DNA of 64,000 nt from Spirulina sp. SIO3F2 (lineage in GTDB: Bacteria > Cyanobacteriota > Cyanobacteriia > Cyanobacteriales > Spirulinaceae): contig JAAHHN010000008.1 in NCBI GenBank assembly GCA_010672165.1, positions 1 to 64,000 on the forward strand, in the 5' to 3' direction. A program made the translations under genes and the position numbers. The notes below the pieces were generated by a model. It did not search any database. It saw only the letters and a program-made list of their open reading frames with translations, and had not been told where the DNA came from. Of this stretch, positions 1 through 64,000 are shown in pieces. The stretch's first letter is position 1; the number at the start of each line of letters is the position of its first letter.

Positions 1-80
1 ACTGGGTCTTTACTCTGCTTATATTGCTTTTCTATTTCTTCGCTTGACAGATGCGGTTCTAACGTTACTGTTCTTCCCAT
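1..80 (-). CDS. IS630-type transposase, N-terminal end (cut by window edge)
   Basis: The minus strand opens with ATG at 80 and stays open to the window edge, giving 26 residues that begin MGRTVTLEPHLSSEEI and continue EKQYKQSKDP. This start resembles the helix-turn-helix N-terminus of IS630-family transposases common in cyanobacteria (MxRxLxxxxHLSxEEL...YRxxKDPVE). Only the first part of the DNA-binding domain is visible, so whether the copy is intact cannot be judged. The assignment is by motif memory only. Confidence 0.55.
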   Translation of the reverse strand, partial: MGRTVTLEPHLSSEEIEKQYKQSKDP

Positions 81-184
81 TTTTCTCTAACTATATCAAG
101 ACTCCCTATACTATCCGGATTTGGTATTAGACCGCTTCAGAAACCGCAACACCCTTAAAATGTAAGCAGTGCAGCCTTCTAACC

Positions 185-376
185 ATGACCAAACTCTTGC
201 AACAAGCGATCGCTCAAATCCAGCAACTCCCTGCCCAAGAACAAGACCTGATTGCGAACCGTCTGCTCGAAGAACTAGAAGAACTCGCTGACATCCGTGC
301 CTATGATGCGGCTAAACAATCAGATGATGAAGCGATCCCGTTTGAGCAGGCAATTCGTGAAATTGAAAACGCATGA
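185..376 (+). CDS. Type II toxin-antitoxin antitoxin-like small protein
   Basis: This 63-residue acidic protein has a predicted helical N-terminus (MTKLLQQAIAQIQQLPAQEQ) and a Glu-rich middle, as in small RelB/YefM-like or PHD-like antitoxins of cyanobacteria that sit before a RelE-type toxin. Its stop codon overlaps the ATG at 373 (ATGA), the usual coupling of antitoxin and toxin. In the family the antitoxin binds and neutralises an mRNA-cleaving toxin and represses its own operon. Here the partner is broken (see 373-490), so the antitoxin is probably an orphan. An HIP1 octamer lies within its first codons. Confidence 0.6.
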   Translation: MTKLLQQAIAQIQQLPAQEQDLIANRLLEELEELADIRAYDAAKQSDDEAIPFEQAIREIENA

Positions 377-490
377 GCTATCCAGATCAGTATCCTGCGC
401 CGTGCTCAGAAATCTTTGGTAAACTCCCTCCTGATATTTATGAGCGCACAACGGTTGCCAGCATCCCATCCCCAAACGGCGCGATCGTGC
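373..490 (+). pseudogene. RelE/ParE-type toxin remnant, frameshifted and truncated
   Basis: Starting at the ATG at 373, the reading frame gives MSY and then nonsense, but bases 383-418 in a second frame encode QISILRRAQKSL, the typical RelE/ParE opening. From 421 the first frame resumes with KLPPDIYERTTVASI, again typical of the family. So there is an indel just before 383 and a compensating one near 419. After about 490 family similarity ends where the 3' end of the opposite-strand gene begins. The open frame that continues to 717 is only the shadow of that gene. Pieces seen are direct; the loss of toxin function is inferred. Confidence 0.6.
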
Positions 491-496
491 TGGAGT

Positions 497-1336
497 TTAC
501 CGTACCGCTGGGTCATCCTCCGCAGACTCTTCACCCAGCTCCAGCTCCGCCAACGTCACACCCGCGATCTTCAAAATCGGCTCGACCGGAAATCGACAAC
601 TCTGTAGAAACGGCACAATCTTCTGCAAGAGCACAATATAACCCTCTTGGCGACCCTCTTGGCGACCCTCTTGACGCCCCTCTTGACGACCCTCTTGGCG
701 ACCCTCTTCGAGGATAGCTTGATAAAACGTAGATTCCCGCATCGCTCGGCTCCTCATAACCTGTTGAATCACATCTGCTTCTAATTTTAGCCCTGCAAAT
801 ATCGCAGTTGCTGCTTCCAAATTACTTTGCATTCCCTCATCAGTCGCCAGTTCCCCAATCCGGTGCTTAATCTGTTCAAGCAAGCCCACCGCATTCGTCT
901 TCGCTGCCTGGGAAAGAATGGCGAGTGGTAATAAGCCGGGTGCATTCCAAAATAAGGTCTTGGGCTGCTCCCACAGCCGCACCACCTCAAAGCGATGGGT
1001 CATACCTTGAGATTGAAACTGAGTTTCGCGCACTAGGGGTAAACGACTCGAACGCAAGTAAATCACCACTTGCTTGACCTGTTTCTCAGGGAATTTCTTT
1101 TGAACCCGCAAAAAATACTCCGCCATCCTGCGGGGCATGGTGGGATCAGGCTGGGTTTGGAATTCCACGTGTAGCACCACATCGCTACCTTGCAACAGCA
1201 AAGAATCTGCACGAATGGGCTCACTGACCAATTCTGTGGGTTTGAGTTCAGTGAGGGCAACAGGTTTACCAATCAACCACGTGGCAAAGTCGCTTGGATA
1301 TGTCTCAATGAGATATTTGCAAGAATTATCGTACAC
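497..1336 (-). CDS. Rpn/DUF4351-type putative PD-(D/E)XK nuclease-transposase protein
   Basis: The 279-residue protein has the layout of the Rpn/YhgA-like family, abundant in cyanobacteria: an N-terminal stretch starting YDNSCKYLIETYPSDFATWL, then VVLHVEFQTQ near residue 53, where E-x-Q forms part of the nuclease core, then a helical part and a DUF4351-like C-terminal segment. Family members are recombination-promoting DNA endonucleases; the substrate of this one is unknown. Near residue 210 there are five exact copies of GRQE, coded by a 12-bp tandem array. The 3' end abuts the broken toxin gene, suggesting it arrived by rearrangement. No partner gene is apparent. Confidence 0.75.
   Translation of the reverse strand: MYDNSCKYLIETYPSDFATWLIGKPVALTELKPTELVSEPIRADSLLLQGSDVVLHVEFQTQPDPTMPRRMAEYFLRVQKKFPEKQVKQVVIYLRSSRLPLVRETQFQSQGMTHRFEVVRLWEQPKTLFWNAPGLLPLAILSQAAKTNAVGLLEQIKHRIGELATDEGMQSNLEAATAIFAGLKLEADVIQQVMRSRAMRESTFYQAILEEGRQEGRQEGRQEGRQEGRQEGYIVLLQKIVPFLQSCRFPVEPILKIAGVTLAELELGEESAEDDPAVR
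642..713. repeat. 12-bp tandem array inside the Rpn-type gene
   Basis: About six near-identical 12-bp units (CCCTCTTGGCGA on the plus strand) encode the GRQE repeats on the minus strand. Because 12 is a multiple of three, gain or loss of a unit by slippage keeps the frame. One unit differs at two positions (GACGCC), so the array is slightly diverged. Confidence 0.9.
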
Positions 1337-1391
1337 CTAGCCTATAGTCTATCTGTACGATTTTATTTTAGCTGACAGTGGCAGAATTGTT

Positions 1392-2327
1392 CTACTCTGT
1401 CCGCATTTGTGCCGCCTGCGTCGCCCATTGCGCCACCGCAACGCCCCGGTTTAAATAGCGACTCACCTCCCCATTGGGCAAGCGCCACTCCTGGTTATAT
1501 TCCACTGACCCCGCATGGAGTCCCAAGACAACATATTGGCCATTGTCCAACAGCCCCAGCAGAGCACTACCCGATGCCCCCGGATTCGTATCGCATTGAT
1601 GGAAAATCTGGCCCGCTTCCGCACCGAGAATGCCACAGCCTGCATGTTGACCTGCTGTTTCCCCCGCCTCGCCAAACTCTCGATAGCTTGGGGTGGGGAA
1701 ATCTCCCGCATAGCCCACAATTCGGAGCTGACCAAACAATAACTCGATCACCTCTGGGTTACTAAAATCCGGGTTGAGCCAGCCGAGATAACCAAACTCA
1801 TCCCCAAGAGGGCGATCGAGCTTCAAGATCGCCCAGTCTTCAGCCGGATCATCAGGATTCTCACCCCAACCGTAGGCAAAATCAATCACCTCTGCTTCCG
1901 CCTGCGCCTCACCACGAATCATGGCCGGTTTAAACACAATCTTGTCTTGCCCCCGTTGGTACTTCCGGGGTGTAACGACTTCATCGGTGCGGGGATGGGT
2001 CAGACAATGGGAATTGGTGAGGACAAGATCACGCCCGATGAGAGTTCCAGTACAGTAACCCAGACTGCGACCATTCGCTAAAGCCCAATCAATACGGCCA
2101 ATGGTGGAATAGGGGTACGCAAAGCTGAGAACTGGGGCGCGATCGTCTTTGCCGATAACAACCCGATCGTCATCGCTGTAAGGGGTATCGGAGATCGGGA
2201 GCAAATCAGGGACAAAGCCATCCCGCAGCTCCACAGCCGCGTTATTTTCTGCGGCACGGAGAACGGATAAAGGGGTGGTGAGCCACAGACCCACCAAAGT
2301 AGCGATCGCAAAACGACGAAAATTCAT
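1392..2327 (-). CDS. Secreted trypsin/V8-like serine protease
   Basis: This 311-residue protein begins with a signal peptide (MNFRRFAIATLVGLWLTTP, cleavage likely after VLRA near residue 25). It carries the S1 triad in order: His in VLTNSHC near residue 107, Asp in EDWAILKLD near 164, and Ser in NPGASGSAL near 254. Spacing and motifs fit glutamyl-endopeptidase/V8-type proteases (S1B) rather than HtrA, and no PDZ domain follows. It probably cleaves proteins in the periplasm or outside the cell. It stands alone, convergent with the Rpn gene and 95 bp downstream of ubiX on the same strand. Substrate unknown. Confidence 0.82.
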   Translation of the reverse strand: MNFRRFAIATLVGLWLTTPLSVLRAAENNAAVELRDGFVPDLLPISDTPYSDDDRVVIGKDDRAPVLSFAYPYSTIGRIDWALANGRSLGYCTGTLIGRDLVLTNSHCLTHPRTDEVVTPRKYQRGQDKIVFKPAMIRGEAQAEAEVIDFAYGWGENPDDPAEDWAILKLDRPLGDEFGYLGWLNPDFSNPEVIELLFGQLRIVGYAGDFPTPSYREFGEAGETAGQHAGCGILGAEAGQIFHQCDTNPGASGSALLGLLDNGQYVVLGLHAGSVEYNQEWRLPNGEVSRYLNRGVAVAQWATQAAQMRTE

Positions 2328-2422
2328 GAGCGATTTAGCACAATAGCAAACGACAATTCTATTGTGCGTCAGACGCTTGGGAATGGGTGGGGGTTACGGT
2401 TTTTGAACAGCATCGGCGCAGT

Positions 2423-3055
2423 TTATGTCGGCTCATGGCCCTGCCAACGCCGCAACGGCACACAATCAATCTCTAGCTGATCCAACGCTCGCGCCACCAC
2501 AAAATCCACCAGATCTTCAATAGTTTGGGGCTGATGATACCAAGCCGGGATCGCAGGCACAATGCGCACCCCCGCTTCAGCCAGCGCTGTCAGGTTCCGC
2601 AAATGAATGAGGCTAAAGGGGGTTTCTCGGGGGACAAGCACCAGCTTGCGCCCCTCCTTAAGTTGTACATCCGCAGCCCGTTCAAGTAGATCCGAACTTA
2701 AACCCTGAGCAATCTTTGCCACCGTGCTCATACTACAGGGCATCACCACCATCCCCAGTGTCCGAAACGAACCACTGGCGATGCTAGCCCCCACATTATC
2801 CGCCCGATGACAACGGAGTTCACCACCTTGGGGCACTACAGCGCGATCGCGCCAAAACTGTTCTTGTTCCTGGGGCTCAGGGGGCATTTTTATGCCTGTT
2901 TCAGCTTGCCAAACCCGATAAGCTGCCCGAGAAGCCACAAGCTCCACGCGATGGCCAGCCGTGAGTAAATATTTCACAGCTTGCACCGCATAGATCAGAC
3001 CACTGGCACCACTCACTCCCAAAATAATCGGCCGAGATGTTGATTGTTCCGACAT
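2423..3055 (-). CDS. ubiX: Flavin prenyltransferase UbiX
   Basis: UbiX joins a dimethylallyl group to FMN to make prenylated FMN, the cofactor of UbiD-type decarboxylases. The 210-residue length is normal for the family. The N-terminal flavin site reads GVSGASGLIYAVQAVKYL, and VMPCSMSTVAKIAQG (near residue 103) and LVPRETPFSLIHLRNL (near 139) are diagnostic. A typical alternative name is aromatic acid decarboxylase Pad1-like. The gene lies 17 bp downstream of the membrane-protein gene that ends at 3073, so the two may be co-transcribed. The UbiD partner is not in this window. Confidence 0.93.
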   Translation of the reverse strand: MSEQSTSRPIILGVSGASGLIYAVQAVKYLLTAGHRVELVASRAAYRVWQAETGIKMPPEPQEQEQFWRDRAVVPQGGELRCHRADNVGASIASGSFRTLGMVVMPCSMSTVAKIAQGLSSDLLERAADVQLKEGRKLVLVPRETPFSLIHLRNLTALAEAGVRIVPAIPAWYHQPQTIEDLVDFVVARALDQLEIDCVPLRRWQGHEPT

Positions 3056-3072
3056 TAAACGCTCGCTATTGA

Positions 3073-4164
3073 CTATGTGCCCCCACGACGGCGACGCCCC
3101 CGCCCAGTCCGACTGGTGGATACATCAAACTCCAAGGCTGCGCCCATGCAGTAAAGAACGCCACCAAACACATAAAACACTTCAAACAGACCACCGCTTT
3201 CGTAATCTCCCGGTAGTTTGGTGGCAAGCTTGAAAGCCAAGTCAGCCACATACTTCGCCAAGGCTGCCGCCGCAATCATGCGCCACGACTGAGAAAAGCG
3301 CCCACCCCAGAAGGCTAAAAGCAATGTCGCAGCAATGATCATTAGGGCCACATCCGAAATGGTGTAAAACGTATTGACGGGACGAGCGAAGTTGGCCAGA
3401 AAGCGATCGAGCGCCAGGATAATGCCAGGAGCATTGGCCTCCTCTTCTTCCTCAACAGCAAGGTCGGGTGCTGGCGCAGTGGGAACAGGCTGAACATTAG
3501 GATCTACAGGAGGAGCATTATTGGGGGCGGTTTGTACGGGTGGGGCTGCGGGAGGCGAATTTTGAGCCACAGTAACCTGCGCATGAGCCGCAGGCATACC
3601 CATGAGCGGCAGGGCAGGCACAAAAGCATCTTGGTCTTCCGTCCCAAACGAGGCCCAGATGGAAAGTAAGATACCCGCAGCAGCAATCCCAACCACAATC
3701 AACCATTGACGAACCTCAAGGTTCAAACGCCGAGGTAAAACAGCCAGAATCATGCCCCAACCCACTAAAATCGTAAAGCCCAGATAGAACAGATCGGCAG
3801 GCGAGATTTCCGGATCAAGGCCAAAATATAATTCCCAAATACCAAAGAGGACGTTGGCGATCGAATAGCAAGCCATACCCAAACCAATAAACAGCCACAC
3901 CTCTCGCCCACTGGCAATTTGCGGGCTTTGCCAATTGCGATAGCAAAGCCAAGTGGCGAGAAAGAAAGGAGCTGTTTCTAAGATATATGTACCCAGCAAA
4001 TACCAGAAGGGACTGTCTTCACCGGGTGGGGTAATGCTAAAGAGCATAAAGAAGAGCAATGTGAAGACAGACCAGGCAATACCGCCGAGCACAACGTTAG
4101 TGCCCGTCATGAGTGCGGCGATCGCTTCGAGTTGATTAGTGGCTTTAGCTGTCGATTTGGGCAT
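3073..4164 (-). CDS. Multi-pass membrane protein with a proline-rich loop, unknown function
   Basis: I do not recognise a characterised family. The 363 residues contain about seven hydrophobic segments: near 28-46, 55-72, 88-108, 120-142, 153-172, 268-288 and 328-345. Between the fifth and sixth lies a 65-residue low-complexity loop rich in Pro, Ala and Glu (for example PPAAPPVQTAPNNAPPVDP, then EEEEEA). The C-terminus is basic (RTGRGRRRRGG). It is upstream of ubiX on the same strand with a 17-bp gap. A role in the inner or thylakoid membrane is inferred only from the topology. Only ATG start in frame near the left of the hydrophobic part. Confidence 0.7.
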   Translation of the reverse strand: MPKSTAKATNQLEAIAALMTGTNVVLGGIAWSVFTLLFFMLFSITPPGEDSPFWYLLGTYILETAPFFLATWLCYRNWQSPQIASGREVWLFIGLGMACYSIANVLFGIWELYFGLDPEISPADLFYLGFTILVGWGMILAVLPRRLNLEVRQWLIVVGIAAAGILLSIWASFGTEDQDAFVPALPLMGMPAAHAQVTVAQNSPPAAPPVQTAPNNAPPVDPNVQPVPTAPAPDLAVEEEEEANAPGIILALDRFLANFARPVNTFYTISDVALMIIAATLLLAFWGGRFSQSWRMIAAAALAKYVADLAFKLATKLPGDYESGGLFEVFYVFGGVLYCMGAALEFDVSTSRTGRGRRRRGGT

Positions 4165-4240
4165 ATATCCCTTAGCAGTCGGAATTTACTCCCAGCGTAG
4201 CATTAACCGATCAGCACAGAAGGTTTAGAGTGATTGGTAA

Positions 4241-4468
4241 TTATTCTTCAACATCAACCTCCAAAAATGCTTCTAGATCAGCACCTGCTGTTTCCCATTC
4301 GGCTACATTTTCCTGGGTGACTGGAGCCGCGTTGGTTTGTGGCTCAGGGTTGTCTAATAGTGTTTCTAGTTGTGCTAAAGACTGCTGAAAGGCAGCATCA
4401 GCGCCACGTCGCTGTTCGGAGAGTTGAGGATCAGTTTGATTCATCACAGTCTCAATGGAGGTCAACAT
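4241..4468 (-). CDS. Small acidic protein, unknown
   Basis: A 75-residue strongly acidic protein (ends DLEAFLEVDVEE). The first Met may be residue 9 (MNQTDPQLSEQRR, position 4444), which would give 67 residues. The sequence is predicted helical around residues 15-40 and has no transmembrane segment. No family recognised. It lies 76 bp downstream of the membrane-protein gene on the same strand, separated by its own leader region. Composition looks coding, but support is moderate. Confidence 0.5.
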   Translation of the reverse strand: MLTSIETVMNQTDPQLSEQRRGADAAFQQSLAQLETLLDNPEPQTNAAPVTQENVAEWETAGADLEAFLEVDVEE

Positions 4469-5329
4469 TAATTGATAAAAGTCCAGGAGCGAGTGCTCAT
4501 GACAGGATAGCTCAGCAGTTTGAATGAGTTTTCTCTAGGATACTCAATCAATCCTTGAATGACAGGATAAATCGGCCGAATTTATTGCGAGTACCAGAAG
4601 AATCAACTAAGATAGCGTGCAGATTTTTCTCTGTCTATACCGGAAGAGAGAATATTAAGAAGCTCCCTTAGCTAACTATTGTTTTAGGCTAGACTCGTTT
4701 TTAGGATTAGGGGTTAACCCCTCTACTCTGAGAACAGTAAAGATGAGGATAGCTTATGAAATGATTCTGTCTATGCATAAGTCTGGTGCATTGTGTGATG
4801 GAATGTCTATCTGAGCAGTGACAATTGGCTTAGGCTTTCTGCTTAGAGCATTAGTGGATAGAGTTGTGTCGATTAATTGGATGAGAAGCAAGCCATAACT
4901 CTGAATACCGAAGCTTACACAATCGCACATTCACAATGCTGATACCAAGACAGTGCTTTGTTAGATCCCTACGTATTATGTTTCCCTGTCCACAGCACAG
5001 GTATATTTCTCACCTGTTTTTGGATATAACGGCCCGAAATCCTGTCTATCTGTTGGGAAGAATCTAAGCTCGGGTAAGCACAATGGGATTAGATAAATTT
5101 GCTCTATATAGAGAAAATTCCTGAAGCTCAAGCATCAAGGAATTAATCACAAAATCAAGGTCATTAGGATGATGGCTTATATTTCTGAAGACGTCACTAG
5201 AAGTCATATCCTGAATGAATCAGAGCGTTGACTCTACGCCAGCCAAAAAGCAATAGTCTGTGGCAGTAATCAGCATCAACTTATCCTTGAATTTCCTTCC
5301 AGAAAAGCAAAAAAATATTGAGAAAAAGA
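4469..5329. other. Long intergenic region upstream of patX
   Basis: About 860 bp without a convincing gene. It holds the palindrome at 4709-4722 described separately, the repeated word ATGACAGGATA at 4497-4508 and 4558-4569, and otherwise AT-rich unique sequence. Open frames crossing it are short, lack ribosome sites and do not resemble proteins. A non-coding RNA could lie here, but I see no known RNA motif. Confidence 0.5.
4709..4722. promoter_or_regulatory. Candidate HetR-type operator (AGGGGTTAACCCCT)
   Basis: This is a perfect 14-bp palindrome, AGGGGTTAACCCCT. Published HetR sites such as that of Anabaena hetP contain GAGGGG-N5-CCCCTC with the same half-sites. It lies 690 bp upstream of the proposed patX start and is the only copy I noticed in the window. 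Binding by HetR is inferred from the half-site match; a chance palindrome is possible. Confidence 0.4.
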
Positions 5330-5335
5330 TCCGGA
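5330..5335 (+). promoter_or_regulatory. DIF1-like box (TCCGGA) of the patX promoter
   Basis: TCCGGA occurs 63 nt before the ATG at 5399. A DIF1 motif within 69 nt of patX is reported for known patX genes. A six-base word alone is weak, but the distance agreement supports both the promoter and the 5399 start over the ATG at 5369, which would fall close to the expected transcript start. Confidence 0.5.
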
Positions 5336-5398
5336 ATAACTCGGCGCAGGATCGAAAACAGCAAGTAGATGTCTGTCCTTTCTTTCTCGATCTTGACC

Positions 5399-5620
5399 AT
5401 GTTCAGAAGTTTAACGATCCTCATTGCCCAATTTTCAATTGTAGCGGCAGCATTACCTGCAACTGCCGCCACCCCAGAAATTCATCTGGCGTCATCTGAG
5501 CAAGTCCAATTGGTTGGACAATCTTCAGATTATCGCCGTCGCCAAGAAACGAGCCGTCGGGGCAGTGGTCGCCGCGAAATGCTGGGTGTCCAACATCCTG
5601 TAGTGGAGACCTTTAACTAG
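5399..5620 (+). CDS. patX: PatX-like RGSGR peptide precursor
   Basis: PatX proteins are small inhibitors that act on HetR, the master regulator of differentiation and filament patterning. The 73-residue product has a hydrophobic export-like N-terminus (MFRSLTILIAQFSIVAAALP, Ala-rich cleavage region near residue 24), a polar middle, and RGSGR at residues 54-58 inside the basic context ETSRRGSGRREML. The known family has the same two conserved parts. An in-frame ATG at 5369 would add ten residues; I prefer 5399 because of the TCCGGA box at 5330. A strong hairpin follows at 5660. No NtcA palindrome (GTA-N8-TAC) was seen upstream, as expected outside heterocyst formers. The hetR gene is not in this window. 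Confidence 0.75.
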   Translation: MFRSLTILIAQFSIVAAALPATAATPEIHLASSEQVQLVGQSSDYRRRQETSRRGSGRREMLGVQHPVVETFN

Positions 5621-5659
5621 AACCATTCATTAATGAGAGTCGTCATCTCATCGTCCAAG

Positions 5660-5705
5660 CAACTCAGCCCATGATTCTGTAAATGATCGGGGCTGAGTTG
5701 TTTAT
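5660..5705 (+). terminator. Rho-independent terminator after patX
   Basis: CAACTCAGCCC (5660-5670) pairs with GGGCTGAGTTG (5690-5700), an 11-bp perfect stem with a 19-nt loop, followed by TTTATT. It is 40 bp beyond the patX stop and fits termination on the plus strand. Confidence 0.75.
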
Positions 5706-5713
5706 TGTCGTAA

Positions 5714-5846
5714 TTTAGGGCATGTCGTCAGTTAAAACCAGAAGCCTTACGGAACAAGGGATAGAGCGCCCGACACCAAAAAAGAGAGAGGGGCTGTAAG
5801 TCAGTCACAGCAAGAGTTTGAAGTCTAATTGACGACAGCCCCTAAA
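5714..5846. mobile_element. MITE family A, copy 1
   Basis: A 133-bp element without coding capacity. Left end TTTAGGGCATGTCGTCAG; the right end read in reverse is TTTAGGGGCTGTCGTCAA. The interior words GATAGAGCGCCCGAC and GGGGCTGTAAGTCAGT recur in the copy at 34671. The element sits between the patX terminator and the 3' end of pepA. Its parent transposase is not visible here. Confidence 0.75.
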
Positions 5847-5865
5847 ATTGAATGTGCGATCGCGC

Positions 5866-7335
5866 TTAATTCAACACCCAATTCACCAGCGTCCGAACGG
5901 GATAGCCCGTTGCTCCAGAATTCGTCACATCATTTTCTTTATCAGCCCAGACGGGTCCAGCAATATCCATGTGAGCCCAAGGGGTGTTTTCAATGAACTG
6001 CTTGAGGAAGAGCGCGGCGGTAATCGAGCCACCTGCACGAGAACCGGCATTTTTCATATCGGCTAGTTGGGACTTCATAACCCCGAAATAAGACTCCTCA
6101 AGCGGCATTTGCCAGAACTTCTCGCTGCTTTGGTACGCAGCAGTTTTGAATTGTTCTGCAAGGGCGTCATCGGTGCTCCAAAGGCCACCAATGTCATTCC
6201 CCAAGGAGATAATACAAGCGCCAGTTAAAGTTGCTAGATCAACGATTGCATCCACCTCCAACTTTTCTGCAAAAACTAGAGCATCAGCTAGAGTTAGCCG
6301 CCCTTCTGCATCAGTGTTATTCACCTCAATCGTTTTGCCATTTGAGGCAGTAAGAATATCGCCGGGGTGCATGGCTCGGCCGCTCACCATATTTTCAGTA
6401 GCCGCACTGATAAAATGCACTTCTACGTCCGGCTTGAGCTGAGCGATCGCTTTAGCTGCCCCGAAGGTCGCACCTGCGCCCCCCATATCCATCTTCATCA
6501 TGTCAATGCTACTGCTGGGGCCAACTTTCAAGTTGAGACCACCGGAGTCAAAGGTTAAACCCTTACCGACGATCGCTAGCTTCTTACGGGGAGTACCGTT
6601 GGGTTTGTAGGTCAGGTGAATAAATTTAGGAGGCAAGTCAGAAGCCCGTGCCACCCCCAAATATGAGCCCATGCCGAGAGCTTCACAATCCGCTTGCTCT
6701 AGGATTTCGAGTTCGAGGCCATAATCACTGGCCAGTGATTGGGCAGTCTCGGCCAAGGTAATCGGCGTCACCGCATTCGCAGGGGCTGCTACAAGTTCCC
6801 GAGCTAAAATCACACCAGAGACGATTGCCTGCGCTTGTGCTAGGGCATCCGCCTGAACTCCCAAACCCAGGAGGTCGATGGCTTCAAGTTTGAGGGCGGG
6901 TTCTTTTTCCGATTTAAAGCGATCGTCCACATGCAACGCCAGATGACAAGCTTCGGACAACACTTGAGCAGTTTGGGCCATATCACTGGTGCTCGACAGC
7001 GCGATGCCTAAGGTTTTAACCCGTTGCTGTTTCGCCAGACGGGTAATCGCGGTTCCTGCCATGCGCACCGCTGTTACATCATAGTTGGCTTGCTCACCCA
7101 AACCCACCAGAATAACTTTGCGTACAGCGCTGTTGCTGCCAACGCGAGTGCTGGCTTTGCTGCCACTCTTGCCCTCAAATTCTGTTTCAGAAATAAGTTC
7201 AGCGATCGCCCCATTAAGCTGGGCATCGAGCTGGGCTAAGTCTCCCGTTAGCTCGGTTTGGTCTTTAAACAAACCAAGGGCGATCGCATCGCCCGTCCAT
7301 TGCAACAGCGGGGTATCTACGGTCTGAATCTGCAT
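5866..7335 (-). CDS. pepA: Leucyl aminopeptidase (M17)
   Basis: This cytosolic, metal-dependent exopeptidase removes N-terminal residues from peptides in protein turnover. The 489 residues show an N-terminal regulatory-type domain and the catalytic half with [15 protein letters not shown] (metal-binding Lys and Asp), MDMGGA, and the family signature [14 protein letters not shown] near residue 340. Length is normal for bacterial PepA. In some bacteria PepA also binds DNA in Xer recombination; nothing here points to that. It is downstream of gyrB on the same strand with a 97-bp gap, and convergent with patX. Confidence 0.95.
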
Positions 7336-7432
7336 AATTAAACTCGGTTCTGAATGAGTTGGGTTGACGCTTGCGACAAAAACATTAGCCTTTCATTATC
7401 GGCTAACTCGGAGCGTTCCCCTTCCCCCTTAA

Positions 7433-9400
<1,968 letters not shown>

Positions 9401-9542
9401 TTAGAGCGTTCAAACGACTAAAATCTAGTAAATTCTAGCACAAAAGGGTTAAAGACGGTTTTAGGGCGATTTCGGAGAAAAATAAGCTTTGGGGTTGATC
9501 CCCCTAGATCGCCAAACTACAGTACTGGACTCAACGCGTATC

Positions 9543-9584
9543 GCAAGGCAAAGTTCAAAGTTCAGGGTTCAAAGTTCAAAGTGC
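9543..9584. repeat. Heptamer short tandem repeat (CAAAGTT), locus 1
   Basis: Four to five imperfect CAAAGTT/AAAGTTC units occur between gyrB and the J-domain gene. The array is followed by GTGCTTGTATAGCAAGCATC. A related array with a similar trailing segment (GTGTCTGTATGACAGATATC) is found at 34817. Heptanucleotide STRR arrays are well known in filamentous cyanobacteria. The rest of the 274-bp gap shows nothing else. Confidence 0.7.
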
Positions 9585-9641
9585 TTGTATAGCAAGCATC
9601 CTGTGGAATTCAGATCGGTGTCTTGTTTGTGCCGTCCTACG

Positions 9642-10802
9642 CTAGAACAAATCATCCTCATCGACAATCCGAATCCCCAGCAAGTCCTGCATCGCCACCA
9701 GCATTTCCTCCTGAGTCAGCTCCACCGAACCGCGACTTGGCCCTTTGAGAAAATCTTTGATTGTAATTTTGCGATCGCGGAAGTCCCTGACAAAATCCCG
9801 CATCATTTCCATATATTCAATTTCTTCCTGGGCTTCTTCGGCCATCTGCACAAAGATATCTACTCCCGCCTTCTTCGCACGGCGATAGGTTTTGAGCATA
9901 TCGCCTTCTTGGGTATTGTTCCGGAGGTTACGCAGTTCGGTTTTAATCCCTTCGTATTGTTCCCGCAGCGTGTTGTTTTCCTGTTCTAGTTGTTGGCAAG
10001 CCCGTTCGAGATCATCGACTGCTTCCAGGTCGGTCTGTTCCAGTTCTCCAGATTGCTGTTGTTTTTCCAGCTCTAGCAATCGAGCAAAGTCTCCATCTTT
10101 ATAGGCCCGGTTGATTTCTTTCATAATTTCGGTGTGGATAGCCTGGGTGTCTTCATCACCAGCGCGATCGGGATGATAGATCGAGGCGAGGCGCAAAAAG
10201 GTTTGGCGCATATCCCGTTGGTGGGCAGGGCGATCGGGGGTGGGTTCCGGTTCAGTTGCAGACTGGGCATCTGCGAAGGGATTACCGCCAGGAAAGTCGT
10301 CAAAGGGCGGCATATCATCAAAGCCATCATCCCAATCATCGTCTTCGTCATCCGTATCAAGAGTGTTGAACCACTCTTGATTAGTACTGATCACCCCCAT
10401 CATCTGGAGTTGGGTATAGATTCGCTCCACATCTTGACGGGATTTCTTACCAAATTTGCGTTTAAAAATCTCTGCAAAAATCTGATGAATGTCGCTATCA
10501 ATGTCTTGGAGGCGTTGCATGGGAGTGGCTGCCTGTTTAAACATTTCTGAAGCGAGCGATCGAATGCCTTCGATGAAATTATCCAGCTCAGTACGCTTGC
10601 GTTTAATTTGCTTAAGCAACCATTGGCGATCCTCTTGGAGATTGAAGAACTTTTGATGGATTGGCGTTTTAGCGAGAGTTGTAGACCCTGACTCGGTAGT
10701 TCCGTCCGGTTTTGAAGATGAATCAACAGTGTCTTTTTTTTTCTTCCCAGAATAGACCCATTGATATTTTTGTTTATTTTTTTTCTTTTTTTGCTGGGCC
10801 AT
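9642..10802 (-). CDS. J-domain (DnaJ-like) protein with coiled coil
   Basis: The 386-residue protein has a Lys-rich N-terminus (AQQKKKKNKQKYQWVY), an acidic middle (near 150-165, DTDDEDDDWDD), then a J domain near residues 195-240 with the essential HPD tripeptide in SIYHPDRAGDEDTQ. Residues about 250-300 form a predicted coiled coil. HPD proteins stimulate Hsp70 ATPase, so it likely works with a DnaK. It has no Gly/Phe or zinc-finger region and is therefore a class C (type III) J protein; client unknown. It precedes gyrB on the same strand. Confidence 0.78.
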   Translation of the reverse strand: MAQQKKKKNKQKYQWVYSGKKKKDTVDSSSKPDGTTESGSTTLAKTPIHQKFFNLQEDRQWLLKQIKRKRTELDNFIEGIRSLASEMFKQAATPMQRLQDIDSDIHQIFAEIFKRKFGKKSRQDVERIYTQLQMMGVISTNQEWFNTLDTDDEDDDWDDGFDDMPPFDDFPGGNPFADAQSATEPEPTPDRPAHQRDMRQTFLRLASIYHPDRAGDEDTQAIHTEIMKEINRAYKDGDFARLLELEKQQQSGELEQTDLEAVDDLERACQQLEQENNTLREQYEGIKTELRNLRNNTQEGDMLKTYRRAKKAGVDIFVQMAEEAQEEIEYMEMMRDFVRDFRDRKITIKDFLKGPSRGSVELTQEEMLVAMQDLLGIRIVDEDDLF

Positions 10803-11389
10803 GCTCCTGAATCCTGATCAACCTTATGAAGATTGTATCAAGAGCATAGCCGATTCATAGATTAATGCTCAGCACAGGACAAAAGTTATAGGTATAGGTT
10901 AGGTTTCCTTCGTTAAACCAACACCAGCGAGGATTACAGAGAGTGTGTTGACTTACTCTGTGAGAAGCAAGCTACGCTATAGCTCTACCCAGCCTACGAA
11001 ATTATTAGGGTTTCAGAAATTTTCTGATTTTTTTATCTACTGAAAAATTTCTCAAAATCACCCTGGATGCCAGGGCTGTTTCATTCTAAATTTCGGATTT
11101 TTATGCATTAACGAAGATACTGGGTTTCAGCCTTCTGAAATTTAGTCTTTGCCGCTGTATCGCTAGATTTATGGAGTCTAAAATAGCATGTTTTCGTTGA
11201 TGCACAGAATGTCAACTATTAGAATGAAATGCCCCTGCCCTGGATGCTATATGGCTTACAAATCAAGAGTTCTATCTCTCTGGATTTCAAATTTTAGACT
11301 TGATTTTAAAACCATATGCAAGGTTTTTGCTCTCAATGCCTCAAAAACCTTGCCCTTGCTGTGCTCAAAAAGTCTTTATTCCGTAAGCA
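10803..11389. other. Gene-free region upstream of the J-domain gene
   Basis: No supported gene. The stretch includes the 101-bp inverted-repeat element at 11104-11204 and a longer imperfect inversion: CACCCTGGATGCCAGGG near 11060 against CCCTGCCCTGGATGC near 11234, with matching CATTCTAAAT/AGAATGAAA arms. An 88-codon open frame at 11188 runs through this repeat structure and lacks coding character. Confidence 0.5.
11104..11204. repeat. Inverted-repeat (MITE-like) element, family E
   Basis: The ends TGCATTAACGAAGATA and, in reverse, TGCATCAACGAAAACA form terminal inverted repeats around about 70 bp. One end, TTCGTTGATGCACAG, recurs at 48124, so it is dispersed. No open frame is contained. Confidence 0.5.
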
Positions 11390-11558
11390 TTACAGCTTTT
11401 TTCGGCAAGCCCTACTTAGATTCCAAGCATCAACATATTCAGGCTTGGTTTTAATCACTTCTTCATAGAAAGCGATCGGTTCTCCAATTTTTCCTAAATC
11501 ACTCAAAAAAACATCACGGTTAGACCAATAATCAGCATATTCAGGATTTATTTTGATT
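11390..11558 (-). pseudogene. TPR-repeat protein remnant
   Basis: Read on the minus strand from about 11558 to a TAA at 11390, one frame gives NPEYADYWSNRDVFLSDLG and then GEPIAFYEEVIKTKPEYVDAWN, one and a half tetratricopeptide repeats of the usual cyanobacterial type. It is preceded by an in-frame TGA and ends in unrelated residues, so it is a fragment of a decayed gene. No other part was found nearby. Confidence 0.6.
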
Positions 11559-11770
11559 CACTAGATTTAACCACATGCGCCACCGCTGCCGCTGTACAAA
11601 CCCCTGGCTCTCCCGCCACAATGAACCTTGCCCTCTGACTGATCCACCTGGCTCAGGAGTTTACAGCTATGTTGTCATCCCCTGAACTTATGCTGATGAG
11701 AACTACTATATCGCAATCGCCGCACCACGAGATATAAACTGTTCTGGAAATTACTCAAAGCTAATTCACT

Positions 11771-13927
11771 TCAATCAACTGTGAGCACAGTCCTGCGTAT
11801 GGGTAACATAACCAAAAAAGTCGTCCCCAATCCTGGAGTTGAGTCACACTGAATTGTGCCACCATGACGCTCAACTACAATGGCATAGCTAACGGATAGA
11901 CCCAAACCCGTCCCCTCACCAACCGCCTTTGTTGTGAAGAACGGATCAAAAATCTTTTTGCGGGTTGCCTCAGACATTCCCAAACCATTATCCGCGATCG
12001 CAATCACAATACCTTCTGCCTCTGTTTGCTGAGTGCTAATTGTGATTTCAGGCTTAAACATCGCACTTTGTTCGCTCATCTCGATGAGTGCATCAATTGC
12101 ATTACTAATCAAGTTAAGAAAAACTTGATTGAGCTGCCCTGGAAAACATTCAATATTGGGGATAGAGTCATAATCTTTGCAGATTCTAATTTCAGGATGC
12201 TGTGATGTTGCCTTCAAGCGATGTTGCAAAATCATGATGGTATTATCCAGGCCTTCATGAATATCAGCAATCTTGAAATCCGATTCATCCAATCTCGAAA
12301 AATTACGCATACTGAGAACAATGTCTTGAATTCGAGTTGTTCCCAGCTTGATTGACTTGAGAATATTCAACAAGTCAGCTTGAAGATAAGCGATATCAAT
12401 CTCAGCTTTATAATCTGTGATTTTCGAGGTTTCCACTGGATATTCTTGGGCATAAAGTGAACATAAACCGAGAAGATATTGAGCATAGGTTCGGAGATGT
12501 TCCAGATTACCATGAATAAAATTGACTGGGTTATTGACCTCGTGAGCAATTCCTGCAACCATCTGACCCAAGCCGGCCATTTTTTCGGTTTGAATCAGTT
12601 GAGCTTGGGTTTGTTTGAGCTTAGAAAGGGTAGTTTCTAAGACTTTATTCTTGGACTCAACTTCTTGCGTCCGTATGCTCACTTTTTCCTCAAGCGTACG
12701 GCTATAGTTTGCTAATTGGGTATAAGCTTTTTGCAATTCTTGAGTCATTTCATTGAAGGTTTTGGCTAACAAGCCAATCTCATTATTCGCTAAAATAGGT
12801 GCGGTTTCTAGGTTGCTTATGTTTCCTGTTTTGACCTTGGCTTCGACCAAATGTGCGGTGTTGGCGATCGCCAAAATGGGTCTGAGAATTTGTTGGCCTA
12901 ATAACACAATGCCAATCATTAACAGTGCAGCTAAACCCAAACCTGCAAAAACAATGCGTCTTGCTAGCTGGCGGGCAAGCGCAAACGCTTCCCGTTGCTC
13001 GACTTCAACCAAAAATGCTACATTTTGCTGCGCGAGCCAACGGTATGCACCAATTACGGGAACGCCCCGATAATTGAGATATAGTCCCGTTCCATTATTG
13101 CCCGCAATGGCAGCGCTAATTCCTGGACTTTCCACCCCTTCAGGAAAGTCTTCAGAACTGAACTCCTCGGCCGAAACGAATACATGCCGGGAGTGGTAGC
13201 TACTTCCCAAATCTGCCACCAAGTAGCTTTCTCCTGCACCCTCTAAACCTTGATTGTTACGGATAATGCCATCCAGCTCGTCCAGATTCAGATGCGCGGC
13301 TAATATCCCCAGGCTTTGTCCAGCTTCGTTCAGAATGGGGGTGGTAAACGTAACCGTTGGCTTGTTGGTGTCCGGGGATGGATAAAAGTTGGCTGTGATA
13401 TTCTGCGACGCTGTTGAGATTACTTCACTGTGCTCAATTGTGGTTTCGTAGCGCCCGACCCTCTGGCTATCCGTTGACATCAGGATGCGGCCACTACGAG
13501 AGAGCACAAACATCTCTTTGAAGCCGATACCATTACGAATCAAACCCTTTAGAGAGGCTTGCAAATTGTCCGATGCAGCTTGATGGGCGGGCTCATCCCT
13601 TGGGGTACTCAGTACTGTTATGGTTTGCCGATTAATTTCTGGCAGTGTTGAGAGTGCGAGCAACGAATCACGGCGATCGGTTAGCCAACGGTTGAGTTCA
13701 TTTTCTTTGAGCGCAGCGACAGCGGTAAGCCGCTGAAACACTGAAGCTTTAAGGGATTGACGCGCTTGCTGAAAGGCGATCGCCGCCACTAAGGCAACAA
13801 TGGTGATCGAAAGCAGGGAAAACGAGCCGACCAATTGAATGAGTAGGCGGGTTTTCCATAGTTTGAACATGATGCCGATATCAAGGGGTCTACTCGAAGG
13901 TAGATCACGATTGATCACCTCAGTCAT
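11771..13927 (-). CDS. Transmembrane sensor histidine kinase (dCACHE-HAMP-HisKA-HATPase)
   Basis: The 718-residue kinase has a membrane segment near 28-50, a periplasmic double-Cache-type sensor (about 55-320), a second membrane segment (about 325-350), HAMP (345-400), a coiled coil, the phosphoacceptor helix in [15 protein letters not shown] (His near 463), and a HATPase domain with NAIDAL (N box), DNGLGM and [18 protein letters not shown]. Cache domains bind small extracellular ligands, so it probably senses a solute. No receiver or regulator gene is adjacent. A solute-binding lipoprotein gene lies directly upstream on the same strand (148 bp), which may be functionally linked. Confidence 0.88.
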
Positions 13928-14075
13928 TTCAGTGAGTCCTACGCACTTCTATGCTTAAGGCACAACCCAGAGCCATTGGACGAGCAGATTGGGTCTATTG
14001 TCTAATGCTACTTCCAACTTCGTTATAACGCCGAGTTTCTCATCCGACCGAGTGTGAAGTCCTTGGGTGCTCTCT

Positions 14076-15482
14076 CTACAATTTCCCCGATTCTTCAGCT
14101 TCCCATGCCTGGAAGATTTTCTCAATTTGAGCGATCGCCTCATCTGCTGCCACTTCCGGTGAGACCCCATCAACAACAATCCGCTCAATGGCCTTGGGCC
14201 AAACTGTTTCCGATTGAACCTGTGTATAGGTCGCATTTCGTGTTTGGGGCATAGAGCGCGTCTTGCCCTGGTGTTGTTGTGCGCCTGCAAAAATATGGGG
14301 GTCTGCTGGATCATTCCAAAAGTCTTGGGCGCGGATCTCGGGTATCACCGGGAAGTAGCGTCCAAACGATTGTTCTAAATAGTTACTCAAATGTTGAGGT
14401 TGAACGAGATAGGTCAGAAACTCCTTGGCAAGCTCCGGGTTAGAAGCGGCCGTAAACACGACCACCTGCTTCACATCCACAAGATGTGTCATGGGTTCAC
14501 CATCCGGTTCCTGAGGAAAGGGAATGGTCACAAGTTGGTCGTAATAAATCTCGGGGTCTTCACGCTGGGAAGCGGGAATCGAGAGGGTGGGATTGATCGC
14601 GAGCAGAGTTTGGCGATTCAGAATAGCAGTATTATTATCTCCCGCAGTCCAGTCTGAGGCGGCAGGCGGTACAAAACCTTGGTGATAAAACTCAGTGTAC
14701 CAACGCAGGGCTGCCACAATGTTTTGACGCAGTTGCGGCACATCCAACCGTAGGTTGCCATTTTCATCCATCAATTCCACATCATGGGCTTCCAGAATTT
14801 GTTCAAAAATTAAATAGGTATCAATGGATTCCACAGACATCGGTAAACCCAGGGCATAGAGGTCAGTTTGACCTTGAGCACGGAGCTGGGCTTGGGCTTG
14901 TTGCCAAAAGTCCCAAAACGCATCCCACTCTGAGGGGATATCTGCTGCGGTGAAACCGGCTTCAGAGAGGAGATCGCGCCAATAGTGAAGGTGAATCGTT
15001 TGTTGTTGAATCGGAACAGCGTAAACTGAGCGCGTCTGTTCCACTTGGTTGTAAAGCGTGACAGCTTGTAGGGCAGCGGGACTAAAAATTTCTTGTTGGG
15101 GCTTGACCACATCTGACAGGTCAAGCAGTAGACCATCCCAAGCCCAGCGCGGGATGTGCCCCGCATCAGCTTGGTTACTGAAGAACACATCGGGCACGTC
15201 TCCAGACTGGCGTGCCAGTTCTATTTTTTTGAGGATATCGTCCTGACCCACAATGATTAGCTCAGCAGTAGTATCCGTCTTTGCGGCCCAATCTTCAACC
15301 AATTGTTGGATCGCTTCATCTTCTTGGGGATAGTGGCTTTGATTCCACCAAATCGTTAATTTGTCTTCTGGACTGGAGCGAGGGGTTTCAATGTTGAGTT
15401 CTGAGGTATTTGAGGTGCAGCCTGCCCATAAGACAGCCAGCGTCAACAGGATGAATATTGGAGAGCGTCGTTTGATGTTCAT
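14076..15482 (-). CDS. Extracellular solute-binding lipoprotein (family 1, sugar type)
   Basis: The 468-residue protein has a lipoprotein signal with lipobox LWAGC (Cys near 22), followed by the family-1 ABC binding-protein fold: LTIWWNQSHYPQEDEAIQQL, then DVPDVFFSNQADAGHIPRWA, FGLPMSVESID-like ligand region, and a C-terminal PEVAADEAIAQIEKIFQ helix typical of sugar-binding proteins. In the family it delivers sugars to an ABC permease. No permease or ATPase gene is next to it, so it is an orphan or serves a distant transporter. It lies just upstream of the Cache sensor kinase on the same strand. Confidence 0.85.
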   Translation of the reverse strand: MNIKRRSPIFILLTLAVLWAGCTSNTSELNIETPRSSPEDKLTIWWNQSHYPQEDEAIQQLVEDWAAKTDTTAELIIVGQDDILKKIELARQSGDVPDVFFSNQADAGHIPRWAWDGLLLDLSDVVKPQQEIFSPAALQAVTLYNQVEQTRSVYAVPIQQQTIHLHYWRDLLSEAGFTAADIPSEWDAFWDFWQQAQAQLRAQGQTDLYALGLPMSVESIDTYLIFEQILEAHDVELMDENGNLRLDVPQLRQNIVAALRWYTEFYHQGFVPPAASDWTAGDNNTAILNRQTLLAINPTLSIPASQREDPEIYYDQLVTIPFPQEPDGEPMTHLVDVKQVVVFTAASNPELAKEFLTYLVQPQHLSNYLEQSFGRYFPVIPEIRAQDFWNDPADPHIFAGAQQHQGKTRSMPQTRNATYTQVQSETVWPKAIERIVVDGVSPEVAADEAIAQIEKIFQAWEAEESGKL

Positions 15483-15500
15483 ATGTGAAGTCAGCTATTG

Positions 15501-15579
15501 AGGCGTTGCTGAACGTGCAAGGGAATCACGTTCATCTTCTTGTTCTCAGCATATCCACAATTCTCTTTTCAGCAACGCT
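15501..15579. repeat. Inverted-repeat element, family D (GGCGTTGCTGAA ends), copy 1
   Basis: Ends AGGCGTTGCTGAACGTG and, in reverse, AGCGTTGCTGAAAAGAG enclose about 45 bp. Related ends occur at 31164 and 56127-56230. The element lies between the solute-binding protein gene and ispH; the rest of that 377-bp gap shows no other feature. Confidence 0.55.
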
Positions 15580-15859
15580 AGGATTTGCCATCTAACTGAC
15601 GACACGCTCCAGAATCGAGCAAAATCAATTGGTCTATACAGCGGCAACTGACCCTGTGAGAAGTGTCCCGATGGGTATTCCGCTCAAGCTAACAGTTGAA
15701 CGATTATGCTGCACCTGACTATAGCCCACTCACCTCAACAAACCCAGACCTAGCCCACTCCAGATTACAATCTCCTGTAGGTGCATTGCGTTTGACGCAA
15801 TACTCTCTGTTAACCACACCCCAGGCTGCTGTTTGCGAGCGTTCAACCGGATTTAACCC

Positions 15860-17074
15860 ATGTCAACAACTCAAACCACTGATACCAAAGCCTTTAAACG
15901 CGCCCTTAACCATTCTGACAACTACCACCGCAAAGGCTTTGGCCACGAAGCAGAAGTGGCAGGCGCGATGCAAACCGAATATCAAAGCAGCCTCATTCAA
16001 CTGATTCGGGAGCAGGGGTATCAACTCACTCGGGGGGAGGTGACTCTGCATCTGGCGGAATCCTTTGGATTTTGCTGGGGTGTAGAACGTGCCGTGGCCA
16101 TGGCCTACGAAACCCGTCAGCATTTCCCCACCGAAACCATTTGGATTACCAACGAGATTATTCACAACCCCGGTGTTAACGATCGCCTGCGCGAAATGGG
16201 CGTCAAATTTATTGAGGTGATTGAGGGGGCGAAAGACTTTTCTGTCGTCGGCCAAGGCGATGTAGTGATTTTGCCCGCTTTTGGAGCTAGTGTCTCAGAG
16301 ATGCAGCTCCTCAACGATCGCGGCTGCACCATTGTCGATACCACCTGTCCGTGGGTCTCCAAAGTCTGGAACTCAGTGGAGAAGCACAAGAAACACGATT
16401 ACACCTCGATTATTCACGGCAAATATAAACACGAAGAAACTGTTGCTACCAGCTCCTTTGCAGGTAAGTATTTGGTGGTATTGAACCTGGAGCAAGCTCA
16501 ATACGTCGCCGACTACATCCTCCATGGGGGCGATCGCAGCGAATTCCTCGCCAAATTTGCCCATGCCCATTCCGCAGACTTTAATCCCGATATCGATCTT
16601 GTTCGGGTCGGCGTAGCCAACCAAACCACCATGCTCAAGAGCGAAACTGAGGCCTTGGGCAAGCTCTTCGAGCACACCATGCTCCAAAAATATGGGCCGA
16701 TCGAACTAAACCAACATTTTATGAGCTTCAACACGATCTGTGATGCCACCCAAGAGCGGCAAGATGCCATGTTTGGTTTGGTGGACAAAACGCTGGATTT
16801 GATGATCGTGATCGGCGGCTTTAACTCTTCCAACACCACCCACCTGCAAGAAATTGCGATCGAGCGGGGTATCCCCTCTTATCACATCGATAGCAGCGAT
16901 CGCATTCTTTCGGCTGATTGCATCGAACATAAACCTCTGGGCGCAGCGATCACTCAAACTGAGCATTGGTTGCCAGCAGGCAAGCTAAATGTGGGCATCA
17001 CGTCAGGCGCTTCAACACCAGACAAGGCAGTAGAAGCAGTGATGGAGAAGATTTTGGCGTTCAAGACCCAATAA
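15860..17074 (+). CDS. ispH: 4-hydroxy-3-methylbut-2-enyl diphosphate reductase
   Basis: IspH catalyses the last step of the MEP pathway, reducing HMBPP to IPP and DMAPP with a [4Fe-4S] cluster. The 404-residue length matches the cyanobacterial/plastid form. Cluster cysteines are visible at 72 ([10 protein letters not shown]), 163 ([11 protein letters not shown]) and 294 ([13 protein letters not shown]). The ATG at 15860 fits the family, with the usual extended N-terminus before [15 protein letters not shown]. The products feed carotenoids, phytol and quinones. Convergent with creD, 19 bp apart. Confidence 0.96.
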
Positions 17075-17092
17075 CGCCTTGAGCATGTCCCA

Positions 17093-18553
17093 TCATTTAT
17101 TGCTGGATTCTCCCACTTGCTGGGGATTGGCCCAATCCACATTGCGCGTAAAGAACATCACAATGCCCAAGAATACAAATAATCCAAGGGAACCAATGAG
17201 GAGGGAAAAATCTTGGTGGGCGAGCACTACATAGAGATAGCCATAGAGCGCGACCTGTGTCACACCAATAACCCCACCCCGACGGTTGGCCTTGAGCACC
17301 GCGATCGAATAGCTGGTAATCATCACTGCCACTGCCACACTCGCTGTCAGATACGCTGACTGAAAGCCGATGTGTTCTGAGAGCGCCAACTGCAAGAGAT
17401 AAAACAGACTCATTGCCGTCCCCACTAACAGGTATTGCAGCGGGTGGACACGCAACGGCACAATCACCTCAAAGAGCCAGAAGACCGCAAAGGTGAGCAC
17501 CAGGAAGATAAAGTTGTATTTGATGCTGCGTTCAACCATTCGGTAATTGTCCACTGGCGCGATCAAGTCCACCCCAAACAGCGACTGTTGCACCAAATCC
17601 GAGGCGATGGGGTTCTCGTTATTCCAGTATTGGGCATAGCTACGACCTAGAGAGGGAATGCTCCAGTTTGCCGTAAAGCCATCGATGTTGACCGTGCGAT
17701 CGCTCGGCAGCCAAGGACCCTGAAAGCTGGGATCTGGCCAATCGGAAGTGAGCTTGACCTGGGTCACGCGCCCAAACGGCGCAAAGTAAACGCTCTGACT
17801 GCCTTTGATCTGCAAGGGGAGTTCAAACTTGAAGGTTTCACCTTCCATGCGATCGCGTAGAGGTACGTGGATGCCAGGAATATTGATGCTGTCGGAATTA
17901 ACACTATTAGGGTCGTTTGGAGTAGGCACCCATTCACGCTGGTTATAGGGTTGAGCCGTCGTTGTCTGAATTTTGGGGGCGTTATCCGCCATTGTGCCCT
18001 GACCCGGCTCTAGGGGAATTTCTTGCTTATTCCAGAGCACAATGCCTTGGTTTTGAATAGCGCGAGTATCGGCAATCTGGATGCTCAGTTCCGCTTCATC
18101 CCAGAGCACATCCTCAGGTTTAACATCCCAGTTCGTAAAGGGACGTCCAAATTGACCTTTAATGGTCAAGTCGGCTTGGTAAACCGGAACTTCAAATAGT
18201 CCCCGATAGCGGACTTCTGTGGTTAAGTTGCCCGCGATCGTCAGGTCGTCGGCAAGGAACGTAGCCTGTTTGCGGATGGTTTGCACGTCATCCCCCGATC
18301 CAGTACGGACAATGTAAGGGATGTTGAGCTGGGGGCCGATAAAGGTCTGGGGATCACCCCACTTTTCAGTGATGTCGCTGGTTGCAGCTTGGTAGTTCTG
18401 CTGGCGTTCATAGACCAGATTTTGCAAAAAGACGATGGGAATTTGCAGCACCAAGATCAACAAGGTAACAATCAGAATGCGGGTAAATTGCGAGTTCAAG
18501 ATACGGCTAATAAGCGTACCGAGGGCATTGACGGTGTTGTTGCTGTTGGTCAT
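17093..18553 (-). CDS. creD: CreD-type inner membrane protein
   Basis: The 486-residue protein has one N-terminal membrane helix (ILIVTLLILVLQIPIVFL), a large periplasmic domain (about 50-345), and five or six C-terminal membrane helices starting near 355 (YNFIFLVLTFAVFWLFEV, then PLQYLLVGTAMSLFYLLQLA). YKFIFL/ALSEHIGF-type motifs are typical of CreD, a cell-envelope integrity protein linked in proteobacteria to the CreBC system. No creBC genes are near, so the regulator is unknown. Convergent with ispH. Confidence 0.88.
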   Translation of the reverse strand: MTNSNNTVNALGTLISRILNSQFTRILIVTLLILVLQIPIVFLQNLVYERQQNYQAATSDITEKWGDPQTFIGPQLNIPYIVRTGSGDDVQTIRKQATFLADDLTIAGNLTTEVRYRGLFEVPVYQADLTIKGQFGRPFTNWDVKPEDVLWDEAELSIQIADTRAIQNQGIVLWNKQEIPLEPGQGTMADNAPKIQTTTAQPYNQREWVPTPNDPNSVNSDSINIPGIHVPLRDRMEGETFKFELPLQIKGSQSVYFAPFGRVTQVKLTSDWPDPSFQGPWLPSDRTVNIDGFTANWSIPSLGRSYAQYWNNENPIASDLVQQSLFGVDLIAPVDNYRMVERSIKYNFIFLVLTFAVFWLFEVIVPLRVHPLQYLLVGTAMSLFYLLQLALSEHIGFQSAYLTASVAVAVMITSYSIAVLKANRRGGVIGVTQVALYGYLYVVLAHQDFSLLIGSLGLFVFLGIVMFFTRNVDWANPQQVGESSNK

Positions 18554-18815
18554 TACTGAAAAAAGGGGGAATCGACTTGAGGAAGACTGAGCACAGATAG
18601 CTGGTGTGAGCCCCCAGGCTACGCCGATCCTTAAATATTAAGGGGGAAGGGGAGATCATAAGAATTGGAGAAATGCTTCAGTCCAACTTCATTACTCGTC
18701 CTATCGGCCATTCTGAATAATTTTGGGCATACCACTCACCTCAGTATCAAAAATGGTAATGCTGACGCTTGCTACAATAGAGAACTAAAATTCTGTCTGT
18801 TGCCCCCAATAGCCC

Positions 18816-20186
18816 ATGACCGCTCCGCGCAAATACCACATCACCACCTTCGGCTGCCAGATGAACAAAGCCGACTCCGAGCGCATGGCAGGCATACTCG
18901 ATCGCCTCGGCATGAACTGGGCAGAAGACCCCAATCAGGCGGATGTGATCCTCTACAACACCTGCACGATCCGCGACAACGCCGAGCAAAAAGTCTATTC
19001 TTACCTGGGGCGACAGGCCAAGCGCAAACATCAGCAGCCCGATCTAACTCTGATCGTAGCGGGGTGCGTTGCTCAACAAGAAGGTGAACAACTCCTGCGT
19101 CGAGTGCCGGAACTCGATTTAGTAATGGGACCCCAACATGCCAACCGCTTGGATGACCTGCTGGAGCAAGTGTTTGCGGGCAATCAGGTGGTGGCTACTG
19201 AACCCATTGAAATTATCGAAGATATCACCAAGCCCCGCCGGGAGAGCACAATCACGGCGTGGGTCAACGTAATCTATGGCTGCAATGAACGCTGCACCTA
19301 TTGTGTGGTGCCGGGAGTGCGAGGGGTGGAACAGTCCCGAACCCCCGAAGCGATTCGCCAGGAGATGGTCGAACTGGGTCGCCAGGGCTACAAAGAAGTG
19401 ACGCTGCTGGGGCAAAACATCGATGCGTATGGGCGGGATCTGCCAGGGAGTACAGCCGAAGGACGCCATCAGCATACCCTCACGGATCTACTCTACTTTG
19501 TCCATGATGTCCCGGGTATTGAGCGGATTCGCTTTGCGACGAGCCACCCGCGTTATTTCACAGAACGGCTGATTCGGGCTTGTCAAGAATTACCGAAAGT
19601 CTGTGAGCATTTCCACATTCCGTTCCAGTCGGGGGATAACGCCGTGCTCAAGGCTATGGCACGGGGCTACACCCAAGAAAAATACCGCCGTATTATCGAC
19701 AAAATTCGCCACTATATGCCCGATGCGGCGATTAGTGCGGATGCGATCGCAGGTTTTCCTGGGGAAACGGAGGAACAATTCCAAAACACACTTCAACTGG
19801 TGGCGGATATTGGCTTTGATCAGCTCAATACGGCAGCCTATTCTCCTCGGCCCGGCACCCCTGCTGCCCTCTGGGAGAATCAACTTTCGGAGGACGTGAA
19901 GCGCGATCGCCTCCAACGGCTGAATCGGCTTGTGGAAGTCAAGGCTGCTGAACGATCTCAACGTTACCAAGATCGCATCGAGCAAGTCCTGGTGGAAGGT
20001 CAAAACCCCAAAGACCCCAGCCAAGTGATGGGGCGCACCCGTGGCAATCGTTTGGTCTTTTTCCCCGGTGCGATCGCACAACTTCAAGGCCAAATTATTG
20101 ATGTGGAAATCACCCAAGTGCGGGCTTTTAGCCTGACTGGGATACCCATTGGGACATCGCTCACAGGAGCAGTCGCTGTTTTATAG
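18816..20186 (+). CDS. miaB: tRNA-2-methylthio-N6-dimethylallyladenosine synthase
   Basis: MiaB is a radical-SAM enzyme that methylthiolates i6A37 of tRNAs reading UNN codons. The 456 residues show the UPF0004 cluster cysteines 14 ([12 protein letters not shown]), 50 (NTCTIRD) and 84 (VAGCVAQ), the radical-SAM cysteines 154, 158 and 161 (GCNERCTYC), and a C-terminal TRAM domain ([20 protein letters not shown]). The ATG at 18816 is followed by the family opening [12 protein letters not shown]. Usual length. It stands alone; upstream 262 bp have no clear feature. Confidence 0.96.
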
Positions 20187-20821
20187 GGAATTGCTTGATT
20201 CTAGAGTGTGGCATTAGAGGCTGTTGCCAGTCAGATCACAAATTATTACGATGCGTCGTTTGCTACCTTTCTGTCGTTCTTTGAGTCAGGCGTACTCTCA
20301 AGCTTAGGCTACTGCTTATACTTATATACATAAGTTATCGGTCTATACATTTTGGCTATCTCGCCCCCTACATCCCCCAATTCTGGAGGACTTTAAACTC
20401 TGCTCTCCTCCCAAAATTGGAGGGATAAAGGGGGGTAAAAGCAGCATTTTGAGTATGGTTCCGAGATGCGTATAAGCGTTAGCAAGCTTGGGAGAGGGAG
20501 TTTGAGTCTAGCCCTCCTTCTCCCAATGGGGATGTAGCAATAGCTTCCCGAAGAGTGGGCAACGATGTAGAAATATCAAAGTGGGTTGCTCTCGTTTTAT
20601 CCTCTATCAACGAAAATTTACACCTTGTCTGTAAATTCCAGCCAAGTGAGTAACCTTGTTATGATGAAATGAGTCAGATAGTGTGGGATTAGCCTGAAAG
20701 TACCAGCTAGAGTAATGGTGAGCGAGCGATTAAACAACGTTGTTTAGCCCAAACACGTTAATATGCGGTCGATTCACTGCCATGTTTAGAGTCGGGAACT
20801 GTAAAGCAACCCAGAAAGGTC
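20187..20821. other. Gene-free region between miaB and the GAF-PAS kinase
   Basis: The stretch contains a dispersed hairpin-type repeat at about 20363-20437 (CCCCCAATTCTGGAGGA facing CCCAAAATTGGAGGGA), a segment near 20541-20565 (GCTTCCCGAAGAGTGGGCAACG) that recurs in similar form at 31407 (CTTCTCGAAGAGTGGGTAACG), and a 16-bp palindrome at 20731 listed separately. No gene seen. Confidence 0.6.
20731..20746. promoter_or_regulatory. 16-bp palindrome TAAACAACGTTGTTTA, candidate operator
   Basis: TAAACAACGTTGTTTA is perfectly self-complementary and ends 75 bp before the kinase ATG at 20822. Its symmetry and place suit a dimeric repressor site. The binding protein is unknown and I saw no second copy. 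Confidence 0.35.
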
Positions 20822-22540
20822 ATGAAAATCGAACAACCCGTCATTGTTGAACAGACATTACTCGAAACAGTCCTGCGAGACATTGCTCAAGGTATTTCAA
20901 CCGTTACAGACGATGCCTTTTTCGTTTCACTCGTCCAGCATCTTGCTGAGGCCCTCAACGTTAGATATGCCTTCATTGGCCAGCTCACTGAAGATGTTGA
21001 GACCCACTCCTCATCTCCCCAATCAATTCAAATTGTGGCGATGTGGGCGGATGGTCAGCTTGCAGATACCTTTGCTTATAAGCCCATTCCCCCGTGTCTC
21101 AAGGTTTTGAGTAGTGCACCCATTGCCGCTTTTCCTTGTTCTGTGCGCCAGCAATTCCCGAACCATCCTTGGATCCACGCTTGGCAGCTCGAAAGTTATA
21201 TTGGAATTCCGTTGCTCGATTCGTCAGGGCGATTGCTGGGATTGATGTCCGTAATGGATACGTGCCCGATTGACAATCCGCAATTGGCAAGTTCTATTCT
21301 ACAAATTTTTGCCACTCGTGCCGCAGCAGAATTGGCTCGCAAACGGACTGAAGATGCTTTACGTGAATCTGAAACGCGCTACCGGATGGTTTCTCAGCTC
21401 ATTTCAGCATATGCCTATGGATTTTGCTTAAACGGTACGGATGAGTTACGCCTCGACTGGCTGACTGAATCAGTTTTAGACGTAACAGGCTTCACCGAAG
21501 CTGAGATTCGGACTTTGGGTTGGCAACGTTTGATCCATCCAGATGACTTAATTGCACTCCAACAGGATTTGCGACAAGTTGCGGCAGGCCGATCGATGAC
21601 CAGTGAATATCGCATTATTACCAAGGGGGGGCATGTGCGTTGGCTGCACAGTCATTCCCAGTCGCTTCCACGTGTTGAAGCTCAATCCACAGCTCTTCAC
21701 ATTGTGGGTTCAGCCCACGACATCACTGAATCCAAACAAACCCAAATTCAATTGCAAACCCTCAACCTTGATCTTGAGCGCCAGGTACAAGAGCGCACCC
21801 TGCAACTCCAGACGAAAATGCAGCGTCTCCAACAGCTTAACCAACTCAAAGATGATTTTTTAAGCACAGTCTCCCACGAGTTGCGCACGCCATTAACCAA
21901 TATGAAAATGGCGATTCATATGTTACAACTGCGTAGCCCGCAACAGGAGAATACTTACCTCAAAATTCTACAAGGAGAATGTCAACGCGAGATGGAGTTG
22001 ATCAATGACCTACTCAGTTTGCAACGCTTAGAAGCCGAAAAAGATATTGTCCAATCGAATAAATTAACGCTAGAGGCTTGGTTGCCACAACTCATTGAAC
22101 CGTTTCAGGTGCGTGCCCAACAGCAACAACAACGACTTAGCCTAACGCTAGACCCTGACCTACCAGAAATGTGTGTCGATGATAATCATCTTAAGCGGAT
22201 TCTAGCGGAACTTCTTAATAATGCTTGCAAGTATACCCAGGCTGGGGGGGAAATTGCGATGACGGTTTCATTGCAGACCACTAGAGATTCAACATCGAAG
22301 TTTGTGTTTATGGTCAGCAATGAAGCAGAGATTCCATCTGAAGAGCGATCGCGGATTTTTGAGAAGTTTTATCGTATTCCCAGTTCGGATCGTTGGAAAG
22401 AAGGGGGAACCGGCCTCGGCCTTGCCTTAGTGAAAAAGCTCACAGAACGGCTTAGTGGTGAAATTACTGTTGATTGTCACGGCGGGTGGACGTATTTCGC
22501 CTTGTATGTACCCCAGGCTAACAACAGCCCTACTCTTTAG
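20822..22540 (+). CDS. Cytoplasmic GAF-PAS sensor histidine kinase
   Basis: The 572-residue kinase has no membrane segment. A GAF domain spans about 20-175 (RYAFIGQL, YIGIPLLDSSGRLLGLM), a PAS/PAC domain about 190-305 (VTGFTEAEIRTLGWQRLIHPDD, then GGHVRWLHSHS), then a coiled coil, HisKA with [20 protein letters not shown] (His near 356) and a HATPase domain with LLNNACKYT and GGTGLGLALVKKL. Cytoplasmic ligand or redox input is likely; the GAF lacks the Cys motif needed to call it a bilin binder with confidence. There is no adjacent response regulator. Its 3' end overlaps that of the convergent transporter by 4 bp. Confidence 0.88.
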   Translation: MKIEQPVIVEQTLLETVLRDIAQGISTVTDDAFFVSLVQHLAEALNVRYAFIGQLTEDVETHSSSPQSIQIVAMWADGQLADTFAYKPIPPCLKVLSSAPIAAFPCSVRQQFPNHPWIHAWQLESYIGIPLLDSSGRLLGLMSVMDTCPIDNPQLASSILQIFATRAAAELARKRTEDALRESETRYRMVSQLISAYAYGFCLNGTDELRLDWLTESVLDVTGFTEAEIRTLGWQRLIHPDDLIALQQDLRQVAAGRSMTSEYRIITKGGHVRWLHSHSQSLPRVEAQSTALHIVGSAHDITESKQTQIQLQTLNLDLERQVQERTLQLQTKMQRLQQLNQLKDDFLSTVSHELRTPLTNMKMAIHMLQLRSPQQENTYLKILQGECQREMELINDLLSLQRLEAEKDIVQSNKLTLEAWLPQLIEPFQVRAQQQQQRLSLTLDPDLPEMCVDDNHLKRILAELLNNACKYTQAGGEIAMTVSLQTTRDSTSKFVFMVSNEAEIPSEERSRIFEKFYRIPSSDRWKEGGTGLGLALVKKLTERLSGEITVDCHGGWTYFALYVPQANNSPTL

Positions 22541-23883
22541 CCTTCAACATCTTCTTGAGCTTGCCCAAAAAGTAGAACAAAAGCTTTAGTTATTTCTGAC
22601 CCCATCAAACTCAATAAACTCCCAATCAAACCCAACGTCAGTATGGTTAATTCCGGACTGTTGAACCAAACGAGCTGAGGGGCAAATAAACTCATGCTCA
22701 AACCCCCTAAAGCTCCAATAATCCCTGTGGCCAGTGCCCAACGAATGCTCACGATCGCAAATTGAAACGTCTGCGCCACTTCGAGCAAGTAGGCGATGAA
22801 GGGAACCCATATAGCCGCAAAATAAGCGGCATAAAAACACACAATTAAGCTTACAATTTCTCCCCCATTGAGGGCGATACCTAATGCGAGTAGGGTATTG
22901 ATGATGGTGAAACCGACCTGATTCCCAGTCGTATCAGGGCACTGGGTCAAATCTAAGCTGGCTTTCGTTTGAATCCGCAGCACATTACTGCCAAGACCCA
23001 GAGCTGGTAATGCTAAAGACAACACAAACACCGCCCCCAAAGGCTGCTCGATCCCCCCACCCAGCCAGCCTAAAAGATAGGGAATGACTGCTCTACCGGG
23101 TAATTCAGGGGGTAATAGTGTCGTTTTTTGGGCAGCAAGGACGATCGCGGTGGGTAAAAATGCAACCCCAATTAAAATCCCCCCTGAAAGCACACAGCCC
23201 CAGACAGCGACAGCCAAAGACTGCGATCGCACGACAAACTGCTGACTTTTCATATCAATAAGCACCAGCAAAATGGTTGAGCCTGCCACCCCCAGACTTT
23301 GGCTAACTGAGGTGTGGGGCAGCGCGATGAAAAAGTCATGGATGGCAATCCCATAGGCTTGACCATGATCCAGTCGCCAGAGCATCACCCCAAGCACCAG
23401 CACATTCACCAGCAGCAGGGAACGGAACAACCAACTGGCTCGTTCTACAGGCAACAGGGCAATCCCACAGAGCAAGATGGCAATTGCCACCATCGTTAGT
23501 AGCGGTGGGCCGCCCACCAGATTCACAATCGCCGCGATCGCAAGAATTTGCACTGCACCAATGCCAATCAAAGAAGCCCAGGACATTAACCCAATTCCCA
23601 CCTTGACTGATGGGCCATAGCGATCGCCCAGAATCGTCCAGAGGGGCTCAATGCGCTGCCAATAAAATTGCGCTAGCAACACCAACGAGATCGACCCCAC
23701 GCCCACCGCCACGGCATAGAGGCTACCGATCGCGCCGTCACGATAAGTCTGTTCTGCAGTGCCGAGCACAAATCCCGAACCATAATGGGCTGAAACCAGT
23801 AATGTTGTGAGGGCAACGATGCCTAAATTACGAGACGAAGGATTGTTAGGGGTCATCGATTCATCCGTTGAGCCTCTCAGCAT
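22537..23883 (-). CDS. Sodium/solute symporter-like membrane protein
   Basis: The 448 residues contain about 13 hydrophobic helices with short loops. The opening SAHYGSGFVLGTAEQTYRDG resembles the unwound first helix of the SSS/LeuT-fold symporters, which also show the G-rich GSGFVLG motif. I read it as a cyanobacterial SSS-type transporter of unknown substrate. Translation may begin at the Met at 23853 (MTPNNPSSRNLG) rather than at 23883, because the first ten residues are polar and unremarkable. It is convergent with the GAF-PAS kinase, stop codons overlapping. Confidence 0.65.
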   Translation of the reverse strand: MLRGSTDESMTPNNPSSRNLGIVALTTLLVSAHYGSGFVLGTAEQTYRDGAIGSLYAVAVGVGSISLVLLAQFYWQRIEPLWTILGDRYGPSVKVGIGLMSWASLIGIGAVQILAIAAIVNLVGGPPLLTMVAIAILLCGIALLPVERASWLFRSLLLVNVLVLGVMLWRLDHGQAYGIAIHDFFIALPHTSVSQSLGVAGSTILLVLIDMKSQQFVVRSQSLAVAVWGCVLSGGILIGVAFLPTAIVLAAQKTTLLPPELPGRAVIPYLLGWLGGGIEQPLGAVFVLSLALPALGLGSNVLRIQTKASLDLTQCPDTTGNQVGFTIINTLLALGIALNGGEIVSLIVCFYAAYFAAIWVPFIAYLLEVAQTFQFAIVSIRWALATGIIGALGGLSMSLFAPQLVWFNSPELTILTLGLIGSLLSLMGSEITKAFVLLFGQAQEDVEG

Positions 23884-24252
23884 TAAGATATGTATCTCAA
23901 TATTAAAATATGCAAAGTCTATCGCACTGCAATGTTATAGCAAGGGTTGAGCACTTTGGTTGTAGGTTGTGTTGACGCGGAAGACCCAAAAACAGCAAGA
24001 CTTGTAGCGATCGTGTCAGTCTATTCTACGAGCAGTAAGCCACGTTATCACGCAACTTAACTTAACAGAAATTACTTATTCTATACATAACTGTTTGACG
24101 GGGATTTCAAAACCTTGCAGCTGCTTTTACGTCAGTGTTTCACAAAAATTTCACAACTCTGCTTTAGATTAGAGGAAATAAGCAATCACTTGAAATCTAT
24201 ATCTTCTTTAAATTTTGAGTGACGAGATTGAGAGAGTGGAGGCAAGTTTGCA
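23884..24252. other. Divergent intergenic region, transporter / GGDEF-EAL gene
   Basis: 369 bp serving as the upstream region of both divergent genes. Only AT-rich stretches are seen, including TTTCACAAAAATTTCACAA near 24137. No gene or known regulatory RNA was recognised. Confidence 0.4.
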
Positions 24253-26625
24253 ATGAATTCTTCAACATCCCCCGTACTTCAACCCGTATCTTCGGCCCAT
24301 TCCCAACCCTGGGTTGAGCCTGGTGTTACTTTGCCTGCGCGTCAACGCGATCGTCAACAGGTGGTGCTGCATCATCTGAGCCACCAGGCCTTGAGCGGAA
24401 TTGCTTTAGAGCAGCTCTTTGCCCTCACCGCCCAAGCGATCGCCCAAGTGATGCCTCACACCACGGTAAGCGTGTGGAAACTCCTCTCCGATGGCTGCAC
24501 CTTTCAAGAAGTGACGCAGACAAGCCCCCACCAAAGTCTGCGCACGATTAGTACCCGTACCGATCCTCAACTGGCATTAGTTTTTAATCGTTCGCGTTCG
24601 TTGATTATCACGCCCCACCAAAACCCTGAGCTGCTCGTCTGCTGCACAGCAGAGACCCAATATAGCCGTCATTACCCGATCTCCATTCCAGGCCAGACAT
24701 TGGGACTCCTGAGTGTTTGTTCGCCCGAGCCTGAGCCGTTTGCTCAAACTGAGCACTTATTCTTGCAATCCGTGACCCATTTGCTAGCCACGGCCATTGA
24801 ACGTCAGCGATCGGCGGCGCTGCTCAAAGTGCAAACCCAGATCCTCGAAGCGGTCGCCGCTGGCGCTGATCTTTACCAGATTCTGGAGAGTCTGTGCTTA
24901 TTACTTGAAGCCCAAACCCCTGGCGCGTTGTGCTCTATTTTGTTGGTGGATTCCCAGCAGAATTGTTTACGGGCAGGTGCGGCTCCGAACATCCCCCCCG
25001 AATTTGCAGCGGGTGTAGATGGGTTGTTTATCCGTGAAGGGGGTGGCTCTTGTGGTACAGCAGCTTGCCGAGGCGAAGCCGTTTTTGTCGCGGATATTGC
25101 CACCGATCCCTTATGGCGAGATTATCGGGATTTTGCGTTAAGCCATAATATCCGGGCCTGTTGGTCAAAGCCGTTTTTATCCCAAACCGGAGAGGTGTTG
25201 GGCACTTTTGCCCTGTCCCATCAAGTCTCCTGCGAACCCACCGCCTACCATCTGCAAATTCTGGATACGGCGACGCATTTGGTGAGCATTGCTGTTGAGA
25301 ACCACCGCAACACCAGTCAACTTCAACATCAAGCGCTCTATGATCCACTCACGGGCTTACCAAACCGCGTCCTCTTTGTACAGCAGCTTGAACAGCAATG
25401 TCAGCAGTCTGACTCAGATGGTTGTGCGCTGCTCTTTTTAGATGTGGATCATTTCAAGCTGGTTAATGACAGTTTGGGTCATACGGTGGGGGATCAGCTC
25501 TTGGTGGCATTTGCCGATCGCCTCCAAGGGTGTATGCGGACAGGAGACTGTTTCGCCCGCCTCAGTGGCGATGAGTTTGCCATGCTCCTCAAGGGCATTG
25601 CCACGACCCAGCAGGCTCAAGCGGTGGGTCATTGCATTCAACGTAATCTAGAGCAGCCCTTGGTTTTAGCGGGTCAAGAGGTGTTTGTCTCGGTCAGTAT
25701 CGGCATTGTGCAAGTGAATGATCAGGGTCAGCAGCCAGCGGAACTGTTGCGGGATGCGGATACCGCCATGTATCAAGCCAAGGCCCAAGAGCGCGGCAGC
25801 ATTGTAGTGTTTTCGCCCCAGATGCATACCCAGGCCCACCAACGGTTGCAACTCGCCCACGATTTGCGTCAGGCGCTTGACCAGATGGCGCAAGGTCAGT
25901 CTGCGCCGTTTATGCTGCATTATCAGCCCATTGTGCAGCTTGCGACTGGAGCGATCGCAGGGTTTGAGGCATTGATCCGCTGGCAGCACCCCGATCAGGG
26001 TTGGATCTCGCCTGACCAGTTTATTCCTGTGGCGGAAGAAACAGGGTTGATTGTACCGTTGGGACGGTGGGTGTTGCACCAGGCCTGTGCGCAATGGCGA
26101 CAATGGCAAGCTGATGGTGCTGGGCATAAACTGGGCATGATGAGCGTCAATGTATCGAGTCGGCAATTTATTCAGCTAGATTTTCTAGACCTGATTCGTC
26201 AAGTGCTGACAGAAACGGGGATACCGCCCCATTACCTGAAGTTGGAAATCACGGAAACCATGCTGATGGAGACGTCCCGTTACATCACCCAAATGCTCAC
26301 AGAACTGCGGGCGTTAGGGGTGCGCTTAAGTTTAGATGATTTTGGCACGGGGTATTCTTCATTGAGTTATTTACATGAGTTTCCGGTGCAAACGTTGAAA
26401 ATCGATCGCTCGTTTGTGTCGCGTCTCAGCACTGCCCATAATCCCATCGTTCACAGCATGATTGCGCTGGCCGGAGGGTTGGGGATGGATGCGATCGCCG
26501 AAGGCATCGAGACCCGAGAGCAGTTACAAGTACTTCGGCAGTTGGGATGCGAGTATGGCCAAGGCTATTATTTTTCGCGGCCAGTGGCGGCAACAGAAGC
26601 TTTGACATTATTGATGGGTTCATAG
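24253..26625 (+). CDS. GAF-GAF-GGDEF-EAL cyclic-di-GMP protein
   Basis: The 790-residue protein carries two GAF domains (about 35-180 and 200-350), a GGDEF domain (about 360-520) with DPLTGLPNRVLF and SGDEF at the active site, and an EAL domain (about 535-785) with FEALIRWQHP, EITETMLM, DDFGTGYSSLSYL and AEGIETREQL. SGDEF is a tolerated variant of GGDEF, so both synthesis and breakdown of c-di-GMP are possible. The EAL signature is complete, arguing for active phosphodiesterase. Cytoplasmic; no membrane helices. The GAF domains probably sense a ligand or light; none has an obvious bilin Cys-His. Confidence 0.92.
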   Translation: MNSSTSPVLQPVSSAHSQPWVEPGVTLPARQRDRQQVVLHHLSHQALSGIALEQLFALTAQAIAQVMPHTTVSVWKLLSDGCTFQEVTQTSPHQSLRTISTRTDPQLALVFNRSRSLIITPHQNPELLVCCTAETQYSRHYPISIPGQTLGLLSVCSPEPEPFAQTEHLFLQSVTHLLATAIERQRSAALLKVQTQILEAVAAGADLYQILESLCLLLEAQTPGALCSILLVDSQQNCLRAGAAPNIPPEFAAGVDGLFIREGGGSCGTAACRGEAVFVADIATDPLWRDYRDFALSHNIRACWSKPFLSQTGEVLGTFALSHQVSCEPTAYHLQILDTATHLVSIAVENHRNTSQLQHQALYDPLTGLPNRVLFVQQLEQQCQQSDSDGCALLFLDVDHFKLVNDSLGHTVGDQLLVAFADRLQGCMRTGDCFARLSGDEFAMLLKGIATTQQAQAVGHCIQRNLEQPLVLAGQEVFVSVSIGIVQVNDQGQQPAELLRDADTAMYQAKAQERGSIVVFSPQMHTQAHQRLQLAHDLRQALDQMAQGQSAPFMLHYQPIVQLATGAIAGFEALIRWQHPDQGWISPDQFIPVAEETGLIVPLGRWVLHQACAQWRQWQADGAGHKLGMMSVNVSSRQFIQLDFLDLIRQVLTETGIPPHYLKLEITETMLMETSRYITQMLTELRALGVRLSLDDFGTGYSSLSYLHEFPVQTLKIDRSFVSRLSTAHNPIVHSMIALAGGLGMDAIAEGIETREQLQVLRQLGCEYGQGYYFSRPVAATEALTLLMGS

Positions 26626-26683
26626 TCAGCACTTTAGTGCTGCGAATTCGCACGAAAAAATCTTGTAATCGGGTGCTTCTACC

Positions 26684-27814
26684 TCACACGATCACTTTGG
26701 CAACCCACTGTTGCAAACCCGTCTCCGTCATCATTTGACCCGATAAAATGAGACCATCCGCGATCGCCACCGCCCCTGTCACCCGTTGCACTTGACCCTC
26801 AATCACCACAGACGATTGCTCCCCAAAACCCGCTGGTGTGTAGGTGGAGATCCAAACTTCATCGGCTGAACTCAAACCTACCAATTGCAAACCCGTTGGT
26901 GTTGAAACCAATTGAGCGATCGCTTGGTCTTTCGCCAGTCCAAGGGAAGTGAATAGCGCTTGCTGACCCTGCGCATCATACTGCGCCAACCACGGCCCCG
27001 CTGGAATCACTCCTGCTTTAACGGCTTGACCCACCCCATATAGCTGATGCTCAGCATTAGTGGTCAAGCCTGCGCAATGGAGCGTTGCCGCTGGGCCAAG
27101 GCCCGTAATCCAGCGCTGAATCCCCTCACTGCTATACCGCGCTAACCAGGTCTGTTGAGCAGCCTCTTGTGCTTCGCCCTCTTCAGAGTTGGGTAAAGCC
27201 ACGGGCATGGCGGTACTGCCTGCCACATAGATTGCCATACGAGCAAACTTTGTCCGCGCAGTGGGGTCTTCGCCAAGGCAGAGGCGCAAGGGAGTAGAAG
27301 CCTCATATTTACCCAAGGATGTTTGCCAGAGGCGATCGCCATCGGGATCATATTTTTCTAGCCAGCCCTCGGGGTCAACATCTGTGGGGGTGGTGTGGCC
27401 AGCAATATAGAGAAACCCTTTTGCATCCACAATCAAATCATCGGGTTGCTGAGGATAGACACTCCGCAACTTGTTTAACCATTGCAACTCTCCAGTGAGG
27501 GTATAGGCTGCCAACCAAACTTCTGTTTGGGTCTGTTCAGGCTCGGCATCAATATTAACCGTTCCCAACGAATAAAGACGATCGCGGCTCACCGCCACAT
27601 GGGTGATCGCAGCGGCCATGGGAAGCTCGATGGATTGCTGCCATTGTTGTTCACCTTGCAAACTATATTGGGCGATCGTCGCTTGCCAGTGCGGTTCGGT
27701 TTCGGACTGCGTTGTGCTGCCGATATAGAGGCTGTCGGTTGACCCCAACGCAATAGCCCCAACCGGAGTATCTGGCGTGATACCCAACTGTTTAATCCAA
27801 TCCATCCTTGCCAT
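26684..27814 (-). CDS. Beta-propeller repeat protein (SBBP-like)
   Basis: From the Met at 27814 (MARMDWIKQLG) the protein has about 376 residues; an ATG at 27850 would add twelve residues with no family look. It consists of repeats of the form ...W-x-[TK]-x-[LI]-G...D...LYIAG.T..., for example LWQTSLGKYEAS, LYIGSTTQSE and LYIAGHTTP, typical of SBBP/PQQ-like beta-propeller blades. No signal peptide is evident. Function unknown; such proteins often act as interaction platforms. It is convergent with the GGDEF-EAL gene. Confidence 0.65.
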   Translation of the reverse strand: MARMDWIKQLGITPDTPVGAIALGSTDSLYIGSTTQSETEPHWQATIAQYSLQGEQQWQQSIELPMAAAITHVAVSRDRLYSLGTVNIDAEPEQTQTEVWLAAYTLTGELQWLNKLRSVYPQQPDDLIVDAKGFLYIAGHTTPTDVDPEGWLEKYDPDGDRLWQTSLGKYEASTPLRLCLGEDPTARTKFARMAIYVAGSTAMPVALPNSEEGEAQEAAQQTWLARYSSEGIQRWITGLGPAATLHCAGLTTNAEHQLYGVGQAVKAGVIPAGPWLAQYDAQGQQALFTSLGLAKDQAIAQLVSTPTGLQLVGLSSADEVWISTYTPAGFGEQSSVVIEGQVQRVTGAVAIADGLILSGQMMTETGLQQWVAKVIV

Positions 27815-27887
27815 ACCGTTACCCCCCGCTGAGAATCCCCAAAACCTCAATTATTCTACCGTTGGGGGGGACAGACTGAGCTGTTCT

Positions 27888-28202
27888 TCATGCTGAATCA
27901 GCCGATTCATCGGCATCCATCAAGATCGGTGCATCGCCGGGGCCAAAGACTGCGGCAAAGCGCGATCGCGCTACTTCGCCATCGGTATAAATGAGTTCTA
28001 ATAATTCTTCCGGCGTCATTCCCAAATGCCGTGCATAAAAGCTCACTTCCCGCGTGATGCGGCCTTCGCCTTGGCGCAAATACATGCTGAGACAATGACG
28101 GGCTTGTACAGCGCGATCGCGCTTGAACCGAAAAAACGCCAGGGCACTCAACAGGCGATCTTCATAGGGGGCGAGGGGTTGGAGATGCAAGGGGGTAGAC
28201 AT
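27888..28202 (-). CDS. Small conserved cyanobacterial protein, unknown
   Basis: Beginning at MSTPLHLQPLAPYEDRLL (28202) this gives 104 residues; an upstream ATG at 28220 adds only six. The sequence is rich in helix (DRAVQARHCLSMYLRQGEGR, HLGMTPEELLELIYTDG) and has an acidic tail (MDADESADSA). I do not recognise a domain. It is divergent from the hybrid kinase gene, 61 bp apart, and 37 bp upstream of the beta-propeller gene on the same strand. Confidence 0.6.
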   Translation of the reverse strand: MSTPLHLQPLAPYEDRLLSALAFFRFKRDRAVQARHCLSMYLRQGEGRITREVSFYARHLGMTPEELLELIYTDGEVARSRFAAVFGPGDAPILMDADESADSA

Positions 28203-28263
28203 GGTAGCTAAATTTCTCAATAGTTAGGATATCGTTGGGTAACAACAACTGTGCTTTGAATCG

Positions 28264-31071
28264 ATGTCAATGCAACCTCCCCCCCAAACCTCCCAGCCAG
28301 TGACGGGTAATGATGGGAAAAACGATGCTTCAGACCTTAACTTACAGGCTTGGGGCTGGGGGCCAAAACTGCCCCTGCGCTGGGTGTTGGTGGTACCCTT
28401 CTTGGTGCAAATTTTTGCGGCAGTGGGCTTGGTGGGTTGGTTTTCGTTTCGCAATGGTCAGCAAGCGATCGCCACTTTAGCGCAAGATTTACAAGGGGAA
28501 ATTGGTGAGCGGATTGAAGACCGTCTGACCAGCTATACTACAGCACCCGCAATCGTCAATCGGATCAACTTGGATATGACGCGGTCACAGCACCTTGATC
28601 TCGCCAATCTCCCCGATTTAAACCGACATTTTCTACAGCAGGTGTTGTGGTTTCCAGAAGTGAGTTATATCGCGTGGGGCAATGCTCAGGGGGAGTTTGC
28701 AGGGGCCTTCCGTGATCAAGACGGCCAGCTCGTTATGGCCCTCGCTGATCGCTCCACCAATGGTGATATTATCCGGTTTCGCAGCGATCGTAATGGCCAA
28801 ATCCTGGCAGAACTGAGTCGGACGCCTGGCTATGATCCCCGCACCCGCCCGTGGTATCAGATGGCAGCCCAGACGAAAAAAGCGACCTGGATCGCACCCT
28901 ATCCGTGGTACGTCGAGAATGTCTTGGGCACCGATTTAGTCTTGCCGTTTTATGACGACGCCGATTCCAAGCAACTCCAAGGGGTGTTTGCAACCACCTT
29001 TTCATTAGATGCCATCGGCGAATTTTTAGCAGGTCTCAAAATTGGTCAATCGGGCCAAGCGTTTATTTTTGAGCGCTCGGGTGAGTTGTTGGGGACATCT
29101 ACAGGGGAAGCACTGGCAATTGGCACTGGCCCCGACCCCAAACGGGTTTCCGCATTAGCAAGCCAAAATCCGCTCATTCGTCAGACTGCGGAACGGCTGA
29201 AAGATGAGTTTGGCAGTTTTGCTGCGATTGAGCAGACCTATCAAGATGAAATTGCGATCGCGGGCCAACCCCATTTTTTGCAGGTTACGGCATTCCAAGA
29301 CGAAGCCGGGCTAGATTGGCTGATTGCGATCGTGATCCCCAAGGCCGACTTTATGGCACAGATTACTGCCAACACCCGCAATACCATTGGTCTGTGTGGT
29401 CTAGCTCTAGCAGTCTCAGCTGTGTTGGGGATTCTAACCTCCCGGTGGATTGCTCACACCATTTTTACAGTGGCTCAAGGCACCGATGCGATCGCCAGCG
29501 GCAACCTGACATATCGTGTTGCTGATGCCCCCATTGGGGAACTCAGTGTATTGGCACGAGCCTTTAACCGCATGGCTGCTCAACTCAATGCCGCCTTTGA
29601 ACAGCTAGAACGTAAAGTGGAAGCCCGCACCTTGGAACTGGCCCGCGCCAAGGAAGCCGCAGATAGCGCCAATCGAGCCAAAAGCGAATTCCTCGCCCAT
29701 ATGAGCCATGAACTCCGCACCCCCCTGAATGCCATTTTGGGCTTCTCACATCTGGCGACCTGTGACCCGACCCTCTCACCGGATCAACGGGAAAATATTG
29801 GCATTATCAATCGCAGTGGTGATTATCTACTCACGCTGGTCAACAATGTTTTGGATCTCTCCAAAGTAGAAGCGGGGAAAATGACGCCCAACCCCAATAA
29901 CTTCGACTTGCACCGTTTGCTGAGTGATATTGAAGATCTACTGGGGTTACAAGCAGAAAGTAAGGGCTTACAACTGCTCTTTGATCTTGCCGATGAGCTA
30001 CCGCAATATGTGCGGAGTGATGAAACCAAGTTGCGTCAGATCTTGCTGAACTTGATCAATAACAGCATCAAGTTCACAACCGAAGGGGGTATTGCAGTCA
30101 AGGCGATGGTCAAGACCCAAACCGCAGACCGAGCAACGCTCGTGTTTGAGGTGCAAGATACCGGCATGGGCGTGGCAGAAGCGGAGCTAGAAAAGTTGTT
30201 TGAGGTGTTTGGCCAAACGGAGAGCGGCAAGCTCAGCCAAAAAGGTGCAGGTTTGGGTCTACCGCTGACCCAACGCTTTGTCCGCCTACTGGGAGGTGAT
30301 ATTGCGATCAGTAGCAGTTTGGGGGTGGGGACAACCGCTACATTTGATATACAGGTGGAGATTGTAACCGCAATCGATGTGGACGTGAAACCGGTATCTC
30401 GCCAAGTGGTGGCCCTGAAACCCGGTCAACGCACCTATAAAATCCTCATTGTGGACGATCGCAGCGCTAACCGTCGCTTGTTAGTGAAACTCCTACAACC
30501 CTTAGGGTTTGAGGTGCAAGAGGCAGCAGACGGCCGTGAGGCGCTAGAACGCTGGGAAACTTGGCAGCCCCAGCTTATTTTTATGGATATGCGGATGCCC
30601 GTGATGAACGGCTATGAGGCCACGGAGCAAATCAAGCGTACGATGGCTGGCCAAGCGACGATCGTAATTGCCCTAACGGCCAGCGTGTTAGAAGAAGAGA
30701 AAGCTCTGGTGCTCTCGGCCGGTTGCGATGATTTTTTGCGGAAGCCGTTTCGGACTGCCACGATTTTTGAGGCGTTGGGGCAACATTTGGGGGTTGAATA
30801 TCTCTATGCTGAGGAAGAGCAATCCACAGAACTATACCCCTCAGAGTCACCGCCAGTAGTTTGGAACCCGGCTGAGCTAGCAGCGATGCCACGGGATTGG
30901 CAGCAGCGACTCTACGAAGCGAGTCAGTCTTTGGATGATGAGATGGCGCTGGCGGTGATTGCAGAGTTGCCGGAAGAACGCGCAGCGTTGGCGGCGGGAT
31001 TGCGGGAGATGATCAGTAATTTTGAGCTGGGTGAGATTCAGAAGTTGTTGGGTGGGGAATTGTCTTGCTGA
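28264..31071 (+). CDS. Hybrid sensor histidine kinase (dCACHE-HAMP-HisKA-HATPase-REC)
   Basis: The 935-residue protein has a membrane helix near 37-58, a periplasmic double-Cache sensor (about 60-370), a second helix (about 372-395), HAMP, a coiled coil, HisKA with [20 protein letters not shown] (His near 483), HATPase ([25 protein letters not shown]), and a receiver domain ([14 protein letters not shown], phospho-Asp in [19 protein letters not shown]). A 100-residue tail after the receiver has the helical form often seen in cyanobacterial hybrid kinases; I could not find a phosphotransfer His in it. Cache input implies sensing of an outside solute. No partner gene is adjacent. Confidence 0.92.
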
Positions 31072-31569
31072 CTATTGGTCAGGCTTGCACTCAGAAGGCT
31101 CTACAGGAAAAAACGCAATAAAGACATTGGAGGAATCAACAGGGCACCTCTACCCAGAAAAATCGGCGTTGCATAATTGCGAGAGGAAGCCGCCCTCTTC
31201 CCCAGCCCTTCTCCCAGTGGGAGAAGGGAGCAAGAAGCCCTCTCCCACTGGGCTAATCCTGTAGGGGTTTCAAATCGCTCCCTTGATTTTGCTAGGGTTC
31301 AGCGGTTAAGCCCTCAAAAGTGCGTTCGCAAGATCCTTGCTGTGAGGGGATTCTGTAAAAACCCTACAAGGTTAGCCACTGGGAGAGGGTTGGGTGTAGA
31401 GCTATGCTCTTCTCGAAGAGTGGGTAACGCAAGATTCATCTTCAAAATCAGCAACATCGAAAAACCTTACCCTAGCCCAGCAAGAGTTATTATCCGCCGA
31501 AAATAAGCTAGAGTGAGTTCTTGGCTATGGTCTACCCATCCTGATTGCAACGTATTTCCCTCGACAACA
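31072..31569. other. Repeat-filled region upstream of pheT
   Basis: It contains one end of a family D element (31164-31190, GGCGTTGCATAATTGCGAGAGG), a palindrome around 31202-31228 (CTTCTCCCAGTGGGAGAAG), a second palindrome split by the 123-bp element at 31253-31375, and a GAAGAGTGGGTAACG segment near 31414 shared with 20550. Open frames crossing it (such as 31177-31506) are made of repeats and are not genes. Confidence 0.6.
31253..31375. mobile_element. 123-bp palindrome-inserted element, family B, copy 1
   Basis: Terminal inverted repeats CTAATCCTGTAGGGGTTT and (in reverse) CTAACCTTGTAGGGTTTT enclose non-coding sequence. The copy at 63340-63462 has the same length and only a few differences. 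The element is flanked by the direct duplication CCACTGGG (31245-31252 and 31376-31383). Removing element and one duplication restores the 21-bp palindrome CCCTCTCCCA-C-TGGGAGAGGG. Non-autonomous; the mobilising transposase is not visible. Confidence 0.85.
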
Positions 31570-33984
31570 ATGCTGATTTCCCTCAACTGGTTAAAGGAAC
31601 TGGTGCCCTTCGAGATGCCACCGGCAGAACTCGCCCATACCCTGACTGTAGCGGGGTTTGAAGTGGAGGATATTGACGATCGCCGTCGCTGGGCCGAAGG
31701 GGTTGTGGTGGGTCATGTCACCGATCGCCAACCCCATCCCAACGCCGATAAACTCAGTGTCTGTCAAGTGGATGTGGGTCGGGACGAACCCCTCACTATC
31801 GTTTGTGGCGCAGCCAATGTGAGAGCAGATATATATATTGCCGTGGCACAGGTCAAAACGTACTTGCCCGCGATCGACCTCAAGCTGAAAAAGACCAAGC
31901 TCCGGGGTGTGAAATCAGAGGGAATGATTTGTTCGCTTTCCGAGTTGGGTCTCGAAAAGAACTCGGAGGGCATTCATATTTTCACGCAAGCGGATCTACC
32001 CTTGGGTCAACCCGTTGCCCCCTTGCTGGGCTTAGATGATACGGTGTTTGATCTCTCCTCTACAGCCAATCGTGCTGATGCCTTGAGTATGGTAGGGGTG
32101 GCACGGGAAGTCGCTGCTTTGACCGATGCAGTGGTTACGTTACCCGCAGCCGAACCCCCAACCATTGCCACCAACCCACCCAGTCTGAGTTTAGATATTG
32201 CCGATGCGATCGCCTGTCCGGCTTATCTGGGAACGCGGATCAAGGGCGTGAAAATTGGTTCCTCCCCGGACTGGCTCCAATTCCGCCTCCAAGCCGCAGG
32301 CGTCCGTCCGATTAATAATGTGGTGGATGTAACGAACTACATTTTGCTGGAATGGGGCCAGCCCCTCCATGCTTTTGATGCCGATCGCCTTGAAGCGGTT
32401 ACAGGCGAAGATACCTATGCGATCGGTGTGCGTCAGGCTCAGGAGGCGGAAACGCTCACTACCTTGGATGACCAGCAACGACCGCTCCAAACCGAGAATC
32501 TCTTAATTACCGCCAATGATCAGCCTGTGGCGCTTGCCGGGGTCATGGGGGGAGCCAGTACCGAAGTTCATGAAGGCACGGTGAACTTGATGTTGGAAGC
32601 TGCCCTCTTCGATCCCGTCGCTATTCGTCGCTCTGCCCGGGCTCAAACCCTGCGCACCGAAGCCTCTGCTCGCTATGAACGGGGTGTGAATCCTGCCGAG
32701 CTGGAGAATGCTTGTAATCGGGCGATCGCCTTAATCCTCGAACTGGCAGGTGGTACGGTTACGGAGCAATGCCAGCATGATGCCCGTCCAGATCTCAGCG
32801 ATCGCACCATCCGCTTGCGCCTGGCTCGGCTGCAACAGATTCTTGGCCCTGTTGAGGCTGGGGTTGTGGAGTCAGCAGATGTGGAACGGATTTTGACGGC
32901 GCTGGGTTGCCAGCTCACCGCTGAAGGTGAGGATGTATGGCGAGTCCAAGTGCCGCCCTACCGTCACCGCGACCTCGAACGCGAAATAGATCTGATTGAA
33001 GAAGTGGCACGGCTCTATGGCTACGATCATTTTTGCGATACGCTCCCCCAGAGCACGCTCCCAGGTATGCTGCCCACTAGAACCAAGATCTATCAGCAGT
33101 TGCGTAGTCACTTGCGGGGTGTGGGTCTCACAGAACTGGTGCATTATTCCTTGGTTAAACCGGAACAGGCCCAGATTAGCCTCAGCAATCCGCTCTTAAG
33201 TGAATATTCGGCGTTGCGCTCTGAACTGTTGACGGGCTTGATTAATGCCTTTGCCTATAACCATTCCCGAGGCAACGGGGCTCTGAATGGTTTTGAAATC
33301 GGTCGGATTTTCTGGCGGGATGCGGACAATAAACTCTGTGAGGCGGATGCGATTGCGGGTATTCTCGGTGGTCCCAGCCAACCGGAGGGTCAATGGGTGC
33401 AAGGGGGCAAAGCTGAGCCGATGACCTGGTATGAAGCCAAAGGAATTCTGGAGCAGGTCTTCAGTCGTGTGGGGGCTACTGTCACTTACCAAGCCACGGA
33501 TACAGATGAGCGATTTCACCCCGGTCGTACGGCAGCATTGAGCTTAGGCGATCGCCCCCTCGGAATTTTCGGCCAATTCCATCCCAGCCTCTGCCGAGAC
33601 CAGGATTTGCCCGAGGCAGTTTATGGCTTCCAATTAACAGCAGCGGTGCTGGTGGAGGCGATCGCAGCCCAGGGCACAGCGGACTTTGCTAACTACTCAA
33701 CCTATCCAGCGGTGGAGCGCGATTTAGCGTTCTTTGCGTCCCAGACTGTGACGGTGGGCGACTTGACCCGCACCATGCAAACTACAGGCAAAAAGCTCTT
33801 GGCTGGGATTACGCTCTTTGATCAATATCAGGGTCAGGGCGTCCCTGAAGGTGAACGCAGTTTGGCGTTTAGTTTGGCCTACCGGGCGGGCGATCGTACC
33901 CTCACCGATGAGGATGTGGAACCTGTGCATCAGAAGATCCGGAAGGCATTGGTGAAACAGTTTGGGGTAACGTTGCGGAGTTAG
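31570..33984 (+). CDS. pheT: Phenylalanyl-tRNA synthetase beta subunit
   Basis: PheT is the large subunit of the (alpha-beta)2 enzyme that charges tRNA-Phe. I place the start at the ATG at 31570 ([14 protein letters not shown]), giving 804 residues, since the in-frame codons before it do not match the family. Domains in order are the EMAP/OB tRNA-binding domain (about 39-150), B3/B4 editing domain, B5 domain, catalytic-like core (ERGVNPAEL, then LYGYDHF) and the C-terminal ferredoxin-fold anticodon-binding domain ([14 protein letters not shown]). No pheS is adjacent. aat follows 115 bp downstream. Confidence 0.96.
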
Positions 33985-34099
33985 AAACTCGGAACATGGA
34001 CATGACATAATAGGTGGGTGGCATTGATCGGTAAACCTTTGTTCAATCGTTAATGTCTCTCCACAAATTGTCCCGACTACAAATAACGCTACGCTCCTA

Positions 34100-34675
34100 A
34101 TGCCCCTCCGTGTTCCCCAGATTATTGAGGGCTATTCCCAAGGCTATTTTTTGATGGCGGATAAAGAGGGGGGATTGGGTTGGTATACCTCCCAAGAGCG
34201 GGCCTTAATCCCCTTAGATCAACGGTTTCGCTACCCTAAATCTTTACAACGCATTCTCAATCAGCAACAGTTTACAGTGGCGATCGATCGCGCATTCGAA
34301 CAAGTCTGCCAGGGTTGTGCCAACCGCAAGACCACTTGGATCTCAACTGAACTGATGGAGATTTATCAACATCTCCATCACGCGGGTTGGGCCCATAGCT
34401 TTGAAACCTGGCAAGGGGATCACCTTGCTGGCGGCATTCTGGGGATTACCATTCGCGGGGCATTTATTGGGGAATCGATGTTTTTTAATATTCCCAATGG
34501 GTCTAAAGTGGCAATGGTTAAACTCGTTGAACACTTGCGATCGCGTCGTTTTTGTCTGTTTGACGCCCAGTTGCAAAACCCTCACCTCCAGCGGTTTGGC
34601 GCTTATGTCGTCAGCGATCGAACCTATCAAAAGCAACTCTATCAAGCCTTGCAGCAACCCGCACGGTTTGTTTAG
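34100..34675 (+). CDS. aat: Leucyl/phenylalanyl-tRNA-protein transferase
   Basis: Aat attaches Leu or Phe to N-terminal Arg or Lys of proteins, marking them for ClpSAP degradation (N-degron pathway). The 191 residues show the family motifs [57 protein letters not shown] and the acceptor-end region [15 protein letters not shown]. Length is slightly below the E. coli protein, as usual in cyanobacteria. Its TAG stop lies in the terminal TTTAG of a family A MITE (34671), so the natural C-terminus may have been cut short. Follows pheT. Confidence 0.93.
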
Positions 34676-34803
34676 AGACTGTCGTCAGTTAAAGTCAGAA
34701 GTCTGACTGGACAAGGGATAGAGCGCCCGACCCAAACAACAGGAAAAGGGGCTGTAAGTCAGTTATAGCAAGAGTTTGCTTTCTGACTGACAACAGACCC
34801 TAG
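34671..34803. mobile_element. MITE family A, copy 2
   Basis: About 133 bp, from TTTAGAGACTGTCGTCAG to CTGACAACAGACCCTAG. The interior words GATAGAGCGCCCGAC and GGGGCTGTAAGTCAGT match copy 1 at 5714. The first bases supply the aat stop codon. Followed directly by the inverted-repeat-bounded heptamer array. Confidence 0.75.
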
Positions 34804-34919
34804 TACCGCAGGGCGGAAGTTCAAAGTGCAGAGTTCAAAGTTCAAAGTTCAAAGTGTCTGTATGACAGATATCGGGTGGATTTTTAATAGGTGGCTTACT
34901 TCCGCCGTCGAGTACTAGA
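34803..34919. repeat. Heptamer tandem repeat, locus 2, bounded by inverted repeats
   Basis: CAAAGTT/AAAGTTC units fill about 34817-34856. The array and its trailing segment are bracketed by TAGTACCGCAGGGCGGAAG and CTTCCGCCGTCGAGTACTA, which are inverted copies of each other with a short mismatch. Similar heptamers and trailing sequence occur at 9543. The rest of the gap up to 35160 shows no gene. Confidence 0.65.
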
Positions 34920-35160
34920 TTTCCAACTCATGCTGTGATGGACTGACCGCTCCTTTCTTTGTCCCCTTGACCCACTCATTTTTCCCTGAGAATATGCTCA
35001 GAACCTGATGCTATCACCTCAACATCCTCGATCCTGAGTTGGACACCGCGAATAGATCGTCCCCTAAGAATCTATTTTTTCAGCCCTGAGTGGTATACGC
35101 CGTGGGCACGACCCTCTAAAATAGAGCTTTCAAGCTCAGTAACCCCCACCCAGCACAAAC

Positions 35161-35751
35161 GTGGATTGTCCAAAATGCCATCAGACTGCTTTGCTAGAAA
35201 CCACTCGCCCGGAAGGCGTTGTGGTGCAGCAGTGCAGTGAATGTGAGGGGCATTGGCTGACCAAAGTTCAGTATGAACAGTGGCAGGTGACCCATCCACC
35301 GCAAGTGGCCACCGCTGAATGCCTAAGCCAGCCGGGCTTGCCTCGCCATACCACCTCGTTCAATGATGCCAAGGCTGCGCTGTGCCCGGAATGCCGTCGT
35401 TATCTGTCTCGGGCTAAAGTTCACTATCCTGATCCCTTCTTTTTAGAGCGCTGCAATGAATGTGAGGGCTATTGGTGCGATCGCGGTGAATGGGACGTCC
35501 TCAATCACCTGGGTGTGAGTGGGTTCCTCGAACAATTTTTTGATCAAGAACATCAGATGAAACTTCGCGAGCAAAACGCCGCCAACCGCGAACAGGCTCA
35601 AATGGTTGAGAAGCTGGGGCCGGCTTTAGCCAACCAAATTATGGAGCTGGCGGATGTACTCGCCGATCATCCTGCGGGCGACTATGCCCTTGCCTATTTA
35701 GTACGTAAGGCTGCGCAGACATCAGAGATGCGTGAGTTTCGCGTTCAGTAA
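35161..35751 (+). CDS. Zinc-ribbon (zf-TFIIB) double-domain protein
   Basis: The 196-residue protein starts at GTG (35161). Two zinc ribbons are seen: C3-x2-C6 with C25-x2-C28 (CSECEGHW), and LCPEC with CNECEGYWCDRGEW near residues 77-116. The pattern CxxCxGxW is characteristic of the zf-TFIIB family, small proteins of unknown role that bind zinc. The C-terminal part is helical and charged. The gene is separated from the ABC gene by 5 bp, so the two are likely one operon. Confidence 0.75.
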   Translation: MDCPKCHQTALLETTRPEGVVVQQCSECEGHWLTKVQYEQWQVTHPPQVATAECLSQPGLPRHTTSFNDAKAALCPECRRYLSRAKVHYPDPFFLERCNECEGYWCDRGEWDVLNHLGVSGFLEQFFDQEHQMKLREQNAANREQAQMVEKLGPALANQIMELADVLADHPAGDYALAYLVRKAAQTSEMREFRVQ

Positions 35752-35756
35752 CGAAG

Positions 35757-37403
35757 ATGAGCGATATATTAGCCAGCGAATTATTGGCTGTTGAAGCGCT
35801 CCGGATTGCGTATCCCGGTTCGCGATCGCCAGTCCAATGGGCGGTAGATAGCATTGACTTTCAGATCGGAGCAGGCGAACGGTTGGGTTTTGTGGGTGAG
35901 TCCGGTTGTGGCAAATCCACGGTCGGCCGGGCTTTATTGCAACTCTTACCCTCAGGGTCACAGATTGAAGGTGAGATCCGATTTGAAGGTCGAGCAATCA
36001 GTACGCTTGCACGACGAGAATTACGTCAGTTTCGCGGTGAAGCGATCGCGCTGGTCTTTCAAGACCCGATGACCCGCCTTGACCCCTTGATGACGATTGG
36101 CGACCATTGCCTAGAAACCCTGCGCAGCCACCGTCCCCACCTCTCCAAAGCGCAGGCTAAGCGAAAAGCGATTGAGATCCTGGAAGCGGTTCGCATTCCG
36201 AGCAATCGCTGGGGGCAATATCCCCATGAGTTTAGTGGAGGGATGCGCCAACGGGTGGCGATCGCCCTTGCCCTGTTGCTTGATCCCAAGCTGATTGTGG
36301 CCGATGAACCCACGACGAGCCTGGATGTGACGGTTGCGGCGGAGATTTTACAAGAACTGACCCGACTGTGCGCTGAGCGCAACCTTGGGTTGCTGCTGAT
36401 TTCCCACGACTTGGCGATGGTGGCAGAATATTGCGATCGCGTGGCGGTAATGTATCAAGGCAAAATTGTGGAGACCGGCTCAGCCAAAGCAATTCTCTCT
36501 GAGCCGCAGCATCCCTACACCCAATCCCTCTTAGAATCAGCGCTGCATATCCAAGCCATTCAAGACCGTGCCCCAGTTGCCTCAGAGCCAGAGCCGCTGC
36601 TCAAGGTGGAAAATCTCTGCCAATATTACACCTTAGAACCAAATTTTTTGGCGCAACTGCTCACCCGCCAAGCTCCAGAGGTGATCAAAGCGGTCGATCG
36701 CGTCAGTTTTGAACTCTATCCAGGGGAAGTTTTTGGTCTGGTGGGAGAATCGGGTTGTGGAAAAAGCACCCTCTCCCGGACGATTTTACAGTTGGTTCGT
36801 TCCACATCAGGAACGGTGCAGTTTGCAGGGCAAGCGATCGAGCGCCTCTCACCCCGAGCCTTACGGCCAATTCGGCGGCAAATGCAAATGATCTTTCAAG
36901 ATCCCCTGGCTTGCTTAAACCCGTTGATGACAATTGGGGAAAGCATTGCTGATCCGCTAATTATTCATGGCATTGCCACGCCCACTGCTGCCAAGCAGGA
37001 AGTCTACAGCCTGCTCAAGCGGGTGGGTTTAACCCCACCTCAAGACTATTATCACCGTTACCCTCGTGAACTCTCAGGGGGTCAGCAGCAACGGGTGGCG
37101 ATCGCTCGGGCTTTGATTACGCAACCCCAGCTCATTATCTGCGATGAACCGGTGAGTATGTTGGATGCCACGGTGCAAACCCAGGTGTTGGAGTTAATGA
37201 AAGCGCTGAAGGCGGATTTTGACCTGACCTATTTGTTTATTACCCATGATTTATGGGTGGCACGGTTCTTGTGCGATCGCATTGCGGTCATGCAAAAAGG
37301 TCAAATTGTAGAGTTGGGGCCCACAGAGCAGATTTTCACCGATCCGCAGCATCCCTATACCCAAACCTTGTTGGGAGCAGCACCATTGTTGAGTTCGGTT
37401 TAG
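35757..37403 (+). CDS. Peptide-type ABC transporter ATPase with two fused ATP-binding domains
   Basis: The 548 residues contain two complete ATPase domains. First: GESGCGKST near 50, FSGGMRQRVAIALAL, ADEPTTSLD. Second: GESGCGKST near 330, LSGGQQQRVAIARAL, CDEPVSMLD. The domain order and oligopeptide-transporter C-terminal motifs (QHPYTQSLL, QHPYTQTLLGAAP) match fused DppD-DppF/YejF/GsiA-type proteins that power uptake of peptides or similar substrates. The permease and binding protein are not adjacent. The stop TAG lies in TTTAGGGCGTGTCG, a family A MITE end. Co-directional with the zinc-ribbon gene, 5 bp apart. Confidence 0.9.
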   Translation: MSDILASELLAVEALRIAYPGSRSPVQWAVDSIDFQIGAGERLGFVGESGCGKSTVGRALLQLLPSGSQIEGEIRFEGRAISTLARRELRQFRGEAIALVFQDPMTRLDPLMTIGDHCLETLRSHRPHLSKAQAKRKAIEILEAVRIPSNRWGQYPHEFSGGMRQRVAIALALLLDPKLIVADEPTTSLDVTVAAEILQELTRLCAERNLGLLLISHDLAMVAEYCDRVAVMYQGKIVETGSAKAILSEPQHPYTQSLLESALHIQAIQDRAPVASEPEPLLKVENLCQYYTLEPNFLAQLLTRQAPEVIKAVDRVSFELYPGEVFGLVGESGCGKSTLSRTILQLVRSTSGTVQFAGQAIERLSPRALRPIRRQMQMIFQDPLACLNPLMTIGESIADPLIIHGIATPTAAKQEVYSLLKRVGLTPPQDYYHRYPRELSGGQQQRVAIARALITQPQLIICDEPVSMLDATVQTQVLELMKALKADFDLTYLFITHDLWVARFLCDRIAVMQKGQIVELGPTEQIFTDPQHPYTQTLLGAAPLLSSV

Positions 37404-37420
37404 GGCGTGTCGTTAGTTAA
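37401..37420. repeat. MITE family A, single end (copy 4)
   Basis: TAGGGCGTGTCGTTAGTTAA matches the left end of family A copies, preceded by TT. No right end follows within 150 bp. The terminal TAG is the stop codon of the ABC gene. Confidence 0.55.
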
Positions 37421-37461
37421 CAAACGACTCCGCTCAGCGACCGCCTGCGCTACAGTTTTTC

Positions 37462-37971
37462 TCACTCACACATCAGCGTCTCTCGCGTCTCTCGTCCCGT
37501 CGTCGGATTCGTGCCGCTGGCCATCTCACAAAGCTGACGCTGCACATCTGCCCGGACTAATATATCCGTAAAATCTGCCCCTTCAATATTGGCACGGTCA
37601 AACTTCGCATTCATCGCAAACGCCTCTTCAAGCACCGCATCCTTAAAATTCACACGGGTTAAGCGGGTGGAGCCCAATGTTGCAAACCGCAGATTTGCGC
37701 CTTCAAAATTCGCGGAATCAAGATTTGCTGAGAAAAAGGTGACGCCTTCGAGGTTGGCATGGCTAAAATCTGTGTTTCGGAGATCTGCACTCCGAAAACT
37801 CGAATCCCGCAGATCTTGACCCGAAAAATCTTCTCCTGCCAAAAACCGCTTGTTATAGTCCATAGCCCAAGCCGGTGTACTGAGGCTAAACCAGGTCAAG
37901 CAAACGAGGAGTAGACCTGCAATTACAGGTAGATAGAAAGTTTGCTGGTACCACCGCTGTTGTGTTGTCAT
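37462..37971 (-). CDS. Lumenal-type pentapeptide-repeat protein
   Basis: The 169-residue protein has an export signal (YLPVIAGLLLVCLTWFSLS, with TPAWA-M as cleavage region near 36) and then about 15 A(D/N)LxX pentapeptide repeats (SGQDLRDSSFRSADLRNTDF and on), forming a right-handed quadrilateral beta-helix. The C-terminal segment with two Cys (CEMASG ... LMCE) resembles lumenal pentapeptide proteins of cyanobacteria and plants (TL15/TL17 type). It is likely in the thylakoid lumen or periplasm, function unknown. Convergent with the ABC gene. Confidence 0.82.
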   Translation of the reverse strand: MTTQQRWYQQTFYLPVIAGLLLVCLTWFSLSTPAWAMDYNKRFLAGEDFSGQDLRDSSFRSADLRNTDFSHANLEGVTFFSANLDSANFEGANLRFATLGSTRLTRVNFKDAVLEEAFAMNAKFDRANIEGADFTDILVRADVQRQLCEMASGTNPTTGRETRETLMCE

Positions 37972-38133
37972 GGCGTGCTATTTGGATATAAAGCGATCGA
38001 CGTTTTCTGCGATCCTATCATTAGGGCGATCGCGGGTGCATGATGTGGGCGATGCATCTTGCCTGCGGCTTGGCAGAATCAAGCATCCCAAGATTTTGGA
38101 TAGAAGTCCTAATTGCTTCAGGTTGAATCCATT

Positions 38134-38547
38134 GTGAACACAAAAAAAACACAAGACTATTGGGTTGGACAAGCGGGTGAGCAAGCCGTGAGTCAATGGC
38201 TACAGGCTAGAGGTTGGCAGATTCGCCATCACCGCTGGCGCTGTCGGGGGGGAGAATTAGATCTCATCGCCACGCAAGGGCAGCAGTTGGTGTTTGTTGA
38301 GGTAAAAACGCGCCGAGCGTTTAATTGGGATGAACGGGGTTTGCTCTCGATCACACCCACCAAGCAACAGCGGCTTTGGCGAGCGGCTGAGACTTTCCTT
38401 GCCCATTTTCCCCAATACCAAAATTGGCCCTGTCGGTTTGATTTAGCGCTGGTGAGCTATCGCGGTACAGTCGCATCCAATCCCACCCCTGAGCAGGCAG
38501 CAGCTCAATTTGTCGTAAAAGACTACATTGAGGGCATCTTGTCCTAA
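38134..38547 (+). CDS. yraN: YraN/UPF0102 family nuclease-like protein
   Basis: The product belongs to UPF0102, with a PD-(D/E)XK-like core: GELDLIA and FVEVKTR near residues 45-65 hold the expected acidic residues and Lys. I start at the GTG at 38134 (product begins with NTKKTQDYWVGQAGEQAV), 137 residues; a TTG at 38113 would add seven residues. The family is conserved in bacteria and thought to act on DNA, but its role is not well defined. Upstream is the divergent pentapeptide gene. Followed 55 bp later by the HEAT-repeat gene. Confidence 0.85.
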   Translation: MNTKKTQDYWVGQAGEQAVSQWLQARGWQIRHHRWRCRGGELDLIATQGQQLVFVEVKTRRAFNWDERGLLSITPTKQQRLWRAAETFLAHFPQYQNWPCRFDLALVSYRGTVASNPTPEQAAAQFVVKDYIEGILS

Positions 38548-38602
38548 AGGTCCGTAACAGCAGATTGCGTACAATGGAATCAGACCAACATTCCTCATCT
38601 TC

Positions 38603-39286
38603 ATGAGTCAACTCTCTCTACCGCAAATTGCCGAACAACTGGAAAGCCCCAATTCCCGCGATCGCATGTTGGCTTTGGCGGCGTTGCGGCCGGTTCCTGC
38701 TCAAGATGCGGTGCCTTTGATTAAGAAAGTTCTATATGACCAGATCTTGCCGGTGCGATCGATGGCAATCTTTGCGTTGGGTATCAAGGTCACGGAAGAG
38801 AGTTATCCCCTGCTCGTGAAGCTGCTGGAAACTGACCCGGACTATGGTATTCGAGCTGATGCGGCAGGGGCGTTGGGTTATCTCGAAGATGAGCGGGCCT
38901 TTGAACCGTTGGTGCGAGCTTTTTATGAAGACACTCAATGGCTGGTGCGCTTTAGTGCTGCGGTGGCGTTGGGCAACCTCGGTGATCCCCGAGCCCAGGA
39001 AGTGCTGTTACTCGCCCTCCAGAGTGAAGAGGTAGTAATCCAACAGGCAGCGATCGCAGCGCTTGGCGAAATCAAGGCGATCGAGGCTGTCGATGAGATT
39101 CTTGCTTTTGCAGACTCAGATGACTGGTTGGTGCGCCAACGTTTGGCGGAAGCCTTGGGCAATTTACCGGGTGAAAAATCTCGCTCTGCACTGAACTTTT
39201 TGCGCAAGGATGACCATCCTCAAGTGGCGTCAGCAGCTCAGATTGCCCTAGTTCGCCTTGATGAAGCAACAGAGCCTCTGGGCTAA
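38603..39286 (+). CDS. HEAT-repeat protein of the NblB/bilin-lyase type
   Basis: The 227-residue protein is built of about six HEAT (PBS-lyase) repeats, e.g. VPLIKKVLYDQILPVRSMAI, YGIRADAAGALGYLEDERA and WLVRFSAAVALGNLGDPRA. In cyanobacteria such proteins include NblB (phycobilisome breakdown) and CpcE/F (bilin attachment); the size and single-chain form fit NblB-like proteins, but the class is broad. Its TAA stop lies in the CTAAA end of a family A MITE at 39283. It is cytosolic and follows yraN. Confidence 0.75.
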   Translation: MSQLSLPQIAEQLESPNSRDRMLALAALRPVPAQDAVPLIKKVLYDQILPVRSMAIFALGIKVTEESYPLLVKLLETDPDYGIRADAAGALGYLEDERAFEPLVRAFYEDTQWLVRFSAAVALGNLGDPRAQEVLLLALQSEEVVIQQAAIAALGEIKAIEAVDEILAFADSDDWLVRQRLAEALGNLPGEKSRSALNFLRKDDHPQVASAAQIALVRLDEATEPLG

Positions 39287-39393
39287 AGGCTGTTATCAAT
39301 CTGACTTACAGACCCTCTTCCTGTTTTTTGGGTCAGATGCTCTATTGCTTGTCCCGTCAGACTTCCGGTATTAACTGACAACACACCCTAAAT
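39283..39393. mobile_element. MITE family A, copy 3 (reverse orientation)
   Basis: Read in reverse it runs from TTTAGGGTGTGTTGTCAG through ATAGAGCATCTGACCC and GGTCTGTAAGTCAG to CAGCCTTTAG. It is about 110 bp, shorter than the other copies and diverged. Its end supplies the stop codon of the HEAT gene. Confidence 0.65.
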
Positions 39394-39456
39394 TTGCAGA
39401 TTTGATCGGGCATTAAATCCGCACTTTTAATGAGAGCATTACTGGACAAAATAAGA

Positions 39457-39477
39457 GAGCGCGGTGGTGTCGCGCTC
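39457..39477 (-). terminator. Rho-independent terminator of the 67-residue ORF
   Basis: GAGCGCG (39457-39463) pairs with CGCGCTC (39471-39477). On the minus strand the hairpin is followed by TCTTATTTTG, and it lies 15 bp past the TAA of the ORF at 39492. Confidence 0.5.
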
Positions 39478-39491
39478 CCAATGCCCATACG

Positions 39492-39695
39492 TTAGGCCCA
39501 TTTCACCTCCTCTCTGTATCCTGAGCGATCGGCGATTAGCATTAGCAACAGTGCTAAACGAAACCGGACTAAACGCCCCCGACGTCGGCTACAGCAACCA
39601 TCAGCCCAGACTTCACCGGGTTTATGATGACAGGGGGGTACGTCTTTTGCACTGAGCCAGTGGATTAAATCATCAAGATAGGGTGCTAATTCCAT
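39492..39695 (-). CDS. Small hypothetical protein with one hydrophobic segment
   Basis: A 67-residue ORF with GGAG seven bases before its ATG and a terminator hairpin just past its stop, which argue for a real gene. It begins MELAPYLDDLIHWLSAKDV and has an Arg-rich stretch (SRRRGRLVRFRLALLLMLIA) forming a possible membrane-associated helix. No family recognised. It may be the remnant of a larger protein. Confidence 0.45.
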   Translation of the reverse strand: MELAPYLDDLIHWLSAKDVPPCHHKPGEVWADGCCSRRRGRLVRFRLALLLMLIADRSGYREEVKWA

Positions 39696-39947
39696 ACGGT
39701 TACTCCAGATGATGTATACGTTATATGTCTGAGCTTAAGCGAAAAAAACGGAAAAAATAGAAGAAATAAAGAAATGAAACGAGACTTAAAGTATAAAAAG
39801 ATATCTTTACTTTTTGACAGAGCTTCCTCTAGTCAACACTCTGTACACACAAACATTAACTACAGAACAAAAAAACAACGAAATGTATTTCGTTGTTCAT
39901 GGATAGCGGTATTGAGTGATACAAGGTAGTCGAATTTTGATTCAAGT

Positions 39948-42359
39948 CTAGCTAAATGCTCCATATGGCAAAAACAGTGAGTTTAGGAGCTTTTGCTTTG
40001 TTTGTTGTTCACACCGAATATCTTGAAGCAAGATTTCGGAAAGCAAATGTGCAACATAGATGTAATCGTTAAGGGTCTTAATCGTTTCCGCTGTCACATC
40101 GTGATTATGCCCTAATTGAAGATACTGTTGAGTCATTGCCCGAAATGGCGTCTGCCAAATTTGCCATACATTTTCAGATGCATCACTTGCTGGAAATGAA
40201 TCGATGAGTTGTTGTAGGGAAGGCTCCATCCCAGGCACATTAGCATCCGTAAGGAGGTGAATTAACCCACAAAACTCTTGTTTGAGGTTTTCTTGGTACT
40301 GCTTGTAAGCTGGATCATACTTTTCAACTTCAAAGGTGTCTTCTTGCTTACCCTCAGCACGATCGCTCACAAGCTTATCAATTACCGCTAATCTCAGAAC
40401 CAGATTAATTCTTGCAGTGGGAGCAGTTGTACTTGCAAAACGAACATTAAATCCACGTAAGTTGGTAGCGACTTGCTGGGCCTCTGCACGTGTCACATCA
40501 GGCAAATTAGCCGTCAAAAACGCAGGGGTTTCAAGATCATAGGAAAACACACAGGCCCGCCAAGCTGGGGTATTAACATTTGCTTGCGTGGTAATTTTCT
40601 CAAGCCAGTCAAAATTTTGTTGAATTCGAGCATCATTTTTGGCAATCTCAGTGAGATACTTTGCCATTTCTCGCAAGAGTGGTTCAGCATCTTTTTGTCG
40701 CTCTGCAATAAGTAAAAAGACATTTCGATAATTTGGGTCTAGTACCCTTTCTTTGATTAGGATTTCAATCTTTTCCACAGATTGACCAATCGTCATAATA
40801 ATATCTTGAAACACAAAATATTCTTGGAATGAACGGTGTACAAATGAATAGTAGTCCTTCGCAACTTTAGTCAGTAGACCATGTTGGGCTTCAAGCGCAG
40901 TGAGAATTTGACCTGCATCAACCTCAATAGTCGAGGCTGTGACGCCAGGAATTTTTTGAATAAAATCTTTGATCTCAGCTTTGAGTTCCCAACTCTCCCA
41001 GAAGGTTTTACCTTTGGGCATGGCAGAAGCTGCGATGATCGCAAACAGATCACGGCGACGTTGTCGAGATAACTTCTTATCCAAAATCGGTTCACGTTGA
41101 ATACGTCGAGACTCATCCCATTTGCGCATATAAAAGTCCACTGCATCTTCTAGAATGTTCGCCTGATTCTGCGGGATGCCATAGCCCTCTTCATGGAGTT
41201 GACACAGCAAAGTTAGCAATAAAGGATTCTTTTTGAACTCCGATACAGATGTGTTTCGCTCTAATGCTTGTAAGAATTCAACAACAGATTCTGACTGGGC
41301 TGAGCCAGAAAACCACTTCTGGATAAATTCATCAGCCTGACTCGATGTCCATTGCGCCACTTCAACCTCAGCAAAATCCTGGGGCGGATATTCTGTGCCG
41401 CCGAACCGACAGGTTAAAGCGTAGGCATTATTGGGAAATTCATCAATAAACTGCTCTAGCTCATCATATATATGGGGGATGACCTCCACTGGCACTTCAT
41501 CAAGTCCATCTAAAGCAATAAAGCAGTTACCTGCATTAAGCTGCTCTTCAGACCAGTAAGTAACAGTGGTTGGCTCAAAAGTGTCCAGAACAAACTCTTG
41601 TAAAATGGCGTCTTCCAAGCCAATGCCTTTCGCCTTATGTTGCTTGATATAGTCGATAAGGCTGATGAATACAGGAATTGAACCCGCAGAAGCTGCACAA
41701 TTCAAAATCTGATCCTTCAACAGGGTTGTTTTCCCAGAGCCAGTGGCCCCCCAAATCATGATGCGACGATAGGTGCTAAACAAAGTTGGAGCATCAAGAA
41801 TCGAAGCTGTTGAAACGACGCGGCCATCCAATTCAGCTTGGAGCTGGGTTAGTGTTTTAGGTTTCCGGCTGCTTACCTCTTCCCGAATACGGGTATTCAC
41901 ATAAATATTCTGAAGTTTCTGTTTTTGCTGCATTGCGGTGAAAGGAATGCGAATAAACCCACATTTTCGCTGAACGTATGCTCGATATTTAGGCAAATAG
42001 GCCTGCTCGTCCAGTTTTGTGATCACTGGCACTGGAACAGTAATAACTTCAGCTTCATCGGTAACACCAAATTTCTCTTTCGCGTCAGGATAGCTCTCTA
42101 CCTCTAAAAGATATTCACAAAGATAGTTCAAATAAACACCATTGAGCTTCTTTGTTTTCCCGTCCGGCTTAAAAAACTGGTTAATGGTGCGATCGGAGAT
42201 GACATCCGTTAGTTCACCTTTTTTCTCCTTGCGCTCAAACTTCCCAGAGTCATTAAGCTGCGTGACAAGCTGAGATGACGAACGACCACACTTACGTTGA
42301 TATGCCGTATCCAGCTCCTTCCATATACTTTTATCTACTTCAACTGATGTCCGAGGCAT
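39948..42359 (-). CDS. NACHT-domain NTPase
   Basis: The 803-residue protein has an N-terminal region with helix-turn-helix character (ISDRTINQFFKPDG...LNGVYLNYLCEYL, about 54-86), a NACHT STAND-NTPase core with Walker A GATGSGKTT at 204-212 and Walker B ALDGLDE at 282-288, sensor-like NAYALTCR near 315, a helical NACHT-associated part with NPLLLTLLCQLHEEG near 377 and HRSFQEYFVF near 514, and a helical C-terminal sensor. Bacterial NACHT proteins are STAND sensors, several of which defend against phages. The gene is alone on its strand, flanked upstream by a 740-bp AT-rich gap and a cluster of tiny genes. No toxin effector domain was recognised. Confidence 0.85.
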   Translation of the reverse strand: MPRTSVEVDKSIWKELDTAYQRKCGRSSSQLVTQLNDSGKFERKEKKGELTDVISDRTINQFFKPDGKTKKLNGVYLNYLCEYLLEVESYPDAKEKFGVTDEAEVITVPVPVITKLDEQAYLPKYRAYVQRKCGFIRIPFTAMQQKQKLQNIYVNTRIREEVSSRKPKTLTQLQAELDGRVVSTASILDAPTLFSTYRRIMIWGATGSGKTTLLKDQILNCAASAGSIPVFISLIDYIKQHKAKGIGLEDAILQEFVLDTFEPTTVTYWSEEQLNAGNCFIALDGLDEVPVEVIPHIYDELEQFIDEFPNNAYALTCRFGGTEYPPQDFAEVEVAQWTSSQADEFIQKWFSGSAQSESVVEFLQALERNTSVSEFKKNPLLLTLLCQLHEEGYGIPQNQANILEDAVDFYMRKWDESRRIQREPILDKKLSRQRRRDLFAIIAASAMPKGKTFWESWELKAEIKDFIQKIPGVTASTIEVDAGQILTALEAQHGLLTKVAKDYYSFVHRSFQEYFVFQDIIMTIGQSVEKIEILIKERVLDPNYRNVFLLIAERQKDAEPLLREMAKYLTEIAKNDARIQQNFDWLEKITTQANVNTPAWRACVFSYDLETPAFLTANLPDVTRAEAQQVATNLRGFNVRFASTTAPTARINLVLRLAVIDKLVSDRAEGKQEDTFEVEKYDPAYKQYQENLKQEFCGLIHLLTDANVPGMEPSLQQLIDSFPASDASENVWQIWQTPFRAMTQQYLQLGHNHDVTAETIKTLNDYIYVAHLLSEILLQDIRCEQQTKQKLLNSLFLPYGAFS

Positions 42360-43101
42360 AGTGCTCCCACCAACTCATGTTTTAGTCGTACTACTCAAAT
42401 CCTATAGCAATGCAAAATCAGATTGAAGCAGGGCTTGGGGCAACCATATTGAGATTACTTCCACAAAAAATCCAGATCCATATCGGATTACTAGGTGTTT
42501 CAGCTCTGTTTGGTAGAGAACTTAAGCAAGTCATCATCATCTAAGTAAAGTCACACAATCCAGAGCTGAATATTAAGTCCCTTAAGGATTTCTCATCGCA
42601 AGAGCATCTCTTTTTAGTAAAAACACTCTTACTGCTCAATAAAAAATGAGCATGATTTATCCCAAGTCATTACTGTTCACAGGATCTGATTTTGTAAAAA
42701 ATACTACATTCCGAGATCGTTTAACGCATTCATCCTAACACGTCTGTTATCCAAATGATGGAAACAAAGATTCTATTTTTCCTTGTTTATCCATCTACTA
42801 AGAACGATGTTAGTTATTCTTAAGCTTTCCAGGATAAATTCCAGATTTCTCCGATTATTTCTGTTTCTTTTTTCAAAAAATAGAGAAAAACAAAGAAAAA
42901 CAGAAACGAAAACAAAACGATCGCTTTTCTCTCTTTTTTTGCTTGTTTTTTCTAATAGCTGCGACGGACTACATTCCATATGAGTCTATTTCTTTAATTC
43001 TTTGATACAGTTTCAATACACAAGATTTCAAGAGAGAAATGAGATTGACCAGATCTCAACAAAACACTCTTGACTGAACCAACCTACTCTCTCAATCTAT
43101 T
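42360..43101. other. AT-rich divergent region between NACHT gene and small-gene cluster
   Basis: 742 bp with lower GC than neighbours and no supported gene. Near 42860-42935 an A/T-rich inversion (TTTCTGTTTC... and ...CAGAAACGAAAAC) allows short open frames on both strands, which is a low-complexity effect. Promoters of the NACHT gene and of the 43102 gene must lie here; none can be named. Confidence 0.5.
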
Positions 43102-43380
43102 ATGCTTTTAAATCTGTTCGGATCAACTCCTCAACCTGCTCAAAATCATTCTGATACACCACCTGAAATTGCAACAGTGGTCACAAAAATTGATGCAGAG
43201 AAAATTGGTCAAGTTCTCTATCAAGGTGGCTATTACCGAGCATACTGTATCACGCCTTACATTACCTTGTGTGAGGAAGCGAAGGTAGTTGTAGAGCGCT
43301 TCAACAAAAAGACACTGACCCTCTTAGTGAACCCTTATGTATCTACTAAGTTCCCAGTAGATACGAGTCAACTCGCATGA
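43102..43380 (+). CDS. Small NfeD-like (OB-fold) protein
   Basis: A 92-residue protein whose core, KIGQVLYQGGYYRAYC ... EEAKVVVERFNKKTLTLLV, has the beta-strand pattern of the NfeD C-terminal OB-fold (G-x-V-x-x-x-G-x-W/Y-x-A, then VxVxxxxxxxLxV). No transmembrane part, so it is the domain alone. Function unknown. First of four small same-strand genes divergent from the NACHT gene. Confidence 0.6.
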   Translation: MLLNLFGSTPQPAQNHSDTPPEIATVVTKIDAEKIGQVLYQGGYYRAYCITPYITLCEEAKVVVERFNKKTLTLLVNPYVSTKFPVDTSQLA

Positions 43381-43483
43381 ATTACCCATCTCCTTATGAA
43401 CAGATAGATGTCTGTCTTCTGCCCATAGAGAAATGAAATCAAGCGTGATGGCAACCCCAATAATCAATATTTCAAGGAGAACA

Positions 43484-43762
43484 ATGAACTCTCAAATTCA
43501 GCAAACACACCATGAGGTACATGACCAAAACCTCAGCCCATATTTGAGCAACTTTCGCTCCGTTCAAAAGCCTGGTGACACTATCGATCGCATTGGCACT
43601 CCAGAACAAAAGCGCCAAGCTCACATGGCCAAAGAAACAGCGTTCACTCATCGAGATAACCTGCGGCGTTCACTCATTCGCCGTCGCCGTCGTGCAGCAG
43701 AGGCTGTTAACACTGCTTTGATCCAGGAATTGGATCGGGAGTGGGATGAGCTTAAGTTATAG
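43484..43762 (+). CDS. Small basic/acidic protein, unknown
   Basis: Start chosen at the ATG at 43484 because AAGGAGAAC precedes it; an in-frame ATG at 43433 lacks such a site. The 92 residues are strongly polar, with a basic cluster (RRSLIRRRRRAAEAV) and an Asp/Glu-rich end (LDREWDELKL). No domain recognised. Second gene of the small cluster, about 100 bp after the NfeD-like gene. Confidence 0.6.
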   Translation: MNSQIQQTHHEVHDQNLSPYLSNFRSVQKPGDTIDRIGTPEQKRQAHMAKETAFTHRDNLRRSLIRRRRRAAEAVNTALIQELDREWDELKL

Positions 43763-43773
43763 ATATCAAACTG

Positions 43774-43800
43774 CCTAGCACTTTTGGTGCTGGGTATTTT
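43774..43800 (+). terminator. Hairpin after the 43484 gene
   Basis: CCTAGCAC and GTGCTGGG pair across TTTTG, with TATTTT following, 12 bp past the stop of the 92-residue gene. Confidence 0.5.
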
Positions 43801-43832
43801 CATGACCATTACTGACCTAAGGATGAACATTT

Positions 43833-44066
43833 ATGCCCAACACCATTCCCAAAACCACACATTACTCCATTGAAGCGATACGTGCTGATGCTCACTATCT
43901 TGTGAAACGTGGCATTGTTAGCCCTCAGCAACCAATTTATATCTTGCTTGCCCACCTCCCTGAGCGTGAACACGACACATTTGAGCAAGTGCTGGAGCGA
44001 CATGAATATCTGCTGCGCGATCGCATCATTGATTTATTGCCCCAACGGAATTGGCAGAATGACTAA
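43833..44066 (+). CDS. Small protein, unknown
   Basis: 77 residues, with AAGGATGAAC nine bases before the ATG. Sequence PQQPIYILLAHLPEREHDTF and HEYLLRDRIIDLLPQ suggests helices. Basic N-terminus, acidic middle; no membrane segment. No family recognised. It overlaps no neighbour; the next small gene begins 22 bp later. Confidence 0.6.
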   Translation: MPNTIPKTTHYSIEAIRADAHYLVKRGIVSPQQPIYILLAHLPEREHDTFEQVLERHEYLLRDRIIDLLPQRNWQND

Positions 44067-44087
44067 CCCACCCACATCCCTTGAAAT

Positions 44088-44264
44088 ATGCTCACACAAC
44101 ACTCTTCTTGCCTATTACTCACAATAGCAGCCATTTTACTGATTGAGCTGCCTCAAATTATTGCTGCTTACATCACCCTGATTGACAAAATTATTGTCTC
44201 CTTCTCAACCGAGATGTTCACCTACTTCGACTGGGTCATGAATGGGCTGCAAATCTGGAGCTAA
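44088..44264 (+). CDS. 58-residue membrane protein
   Basis: ATG at 44088 to TAA at 44264, 58 residues. The N-terminal half is a hydrophobic helix (LLLTIAAILLIELPQIIAA) and the rest is amphipathic and aromatic (MFTYFDWVMNGLQIWS). It is downstream of the 77-residue gene and ahead of the hairpin at 44423. Size, topology and position suggest a real small membrane protein of a four-gene set; no ribosome site is striking. Confidence 0.5.
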   Translation: MLTQHSSCLLLTIAAILLIELPQIIAAYITLIDKIIVSFSTEMFTYFDWVMNGLQIWS

Positions 44265-44422
44265 ATCTCCCGATGGAAAACGATTGTTAAAAGATTGTGC
44301 ACATCAATAATCCATCGTTCAAACAAAATGCCCATCACCCAAAAATCTAATTGCTAACTGCAATGATGACAAACCCACGAGAGGACAACCGCTTGTCTCT
44401 CAACCATATCCACCTTCAACTT

Positions 44423-44450
44423 AAACAAGGGGCTAACGCTCCTTGTTTTG
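44423..44450 (+). terminator. Terminator of the small-gene cluster
   Basis: AAACAAGGGGC pairs with GCTCCTTGTTTT across TAAC, a T-rich end included, about 160 bp after the membrane-protein stop. It separates the cluster from the convergent Uma2 gene. On the minus strand the same stem could serve the Uma2 gene. Confidence 0.6.
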
Positions 44451-44514
44451 CCATGTTAAGGAGCGAACGCTTGACCCAAAATAGCCACAACAGCGTAACG
44501 GCTTGACTCCTCAG

Positions 44515-45093
44515 CTAGCCTTGAATATAACGGGGCAAGTCGAGACTAAACCCAGGCAAACAGCTCTCCCCCGAAAGCTGTGCGGGCAGATCGCGCACCT
44601 CTACAGATTGGCCCAAACGATAAATTTCCACCTGCTGCTCTTGCGGATTAATCAGCCAACCCAACTTGACCCCCGTACCCATATATTCGCGCAATTTGGC
44701 TTGCAGTGGTGCTAGGGGATCGGTAGCTGAGCGTAGCTCAATGACAAAATCTGGCGCGATCGGCGGAAACTTACGACGCTGCTCTGGGGTCAGGGCTTCC
44801 CAACGAGCCGCCGCCACCCAAGCCGCATCGGGGGAGCGATCGCTACCATTGGGCAAACGGAAAATTGTTGAAGAACTAAAGGTATAGCCCAGTTGGGTTT
44901 GCCGATTCCAAACCCCGAGATCAATAATCAAATCCGCTTCTCGATTACCACTTTCACCACCCACAGGAGACATAATAATTAATGCACCATTGGCGGTGCG
45001 CTCAAAATTCAACTCCCGATTATTTTGGCAGAGTTGGTAAAACTGCTCATCGGTGAGTTGCACGGTATCCAGGTTTAACGTGAGGGGACTCAT
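44515..45093 (-). CDS. Uma2/DUF820 family nuclease-like protein
   Basis: The 192 residues have the DUF820 pattern: LTDEQFYQLCQNNRELNFERTANG, MSPVGGESGNREADLIIDL, then SPDAAWV and PDFVIELRSATD near residues 85-120. In the family the core is a PD-(D/E)XK restriction-endonuclease fold, with E and D/E in VIEL; here the usual SPSD is changed to SATD. Widely duplicated in cyanobacteria, function unclear. Convergent with the small cluster, divergent from the thioredoxin-fold gene. Confidence 0.82.
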   Translation of the reverse strand: MSPLTLNLDTVQLTDEQFYQLCQNNRELNFERTANGALIIMSPVGGESGNREADLIIDLGVWNRQTQLGYTFSSSTIFRLPNGSDRSPDAAWVAAARWEALTPEQRRKFPPIAPDFVIELRSATDPLAPLQAKLREYMGTGVKLGWLINPQEQQVEIYRLGQSVEVRDLPAQLSGESCLPGFSLDLPRYIQG

Positions 45094-45233
45094 AGGGCAT
45101 CAACGCATCAGCTTATCTTCATCATAAAGTGCTGGACTTCGCGTTTGGGTTTGCACAATTGCTGATGATGCCTCATTTGCTCAGGGGCGCGATCGCGTGA
45201 CATCATGCTCCATAAGCATATCTGTCCTCTCCC

Positions 45234-45494
45234 ATGCACCTTATCCTCTACAGCAAGCCCGGTTGCCATCTCTGCGAAGGCCTGCAAGAAAAACTTGAAC
45301 AAATTACCGACTTTCCCCTAGAGCTAGAGGTGCGCGATATCACCACGCAGCCCGAATGGTTCGATCGCTACCAATACGAAATTCCGGTACTGTTTGCGGT
45401 TCGAAATAGCAGTGCTATCCCCATCCCACGCTTTTCTCCGCGTGCTTCTGTTCAACAAGTGGCGCGAATGTTACAGAAATCCTGCAAAATATGA
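45234..45494 (+). CDS. Glutaredoxin-like thioredoxin-fold protein (DUF836)
   Basis: An 86-residue single-domain protein with the redox motif CHLC at 11-14 (YSKPGCHLCEGLQEKL), then EVRDITTQPEWFDRYQYEIPVLF with the cis-Pro in IPVLF. This is the glutaredoxin-like DUF836 type found across bacteria. Thiol-disulphide exchange is expected; partner unknown. It lies 88 bp upstream of murE on the same strand, and a long open frame of murE overlaps it but is not coding there. Confidence 0.82.
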   Translation: MHLILYSKPGCHLCEGLQEKLEQITDFPLELEVRDITTQPEWFDRYQYEIPVLFAVRNSSAIPIPRFSPRASVQQVARMLQKSCKI

Positions 45495-45582
45495 AGAAAA
45501 TCTACGAATAACGCAACAAACAGTTACTGTTCGTTGCGGCGAGGAACTCGACTATTGCATCCCACCTGTGAGGACTATATTA

Positions 45583-47073
45583 ATGATGAAACTCGGCGCG
45601 TTATTACAGGACATTCCTGGCATTGCCACAATCCCCGAGCATCCCGCCCTGGCACAGGATGTCAAAGGACTCTCGACCAACTCCCAAGCCTGCCAGCCGG
45701 GAGATCTGTTTATTGGGATGCCTGGCACACGGGTCGATGGGGGCGAATTTTGGCAAGGGGCGATCGCAGCGGGAGCCATGGCAGCGATTGTCACATCAGA
45801 CGCCTTGGCCAAACACCCCGCTAGCCAGAGTGAATGCGTGATTCCAGCCAGCGATATGTGGACGGTTTGTGCAGCGATCGCGGCGAAATTTCATCACTAT
45901 CCCGCTCAGCAACTCCAAATGGTGGGTGTCACAGGCACAAACGGTAAAACCACAACCACCCATCTGATCGAATATTTCTTACAGCAAGCCGCCCAAGCCA
46001 CCGCCCTGATCGGCACGCTCTACACCCGTTGGCCGGGCTTTGAGCAGGTGGCGGTGCATACCACTCCTTTTGCAGTCGATCTTCAGAACACTTTAGCGAC
46101 TGCCCAAGCCGCAGGCAGCACCGTGGGCATTATGGAAGTGAGTTCCCACGCGCTCCACCAAGGTCGTGTGAAGGAAATCCCCTTTGAAGTGGCAGTTTTC
46201 ACCAACCTGACCCAAGACCATTTGGATTACCACGAAACGATGGAGAATTACTTTGCAGCCAAAGCGATTCTCTTTAGCCCTGACTACCTCAAAGGTCGTG
46301 CAGTGGTAAATGGGGATGATCCCTATGGCCAGCGACTGGTAGAACAGTTGGGTGAGCAAGCGTGGAGCTATAGCATTACTGACCCCAAAGCCGATTTTTG
46401 GTTGAGTGATTTGGACTATGGGGCAACAGGGGTCAAAGGTCGATTACATACTCCCTACGGTGAGCAAGAGTTTATCTCACCGCTCGTGGGTCAATTTAAT
46501 TTGGCTAATGTGCTGGCGGCGGCAGCCACAGCGATGCATTTGGGGGCTGATCTCAACACTATTACCACTGCGCTGCCTAACTTTGTGGGTGTGCCCGGAC
46601 GGATGGAGCGCGTACAGATTGTTGAGCATCAAGACATCAGCGTGATTGTGGACTATGCCCATACACCAGATAGCTTAGAAAACATGCTCAAGGCAGCGCG
46701 GCCGTTTATTCCTGGCCAAGCGATTTGTGTATTTGGTTGCGGAGGCGATCGCGATCGCACCAAACGTCCCAAAATGGGCAAAATCGCTGCTGATCTCGCC
46801 GATGTGGCGATCGTCACCTCCGACAATCCCCGCACGGAAGACCCTGAACGTATCTTGCAAGATGTTGTGGCTGGCATTGATCCGGCTCAAAACCCGGTGG
46901 TGATTAGCGATCGCGCGATCGCTATCAAGCAAGCCATTCTGGATGCTAAGCCAGGAGATGGGGTATTAATTGCAGGCAAGGGTCATGAAGATTATCAAAT
47001 CCTGGGTACAGAAAAAGTCCATTTTGATGACCGAGAGGAAGCACGAGCAGCCTTGGCGTTACGCTTACAGTAG
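45583..47073 (+). CDS. murE: UDP-MurNAc-tripeptide synthetase (meso-DAP adding)
   Basis: MurE adds meso-diaminopimelate to UDP-MurNAc-L-Ala-D-Glu in peptidoglycan synthesis. I start at the ATG at 45583 (MMKLGALLQDIPG; a second ATG at 45586 is equally good), giving 496 residues, as usual. The ATP loop GVTGTNGKTTTTHLIEYF is near 116, STNSQACQPGDLFIGMPG marks the N-terminal domain, and SDNPRTEDPERI holds the DNPR motif that specifies meso-DAP. The frame upstream of 45583 overlaps the DUF836 gene and is not part of MurE. Confidence 0.95.
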   Translation: MMKLGALLQDIPGIATIPEHPALAQDVKGLSTNSQACQPGDLFIGMPGTRVDGGEFWQGAIAAGAMAAIVTSDALAKHPASQSECVIPASDMWTVCAAIAAKFHHYPAQQLQMVGVTGTNGKTTTTHLIEYFLQQAAQATALIGTLYTRWPGFEQVAVHTTPFAVDLQNTLATAQAAGSTVGIMEVSSHALHQGRVKEIPFEVAVFTNLTQDHLDYHETMENYFAAKAILFSPDYLKGRAVVNGDDPYGQRLVEQLGEQAWSYSITDPKADFWLSDLDYGATGVKGRLHTPYGEQEFISPLVGQFNLANVLAAAATAMHLGADLNTITTALPNFVGVPGRMERVQIVEHQDISVIVDYAHTPDSLENMLKAARPFIPGQAICVFGCGGDRDRTKRPKMGKIAADLADVAIVTSDNPRTEDPERILQDVVAGIDPAQNPVVISDRAIAIKQAILDAKPGDGVLIAGKGHEDYQILGTEKVHFDDREEARAALALRLQ

Positions 47074-47113
47074 GGGTAGCTCGAAGCAACACTATATCGC
47101 CTGCGAATAAAAC

Positions 47114-47135
47114 TGCGGGCAATTAATTGCCCGCA
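47114..47135. terminator. 22-bp perfect palindrome after murE
   Basis: TGCGGGCAATT at 47114-47124 is followed immediately by its exact reverse complement. It lies 41 bp past the murE stop. As RNA it forms a stable hairpin, but no T run follows, so termination is only one reading; it could be a binding site. Confidence 0.45.
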
Positions 47136-48170
47136 AACCCACTGGAAGTGTATCTGTTCGAAAAGCTCGCTGCATTGCTTGCCTACCACTGTATTAAGGC
47201 GGGTTTCTAGAGACTTTTGACGAGAGTTACGAATAATGCAGATTAAAACCTTGAATCTTTGACTTAGTCCACCAAGGTGGACTTTATACGTGTTAGCGTG
47301 TGAGTTGAGATGGCAACAGTATTACAGCTTCTGTATGCGCCTATTCGACACAAAAGGCAACAGAATAAACACCCTAAATATATATCCAGCCTATGTAATA
47401 TCCTAAGGGGGATCACGCCGTAGCAAGGGAAATATTGCATCTCTAGAGATTTGAGACAAGCCCAAACCTCTTGCGATACAAGGAATTTTGGCAAGGACAG
47501 GTAAGCTGTCCCCCTACCCAAATCTGGCTTGTATTCATTGCTGCATAAGGCTTACAGCGATAGGAGTCAGTGCAATCAGAAGTTTGCATAGATTCCGAGA
47601 ATCAGAAGTAAGAGCTGGAGTTGACTTAAAAGACTATTGAACGTTTTCATCCATATTCTTTGCCATGGCGAGTCTTAATGAAAACAAGGCCAACATCATA
47701 GTAACCAATGTAAAGGCTCTCTCAAATGTCGTTTTTGCCAAAATATTACCCACAGTGTTGAGGGTAAAAATAGAACCCGCATGCCGATATAAGCAATCCT
47801 CCTTAGTCCGGTCAACTTCAAATATTCCGCTTTTACCAACGTCAAAAACAAACAAATGACTTAGACAATCAGCGATATACTCTCAAGAAGAATAAACTCT
47901 TGTTTGGACTGTATTCTGCCGCCCCAAAGAAAATCAAAGGGAATATAATTAAATAGCAATATCCCCATAACAATTACACAATGGAATAGAACTCAACAGC
48001 AAAAAATGATAATATTCATTCTTGCAACCAATGGAAGACCAATTCTATTTATCATTAATTTAATTTTTGACTATAGTTAGGGTCAGTTGAGGTAATTTCA
48101 AAACAATGCAAAAATGCAGTAACTTCGTTGATGCACAGTGGATGTCTTTTAACAATGCATAAACCTTGAT

Positions 48171-48262
48171 ATAGCAGTCCTATTTCATTTTGGGAAACCC
48201 AGCGCCGAGAAAAAAGGGGCTTAAGACCCTTGCCTATCTCAAATAGGATTTCGGATTGCTAT
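48171..48262. repeat. MITE-like element family C, copy 1
   Basis: 92 bp with ends ATAGCAGTCCTATTTCA and (in reverse) ATAGCAATCCGAAATCCTAT. Interior word AAAGGGGCTTAAGACCCTTG is self-similar. Copy 2 lies at 48494. Confidence 0.6.
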
Positions 48263-48493
48263 AGATTTTTAATAACTCGAAGTAACTTAATAGATTTTTA
48301 ACGATCTAAGGCGATCTATCTGGTTGACTTCTGGGATTTTTTGAGATAAAACTCTAGATGCCTGATGGCTTAATAGATGTTGAAAGTTACTATAGCAATC
48401 CAGCTATAAGCCTGGGTGTTTTTAGTACATCTGATGAAGGCATGACAAGGCTTTAAACCATTGAACGTGTTCAAAATCGTTTGGGAGCGCTAT

Positions 48494-48595
48494 ATAGCAG
48501 TTCTAGATCAGTTTAAAATAGTCGATTTGAAATAGTCGATCCCAGAGAACAAGGGGTTTACCCTTGCCTGTCCAAGACTCATTTAGGACTGCTAT
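48494..48595. repeat. MITE-like element family C, copy 2
   Basis: 102 bp with ends ATAGCAGTTCTAGATCA and (in reverse) ATAGCAGTCCTAAATGA and an interior AAGGGGTTTACCCTTGCCT, comparable to copy 1. Ends 52 bp before the gene at 48648, so it could carry promoter parts for it. A lone ACTATAGCAATCC end sits near 48389. Confidence 0.6.
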
Positions 48596-48647
48596 AACAA
48601 TTAGACTCATCTACAAGCTACGCAATCCTAAAAATATCTAAGTTACT

Positions 48648-49361
48648 ATGAAAAAGTGTTTTTTTGTCCCTAAGTTCCTTCGCCATATGGCGTGTGCAGG
48701 GATTTTTCTTCCCCTTTTAATGGCTACTACTGCCCAACCTAGTATTGCTGAAGAAAGTGGCCCAGAGGTGATGACAGGTCCACCAGTTGCCGCCACCCTG
48801 AATGGAAAATACACTGGCTTACTGCAATCCTTTGACTGTCCCGGTGATATAGATGTGATAGGTCCATTGCTTGACCTGGGTTATTACGAGGGCGTGTGGT
48901 GTGATCAAGCTGGGGTTGAAGGGTATTGGGTGTATTCATATCCCACCTGGTATATCTGGGAAGAATTACAACCCGCCACAGCGCCTTCTGCTGGTTTCAA
49001 ATATGGCTTCTTGATGGCATCGGTTGAATGCCCTGAAGCAGCAGTAGAACAGGGCAGCTTTACGGATGTTGGTTTTGCCAAAGAGGGTGAGTTATGTGGT
49101 GCGATGGTGCCCACTGGCTATCGCGTTTATTCAGGGAATAATTGGTATATTTGGCATCGTCTTAACGACCCTGATGTCCTTTCATTAGAAGGTCATTACG
49201 GTGATTTGCAACAGGCTGTTTATTGCCCTGCGGCCCTTGAGGAACATGGCCCAGTTCATGAGGCTGGTGAAATGGAAGGGCCGGTGTGTGAGAGTGAATC
49301 AGCACCCGGCCATCGCGTATATATGTATCCTTACTGGTACACCTGGGGAGAACGCTCATAA
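48648..49361 (+). CDS. Secreted protein of three tandem Cys-pair repeats, unknown
   Basis: The 237-residue product has a signal peptide (near 10-34, GIFLPLLMATTAQPSIAEE). The rest is three repeats of about 53 residues (53-107, 117-172, 182-234), each with two Cys 21 or 22 apart (64/85, 128/150, 193/214) and the frame Y-x2-L-x5-CP...G...C...G-[YH]-x-VY-x4-WY-x-W. Each repeat probably holds one disulphide. I do not recognise the domain. It is exported, isolated, and bracketed by family C elements and an IS66 remnant. Good composition and repeat conservation argue for real coding. Confidence 0.75.
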   Translation: MKKCFFVPKFLRHMACAGIFLPLLMATTAQPSIAEESGPEVMTGPPVAATLNGKYTGLLQSFDCPGDIDVIGPLLDLGYYEGVWCDQAGVEGYWVYSYPTWYIWEELQPATAPSAGFKYGFLMASVECPEAAVEQGSFTDVGFAKEGELCGAMVPTGYRVYSGNNWYIWHRLNDPDVLSLEGHYGDLQQAVYCPAALEEHGPVHEAGEMEGPVCESESAPGHRVYMYPYWYTWGERS

Positions 49362-49402
49362 GGTGAGCAGAGCCAAAGGATAGGCGTAACTGTTTCAGGG
49401 TC

Positions 49403-49746
49403 TCACAAGATTACAAGGCTTTGAGCCTGAGGGAGGGCTGAGGGTTCTGGGTAGGGAGAATAGAGGGAAGCAGGCGAATCTAACCGCTGGTCACGGATGG
49501 TCTCACTGAGTTAATCCCACCCATTGCGTCCCTGCGTCTTGAGCGACATCGTTACCTCAAGAATCCGTGCCACAAATTATTCACTGCCCTGTTGAGATTG
49601 AGACCCATAGCTCGTTTGTTGCCAAAGGATACCCGGTCGAAAGCCTCGTTCCGCCGCGTTATTGGTGGGTTCAAACCCAGGAGGACACACAAACGTCCAT
49701 AAAGCTTCTTCCACCTTGAGGATCTCCCACAAGGTGGAAAAAGCTT
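49403..49746 (-). pseudogene. IS66-family transposase C-terminal remnant
   Basis: One minus-strand frame gives LWTFVCPPGFEPTNNAAERG, FRPGILWQQTSYGSQSQQGSE, a stop, FVARILEVTMSLKTQGRNGW, a second stop at 49511-49513, and LSETIRDQRLDSP, ending at a TGA at 49403. PTNNAAERxxRPxxxWxxxSxGxxSxxGSxFVxRIL is the signature of IS66 TnpC C-termini. Two in-frame stops and lack of the N-terminal part show decay. The 49747-50495 stretch up to the phytochrome gene shows no further gene. Confidence 0.75.
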
Positions 49747-50495
49747 TTGGCGGGGTCAGCTTACGAAACGGAAAGTATTCGTACGCTAAGGATTGAGTGT
49801 CAGGTGAAGTGTGCTCTAACTCGACGTTAGCTTAACGTTCGTAACGGTGTCAGGATAGATTCTGTTTTTCATTTCTCTGACGCATCCCTATGGAAGTTAT
49901 AGATCTCAACTGGACAGATCTACAGCTATTGCTGGGCTTAGGTTTGAGGTCTTGATGTGTTCCTTGCAGTACAATATTTTCCTTTCTACGGCATGACCCC
50001 TAAGGGGTTTGCCACAATATTATCCCCATAGATTCGCTTTCAACTCTGCTCAAACTATCCATACTCTGGGTACTGAGCGAAGTCGAAGCGTGATCATTGG
50101 GTGTCTTATTTTCAAACAAGTCCCTAACGGGATTGAGCACGACTATCGCCTTTTTTGATAGTAATCACTTCTATTTATGTAAATATTTGAAACCAATTAC
50201 GTTCTTTGGTAACAGCAATTCTCTACAATCAGAATAGACAAAATATTAAAATTTAATAAAGATCACTTTTTGATCATGATTTCGATCACAGTTCTGAGTG
50301 GCCTATCCTCAGGCGTTCGAGCCAGGATTACGATCGCGCTCACGAAACATTCATAGGGCTAACCGTCTTCTCTCTACCCGTCTAACAACAGTTTTCGATT
50401 TTGCGTCCTGCGATCGCACCATGAGTAAGCCGTAAAGCTTTTGCATCTTCCGTCCGGTTTGTGTCTATGCACTCGTCCATCCGAGGAATTCCACC
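49747..50495. other. Gene-free region upstream of the phytochrome gene
   Basis: About 750 bp. The first part (to about 49860) may be flanking sequence of the decayed IS66 element. The rest is AT-rich, with TTTGATCATGATTTCGATCA near 50267. No gene, known RNA or recognisable operator was found. Confidence 0.45.
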
Positions 50496-52964
50496 ATGAC
50501 CTTGAGCACCACTGACACCCTCTCCATTGTGACCACCCAGTCACCCCTTCGCCATGCGGAGAAACCCCTCCGTACGCCCGGCTACATTCAACCCCATGGT
50601 GTGCTTCTGGTGTTCCAAGAGCACGACCTGAAGATTGTGCAAGTCAGTGACAATAGCCGCCAGGTTTTAGGTGAACTGCCCCAGGCACTGCTTCAATCTC
50701 CCTTAAGTCAACTCTTCGCTGAAGAGCAACTACGGAAAATCACCGCTGCCCTGAAAGCGATCGACTTGGCGGTGATGAACCCCCTCAAGCTCAGCATTCA
50801 GGTTCGACGCCAAACCGTTCAATTTGACGGAATACTCCATCGCAGTGCAGGTCTAGTCTTATTGGAACTTGAGCCCAGCCAAATCCGCCCTGAGCGAGAG
50901 TTTTTAGCTTTTTATCATCGCATCAATCTCACCATTCAAAAACTTCATCAAGCTGCTGATCTCCAACAGCTCTGTGAAGTGGCTGCTGACGAAATTCGGC
51001 AGCTTACTCATCTCGATCGCGTTATGATCTATCGCTTTAGTGCCAAGGGTGATGGTCGCGTGATTGCTGAGAGTAAGCATTACCATTTGGATTCTTTTTT
51101 AGGCTTAGACTTTCCCAGTTTTGATATTCCTCTCCAGGCACGAGATCTTTTTCTCGAAGCTGGCATTCGCCTGATTGCCGATGTGAAAGCCAGGCCAGCT
51201 CAGCTCGTGCCCCCCAATGACACGGCCTTGGACTTGAGTCAAGTGGGGTTGCGGGGAGTCTCACCTTGCCATATTCAATATCTCAAGAATATGGGCGTGA
51301 GTGCGTCCCTCTCCATCCCCTTGGTGTATGACGGGCTGTTGTGGGGTTTGGTGGTTTGTCATGGCTATACACCGAAGACGTTTGCCTATGAAGTTCGTAC
51401 CGCCTGTACCCTCTTGGGCAAGGTGCTCTCTTCCGAGTTATCTTCCCAAAAAAGCCATGAGGACTATGATTATGAATTGCATCTTAATGACTGTTTAAAC
51501 CAGTTGACGGAAATTCTTTCGGCAACGACTAACATCGACAGGGCGCTGTTTAGTGAACCGGAGCTGTTACTCCAATTAACCAACGCCACGGGTGTTGTAA
51601 TTTGGCACAATGGCGATTCAGAATCCGTGGGAACAGTGCCGCCGCGATCGCAGCTAGAGCCGCTGATTAAAGCCTTTCAAGATTATCCTAGCGATGACCT
51701 GATCCACACGAATTCTCTGGTTCGCTCCAATCTTCCTGTTACGTTAGATAAAGAGATTGCCAGCGGTTTTTTGGCCATTTCGCTCTCAGAAACCCAACCC
51801 CATTACATTATCTGGTTTCGGCCAGAAGTGGTTCAAACCATCCGTTGGGCGGGTAATCCTAATGAGGAACCTGTTCCCTTAACACCGCGTACCTCCTTTG
51901 CACTCTGGCAAGAGCAGGTCAAAGAAACCTGTTTGCCGTGGCAAGAAGGTGAAATTGAAGTGGCGCTGAAGTTCCGTGCTGCAATTCAACGCATTGCCCT
52001 ACGACGCGCCGATCGCCTGGCTCAACTCAATCAGGCGCTGCAAGCCTCAGAAACCCGAGAACGCCAAAAAGCAGCAGAACTCGCCCAAGCCCTTGCAAAA
52101 TTGCAAAGCACCCATACCCAACTGGTGCAAAGCGAAAAAATGTCGAGCTTAGGCCAATTGGTGGCGGGGGTTGCCCATGAGATTAATAATCCAGTCAGTT
52201 TTATCTATGGCAATCTGGTGCATACTGCTCGCTATGTCCAAGATCTCATCAGTGTGATTGAGCAATATCAGCAAGAACATCCTCACCCCAGTACTGATCT
52301 GCAAGCTCATGTTGAGGAAGTGGATTTGGACTTTATGCTCGCAGATCTTCCCAAGCTGTTTCAATCCATGCGCTCGGGAGCAAATCGGATTCAAGAAATT
52401 GTCAAATCCCTGCGGACGTTCTCACGGTTGGATGAGAGTGATAGCAAACCCGTGGATATCCATAAGGGCATCAATAGCACCCTGGTGATTTTAGGGAATC
52501 GACTCAAGGCGCGGCAAGAACAACCCGCCATTGAAGTGGTGAAAAACTATGGGGAAATTCCGGAGGTGGACTGTTTTCCGGGATTGCTTAATCAGGTGTT
52601 TATGAATTTGTTAATGAATGCGATCGATGCACTCAATGAACGGGATCAAGCACGATCATTGGCCCAAATCGCCAATGATCCCAGTACCATGACCCTCACC
52701 ACCGCTTTCCTTAACGATCCACACCAGCCCCACATTCAAATCCAGCTCACTGATAATGGCTTAGGTATTCACCCCGAGCATCGAGAAAACATTTTTGATC
52801 CCTTCTTTACCACTAAACCTGTGGGCAAGGGCACAGGAATGGGCTTGGCGATTAGCTACCAAATTATTACTGAGAAGCACGGGGGAACCTTGACTTGTAA
52901 CTCTCAGGTGGGTGAAGGCACCACATTTACAATTTGCTTGCCTCACATTCAGCGCGGTTCGTAG
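50496..52964 (+). CDS. Cph1-type phytochrome histidine kinase
   Basis: The 822-residue photoreceptor has the PAS-GAF-PHY core and a histidine kinase. Seen: TPGYIQPHGVLLVF at 27-40 (PAS), FDIPLQARDLF at 209-219, the bilin Cys-His pair C258-H259 in SPCHIQYLKNMGVSASL, H289 in VCHG, and the PHY tongue WAGNP 451-455 and PRTSF 464-468. These place it among phycocyanobilin-binding phytochromes with red/far-red reversibility. The kinase part differs from Cph1 by its type: GQLVAGVAHEINNPVSF (His 561), N box NAIDAL, DNGLGI and GKGTGMGLAIS, as in the Cache kinase at 11771. No response regulator (rcp) gene follows. Confidence 0.93.
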   Translation: MTLSTTDTLSIVTTQSPLRHAEKPLRTPGYIQPHGVLLVFQEHDLKIVQVSDNSRQVLGELPQALLQSPLSQLFAEEQLRKITAALKAIDLAVMNPLKLSIQVRRQTVQFDGILHRSAGLVLLELEPSQIRPEREFLAFYHRINLTIQKLHQAADLQQLCEVAADEIRQLTHLDRVMIYRFSAKGDGRVIAESKHYHLDSFLGLDFPSFDIPLQARDLFLEAGIRLIADVKARPAQLVPPNDTALDLSQVGLRGVSPCHIQYLKNMGVSASLSIPLVYDGLLWGLVVCHGYTPKTFAYEVRTACTLLGKVLSSELSSQKSHEDYDYELHLNDCLNQLTEILSATTNIDRALFSEPELLLQLTNATGVVIWHNGDSESVGTVPPRSQLEPLIKAFQDYPSDDLIHTNSLVRSNLPVTLDKEIASGFLAISLSETQPHYIIWFRPEVVQTIRWAGNPNEEPVPLTPRTSFALWQEQVKETCLPWQEGEIEVALKFRAAIQRIALRRADRLAQLNQALQASETRERQKAAELAQALAKLQSTHTQLVQSEKMSSLGQLVAGVAHEINNPVSFIYGNLVHTARYVQDLISVIEQYQQEHPHPSTDLQAHVEEVDLDFMLADLPKLFQSMRSGANRIQEIVKSLRTFSRLDESDSKPVDIHKGINSTLVILGNRLKARQEQPAIEVVKNYGEIPEVDCFPGLLNQVFMNLLMNAIDALNERDQARSLAQIANDPSTMTLTTAFLNDPHQPHIQIQLTDNGLGIHPEHRENIFDPFFTTKPVGKGTGMGLAISYQIITEKHGGTLTCNSQVGEGTTFTICLPHIQRGS

Positions 52965-52971
52965 GTGTGCG

Positions 52972-53439
52972 ATGCAGCGCGGTGCTGTTATTCAGGGGAG
53001 CTATCGATATTGCTTAACCCGATGTTTGCGGTCTGACGCACCAACCGTAGCATTCGTGATGTTGAATCCGAGTCGAGCGGATGGGCAGCAGGATGATCCA
53101 ACTTTACGTCGGTGTATCGGGTTTGCTCAGGCTTGGGGGTTTGGGGCTTTGAAAGTGGTGAATCTCTTTGCCTATCGCACTGCCCAGCCCAAACAACTCC
53201 GTCAGGCCAACGATCCCGTGGGGCAAGAGAACGATCGCTACATTCAAGCCGCAGCAGAGCAAAGCGATCGCGTGGTGGTGGCTTGGGGCAATCAGGGCTG
53301 CTGGCGCGATCGCAATCAAGCCGTTCTAACGCTGCTGAACAATGTTGAGCTGTATTGTTTAGGCTTAACCCAAACCCAGCAGCCGCGCCATCCTCTTTAT
53401 GTGCGTGGCGATCAGTGCTTGCAGAAGTATGAGATTTAA
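52972..53439 (+). CDS. DUF1643 family protein
   Basis: From the ATG at 52972 (MQRGAVIQGSYRYCLTRCL) the protein has 155 residues; an earlier in-frame ATG at 52912 overlaps the phytochrome gene and is unlikely. Motifs VMLNPSRADGQQDDPTLRRC, VVNLFAYRTAQPKQL and VVAWGNQG are characteristic of DUF1643, a small widespread family of unknown function often carried with mobile DNA. It begins 7 bp after the phytochrome stop. Confidence 0.85.
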   Translation: MQRGAVIQGSYRYCLTRCLRSDAPTVAFVMLNPSRADGQQDDPTLRRCIGFAQAWGFGALKVVNLFAYRTAQPKQLRQANDPVGQENDRYIQAAAEQSDRVVVAWGNQGCWRDRNQAVLTLLNNVELYCLGLTQTQQPRHPLYVRGDQCLQKYEI

Positions 53440-53514
53440 CCCTTTCAATATGGCCAGAGAAATTGTGAGAAGCAAGAATGAGGATGATTCGCGCTCGCGG
53501 AGCATCTTTTCGAG

Positions 53515-54057
53515 TTATCGCAACCCTGAAAAGGCTGGGTGCTTACGCATATGGCCGTTCAGCCTTGCCGAAAGATCTAGAAGGCTCATGCGGAAATCGC
53601 CAATGGTGCTGAACTGGAGGCTAAAGGGTGGATTGGCTAGGTTCGCTTCGTTAACAATGCGTTGGGCTGCCATTTCGATGATTTCATTGGGTTTTAGGTG
53701 TGAGCGATCGCCCCGCTGTAATTCACAGAGAGTTTCGACACAATCCTTAAAATCCAAAACATCATCGACATCAAAGGGGATTGTGGTTTCATCCCGAATA
53801 CACAGATCACCCAAAATAAAACCGATCTGGAACAAATACCGTGAAGATTTTAGTAATGCTGCACCAACCTGCTGTTGAGGACTGCCGGACGTAAAATATT
53901 TATCGTTGAGATGACGGGCAATTTTCTCGGCATTGGCTTCCCGAAGAATAGAGCCAAATTGTTCATTGAGTCGAGGCAGATTTTCAATCATGGAGAATGA
54001 TTTGGTAATTCTACGATCCAGCTCTGCTTCCGAAATACAACCATCCCGGAACATCAC
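53515..54057 (-). CDS. Hypothetical protein, 180 residues
   Basis: No family recognised. The protein is mostly helical and soluble, with RLNEQFGSILREANAEKIAR and CVETLCELQRGDRSHLKPNE among its segments. The first codons are Met-Met, so translation may start one codon later. It is flanked by the convergent DUF1643 gene and by the EamA gene on the same strand (96 bp upstream). It could be the C-terminal part of a larger protein. Confidence 0.55.
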   Translation of the reverse strand: MMFRDGCISEAELDRRITKSFSMIENLPRLNEQFGSILREANAEKIARHLNDKYFTSGSPQQQVGAALLKSSRYLFQIGFILGDLCIRDETTIPFDVDDVLDFKDCVETLCELQRGDRSHLKPNEIIEMAAQRIVNEANLANPPFSLQFSTIGDFRMSLLDLSARLNGHMRKHPAFSGLR

Positions 54058-54153
54058 TGGGTATCACAACTCCATTCTCCACAGTGGAGACGGTGTTATC
54101 GCCGCTGTTTCAATATTGGTAACTGACCCTCAAGGCAGGTCAGCAACCAAACC

Positions 54154-55152
54154 TCACGGCGCAGAAGCCGCACATTCTGTATCGGGCATCACAGGTTCTG
54201 GTTTCGACTCACGTTTCTTGACGCCGCCCAAACTCGCAACCAACACACCCACAATAATGACTGTCAATGTAACCAGTTGCAGTCCTGTAGGTCGCTCACC
54301 ATTGAGCAAAAATGCATAGGTGACCCCAAAAATAGGCGAGAGCACCGTTACCCGACCCACAGTACGGGAATCAAGATTATTTAACGCGGCGTACCACAGG
54401 AGTTGTGCTCCCACAATCAGAATCAACGCATACACTGTCATCACAATCCACAAGCTGCCGCTAAAGGCTTCTCCGAAATGGTCAGGGCCAAAGAGCTGGA
54501 TTGCAATGATGAAGAAGATCACAGAAGAGAGCAGGTTCCGTGAAAAGACCACCACTGAGAGCGGGGCTGACTTCCCAACCATCAGTTTATTTACTAACGC
54601 ACCGAGAGCAAAAAACACGGTTGAAATCAGAATATAGAGATCACCCTGATTGATTTGAAAATTACTCGTCTTGAGAGCGATCGCAGTTACCCCCACCGCA
54701 ATGAGCGTGAAGCCAAACCATTCATTGAGCTTAATCTTTTTGCCCAGCAGAACCGCACCCAACAGCGCAAACAGCACTGGCCCCAAACGCCCCAGTAATA
54801 CAGCGTTAGTAACGGTGGTATATTGCAGCCCAGTGAAAATCAGCGAGGCAAGGATGGTGGCTAAAATGCCGTTGAGCCCTAGACCGATGAGGGTTTTAGG
54901 TTTGAGTTGTTTTAGTTCTGCGAGGATATTCCCGAAGCCAAACCAAAACCCCACCACCATCGCTGCACAAAAGTTGCCGATAAACAGCACATTGCAAAAC
55001 GAGATGGCATGAACCACACCACCACTCAATTCAGCGCCTTTGGCGACGAGAAAGGCGATCAGAGCCGGACGGGAAGCGGCTAAGGCACGAGAGCCCACAA
55101 GCATCAGTTGCGGCAGACGGGGGTTAGAACTATCCAGAGCTTCAGTCATCAC
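54154..55152 (-). CDS. EamA/DMT-superfamily transporter
   Basis: The 332 residues form about ten membrane helices in two EamA repeats, with typical motifs FTGLQYTTVTNAVLLGRLGPVLFAL in the first half and LLWYAALNNLDSRTVGRVTVLSPIF in the second. EamA transporters export amino acids, nucleotides or other metabolites; the substrate here is not predictable. Inner membrane. The C-terminus is short and charged (KKRESKPEP). Confidence 0.88.
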   Translation of the reverse strand: MMTEALDSSNPRLPQLMLVGSRALAASRPALIAFLVAKGAELSGGVVHAISFCNVLFIGNFCAAMVVGFWFGFGNILAELKQLKPKTLIGLGLNGILATILASLIFTGLQYTTVTNAVLLGRLGPVLFALLGAVLLGKKIKLNEWFGFTLIAVGVTAIALKTSNFQINQGDLYILISTVFFALGALVNKLMVGKSAPLSVVVFSRNLLSSVIFFIIAIQLFGPDHFGEAFSGSLWIVMTVYALILIVGAQLLWYAALNNLDSRTVGRVTVLSPIFGVTYAFLLNGERPTGLQLVTLTVIIVGVLVASLGGVKKRESKPEPVMPDTECAASAP

Positions 55153-55390
55153 AGGCCAGGGGTAATGGATTGTAGTCTAAAGCAGTATCGACGGCCATTA
55201 GGACATTGTGGAAGATGGAAATTGACCACCAGTACAGCGTTTCGGGCTTCTGTAAATTATCCTAACTGGAGTTTAGCGTTGCTCTAAAGCTTACAAACTC
55301 TAAGTTTACCGATCGTCGGCGATGATGAATGAGGGATGACTGACAAAGGGTTAAAGGACGGCTGAACCCAGTAATCATAGTCATTAAAAG

Positions 55391-55420
55391 ACCCCGGAGT
55401 TTGTATCCTAACTCCGGGGT
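55391..55420. terminator. Strong hairpin, terminator-like
   Basis: ACCCCGGAGTT (55391-55401) pairs with AACTCCGGGGT (55410-55420), 11 bp perfect with an 8-nt loop. There is no gene close upstream on either strand: it lies 240 bp before the EamA start. On the minus strand a TTTTAATGA follows, so an unseen transcript may end here. Confidence 0.5.
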
Positions 55421-55545
55421 AATGAAGGACACACCATCTCTACCGTATAATTTCCGGTGCTCACAAAATCAATCTTCAGGCCGTGAGGTTTTTCCCCTAA
55501 ACTACCGCCGCATTAAAGTCTTGGTTGCACAGATAAAAAGTGAGT

Positions 55546-55573
55546 TGGAGCAGCGGGGCGGATTTGAACCGCC
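55546..55573 (-). tRNA. tRNA 3'-part fragment (T-arm, acceptor strand and CCA)
   Basis: On the minus strand GGCGG-TTCAAAT-CCGCC forms a perfect T-arm (55557-55573), followed by CCGCTGC, the discriminator base T and CCA (55546). The matching acceptor strand GCAGCGG was not found within 200 bp, nor were D- and anticodon arms. It is a fragment, not a working gene. Confidence 0.45.
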
Positions 55574-55712
55574 GTCTCATGGCAGGGTTTTGTGAAGGTC
55601 GATGTAGAGGGTGAGTTTTGAGGTTGAATCTAGAGCAAGAGGCTAAAGTTAACAATGAGTCTAAGTGGTGCAGAAGTGGCTGTGCCAATTTGCCTACACG
55701 CGCTTGCTAGTC

Positions 55713-55737
55713 TGCACGTGGCAGGAGTCGAACCTGC
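55713..55737 (-). tRNA. Second tRNA-like T-arm fragment
   Basis: Minus-strand GCAGG-TTCGACT-CCTGC is a canonical T-arm with the TTCGA loop core (55721-55737), followed by CACGTGC and A. The region that should hold the anticodon arm (55738-55765) forms only a weak stem and has no matching acceptor strand. No CCA. A degenerate remnant is the best reading. Confidence 0.4.
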
Positions 55738-56126
55738 AATCTCTGTCTGACACCATGAGTCTAAATTTGTGCTCATTTGTCATTGTAGCGAATGTTTGAT
55801 TTTAGGGAACCTCGATAAAGGACGTTGCAACGATGCAAGAGGTTGACAAACAGTTGTGAATTCGGAAAGCGGTAGTTTGCTCGATAGTCTCAAAGTTTGA
55901 CCTTCCAAGGCGTTCATCCGAACGTTTCGCTGGTCACCCAAACTTATCAGGTGACGTTCTATCCCAATCATTGCTTGATGGTGCTCAAAACCCAGATTGT
56001 GGGGCTCTGGAATGATGGGCAGGTTTATACGTGTTGGCAGCAGAAATGATGGCAGTCAAACTTTGTGGGTTGTGAGCTTTATGGGTGCGATCGCGCTGTG
56101 AATTTATTCCTTGCTCTGCTAGTTGT

Positions 56127-56230
56127 GGGCGTTGCTGAAACGGAGGAGGAAAACTTATCATTGCAAAAGATGAACGTCAGGCACAAAGCTACGCCCTGAA
56201 TCTCTTTCCTCTCGCAATTATGCAACGCCC
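56127..56230. repeat. Inverted-repeat element, family D, copy 3
   Basis: 104 bp between GGGCGTTGCTGAAACGG and, in reverse, GGGCGTTGCATAATTGCG. The right end matches 31164-31190. No coding capacity. It abuts the unknown gene at 56240. Confidence 0.6.
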
Positions 56231-56239
56231 AATTCGGCT

Positions 56240-56626
56240 ATGCTTGATATTCTGGGGAGAATGCAAGCTGTTCAAGGTAATTGGAATAAGGGAGCAAACA
56301 CTTACGTAACGCCACTTACAGAAACTGCTCCAGCAATTAATCACATAGTAAATTCAGCCACACACTTAACAATTAATGCAGTTGATTTCAGAGCCAGCAT
56401 AAGAAATTCACTGATAAGCGGTGATACAGAAGATGAGGCTTTCAACAAAATACAAAATTTGGACTGGCATGTAACAATCGAACTTTATGGAGCCAATCAT
56501 GCTGATAATCCACGATACTACTCTGCAAATGGATTATGGGTAAATTTGCCTGAAGATTTTGATGTAAATACGTTGCAAAATATTGTTGACGAAGGAGCAG
56601 GGGAAATGAATAAATTACACAGTTAA
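56240..56626 (+). CDS. Hypothetical protein next to a family D element
   Basis: 128 residues, lower GC than neighbours. The frame stays open upstream into the family D element, so the original gene may have been longer and cut by it. NKGANTYVTPLTETAPAIN and EDEAFNKIQNLDWHVTIELYG are typical segments; no family recognised. An alternative start is the Met at 56261. Function unknown. Confidence 0.5.
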   Translation: MLDILGRMQAVQGNWNKGANTYVTPLTETAPAINHIVNSATHLTINAVDFRASIRNSLISGDTEDEAFNKIQNLDWHVTIELYGANHADNPRYYSANGLWVNLPEDFDVNTLQNIVDEGAGEMNKLHS

Positions 56627-56951
56627 GTAGTGATAGGGTGGGCAATGTCTAACACAATCCATCTATTATTCAACAGCGATCGTGTTTTTCTACTGGTTAT
56701 CATCTTAAATGATGTCCGTTGCAAAAACTCTAAACCCCTGAATCTGTGGGCGATGCACACCCTACGTGATCTCCAAACTCACTACAAATCGGTGCGTTAC
56801 GGCGGCAACAACATTATCAAAATTCACGCCCAAACCATCTCGCCACCTAACATACATCACTGTACTCACTAAAATCCCCCCAATGGGAAGGTGGGCACAA
56901 TTAATATTCTTAGAAAACAAAGACAATTTGATCAATATTCACCCAACCCCA
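56627..56951. other. Intergenic region, nothing recognised
   Basis: 325 bp between the unknown gene at 56240 and the minus-strand pair. Short overlapping open frames (56630-56872, 56766-56966) lack ribosome sites and coding character. Confidence 0.4.
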
Positions 56952-57176
56952 TCAACTTTCCTTTAGCCTTTGAGACAACAAACAATCTTCAAAACTCAAG
57001 GCATCTTCGTCAAGAAAGGTAGCGATCGCCATTTCAATTGTGGCTTCAAGAGAGCATTCCATTTCGTTGGATTTAGCCAAGAGCGCTGTTTTGATATAGT
57101 TCGGTAGCTGCTCAAAAAGATTGGCGATCGATTCAGATGAAAGGTGTTGATGTTGTGGCGTAATAGTTTGGGTCAT
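56952..57176 (-). CDS. Small helical protein coupled to the GIY-YIG gene
   Basis: 74 residues, ATG overlapping the stop of the GIY-YIG gene (ATGA), so translationally coupled. The middle part YIKTALLAKSNEMECSLEA with TIEMAIATFLDEDALSF looks like a ribbon-helix-helix or simple helical small protein, but I cannot confirm a family. It may regulate or bind the nuclease-like partner. Confidence 0.55.
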   Translation of the reverse strand: MTQTITPQHQHLSSESIANLFEQLPNYIKTALLAKSNEMECSLEATIEMAIATFLDEDALSFEDCLLSQRLKES

Positions 57177-57547
57177 AACTCTTTGGGGATTTTGACATTG
57201 TAAGGAGGGTTTGATGCTTGGAGGATGATGGTTTCTAGTTCATATAGTAACCCTGGTCTTTGCCAATTATTGAGGATAGTAAAGGTGATACGGACATCAT
57301 TTGGATCATAGCGATCGAGCCAGCTCCAAAGAAAGGCTTTATGTCCACCTCGAAATCGATCGCGCAGGTTCTTGGCTTTACCAATGTACAGTAATCCTTC
57401 AGATGCATGTCGCAATGCATACAGGCCAACTCGGGTAGGGATAGTTTCAAATTTACGGCTGAGGGGTTTACATTGTTCAAAGGGAGTAGATGCCAACCGA
57501 TCAAGAATTTGACGAGCTTCAAGTTGAATAGAATCAGGCATGGGCAT
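57173..57547 (-). CDS. GIY-YIG nuclease-domain protein
   Basis: The 124-residue protein carries a single GIY-YIG domain: VGLYALRHASEGLLYIGKAKNL at about 38-59 holds the two conserved motifs (GLY and YIG) and the Arg in LRDRF follows; the C-terminal E in LLYELETIILQ supplies the metal ligand. Such stand-alone domains cleave DNA in repair or mobile contexts; role here unknown. Coupled to the 74-residue gene. An alternative start is one codon pair downstream (MPDSIQLEARQ). Confidence 0.8.
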   Translation of the reverse strand: MPMPDSIQLEARQILDRLASTPFEQCKPLSRKFETIPTRVGLYALRHASEGLLYIGKAKNLRDRFRGGHKAFLWSWLDRYDPNDVRITFTILNNWQRPGLLYELETIILQASNPPYNVKIPKEL

Positions 57548-57620
57548 GGAGGTTAGCCGATGTGTTCAATTTTAGCTTGAACGATCTCGGTAAAAAACTC
57601 GTTTCGTTACTCGTTACTTT

Positions 57621-59519
57621 TCACTTGTTACTCCCTCCCCAATCCTCCTCCCCCTTCCCCACAAAATCTACCTCATAGCCCGGCCGCCCCAACTTTTCCA
57701 ACTCCGCCCGCACCGCCGCCATCACCACAACCATTCCCACCGCCTCCCCTAACGCCGCCGCCCGAAACGCCGCATTGATCGCAATATTACTAATCGCACC
57801 CCCCGTCAGATTCAGCCGAGCCAACTGCCCATAATCCAACGCTGCCAAGGGCACCGCAGCCGGAAACACCCGCCGCCAGAGCTGCTCCCGCAGTTCCACC
57901 GAGGGGAAGGGAAACTCCACCACAAAGCGCAGCCGCCGCAGAAACGCCGTATCCAGGGCATCTTTGAAATTCGTTGCTAAAATTGCCAGACCCCGATAAG
58001 CCTCCAGACGCTGGAGCAGATAATCAATGCCAATATTGGCATAGCGATCGTGGGAATCTTTGACCTCAGAACGCTTGCCAAACAGCGAATCCGCCTCATC
58101 AAAAAACAAAATCGCCCCGCCCGACTCCGCCGCATCAAAGAGCTGACGCAAATTCTTCTCCGTCTCGCCGATATACTTGCTTACCACCGCCGAGAGATCG
58201 ATCCGGTAGAGCTGCAAGGCCAGCTCCCCAGCAACCACCTCTGCCGCCATCGTCTTGCCCGTGCCACTCTCACCCGCAAACAGCGCCGCCGTGCCCAAAC
58301 CCCGATTCAGCCGCCCCCGAAAACCCCAATCCTCATAAACCTGCGATCGCCACCGCACCTGCTCAACGATTTGTTGCAATAGGTCTCGTTCTGCCTCAGG
58401 CAAAACTAACTGCTCCCATTGCGCTTTCACTTCAATCCGCTGGGCGAGACGCTCTAGACACGGTTGGTTCTGCTGCACCGCTGCTGTCCAGACAGAGGTT
58501 TCTGGGGGAGTCGTGGTGGCGATCGTCGCAATATCTGGCCAACTCAGGTCAAACTGTCCCGCCAACCCCTGAGCGTCTGCGCGTTTTGGGGGCAAGAGCG
58601 CCAGCCAAGCCTGCCGTTGTTCTGAGGGTGTTGGCTTTTGTACCTCAACCGTCAGTACCGCCCGATTCGGAGGCAAACTCACCCGTTGGCTATCAAGAAA
58701 CACTAAGCCTGGATTTTGACTTAAGAAGCGCCGTAGGGCCACGCTACTGGCTGACCCTGTCGTTACCTCCTGAGTATCCACATAGAGCGCTAGGGCGAGG
58801 AGTTGCTCTTCCCGCTGCCAGCAGCGTAATAGCTCAGTAAACTCAACCGGGGTCACTGGGAGCAGTTCCCCCAAAAAACCCCACAGCGATCGCCCCAACT
58901 GCGCTGCCCCCCCCTGAGCCACCTGCTGCTTGCTGGCCGTATCGCTACCCAGCAGTTGGATCAGGGGCCAGGGTTGGCCGAGTGGCAGGCTCTCCAGCGT
59001 TTGAAGCAACTGCTTCACGACCGCTAGCTGAGACGGGGCCAGGGTTGGAAGCTGGGTTTCTAGAGGCGGGACAATGGGGAACATCAGCGCCGCGAGTCGG
59101 GGGTCGAGTCGGTTCGAGCCCAGCAAAAAATTCAGAATGCGATCGTCGAGGCGCAAGGGTGCCAGCATCAAGAAGACTCCCGTTTGGTGTCCCACCTCAA
59201 TGAGTCGCCAGTAGCGCAACGGCTGCTCAGAGGACATCACATCCCAGCTCGGTTCACGAAACAGCTCAAAGGCAAGGGCAAACGTCGGGTAAGCCAGACC
59301 CTGACGGCTGTTGCAGAGCGCGGTTATGGCCGGGTCGAGTTCTAATGCAACGCAGAGGAGCACAATGGCTTGTTCTAGCGGTGAGAGGGCAAAACAGTTA
59401 CCCAGATAGGCAAGGGTCGGCGGCAAGGGCAGAGATGACGCGGGGAGAGCATTCTCGGATTCGAGGTGCGATCGCAACGCGGCAATAGCGATCGCCAAGG
59501 CTTGGCGCGGTTCGCTCAT
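57621..59519 (-). CDS. AAA ATPase of contractile injection system type (Pvc15-like)
   Basis: The 632-residue protein has a large N-terminal part (winged-helix and inactive ATPase-like, about 1-380) and a C-terminal classical AAA module: Walker A GESGTGKT at 416-423, Walker B ILFFDEAD at 470-477, then LILATNF-type sensor 1 and FLRRLRFVVEFPFP (Arg finger). ATPases of this form are standard in extracellular contractile injection system loci (Afp15/Pvc15), where they assist assembly. The gene overlaps the Pvc16-like gene by 4 bp. Sheath, tube and baseplate genes are absent from the window. Confidence 0.82.
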   Translation of the reverse strand: MSEPRQALAIAIAALRSHLESENALPASSLPLPPTLAYLGNCFALSPLEQAIVLLCVALELDPAITALCNSRQGLAYPTFALAFELFREPSWDVMSSEQPLRYWRLIEVGHQTGVFLMLAPLRLDDRILNFLLGSNRLDPRLAALMFPIVPPLETQLPTLAPSQLAVVKQLLQTLESLPLGQPWPLIQLLGSDTASKQQVAQGGAAQLGRSLWGFLGELLPVTPVEFTELLRCWQREEQLLALALYVDTQEVTTGSASSVALRRFLSQNPGLVFLDSQRVSLPPNRAVLTVEVQKPTPSEQRQAWLALLPPKRADAQGLAGQFDLSWPDIATIATTTPPETSVWTAAVQQNQPCLERLAQRIEVKAQWEQLVLPEAERDLLQQIVEQVRWRSQVYEDWGFRGRLNRGLGTAALFAGESGTGKTMAAEVVAGELALQLYRIDLSAVVSKYIGETEKNLRQLFDAAESGGAILFFDEADSLFGKRSEVKDSHDRYANIGIDYLLQRLEAYRGLAILATNFKDALDTAFLRRLRFVVEFPFPSVELREQLWRRVFPAAVPLAALDYGQLARLNLTGGAISNIAINAAFRAAALGEAVGMVVVMAAVRAELEKLGRPGYEVDFVGKGEEDWGGSNK

Positions 59520-60772
59520 AATGCCATCACCTCAATCATCTGGTTGGGGTCAAAGGCATCGGGTTGGGCGGCAAAGTCCACCGGGATGCTATCAACACCA
59601 TCCACCCGCAGCCGCACCACATAGCGCCCCGGCTTCAGGTTTCGTACCCGAAACGTCAGCACAGATGGCTCGGTGGATTGCTCTGAGGTGGCACGGTTAT
59701 GGGGCAAAACACCGCGATCGCCCAGCAGCAGAACCACCTGTTGGCTGGGTCGAACCTGGGGAAAACAAGTGATGTGGAGCTCAACATTGCCAGAAGCAGC
59801 GGTGCGGGGGCTAATGTCCATGATTTGGGAGGCGATCGCCAGCGGCAGCGCTTCGCTGAGCTGCAATCCATCAGGACGGGGCAAAACTACAGCGATGGTA
59901 TAGAGGCCGGCAACCCATTGGTCGGCAGGGACAATATTTGGCGTCAAGGCTGGGAGTTGCACTGACAAGGCCGCTGGGGTCGGCTTCGTAAGGAGCGGTA
60001 GGGTTTTAGGCTCTGGCAGAAGGCTATGCTGGAGTTGCACGCTGACATTGGGTGAATTGAGCAGACTGCCCTCTAGGATGAGGCGATCGCCCCATTGGGC
60101 AATGCGTTGGTGATGGGGGAGAATCACCGCCTTCAGTGCGGGGATGCCCATGCCCACGCGGGGTACACTCCCTCGGCGGAGGTGACCATTCATTTGGGGC
60201 AGAACAGGTAACGCCACTTGTACCGGGCGATAACTATCGAGCACTACCACAAAAATTTGATAGGCCACCGAGGCGCGATATTGTCCTTGCGCGATCTGCC
60301 AAATTTTGGACATCTCCTCAAACGAGAGAGCCAATGGTGTAATCGTTAATCCCTCAATCTGCTCATGCAAGTTGCTCTGGGGCAACTTGATAACAGTCGC
60401 TTGCTGAATATCGGCGGGCGAGAGCAGGGGGCGATCGTGCAACAGGCTCATCACCTGTCCAAGCAGTTGATGACTCTCTACTTCGTTTTCATTTTTGCCG
60501 TAGGCCGAAATCAAATAATGAAGATCCAAGCCAAGGGGAGAGTCAGTCATGCCTCCCCGCTTGGCTTGAATCGTTTTGGGCCGATTGCGCCAAGCGGGGT
60601 TAGGGAGGGCGTGGTAGAGGAATAGATTAACCTGATTATTATCGCTATTGCTACGAGACTGATCCAGGGGCAGGGTGGTAATTGTGCCGCTGCCGAGTTC
60701 TTCTTGAAGTCCCAAGAAGAGGACATGTTGCAAAGTCGTCGTTACTGCCGCGATCGCCAGAGCATTACTCAT
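59516..60772 (-). CDS. Pvc16/DUF4255 tail-terminator-like protein
   Basis: Starting at MSNALAIAAVTTTLQHVL (60772) the protein has 418 residues; a longer frame up to 60829 is in poor context. The N-terminal 190 residues match DUF4255 (Pvc16 N-terminal domain), with NQVNLFLYHALPNPAWRNRP, LGLDLHYLISAYG and SHQLLGQVMSLLHDRP. The rest consists of Ig-like beta domains. In injection systems this protein caps the tube end. Overlapping with the AAA gene (ATGA at 59516) shows one operon. Some cyanobacteria anchor such systems at thylakoids. Confidence 0.85.
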   Translation of the reverse strand: MSNALAIAAVTTTLQHVLFLGLQEELGSGTITTLPLDQSRSNSDNNQVNLFLYHALPNPAWRNRPKTIQAKRGGMTDSPLGLDLHYLISAYGKNENEVESHQLLGQVMSLLHDRPLLSPADIQQATVIKLPQSNLHEQIEGLTITPLALSFEEMSKIWQIAQGQYRASVAYQIFVVVLDSYRPVQVALPVLPQMNGHLRRGSVPRVGMGIPALKAVILPHHQRIAQWGDRLILEGSLLNSPNVSVQLQHSLLPEPKTLPLLTKPTPAALSVQLPALTPNIVPADQWVAGLYTIAVVLPRPDGLQLSEALPLAIASQIMDISPRTAASGNVELHITCFPQVRPSQQVVLLLGDRGVLPHNRATSEQSTEPSVLTFRVRNLKPGRYVVRLRVDGVDSIPVDFAAQPDAFDPNQMIEVMAL

Positions 60773-61232
60773 CCTGATCCTGATCTTTGCGTAATAGGGT
60801 AGACTGCCTGGAATATTACACGCACACAATAGAGGCGGCCGCTTACTTTAAAAGACTTAACTTAGGCGCATCTTACGCAGTGAATTTGGGGCTGTATTCA
60901 CGCTGTTCATTACTCTCTAAACATTGATTTTTCAGTATTTTTTGATACTTTAGAAAAGTAGATGGTGTAAATAATGCGTTGTCTATGCATTCCAACACAC
61001 TTTAATTCTTGTCTTTTGGGAATCTTTGACCTCTGCTTGATTTGGTCGTCTGAGTAAAGATTAAGAATATTTTCCCATCACCAGTGAGATGAGGCAGCAT
61101 GCAGCCATAGTCAATCTTATGCTCAGAAGTCTTGCCTAAAACTTTTCAAACACGTTCTTATGGCTAACACAATAGTCAAGACTAAGGCTGTAATCCCGTA
61201 CAATGGCCTCCCTGAATGTCTCAATCCTAATC
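60773..61232. other. Divergent intergenic region, Pvc16-like gene / chlD
   Basis: 460 bp with no gene, serving both promoters. AT-rich sequence around 60920-60980 and no recognised regulatory RNA or palindrome except GCGGCCGC at 60835. Confidence 0.4.
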
Positions 61233-63206
61233 ATGGTCACAGCTACCCGCCCAATTACCACCTTTCCCCTCACCGCCGTCATTGGCCAAGAAGCTATCAA
61301 GCTAGCACTATTGCTGACTGCTGTTGATCCGGGTCTGGGCGGGGTGGCGATCGCAGGTCGCAGAGGTACGGCAAAATCCGTGATGGCGCGGGGGATTCAT
61401 GCCCTGCTGCCTCCCATCGAAGTCTTGCCTGAGTCCTATTGCAATGAAATGCCGCCTGAGGGGACAGATGAAGCCCAAGTCGAAATTATCCCCGCCCCCT
61501 TTGTGCAAATTCCCCTCGGCGTCACGGAAGATCGTCTCTTGGGTTCGGTGGACGTGGAGCAATCAGTACAGCAAGGTCAGCCTATTTTCCAGCCTGGCCT
61601 CCTTGCCCAAGCCCATCGGGGTGTGCTCTATATCGACGAAATCAATCTACTCGATGATCAGATCGCCAACCAGCTTCTGACTGTGCTGACCGAGGGCTAC
61701 AACCGTATTGAACGGGAGGGCATTAGCATTGAGCATCCCTGTCAGCCCCTGCTGATTGCTACGTTTAACCCTGAGGAAGCGCCCCTGCGCAATCATCTGC
61801 TCGATCGCATCGCCATCACCCTTTCTGCGGATGGGGTGCTCTCCCTTGACCAGCGGGTTTCAGCCGTGGATCAGGTGGCGGATTATGCCAATTCGCCCGG
61901 TCGGTTTGTGGAGCAATATACCGAGGATATCGAGAGCCTCAAGACCAATATTCTGCTGGCGCGGGAATACCTTAAGGATGTAACGATCAGCGCTGATCAG
62001 GTGCAATATCTAGTGGATGAGGCGATTCGTGGCGATGTGGAGGGCCATAGAGCAGAACTGTTTGCAGTGCGGGTGGCGAAGGCGATCGCCGCTCTCGAAG
62101 GTCGAGAAGCTGTCACCGCCGATGACCTCCGCAAAGCGGTGGAACTGGTGATTGTGCCCCGCTCCAATACAGCTCAAACGCCCCCGGATGAAGATATGCA
62201 GCCCCCACCCCCACCCCCGCCAGATGATCAGGGTCAAGATGACCAGGAAGATCAAGAGGACGAGGATCAGGACGATGAGGATCAAGAGGACAATGACCCT
62301 GAAACCCCAGAGATCCCAGAAGAATTTGTCTTTGATATCGAAGGGGTGATCCTTGACCCAAGCGTTTTGTACTTTGCCCAAATGGCTAACCGTCAGGGCA
62401 AATCTGGGGCACGCAGCATGATCTTTTCCGACGATCGCGGTCGTTATGTGAAGCCCATGTTGCCCCGAGGTAAGGTGCGCCGGATTGCTGTCGATGCCAC
62501 ACTCCGGGCTGCTGCTCCCTACCAGAAAGCTCGGCGGCTACGTCAGCCCAAACGCCGCGTAATCGTCGAGCAGGGGGATTTACGCTCGAAGCGACTGGCT
62601 CGGAAGGCTGGAGCATTGATTATTTTTGTGGTGGATGCTTCGGGGTCAATGGCCCTTAACCGGATGCAATCCGCCAAAGGGGCAGTTATGCGTCTGCTCA
62701 CGGAAGCCTATGAAAACCGCGATCAGGTGGCGCTGATTCCGTTCCGGGGCGAAACCGCTGAGGTGCTCTTGCCCCCCACGCGTTCTATCACAATGGCCCG
62801 CACCCGCCTGGAAAAAATGCCCTGTGGTGGGGGTTCACCCCTCTCCCACGGCTTAACCCAAGCGGTGCATGTGGGCACAAACGCCAAGATGTCTGGGGAT
62901 ATCGGCCAGGTGGTGATTGTGGCAATTACCGATGGGCGGGGTAATATTCCTCTCTCTCGCTCTCTTGGCGAACCCCAGGAAGAAGGGGTGAAGCCGGATG
63001 TGAAGGCGGAACTGCTAGAGATTGCCAGCAAAATCCGGATGACAGGTTTTAAGCTGCTAGTGATTGATACCGAGAAAAAGTTTGTGGCCACGGGCTTCGG
63101 CAAAGAAATCGCCAAGAATGCAGGAGGGAAATATTACCGCATCCCCCGCGCCACTGACCAAGCGATCGCAGCCACAACCCAAAATGCGATCGCGGGAATG
63201 CGATAA
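61233..63206 (+). CDS. chlD: Magnesium chelatase subunit ChlD
   Basis: ChlD is the regulatory AAA+ subunit of the chelatase that inserts Mg into protoporphyrin IX at the first committed chlorophyll step, working with ChlI and ChlH. From the Met at 61233 ([14 protein letters not shown]) it has 657 residues. Domains: AAA+ with degraded Walker A (GRRGTAKSV near 45) and [11 protein letters not shown], then an acidic Pro/Asp/Glu linker ([17 protein letters not shown], near 330), and a C-terminal von Willebrand A domain with the MIDAS motif DASGSM and TDGRGN. Normal family form. The in-frame ATG at 61203 adds ten residues of unlikely origin. Confidence 0.96.
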
Positions 63207-63552
63207 TTCAGATGGTAAATTTTGCCTCCGACTCTTAATCCCCCCTTCCCCCCTTCAAAAGGGGGGTGACGCCGCAAGCGGCTGGGATAGAAACTCGGTG
63301 AATAGTAGCGTCTGAGATAATGGGAAACCCCCTTAATAACTAATCCTGTAGGGGTTTCAAATCGCTCCCTTGATTTTGCTAGGGTTCAGCGGTTCAGCCC
63401 TCAAAAGTGCGTTCGCAAGATCCTTGCTGTGAGGGGGGTCTGCAAAACCCCTACAAGGTTAGCCTTAATAAGGGGGTCGGCGCAGCCGGGGGGATCTCGC
63501 CAGCCTGACTACTCAATTAACCCAACATTTTTAACAAACCCTCTTAATCCCC
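63207..63552. other. Region between chlD and ycf51 with nested repeat
   Basis: Contains the hairpin CCCCCCTTCAAAAGGGGGG near 63249-63267, the 123-bp element at 63340-63462 sitting in a CCCCCTTAATAAGGGGG palindrome, and a GC-rich tail GGTCGGCGCAGCCGGGG. No gene. Confidence 0.6.
63340..63462. mobile_element. 123-bp palindrome-inserted element, family B, copy 2
   Basis: Begins CTAATCCTGTAGGGGTTT and ends (in reverse) CTAACCTTGTAGGGGTTT. Same length as the copy at 31253 and about five to seven base differences. Flanked by direct 9-bp repeats CCTTAATAA (63331-63339 and 63463-63471); removing element and one repeat restores CCCCCTTAATAAGGGGG, a palindrome. Thus both copies sit at palindrome centres. 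Recent movement is likely from the low divergence. Confidence 0.88.
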
Positions 63553-64000
63553 ATGCAACTGCCCACCGATCTTGCTACCTATACCCAATGGTCAGGGATT
63601 ACCGCCCTGGTATTTTTGGGGTTAACCCTGATTGCGTTTCTTTTCAAGTGGGGGCTGCGGTTCCGGCTGGTCGGTGCAACTGCCTTTATGGGTGTAGTGA
63701 CGGCGGGCTTTTTCGGTCTTAATTTAGGGTTGTTTACCCGTGAAGCAGTTCCAGGAGCAGTACGCTACTCGCTGGTCTATGACAATGCCGCAGCGAATGT
63801 GGTGATTGTGGTGTCACCGGAAACGACGCCTGACGAAGTGGAAGCGACGCTGAAGCAAGCGGCTTTGGATATTGCCCCCTATGGTCGTCTGGGGACACCC
63901 GATGGCAACGTAACGATTCGGGCGCGAGCGGTGATTCATCCAGAACCGGGCTTATCGATTCCGCTCTATTTGGGTCAGGCGCAGAAGCCGTCTGCTTCAC
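63553..64000 (+). CDS. ycf51: Ycf51 family protein (cut by window edge)
   Basis: ATG at 63553 opens a frame to the window end, 149 residues seen. It starts MQLPTDLATYTQWSGITALV, has two membrane helices (about 14-35 and 42-65) with FKWGLRFRLVGATAFMGV between, then a soluble part with RYSLVYDNAAANVVIVV and TIRARAVIHPEPG. This agrees with Ycf51, a conserved protein of cyanobacteria and some plastids of unknown function. The end is outside the window. Confidence 0.85.
   Translation, partial: MQLPTDLATYTQWSGITALVFLGLTLIAFLFKWGLRFRLVGATAFMGVVTAGFFGLNLGLFTREAVPGAVRYSLVYDNAAANVVIVVSPETTPDEVEATLKQAALDIAPYGRLGTPDGNVTIRARAVIHPEPGLSIPLYLGQAQKPSAS

Follow-up and report, generated by a model that had tools for sequence, protein, structure and literature searches.

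The genome of Spirulina sp. SIO3F2 contains two unlinked genes for RGSGR precursors, one of which encodes three copies of the pentapeptide, and no detectable nifH. To our knowledge, non-heterocystous cyanobacteria have been thought to have only one such RGSGR gene, and the pair departs from this view. One of the two genes lies within the stretch of 64,000 nucleotides analysed here (the window). Taken alone, it represents a known type of gene in divergent form, and it is the pair that is of interest, although multi-copy or TCCTGA-driven patX genes may already be contained in the work of Elhai and Khudyakov (2018), which would lower the novelty of the pair. We regard it as an even bet that Spirulinaceae use two secreted precursors of HetR inhibitors: a single-copy precursor driven by a DIF1 promoter, and a prohormone-like one with two to four copies, derived from the patX upstream of hetR, whose promoter carries a dyad that is probably a regulator site.

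The RGSGR gene of the window

The sequence-only reading had described a 73-residue open reading frame (ORF) with a hydrophobic N-terminus and RGSGR at residues 54–58, a TCCGGA 63 nt before its ATG and a strong terminator behind it. The features of this region are as follows.

5330..5335, plus strand: DIF1 box TCCGGA, a –35-like element (sequence; common to the genes of relatives)
5354..5359, plus strand: GAAAAC, a poor –10 box at the expected position, 18 nt after TCCGGA (inferred)
5366..5370, plus strand: predicted transcription start (from the DIF1 spacing of patS)
5399..5620, plus strand: gene for a 73-aa RGSGR precursor, type 1, PatX-like (ORF, homologues, coding selection in G011/G012)
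5399..5467, plus strand: Sec-type signal-like N-terminus MFR-SLTILIAQFSIVAAAL-PATA, with the cut likely after ATA (residue 23; hydropathy and inspection)
5555..5584, plus strand: conserved core R-RGSGR-R-E-M-L, residues 53–62 (invariant columns in eight homologues)
5558–5572, plus strand: RGSGR, residues 54–58 (sequence; pattern match 5558–5578)
5657..5703, plus strand: stem-loop with a short U-rich tail, a probable terminator (folding energy)
5866–7335, minus strand: pepA, cytosol aminopeptidase gene, the neighbour of the window gene

The ORF is a real, easily missed gene, because relatives encode homologues of it. The gap that holds it measures 1.4 kb and is bounded by a small minus-strand ORF and by pepA. 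Its product (MFRSLTILIAQFSIVAAALPATAATPEIHLASSEQVQLVGQSSDYRRRQETSRRGSGRREMLGVQHPVVETFN) agrees with the earlier description and runs from a short basic start through a hydrophobic stretch (Kyte-Doolittle maximum 2.27, mean over the best 12 residues) and a putative Ala-Thr-Ala cut site, an AXA cleavage site predicted by inspection, to the arginine-framed RGSGR. An alternative in-frame ATG at 5369 would give a product of 83 aa; we judged ATG 5399 to be the better start codon and 5369 the less likely one, because the upstream ATG adjoins the predicted transcription start.

The DIF1 box was confirmed at 5330–5335, and its distance of 63 nt to ATG 5399 is the longest box-to-ATG gap of the homologue set. 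Transcription of patS starts 35 bp downstream of its DIF1 box, and DIF1 promoters depend on HetZ (PMC7377430); if the patS distance holds here, transcription would begin near 5366–5370. Most relatives show TANNNR 18 nt after the box (TAAAGA, TAAATA, TAGAGA or TATCAG; GAAAAA in G007), whereas the window has only GAAAAC, and this poor –10 box appears to be the weak point of the promoter. As previously claimed, no NtcA site precedes the gene (positions 4401–5420).

Downstream, the hairpin at 5657–5703 has a folding energy of –27.6 kcal/mol, compared with a mean of –12.2 for shuffled sequences (z = –5.95). However, its U-tract is weak (TTTATTGTCG) and a consensus terminator scan did not return it among its matches; therefore, 'strong hairpin' describes it better than the 'strong terminator' of the sequence-only reading. 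Elsewhere in the same intergenic gap, a perfect 14-bp palindrome (AGGGGTTAACCCCT, window positions 4709–4722) resembles a HetR site (GGGN5CCC) but is one base short in spacing. We rejected it as a HetR site on account of this spacing, and such a match is not unexpected by chance at the size of the window; no other GGGN5CCC site was found near the gene.

Homologues and coding selection

Simulation of 40 windows with the dinucleotide composition of the real one yielded 35,739 small ORFs. RG[ST]GR appeared in six of them, and in no case was it accompanied by a hydrophobic N-terminus or by TCCGGA, whereas the real window holds one ORF combining RGSGR, a hydrophobic N-terminus and TCCGGA. Searching for the bare RGSGR pattern in DNA was uninformative, with fewer matches than the reversed control.

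Used as a single query in a BLAST-style search, the window protein led to one clear relative, and profiles were needed for the rest. When 369 genomes of the order were searched with the profile, strong matches came from G003, G005, G006, G007, G011, G012, the source genome and G041; the first seven belong to the window's family and G041 to another. Because this type-1 profile was built from the same eight proteins, their strong scores are expected; beyond them no further strong match was found among the 369 genomes, and for 6 of the 13 family genomes the search returned no type-1 gene.

The sequence-only reading had staked its identification on an alignment extending beyond RGSGR, an intact frame in close relatives and a hetR in the genome. 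All eight homologues share R-G-[STG]-G-R-R-E-[MI]-L (invariant columns R53, R54, G55, G57, R58, R59, E60 and L62), and the Spirulinaceae relatives also have a hydrophobic start. TCCGGA lies 52–58 nt before the homologous ATG in G003, G005, G007, G011 and G012, and TCCCGA lies 55 nt before it in G006. The frame is also kept: of the codons that differ between the ORFs of G011 and G012, 11 are synonymous and 2 non-synonymous, with 11 of 15 changes at third positions. Judged from these counts, the type-1 frame is under purifying selection in this pair. Just before the ATG, 54 of 60 nt are identical (box included), compared with ∼62% farther upstream. The DIF1-driven type-1 gene of G007 (L022:1429-1641) has RGGGR in place of RG(S/T)GR. 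In G006, G007, G011, G012 and G041, a gene for a kinase-TPR protein (L148:785-2824) is convergent to the type-1 gene; this neighbour is absent beside the window gene, and no synteny with the type-1 genes of relatives was found.

Comparison with PatX, PatS and HetN

The window gene has the anatomy of PatX (NF047413): a small protein with RG(S/T)GR (residues 54–58 of 73), a signal-like hydrophobic N-terminus (Kyte-Doolittle 2.27, with AXA by inspection), a nearby upstream DIF1 box and a hetR in the genome whose contact residues are conserved (6/6), so that peptide binding is predicted. PatX genes, in the description of Elhai and Khudyakov from 2018, reportedly carry the DIF1 motif TCCGGA within 69 nt upstream; the distances of 63 nt here and 52–58 nt in homologues fall inside this limit, as had been claimed. 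Compared with PatX, the window protein has a conserved RREML tail and an arginine-rich lead-in, and its gene shares the genome with a second, multi-copy RGSGR gene and lacks both an NtcA site and nifH as companions.

The claim of a patX-like gene therefore stood on anatomy but not on the curated profile, as the window protein gave no match to NF047413 at E ≤ 10. No gene in any of the 13 family genomes passes the cut-off of this model (30 bits), which does accept a gene behind TCCGGA in G348 (77.9 bits) and, in family f2, a gene linked to hetR (L087, 42.9 bits); perhaps the model does not reach Spirulinaceae. Because the window gene would be PatX by anatomical definition and not by NF047413, we name it PatX-like and do not count it as a formal member. 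Since the curated model is blind to both Spirulinaceae precursors, a genome with hetR can be wrongly scored as lacking PatX when current models are used.

The hetR-linked patX genes (GFS31_32390 of Leptolyngbya BL0902 and the L087 gene) likewise encode a secreted single-RGSGR precursor tied to HetR. However, the genes of that lineage immediately precede hetR and, in the genomes examined, stand behind TCCTGA and a dyad, and their counterpart in the source genome is not the window gene but the second precursor gene described below. PatS (NF047415) is also an RGSGR source with a DIF1 promoter, but it has 17 aa, a C-terminal RGSGR and no export signal, whereas the window protein has 73 aa, a signal and an internal motif; it is not a very short, RGSGR-ending protein and gave no NF047415 match. 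HetN shares the internal RGSGR but is a full-size ketoacyl-reductase-like protein, and the window protein is neither full-size nor ketoacyl-reductase-like.

HetR, nifH and the organism

The hetR of the source genome was found at C444:17629 (PF18460, E = 8.3e-38; NF009718, 542.9 bits), away from the window gene, and neither DIF1 nor GGGN5CCC occurs within the 456 nt upstream of it. The encoded HetR is 69% identical to Anabaena HetR and keeps R223, E253, E254, D256, D270 and D278 (6/6), residues that bind PatS6 or transmit its effect (PMC4649674). The nearest named hetR genes come from Spirulina sp. DLM2.Bin59 (80%) and Spirulina sp. CS-785/01 (G005; 77%), and hetR is present in 12 of the 13 family genomes. 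On the strength of these named relatives we take the family to be Spirulinaceae, which NCBI places in the order Spirulinales. No nifH match in the source genome (96.5% complete) exceeded the cut-off of 394. The best match, at 220.9 bits, was rejected as nifH because it falls below this cut-off, and it is probably a chlL-type relative. The organism had been read from its sequence as filamentous, HetR-bearing and probably without heterocysts. The filamentous, heterocyst-free character is well supported by these comparisons, because the closest hetR genes with a name belong to Spirulina and no nifH passes the curated cut-off. HetR residue 254, a PatS6 contact position, is Thr instead of Glu in G006, G007 and G044 (L141, L152 and L206).

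A second precursor with three RGSGR copies

A search for RGSGRRE in the family returned a two-copy RGSGR protein in G004 and G005, and a profile of these proteins found homologues in most family genomes and in the source genome. The source-genome gene is as follows.

G000:C420:5397-5624 (L083:1438-1746), minus strand: second RGSGR precursor, 102 aa, signal-bearing, with three RGSGR copies (profile match)

Its product includes ...NCDRGSGRRDQ...QKRGSGRIENEPSTSKERGSGRLETDPKESA, and the gene lies on a contig other than those of hetR and the window gene. Among relatives within the family, the number of RGSGR copies ranges from two to four. The protein of G006 (L141) has four, three of them within near-identical QTKERGSGR repeats that differ in synonymous codons, and the G007 precursor (L152) combines one RGCGR with two RGSGR. 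The multi-RGSGR gene is directly upstream of hetR in G006 and G007, as are single-copy relatives in families f2, f15 and f23. Because its relatives occupy this position, the C420 gene looks like the hetR-linked patX lineage, here unlinked from hetR. The window gene is thus a further RGSGR precursor of the genome, of the DIF1 type and presumably PatX-like in function.

Proposed mechanism and alternatives

We consider it likely that, as a whole, the window gene encodes a DIF1-driven, Sec-exported and processed HetR-inhibiting RGSGR precursor, one of two in the genome. The small precursor, made from its DIF1-type promoter, would leave the cytoplasm by the Sec route and then be cleaved to yield an RGSGR-containing peptide. 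This peptide would enter the producing cell or its neighbours in the filament, bind the hood domain of HetR and displace HetR from DNA, which is how PatX and PatS act in Anabaena. In Nostoc, PatX is exported and cut by PatP, and its hexapeptide binds HetR (Kd 88 nM) and displaces it from DNA (PMC12756182). The window protein carries the features that this route requires. Paired arginines flank the pentapeptide on both sides in most homologues and are a plausible cutting signal. Because the organism lacks nifH, the output cannot be heterocyst spacing; the likeliest one would be filament fragmentation via necridia, in line with a published conjecture in which necridia and filament breakage are what is controlled (PMC7761841).

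The analysis establishes the gene, its motif and DIF1 box, conservation, selection in a pair of relatives, the intact HetR pocket, the absence of nifH and the second precursor, whereas export, cleavage, transport, binding to the HetR of this strain and the physiological output are predicted. The mechanism is supported by RGSGR with conserved flanks, which recurs across eight genomes (one of them with RGGGR), by the DIF1 boxes of relatives, by the codon differences in G011/G012 and by the conserved HetR residues. Against it stand the missing NF047413 match, the poor –10 box, the longest box-to-ATG gap, the lack of hetR or kinase-TPR adjacency and the result from Leptolyngbya BL0902, in which the effects of PatX appeared largely independent of HetR (PMC11298460).

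The same promoter defects, together with a neighbourhood not common to relatives, could also mean that the window gene is a spare, either decaying or silenced, that contributes little, and that the triple-RGSGR gene performs HetR inhibition. The search gave no type-1 gene for 6 of the 13 family genomes, and RGGGR in G007 indicates that the motif can drift. However, the signal-like N-terminus, RGSGR with all conserved flanks, the DIF1 box and the hairpin are all intact, and the frame is under purifying selection in G011/G012; we hold this alternative to be unlikely. Less probable still, at a small chance, is a secreted RGSGR product that signals mostly without HetR, as the patX and hetR deletion transcriptomes of Leptolyngbya BL0902 suggest (PMC11298460); the HetR pocket residues are fully conserved in the source genome, and the HetR-binding pentapeptide is exact in all homologues but one. 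That the ORF, its RGSGR and its TCCGGA are all products of chance has a negligible probability: RGSGR alone arose in six simulated ORFs, but none had the hydrophobic N-terminus or TCCGGA, and homologues in several genera with the same flanks and promoter spacing already refute it.

If Spirulinaceae do use two such HetR-inhibitor precursors, two promoters and different copy numbers could let a heterocyst-free filament deliver the peptide at two doses or at two times. This bears on the question of what HetR and a peptide inhibitor do in never-heterocystous filaments, and the pair offers a testable system, with respect to which gene sets filament behaviour, whether copy number sets the dose and what binds the dyad.

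A TCCTGA-dyad promoter

The promoter of the second gene usually carries TCCTGA, replacing TCCGGA, at 52–61 nt. Promoters of this type contain the conserved dyad TCCGTATCAGG-N8/10-CCTGACACGGA, whose left arm includes a –10-like TATCAG, and arm complementarity averages 8.9 of 11, compared with 5.2 for shuffled sequences. The dyad was found upstream of L083 1746 (minus strand) and in L074, L076, L141, L152, L185 and others, often upstream of hetR; in the source genome it is degraded (TTTGTAACAGG...CCTGATTACAGA). The left-half pattern matched 73 of 391 genomes, and reversed controls gave 4 matches. We examined 72 distinct placements. TCCNGA stood at the right distance in 47, and an RGxGR ORF follows in 43 of the 47, compared with 2 of the 25 placements without TCCNGA, one of these 2 having masked box bases. 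The combination of TCCTGA and dyad is nearly exclusive to RGSGR genes.

G007 has TCCGGA in the place of TCCTGA, and G122 combines TCCGGA with the dyad. The TCCGGA and TCCTGA types therefore look like variants of one design. The dyad itself is probably a regulator site. Strict matches (0–1 mismatch) in the family were confined to the multi-RGSGR gene, with a single match in each genome that had one, and gave no sign of a wider regulon. A leader RNA hairpin was also considered, but we prefer a DNA operator, because the left arm overlaps the –10 box. In G303 (L201:207 and 824), tandem dyad promoters lie upstream of hetR; the first precedes an RGSGR ORF, and no RGxGR ORF was found after the second. 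In family f15 (L161, L162, L163 and L168), PatS-like ORFs of 30 residues with an exact RGSGR end lie behind a dyad promoter upstream of hetR.

Follow-up and report, generated by a model that had tools for sequence, protein, structure and literature searches.

A 123-bp element of Spirulina sp. SIO3F2, a probable MITE of a Tn5-like IS4-family group, favors palindromic targets with a C-rich 5' arm

Insertion of an IS4-family element at the axis of a REP palindrome is already known from ISRm22 of Sinorhizobium meliloti, a member of subgroup IS4Sa (PMC2266710), which enters a highly palindromic REP consensus at its axis of palindromy (PMC1525189). The same source places all copies of ISPsy8, ISPpu9, ISPpu10, and ISPa11 in REP palindromes, at a fixed position and with direct repeats of 3, 2, 2, and 0 bp, respectively, unlike the element described here (PMC1525189). 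Members of the IS4 family carry the signature D(60-110)D(100-150)E together with Y(2)R(3)E(6)K, and the cited section of the family survey also refers to IS231A as a member with insertion specificity (PMC2266710). Among cyanobacterial elements, Nezha is likewise a short, non-autonomous MITE, possibly distinct from ours. The symmetric target consensus of IS231A, GGGN5CCC, is G-first, whereas our element prefers C-first sites; the target consensus of Tn5 differs from ours as well, and ISPsy8, ISPpu9, ISPpu10, and ISPa11 belong to non-IS4 transposase families.

The element described here, MITE B, belongs to a group that resembles ISRm22 in combining a probable IS4-family affiliation with insertion at the axis of REP palindromes. 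ISRm22, as far as the cited part of its description goes, uses a single REP consensus at a fixed point and makes 6-bp repeats (PMC1525189), whereas the MITE B group enters C-to-G palindromes of many unrelated kinds, across several genera and two phyla, at a sliding position, with repeats of 8 to 9 bp (range, 7 to 14) and with abundant MITE derivatives.

We examined a window of 64,000 nucleotides (positions 1 to 64,000 of contig JAAHHN010000008.1 of Spirulina sp. SIO3F2), which contains copies 1 and 2 of MITE B (Table 1). A sequence-only reading of this DNA had described a 123-bp element with matching ends and an 8-bp duplication, inserted into a 21-bp palindrome, and we confirmed both claims: the gene-free element has inverted ends and an identical duplication on each side, and once the element and one duplication are removed, two perfect 10-bp arms flank one central base. 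The axis of this palindrome lies 0.5 bp from the center of the duplicated 8 bp, and palindromes scoring 10 or more, as at copy 1, occur near 0.22% of random window positions. The same reading had placed the insertion at the loop tip of a hairpin, which we correct here: the strand joins lie about 4 nt to each side of the axis, in the stem, so that the duplication spans the loop and the insertion spans the center. Copy 1 is intergenic, since it is flanked by a gene for a hybrid histidine kinase (28264 to 31071) and by pheT (from about 31570; TIGR00472, 771.8 bits). An Rfam scan of the window gave no match and a tRNA search of the window found no tRNA, which leaves an RNA element and a tRNA-associated insertion unsupported.

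Table 1. MITE B and its target sites in the window
Feature	Position	Strand	Details
Adjoining uninserted palindrome of the same kind, CCCTTCTCCCAGTGGGAGAAGGG	31206..31228	.	C-tract dyad palindrome
Left part of target palindrome CCCTCTCCCACTGGGAGAGGG	31238..31252	.	10-bp arms, loop 1, span 21
Left 8-bp target duplication CCACTGGG	31245..31252	+	Identical to right duplication
MITE B, 123 bp, copy 1, no gene	31253..31375	+	37 genome matches, 23 with both flanks and target duplication
Left TIR CTAATCCTGTAGGGGTTT	31253..31270	+	0 mismatches to TIR consensus CTAAYCYTGTAGGGGTTT
Right TIR CTAACCTTGTAGGGTTTT, read on the - strand	31358..31375	-	1 mismatch to TIR consensus
Right 8-bp target duplication CCACTGGG	31376..31383	+	Identical to left duplication
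Right remainder of target palindrome CCCTCTCCCACTGGGAGAGGG, AGAGGG	31384..31389	.	Beyond right duplication
MITE B copy 2	63340..63462	+	9-bp duplication CCTTAATAA in CCCCCTTAATAAGGGGG

A search of the 7.3-Mb genome for the 123-bp sequence, as the sequence-only reading had proposed, returned the matches counted in Table 1, which are 94 to 100% identical to the window copy over the sequence present. The 14 matches lacking a flank or duplication stop at or near contig ends, as expected for a repeat in a fragmented assembly, and most of the sites that could be rebuilt are palindromic. With its small size, lack of genes, terminal inverted repeats (TIRs) shared with full-length insertion sequences (ISs), target duplications, and copy number, the element is best classified, on its sequence, as a non-autonomous MITE of an IS4-family, Tn5-like IS group.

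Several individual copies showed unusual arrangements. One MITE B copy breaks a reading frame containing ...YKSGTSMAAPHV on a contig that stops within the MITE (L033, 2-1012); this frame resembles that of a subtilisin-type protease at the active-site serine motif. Another copy (L010, 1001-1123), in the palindrome family of the window copy, carries a target duplication whose two sides, CTCCCACTG and CTCCCAGTG, differ by an inverted central base; mutation, recombination of copies, and flipping of the palindrome center are all possible origins. A 153-bp element (L153) has left and right flanks from two different palindromes, as if copies had recombined. A further element, present at two contig ends of the Spirulina genome (L083, 1-126; L085, 1011-1136), shares its left end, CTAATCCTGTAGGGGTTTTAAAGAGTC..., with MITE B, and its interior is unlike MITE B or the IS. 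A second multi-copy IS, putatively IS630-like, begins at the left edge of the window (1-136) and also follows MITE B position 57 at two loci with differing outer flanks (L036, 1057-1183; L037, 1-127). We considered and rejected this extension as the autonomous parent of MITE B; it is an independent, nested IS, because it occurs at ten other contig ends without the left part of the MITE.

The sequence-only reading had also called for a full-length transposase gene with the same ends, and such elements were found in other cyanobacteria and in a Cytophagales metagenome-assembled genome (MAG), inserted in the same class of site. When searched with one mismatch, the TIR consensus was present in 52 of 291 genomes of the order, that of Spirulina sp. 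SIO3F2 included, and a reversed control pattern gave at most 2 hits in any of the 291. The better-assembled genomes contained TIR pairs 1.6 to 1.9 kb apart, and pairs 123 to 307 bp apart represent further MITEs. We recovered a full-length IS of 1,921 bp in at least seven copies (G105), an IS of 1,611 bp with a shortened transposase frame in at least three copies (G070), and, each with matching ends and a transposase, ISs of 1,858 bp (G120) and 1,843 bp (G186), as well as ISs of 1,482 bp in Leptolyngbya PCC 6406 and 1,413 bp in the Cytophagales MAG. The transposase of the long cyanobacterial ISs has about 447 amino acids. Per-genome insertion counts are minima, drawn from 20 plus 80 stretches among the pattern matches listed. 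Single-mismatch TIR hits in several further genomes (G081, G238, G145, G284, G052, and G205 among them) had no partner end with a duplication and went uncounted, as did lone hits in Stenotrophomonas, Pectobacterium, Corynebacterium, Acidobacteria, and Pseudohongiella, which look like chance matches.

A single open reading frame of 436 to 448 amino acids occupies the ISs at five loci (L120, L133, L137, L307, and L316), and the frames at three others (L127, L138, and L270) are shorter or broken. All five transposases scanned exceeded the cutoff of the NCBIfam IS4 model NF033590 (223.7 to 251.5 bits; cutoff, 160). Of three transposases scanned against Pfam, one matched DDE_Tnp_1, and only marginally. 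The nearest solved transposase is that of Tn5 (phmmer E value, about 4e-19). In an alignment of three cyanobacterial transposases from the same order and one each from the Cytophagales MAG and a Williamsia MAG, residues D84, D173, and E322 and residues Y315, R318, E322, and K329 are invariant, and the first three align with the D, D, and E of the Tn5 chain. The partner ISs thus show all of the IS4-family features examined, namely, the NF033590 match, the DDE and YREK signatures, a single open reading frame, and a duplication of about one helix turn. They share with Tn5/IS50 the DDE arrangement with YREK, duplications of 8 to 9 bp, and ends that start 5'-CT, but at 1,413 to 1,921 bp they extend beyond the 1,350 to 1,550 bp given in the cited section, and their TIR departs from its IS50 end consensus (PMC2266710). 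By eye, CTAATCTTGTAGGGGTTT has G at positions 9 and 13, at odds with the IS50 consensus CW------Y---CA-A--W-, and C/T at position 5 and G at position 9, at odds with the ISPepr1 consensus YT-AA-YTT---A, as both are given there (PMC2266710).

Within the Spirulina sp. SIO3F2 genome, the TIR is followed at five contig ends by the C terminus of this transposase (75% identity, residues 408-439), which makes the presence of a multi-copy full-length IS very probable; no complete transposase gene was readable in this genome, where the copies break at contig ends. MITE B has only the terminal repeats in common with this IS, so that an origin of the MITE by internal deletion is at most a possibility.

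We also identified relatives outside the cyanobacteria. The Bacteroidota isolate Spirosoma oryzae contains 200-bp MITEs with the same ends (L259, L261, L278, L294, and other contigs), in target palindromes, CCCCCTTTAGGGGG and CCCCCTGAAGGGGG, that are unlike the cyanobacterial ones. This suggests that the group either has crossed from one phylum to another or is old and widespread. The Williamsia MAG has ISs whose flanking repeats are cyanobacterium-like (L263, L292, L307, and L309); these contigs are likely mis-binned, and we therefore did not use Williamsia as a third phylum.

To rebuild empty sites, we scanned 150 loci and obtained 55 paired ends with a duplication; after two weak pairs (L199 and L201) were dropped, 53 insertions remained (set 1), 23 from the Spirulina genome and 30 from other genomes. 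A second set comprised 17 insertions from named genomes, that of Spirosoma oryzae included, after removal of four (L248, L274, L312, and L324) that repeated earlier loci. In set 1, a palindrome scoring 6 or more lies near the center of 46 of the 53 sites, compared with 6.8% of 5,000 random window positions, and 34 sites score 8 or more, compared with 0.9%. Set 2 agrees, with a score of at least 6 at 14 of 17 sites and at 2.7% of 6,024 positions on the same contigs. The palindrome is therefore a real target preference of this IS group and its MITEs, as the sequence-only reading had supposed. Seven of the 53 insertions fall below the threshold; under a tighter measure, applied later, 10 of 52 do. 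The first measure had centered three sites on a longer-looped alternative 4 bp away. The 153-bp element, with its imperfect duplication and two differing flanking palindromes, was left out of the tighter-measure and dyad analyses, the copy with the inverted central base was kept with one mismatch, and the resulting 52 insertions represent 50 distinct sites.

Duplications in set 1 are mostly 9 bp (25 insertions) or 8 bp (21), with two each of 10 and 11 bp and one each of 7, 12, and 14 bp. In 33 of 56 palindromic sites, no more than 1 bp separates the axis of the palindrome from the duplication center; in the remainder, the distance is at most 4 bp by construction of the measure. A comparison with elements that choose REP hairpins, also made by the sequence-only reading, thus stands as far as the type of stem-loop is concerned, but not for joining at the loop tip, since the joins are within the stem and their position shifts by as much as about 4 bp. 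Consistent with REP targeting, 13 of the 23 Spirulina insertions are in the motif CCCCCCTTN1-5AAGGGGGG. With 55 intact matches to this motif in the genome, one of which (C112:31361) is the side left whole beside an insertion (L003), MITE B occupies about one-fifth of such sites.

When 106 half-sites were aligned by their cut, the transferred strand showed the consensus CCCCY^CYY: A and G were absent from positions -3 and -2, and 85% had C at +1. From this consensus, each strand appears to be cut within a C-tract, 8 to 9 bp apart across the axis, with C required on the 5' arm. We scored pairs of facing half-sites (dyads) with a matrix trained on other genomes only. Across 464 kb of the Spirulina genome, 12 of 170 strong palindromes contain a C-tract dyad (score, ≥3) and 158 do not, whereas 22 of the 23 Spirulina insertions are at dyads of this score. 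A hairpin alone is therefore an insufficient target, contrary to what the sequence-only reading implied. The doublet repeat TGTCAGGGGGCCAGCCCCCCGACA-CCTCCCG-CTGAGGGGGAGATTGCCCCCTCAG illustrates this handedness: its two G-first hairpins are stable (-7.8 and -9.2 kcal/mol), and the MITE copies, at least three and perhaps as many as five (L020, L025, L029, L031, and L037, some of which may be two sides of a single insertion), are in the weak C-first dyad (-4.6) between them.

Half-sites are not the whole story either, because palindromic C-tract dyads are favored over non-palindromic ones. Among intergenic dyads scoring at least 3, the ratio of palindromic to non-palindromic is 18:4 for those inserted and 18:145 for those available (Fisher p, about 1e-11), with intergenic calls approximate and with background scored at its best position but insertions at their actual cut. 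For dyads scoring 16 or more, 4 of 5 in the background and 10 of 11 insertions are palindromic, so that sequence alone suffices there. One Spirulina insertion in a clear C-first palindrome scores poorly as a dyad (-4.5). As a background, the window alone was too small for sequence and palindromy to be told apart at high scores, and wider backgrounds took its place.

Based on the ends, duplications, copy number, transposase-bearing relatives, target statistics, and half-site consensus read directly from these genomes, we consider it highly probable that MITE B is moved in trans by its IS4 group into facing CCCCY^CYY half-sites. Full-length copies would supply a transposase that binds the shared ends and, if the chemistry is that of the IS4 family, excises the element for cut-and-paste transposition. 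The two ends would be joined to opposite target strands 8 to 9 bp apart, and repair of the staggered joins would produce the duplications. We infer a two-fold symmetric strand-transfer complex in which each active site would favor a C-tract on its own strand; because two half-sites face each other, the ideal target would be a C-to-G palindrome. In the host, such sites would mostly be REP-like stem-loops, C-rich in the 5' arm and G-rich in the 3' arm, which would explain why the MITE accumulates in intergenic repeats.

Whether self-complementarity matters beyond this is more finely balanced. We give even odds to a pure duplex preference for two C-tract half-sites, with palindromy a by-product of the REP-like, C-to-G nature of the sites; this is a narrower form of the explanation just given, so that belief in the two overlaps. 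The half-site consensus is very strong, and 11 of the 23 Spirulina insertions fall in the top-scoring class of dyads, in which almost every available dyad is palindromic. Against it, palindromes are still enriched among intergenic dyads of moderate score (3 to 16), at 8:3 for those inserted compared with 14:144 for those available (p, 3e-6), although the counts are small (11 insertions) and the gene calls approximate.

That extra preference and the flexible stagger may leave room for an extruded cruciform or single-stranded hairpin as the substrate, with the folded C-rich arm recognized and the joins made on the 5' side of each strand's hairpin. We regard this as rather unlikely. The advantage of palindromic over non-palindromic dyads of similar half-site score would fit it, as would duplications that vary from 7 to 14 bp in length and shift around the axis by as much as about 4 bp, which a rigid duplex ruler would not predict, and several off-center joins (L030, L006, and L255, for example) located where stem and loop meet on the 5' side. 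However, G-first palindromes should extrude equally well and are unhit, as reflected in the 158 of 170 strong palindromes that lack the C-tract form, and in the doublet repeat, the two stable hairpins were skipped in favor of the weaker dyad. In addition, 46 of 53 duplications have the 8- to 9-bp stagger that is ordinary for the IS4 family in the cited section of its survey (PMC2266710). A near-random insertion process, tolerated only in intergenic repeats, is very improbable: in its favor are the intergenic location of the window copy and, by approximate gene calls, an intergenic share of the DNA of only about 21%, but the preference holds against the intergenic-only background (p, about 1e-11), and at least one copy (L033) is inside the subtilase-like frame, where a C-tract adjoins too.

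Thus, beyond the REP-axis targeting already known from ISRm22, what is apparently new in the papers searched is a cyanobacterial and Bacteroidota group with MITEs, a broad but handed target class, and sliding duplications of variable length. In the mostly open-access literature searched, we found no earlier report of a C-first target preference in cyanobacteria. Together, the two sets offer 70 rebuilt insertions, and named cyanobacteria supply full-length partners; in this clean, naturally occurring data set, C-first palindromes and G-first palindromes serve as mutual controls and make the choice between folded DNA and a duplex dyad directly testable in a relative of Tn5, which has solved structures. 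Tentatively, the Tn5-like transposase could read target shape as well as sequence, requiring a C-rich 5' arm in a self-complementary dyad, probably through a transient hairpin, with a stagger of 7 to 14 bp that fits the C-tract spacing. If so, a DDE transposase of the best-studied class would be a general seeker of one stem-loop handedness across unrelated REP-like repeats in two phyla. The narrow, mostly intergenic target could serve low-damage insertion tools, and the insertions help account for the splitting and diversification of cyanobacterial REP-like stem-loops.
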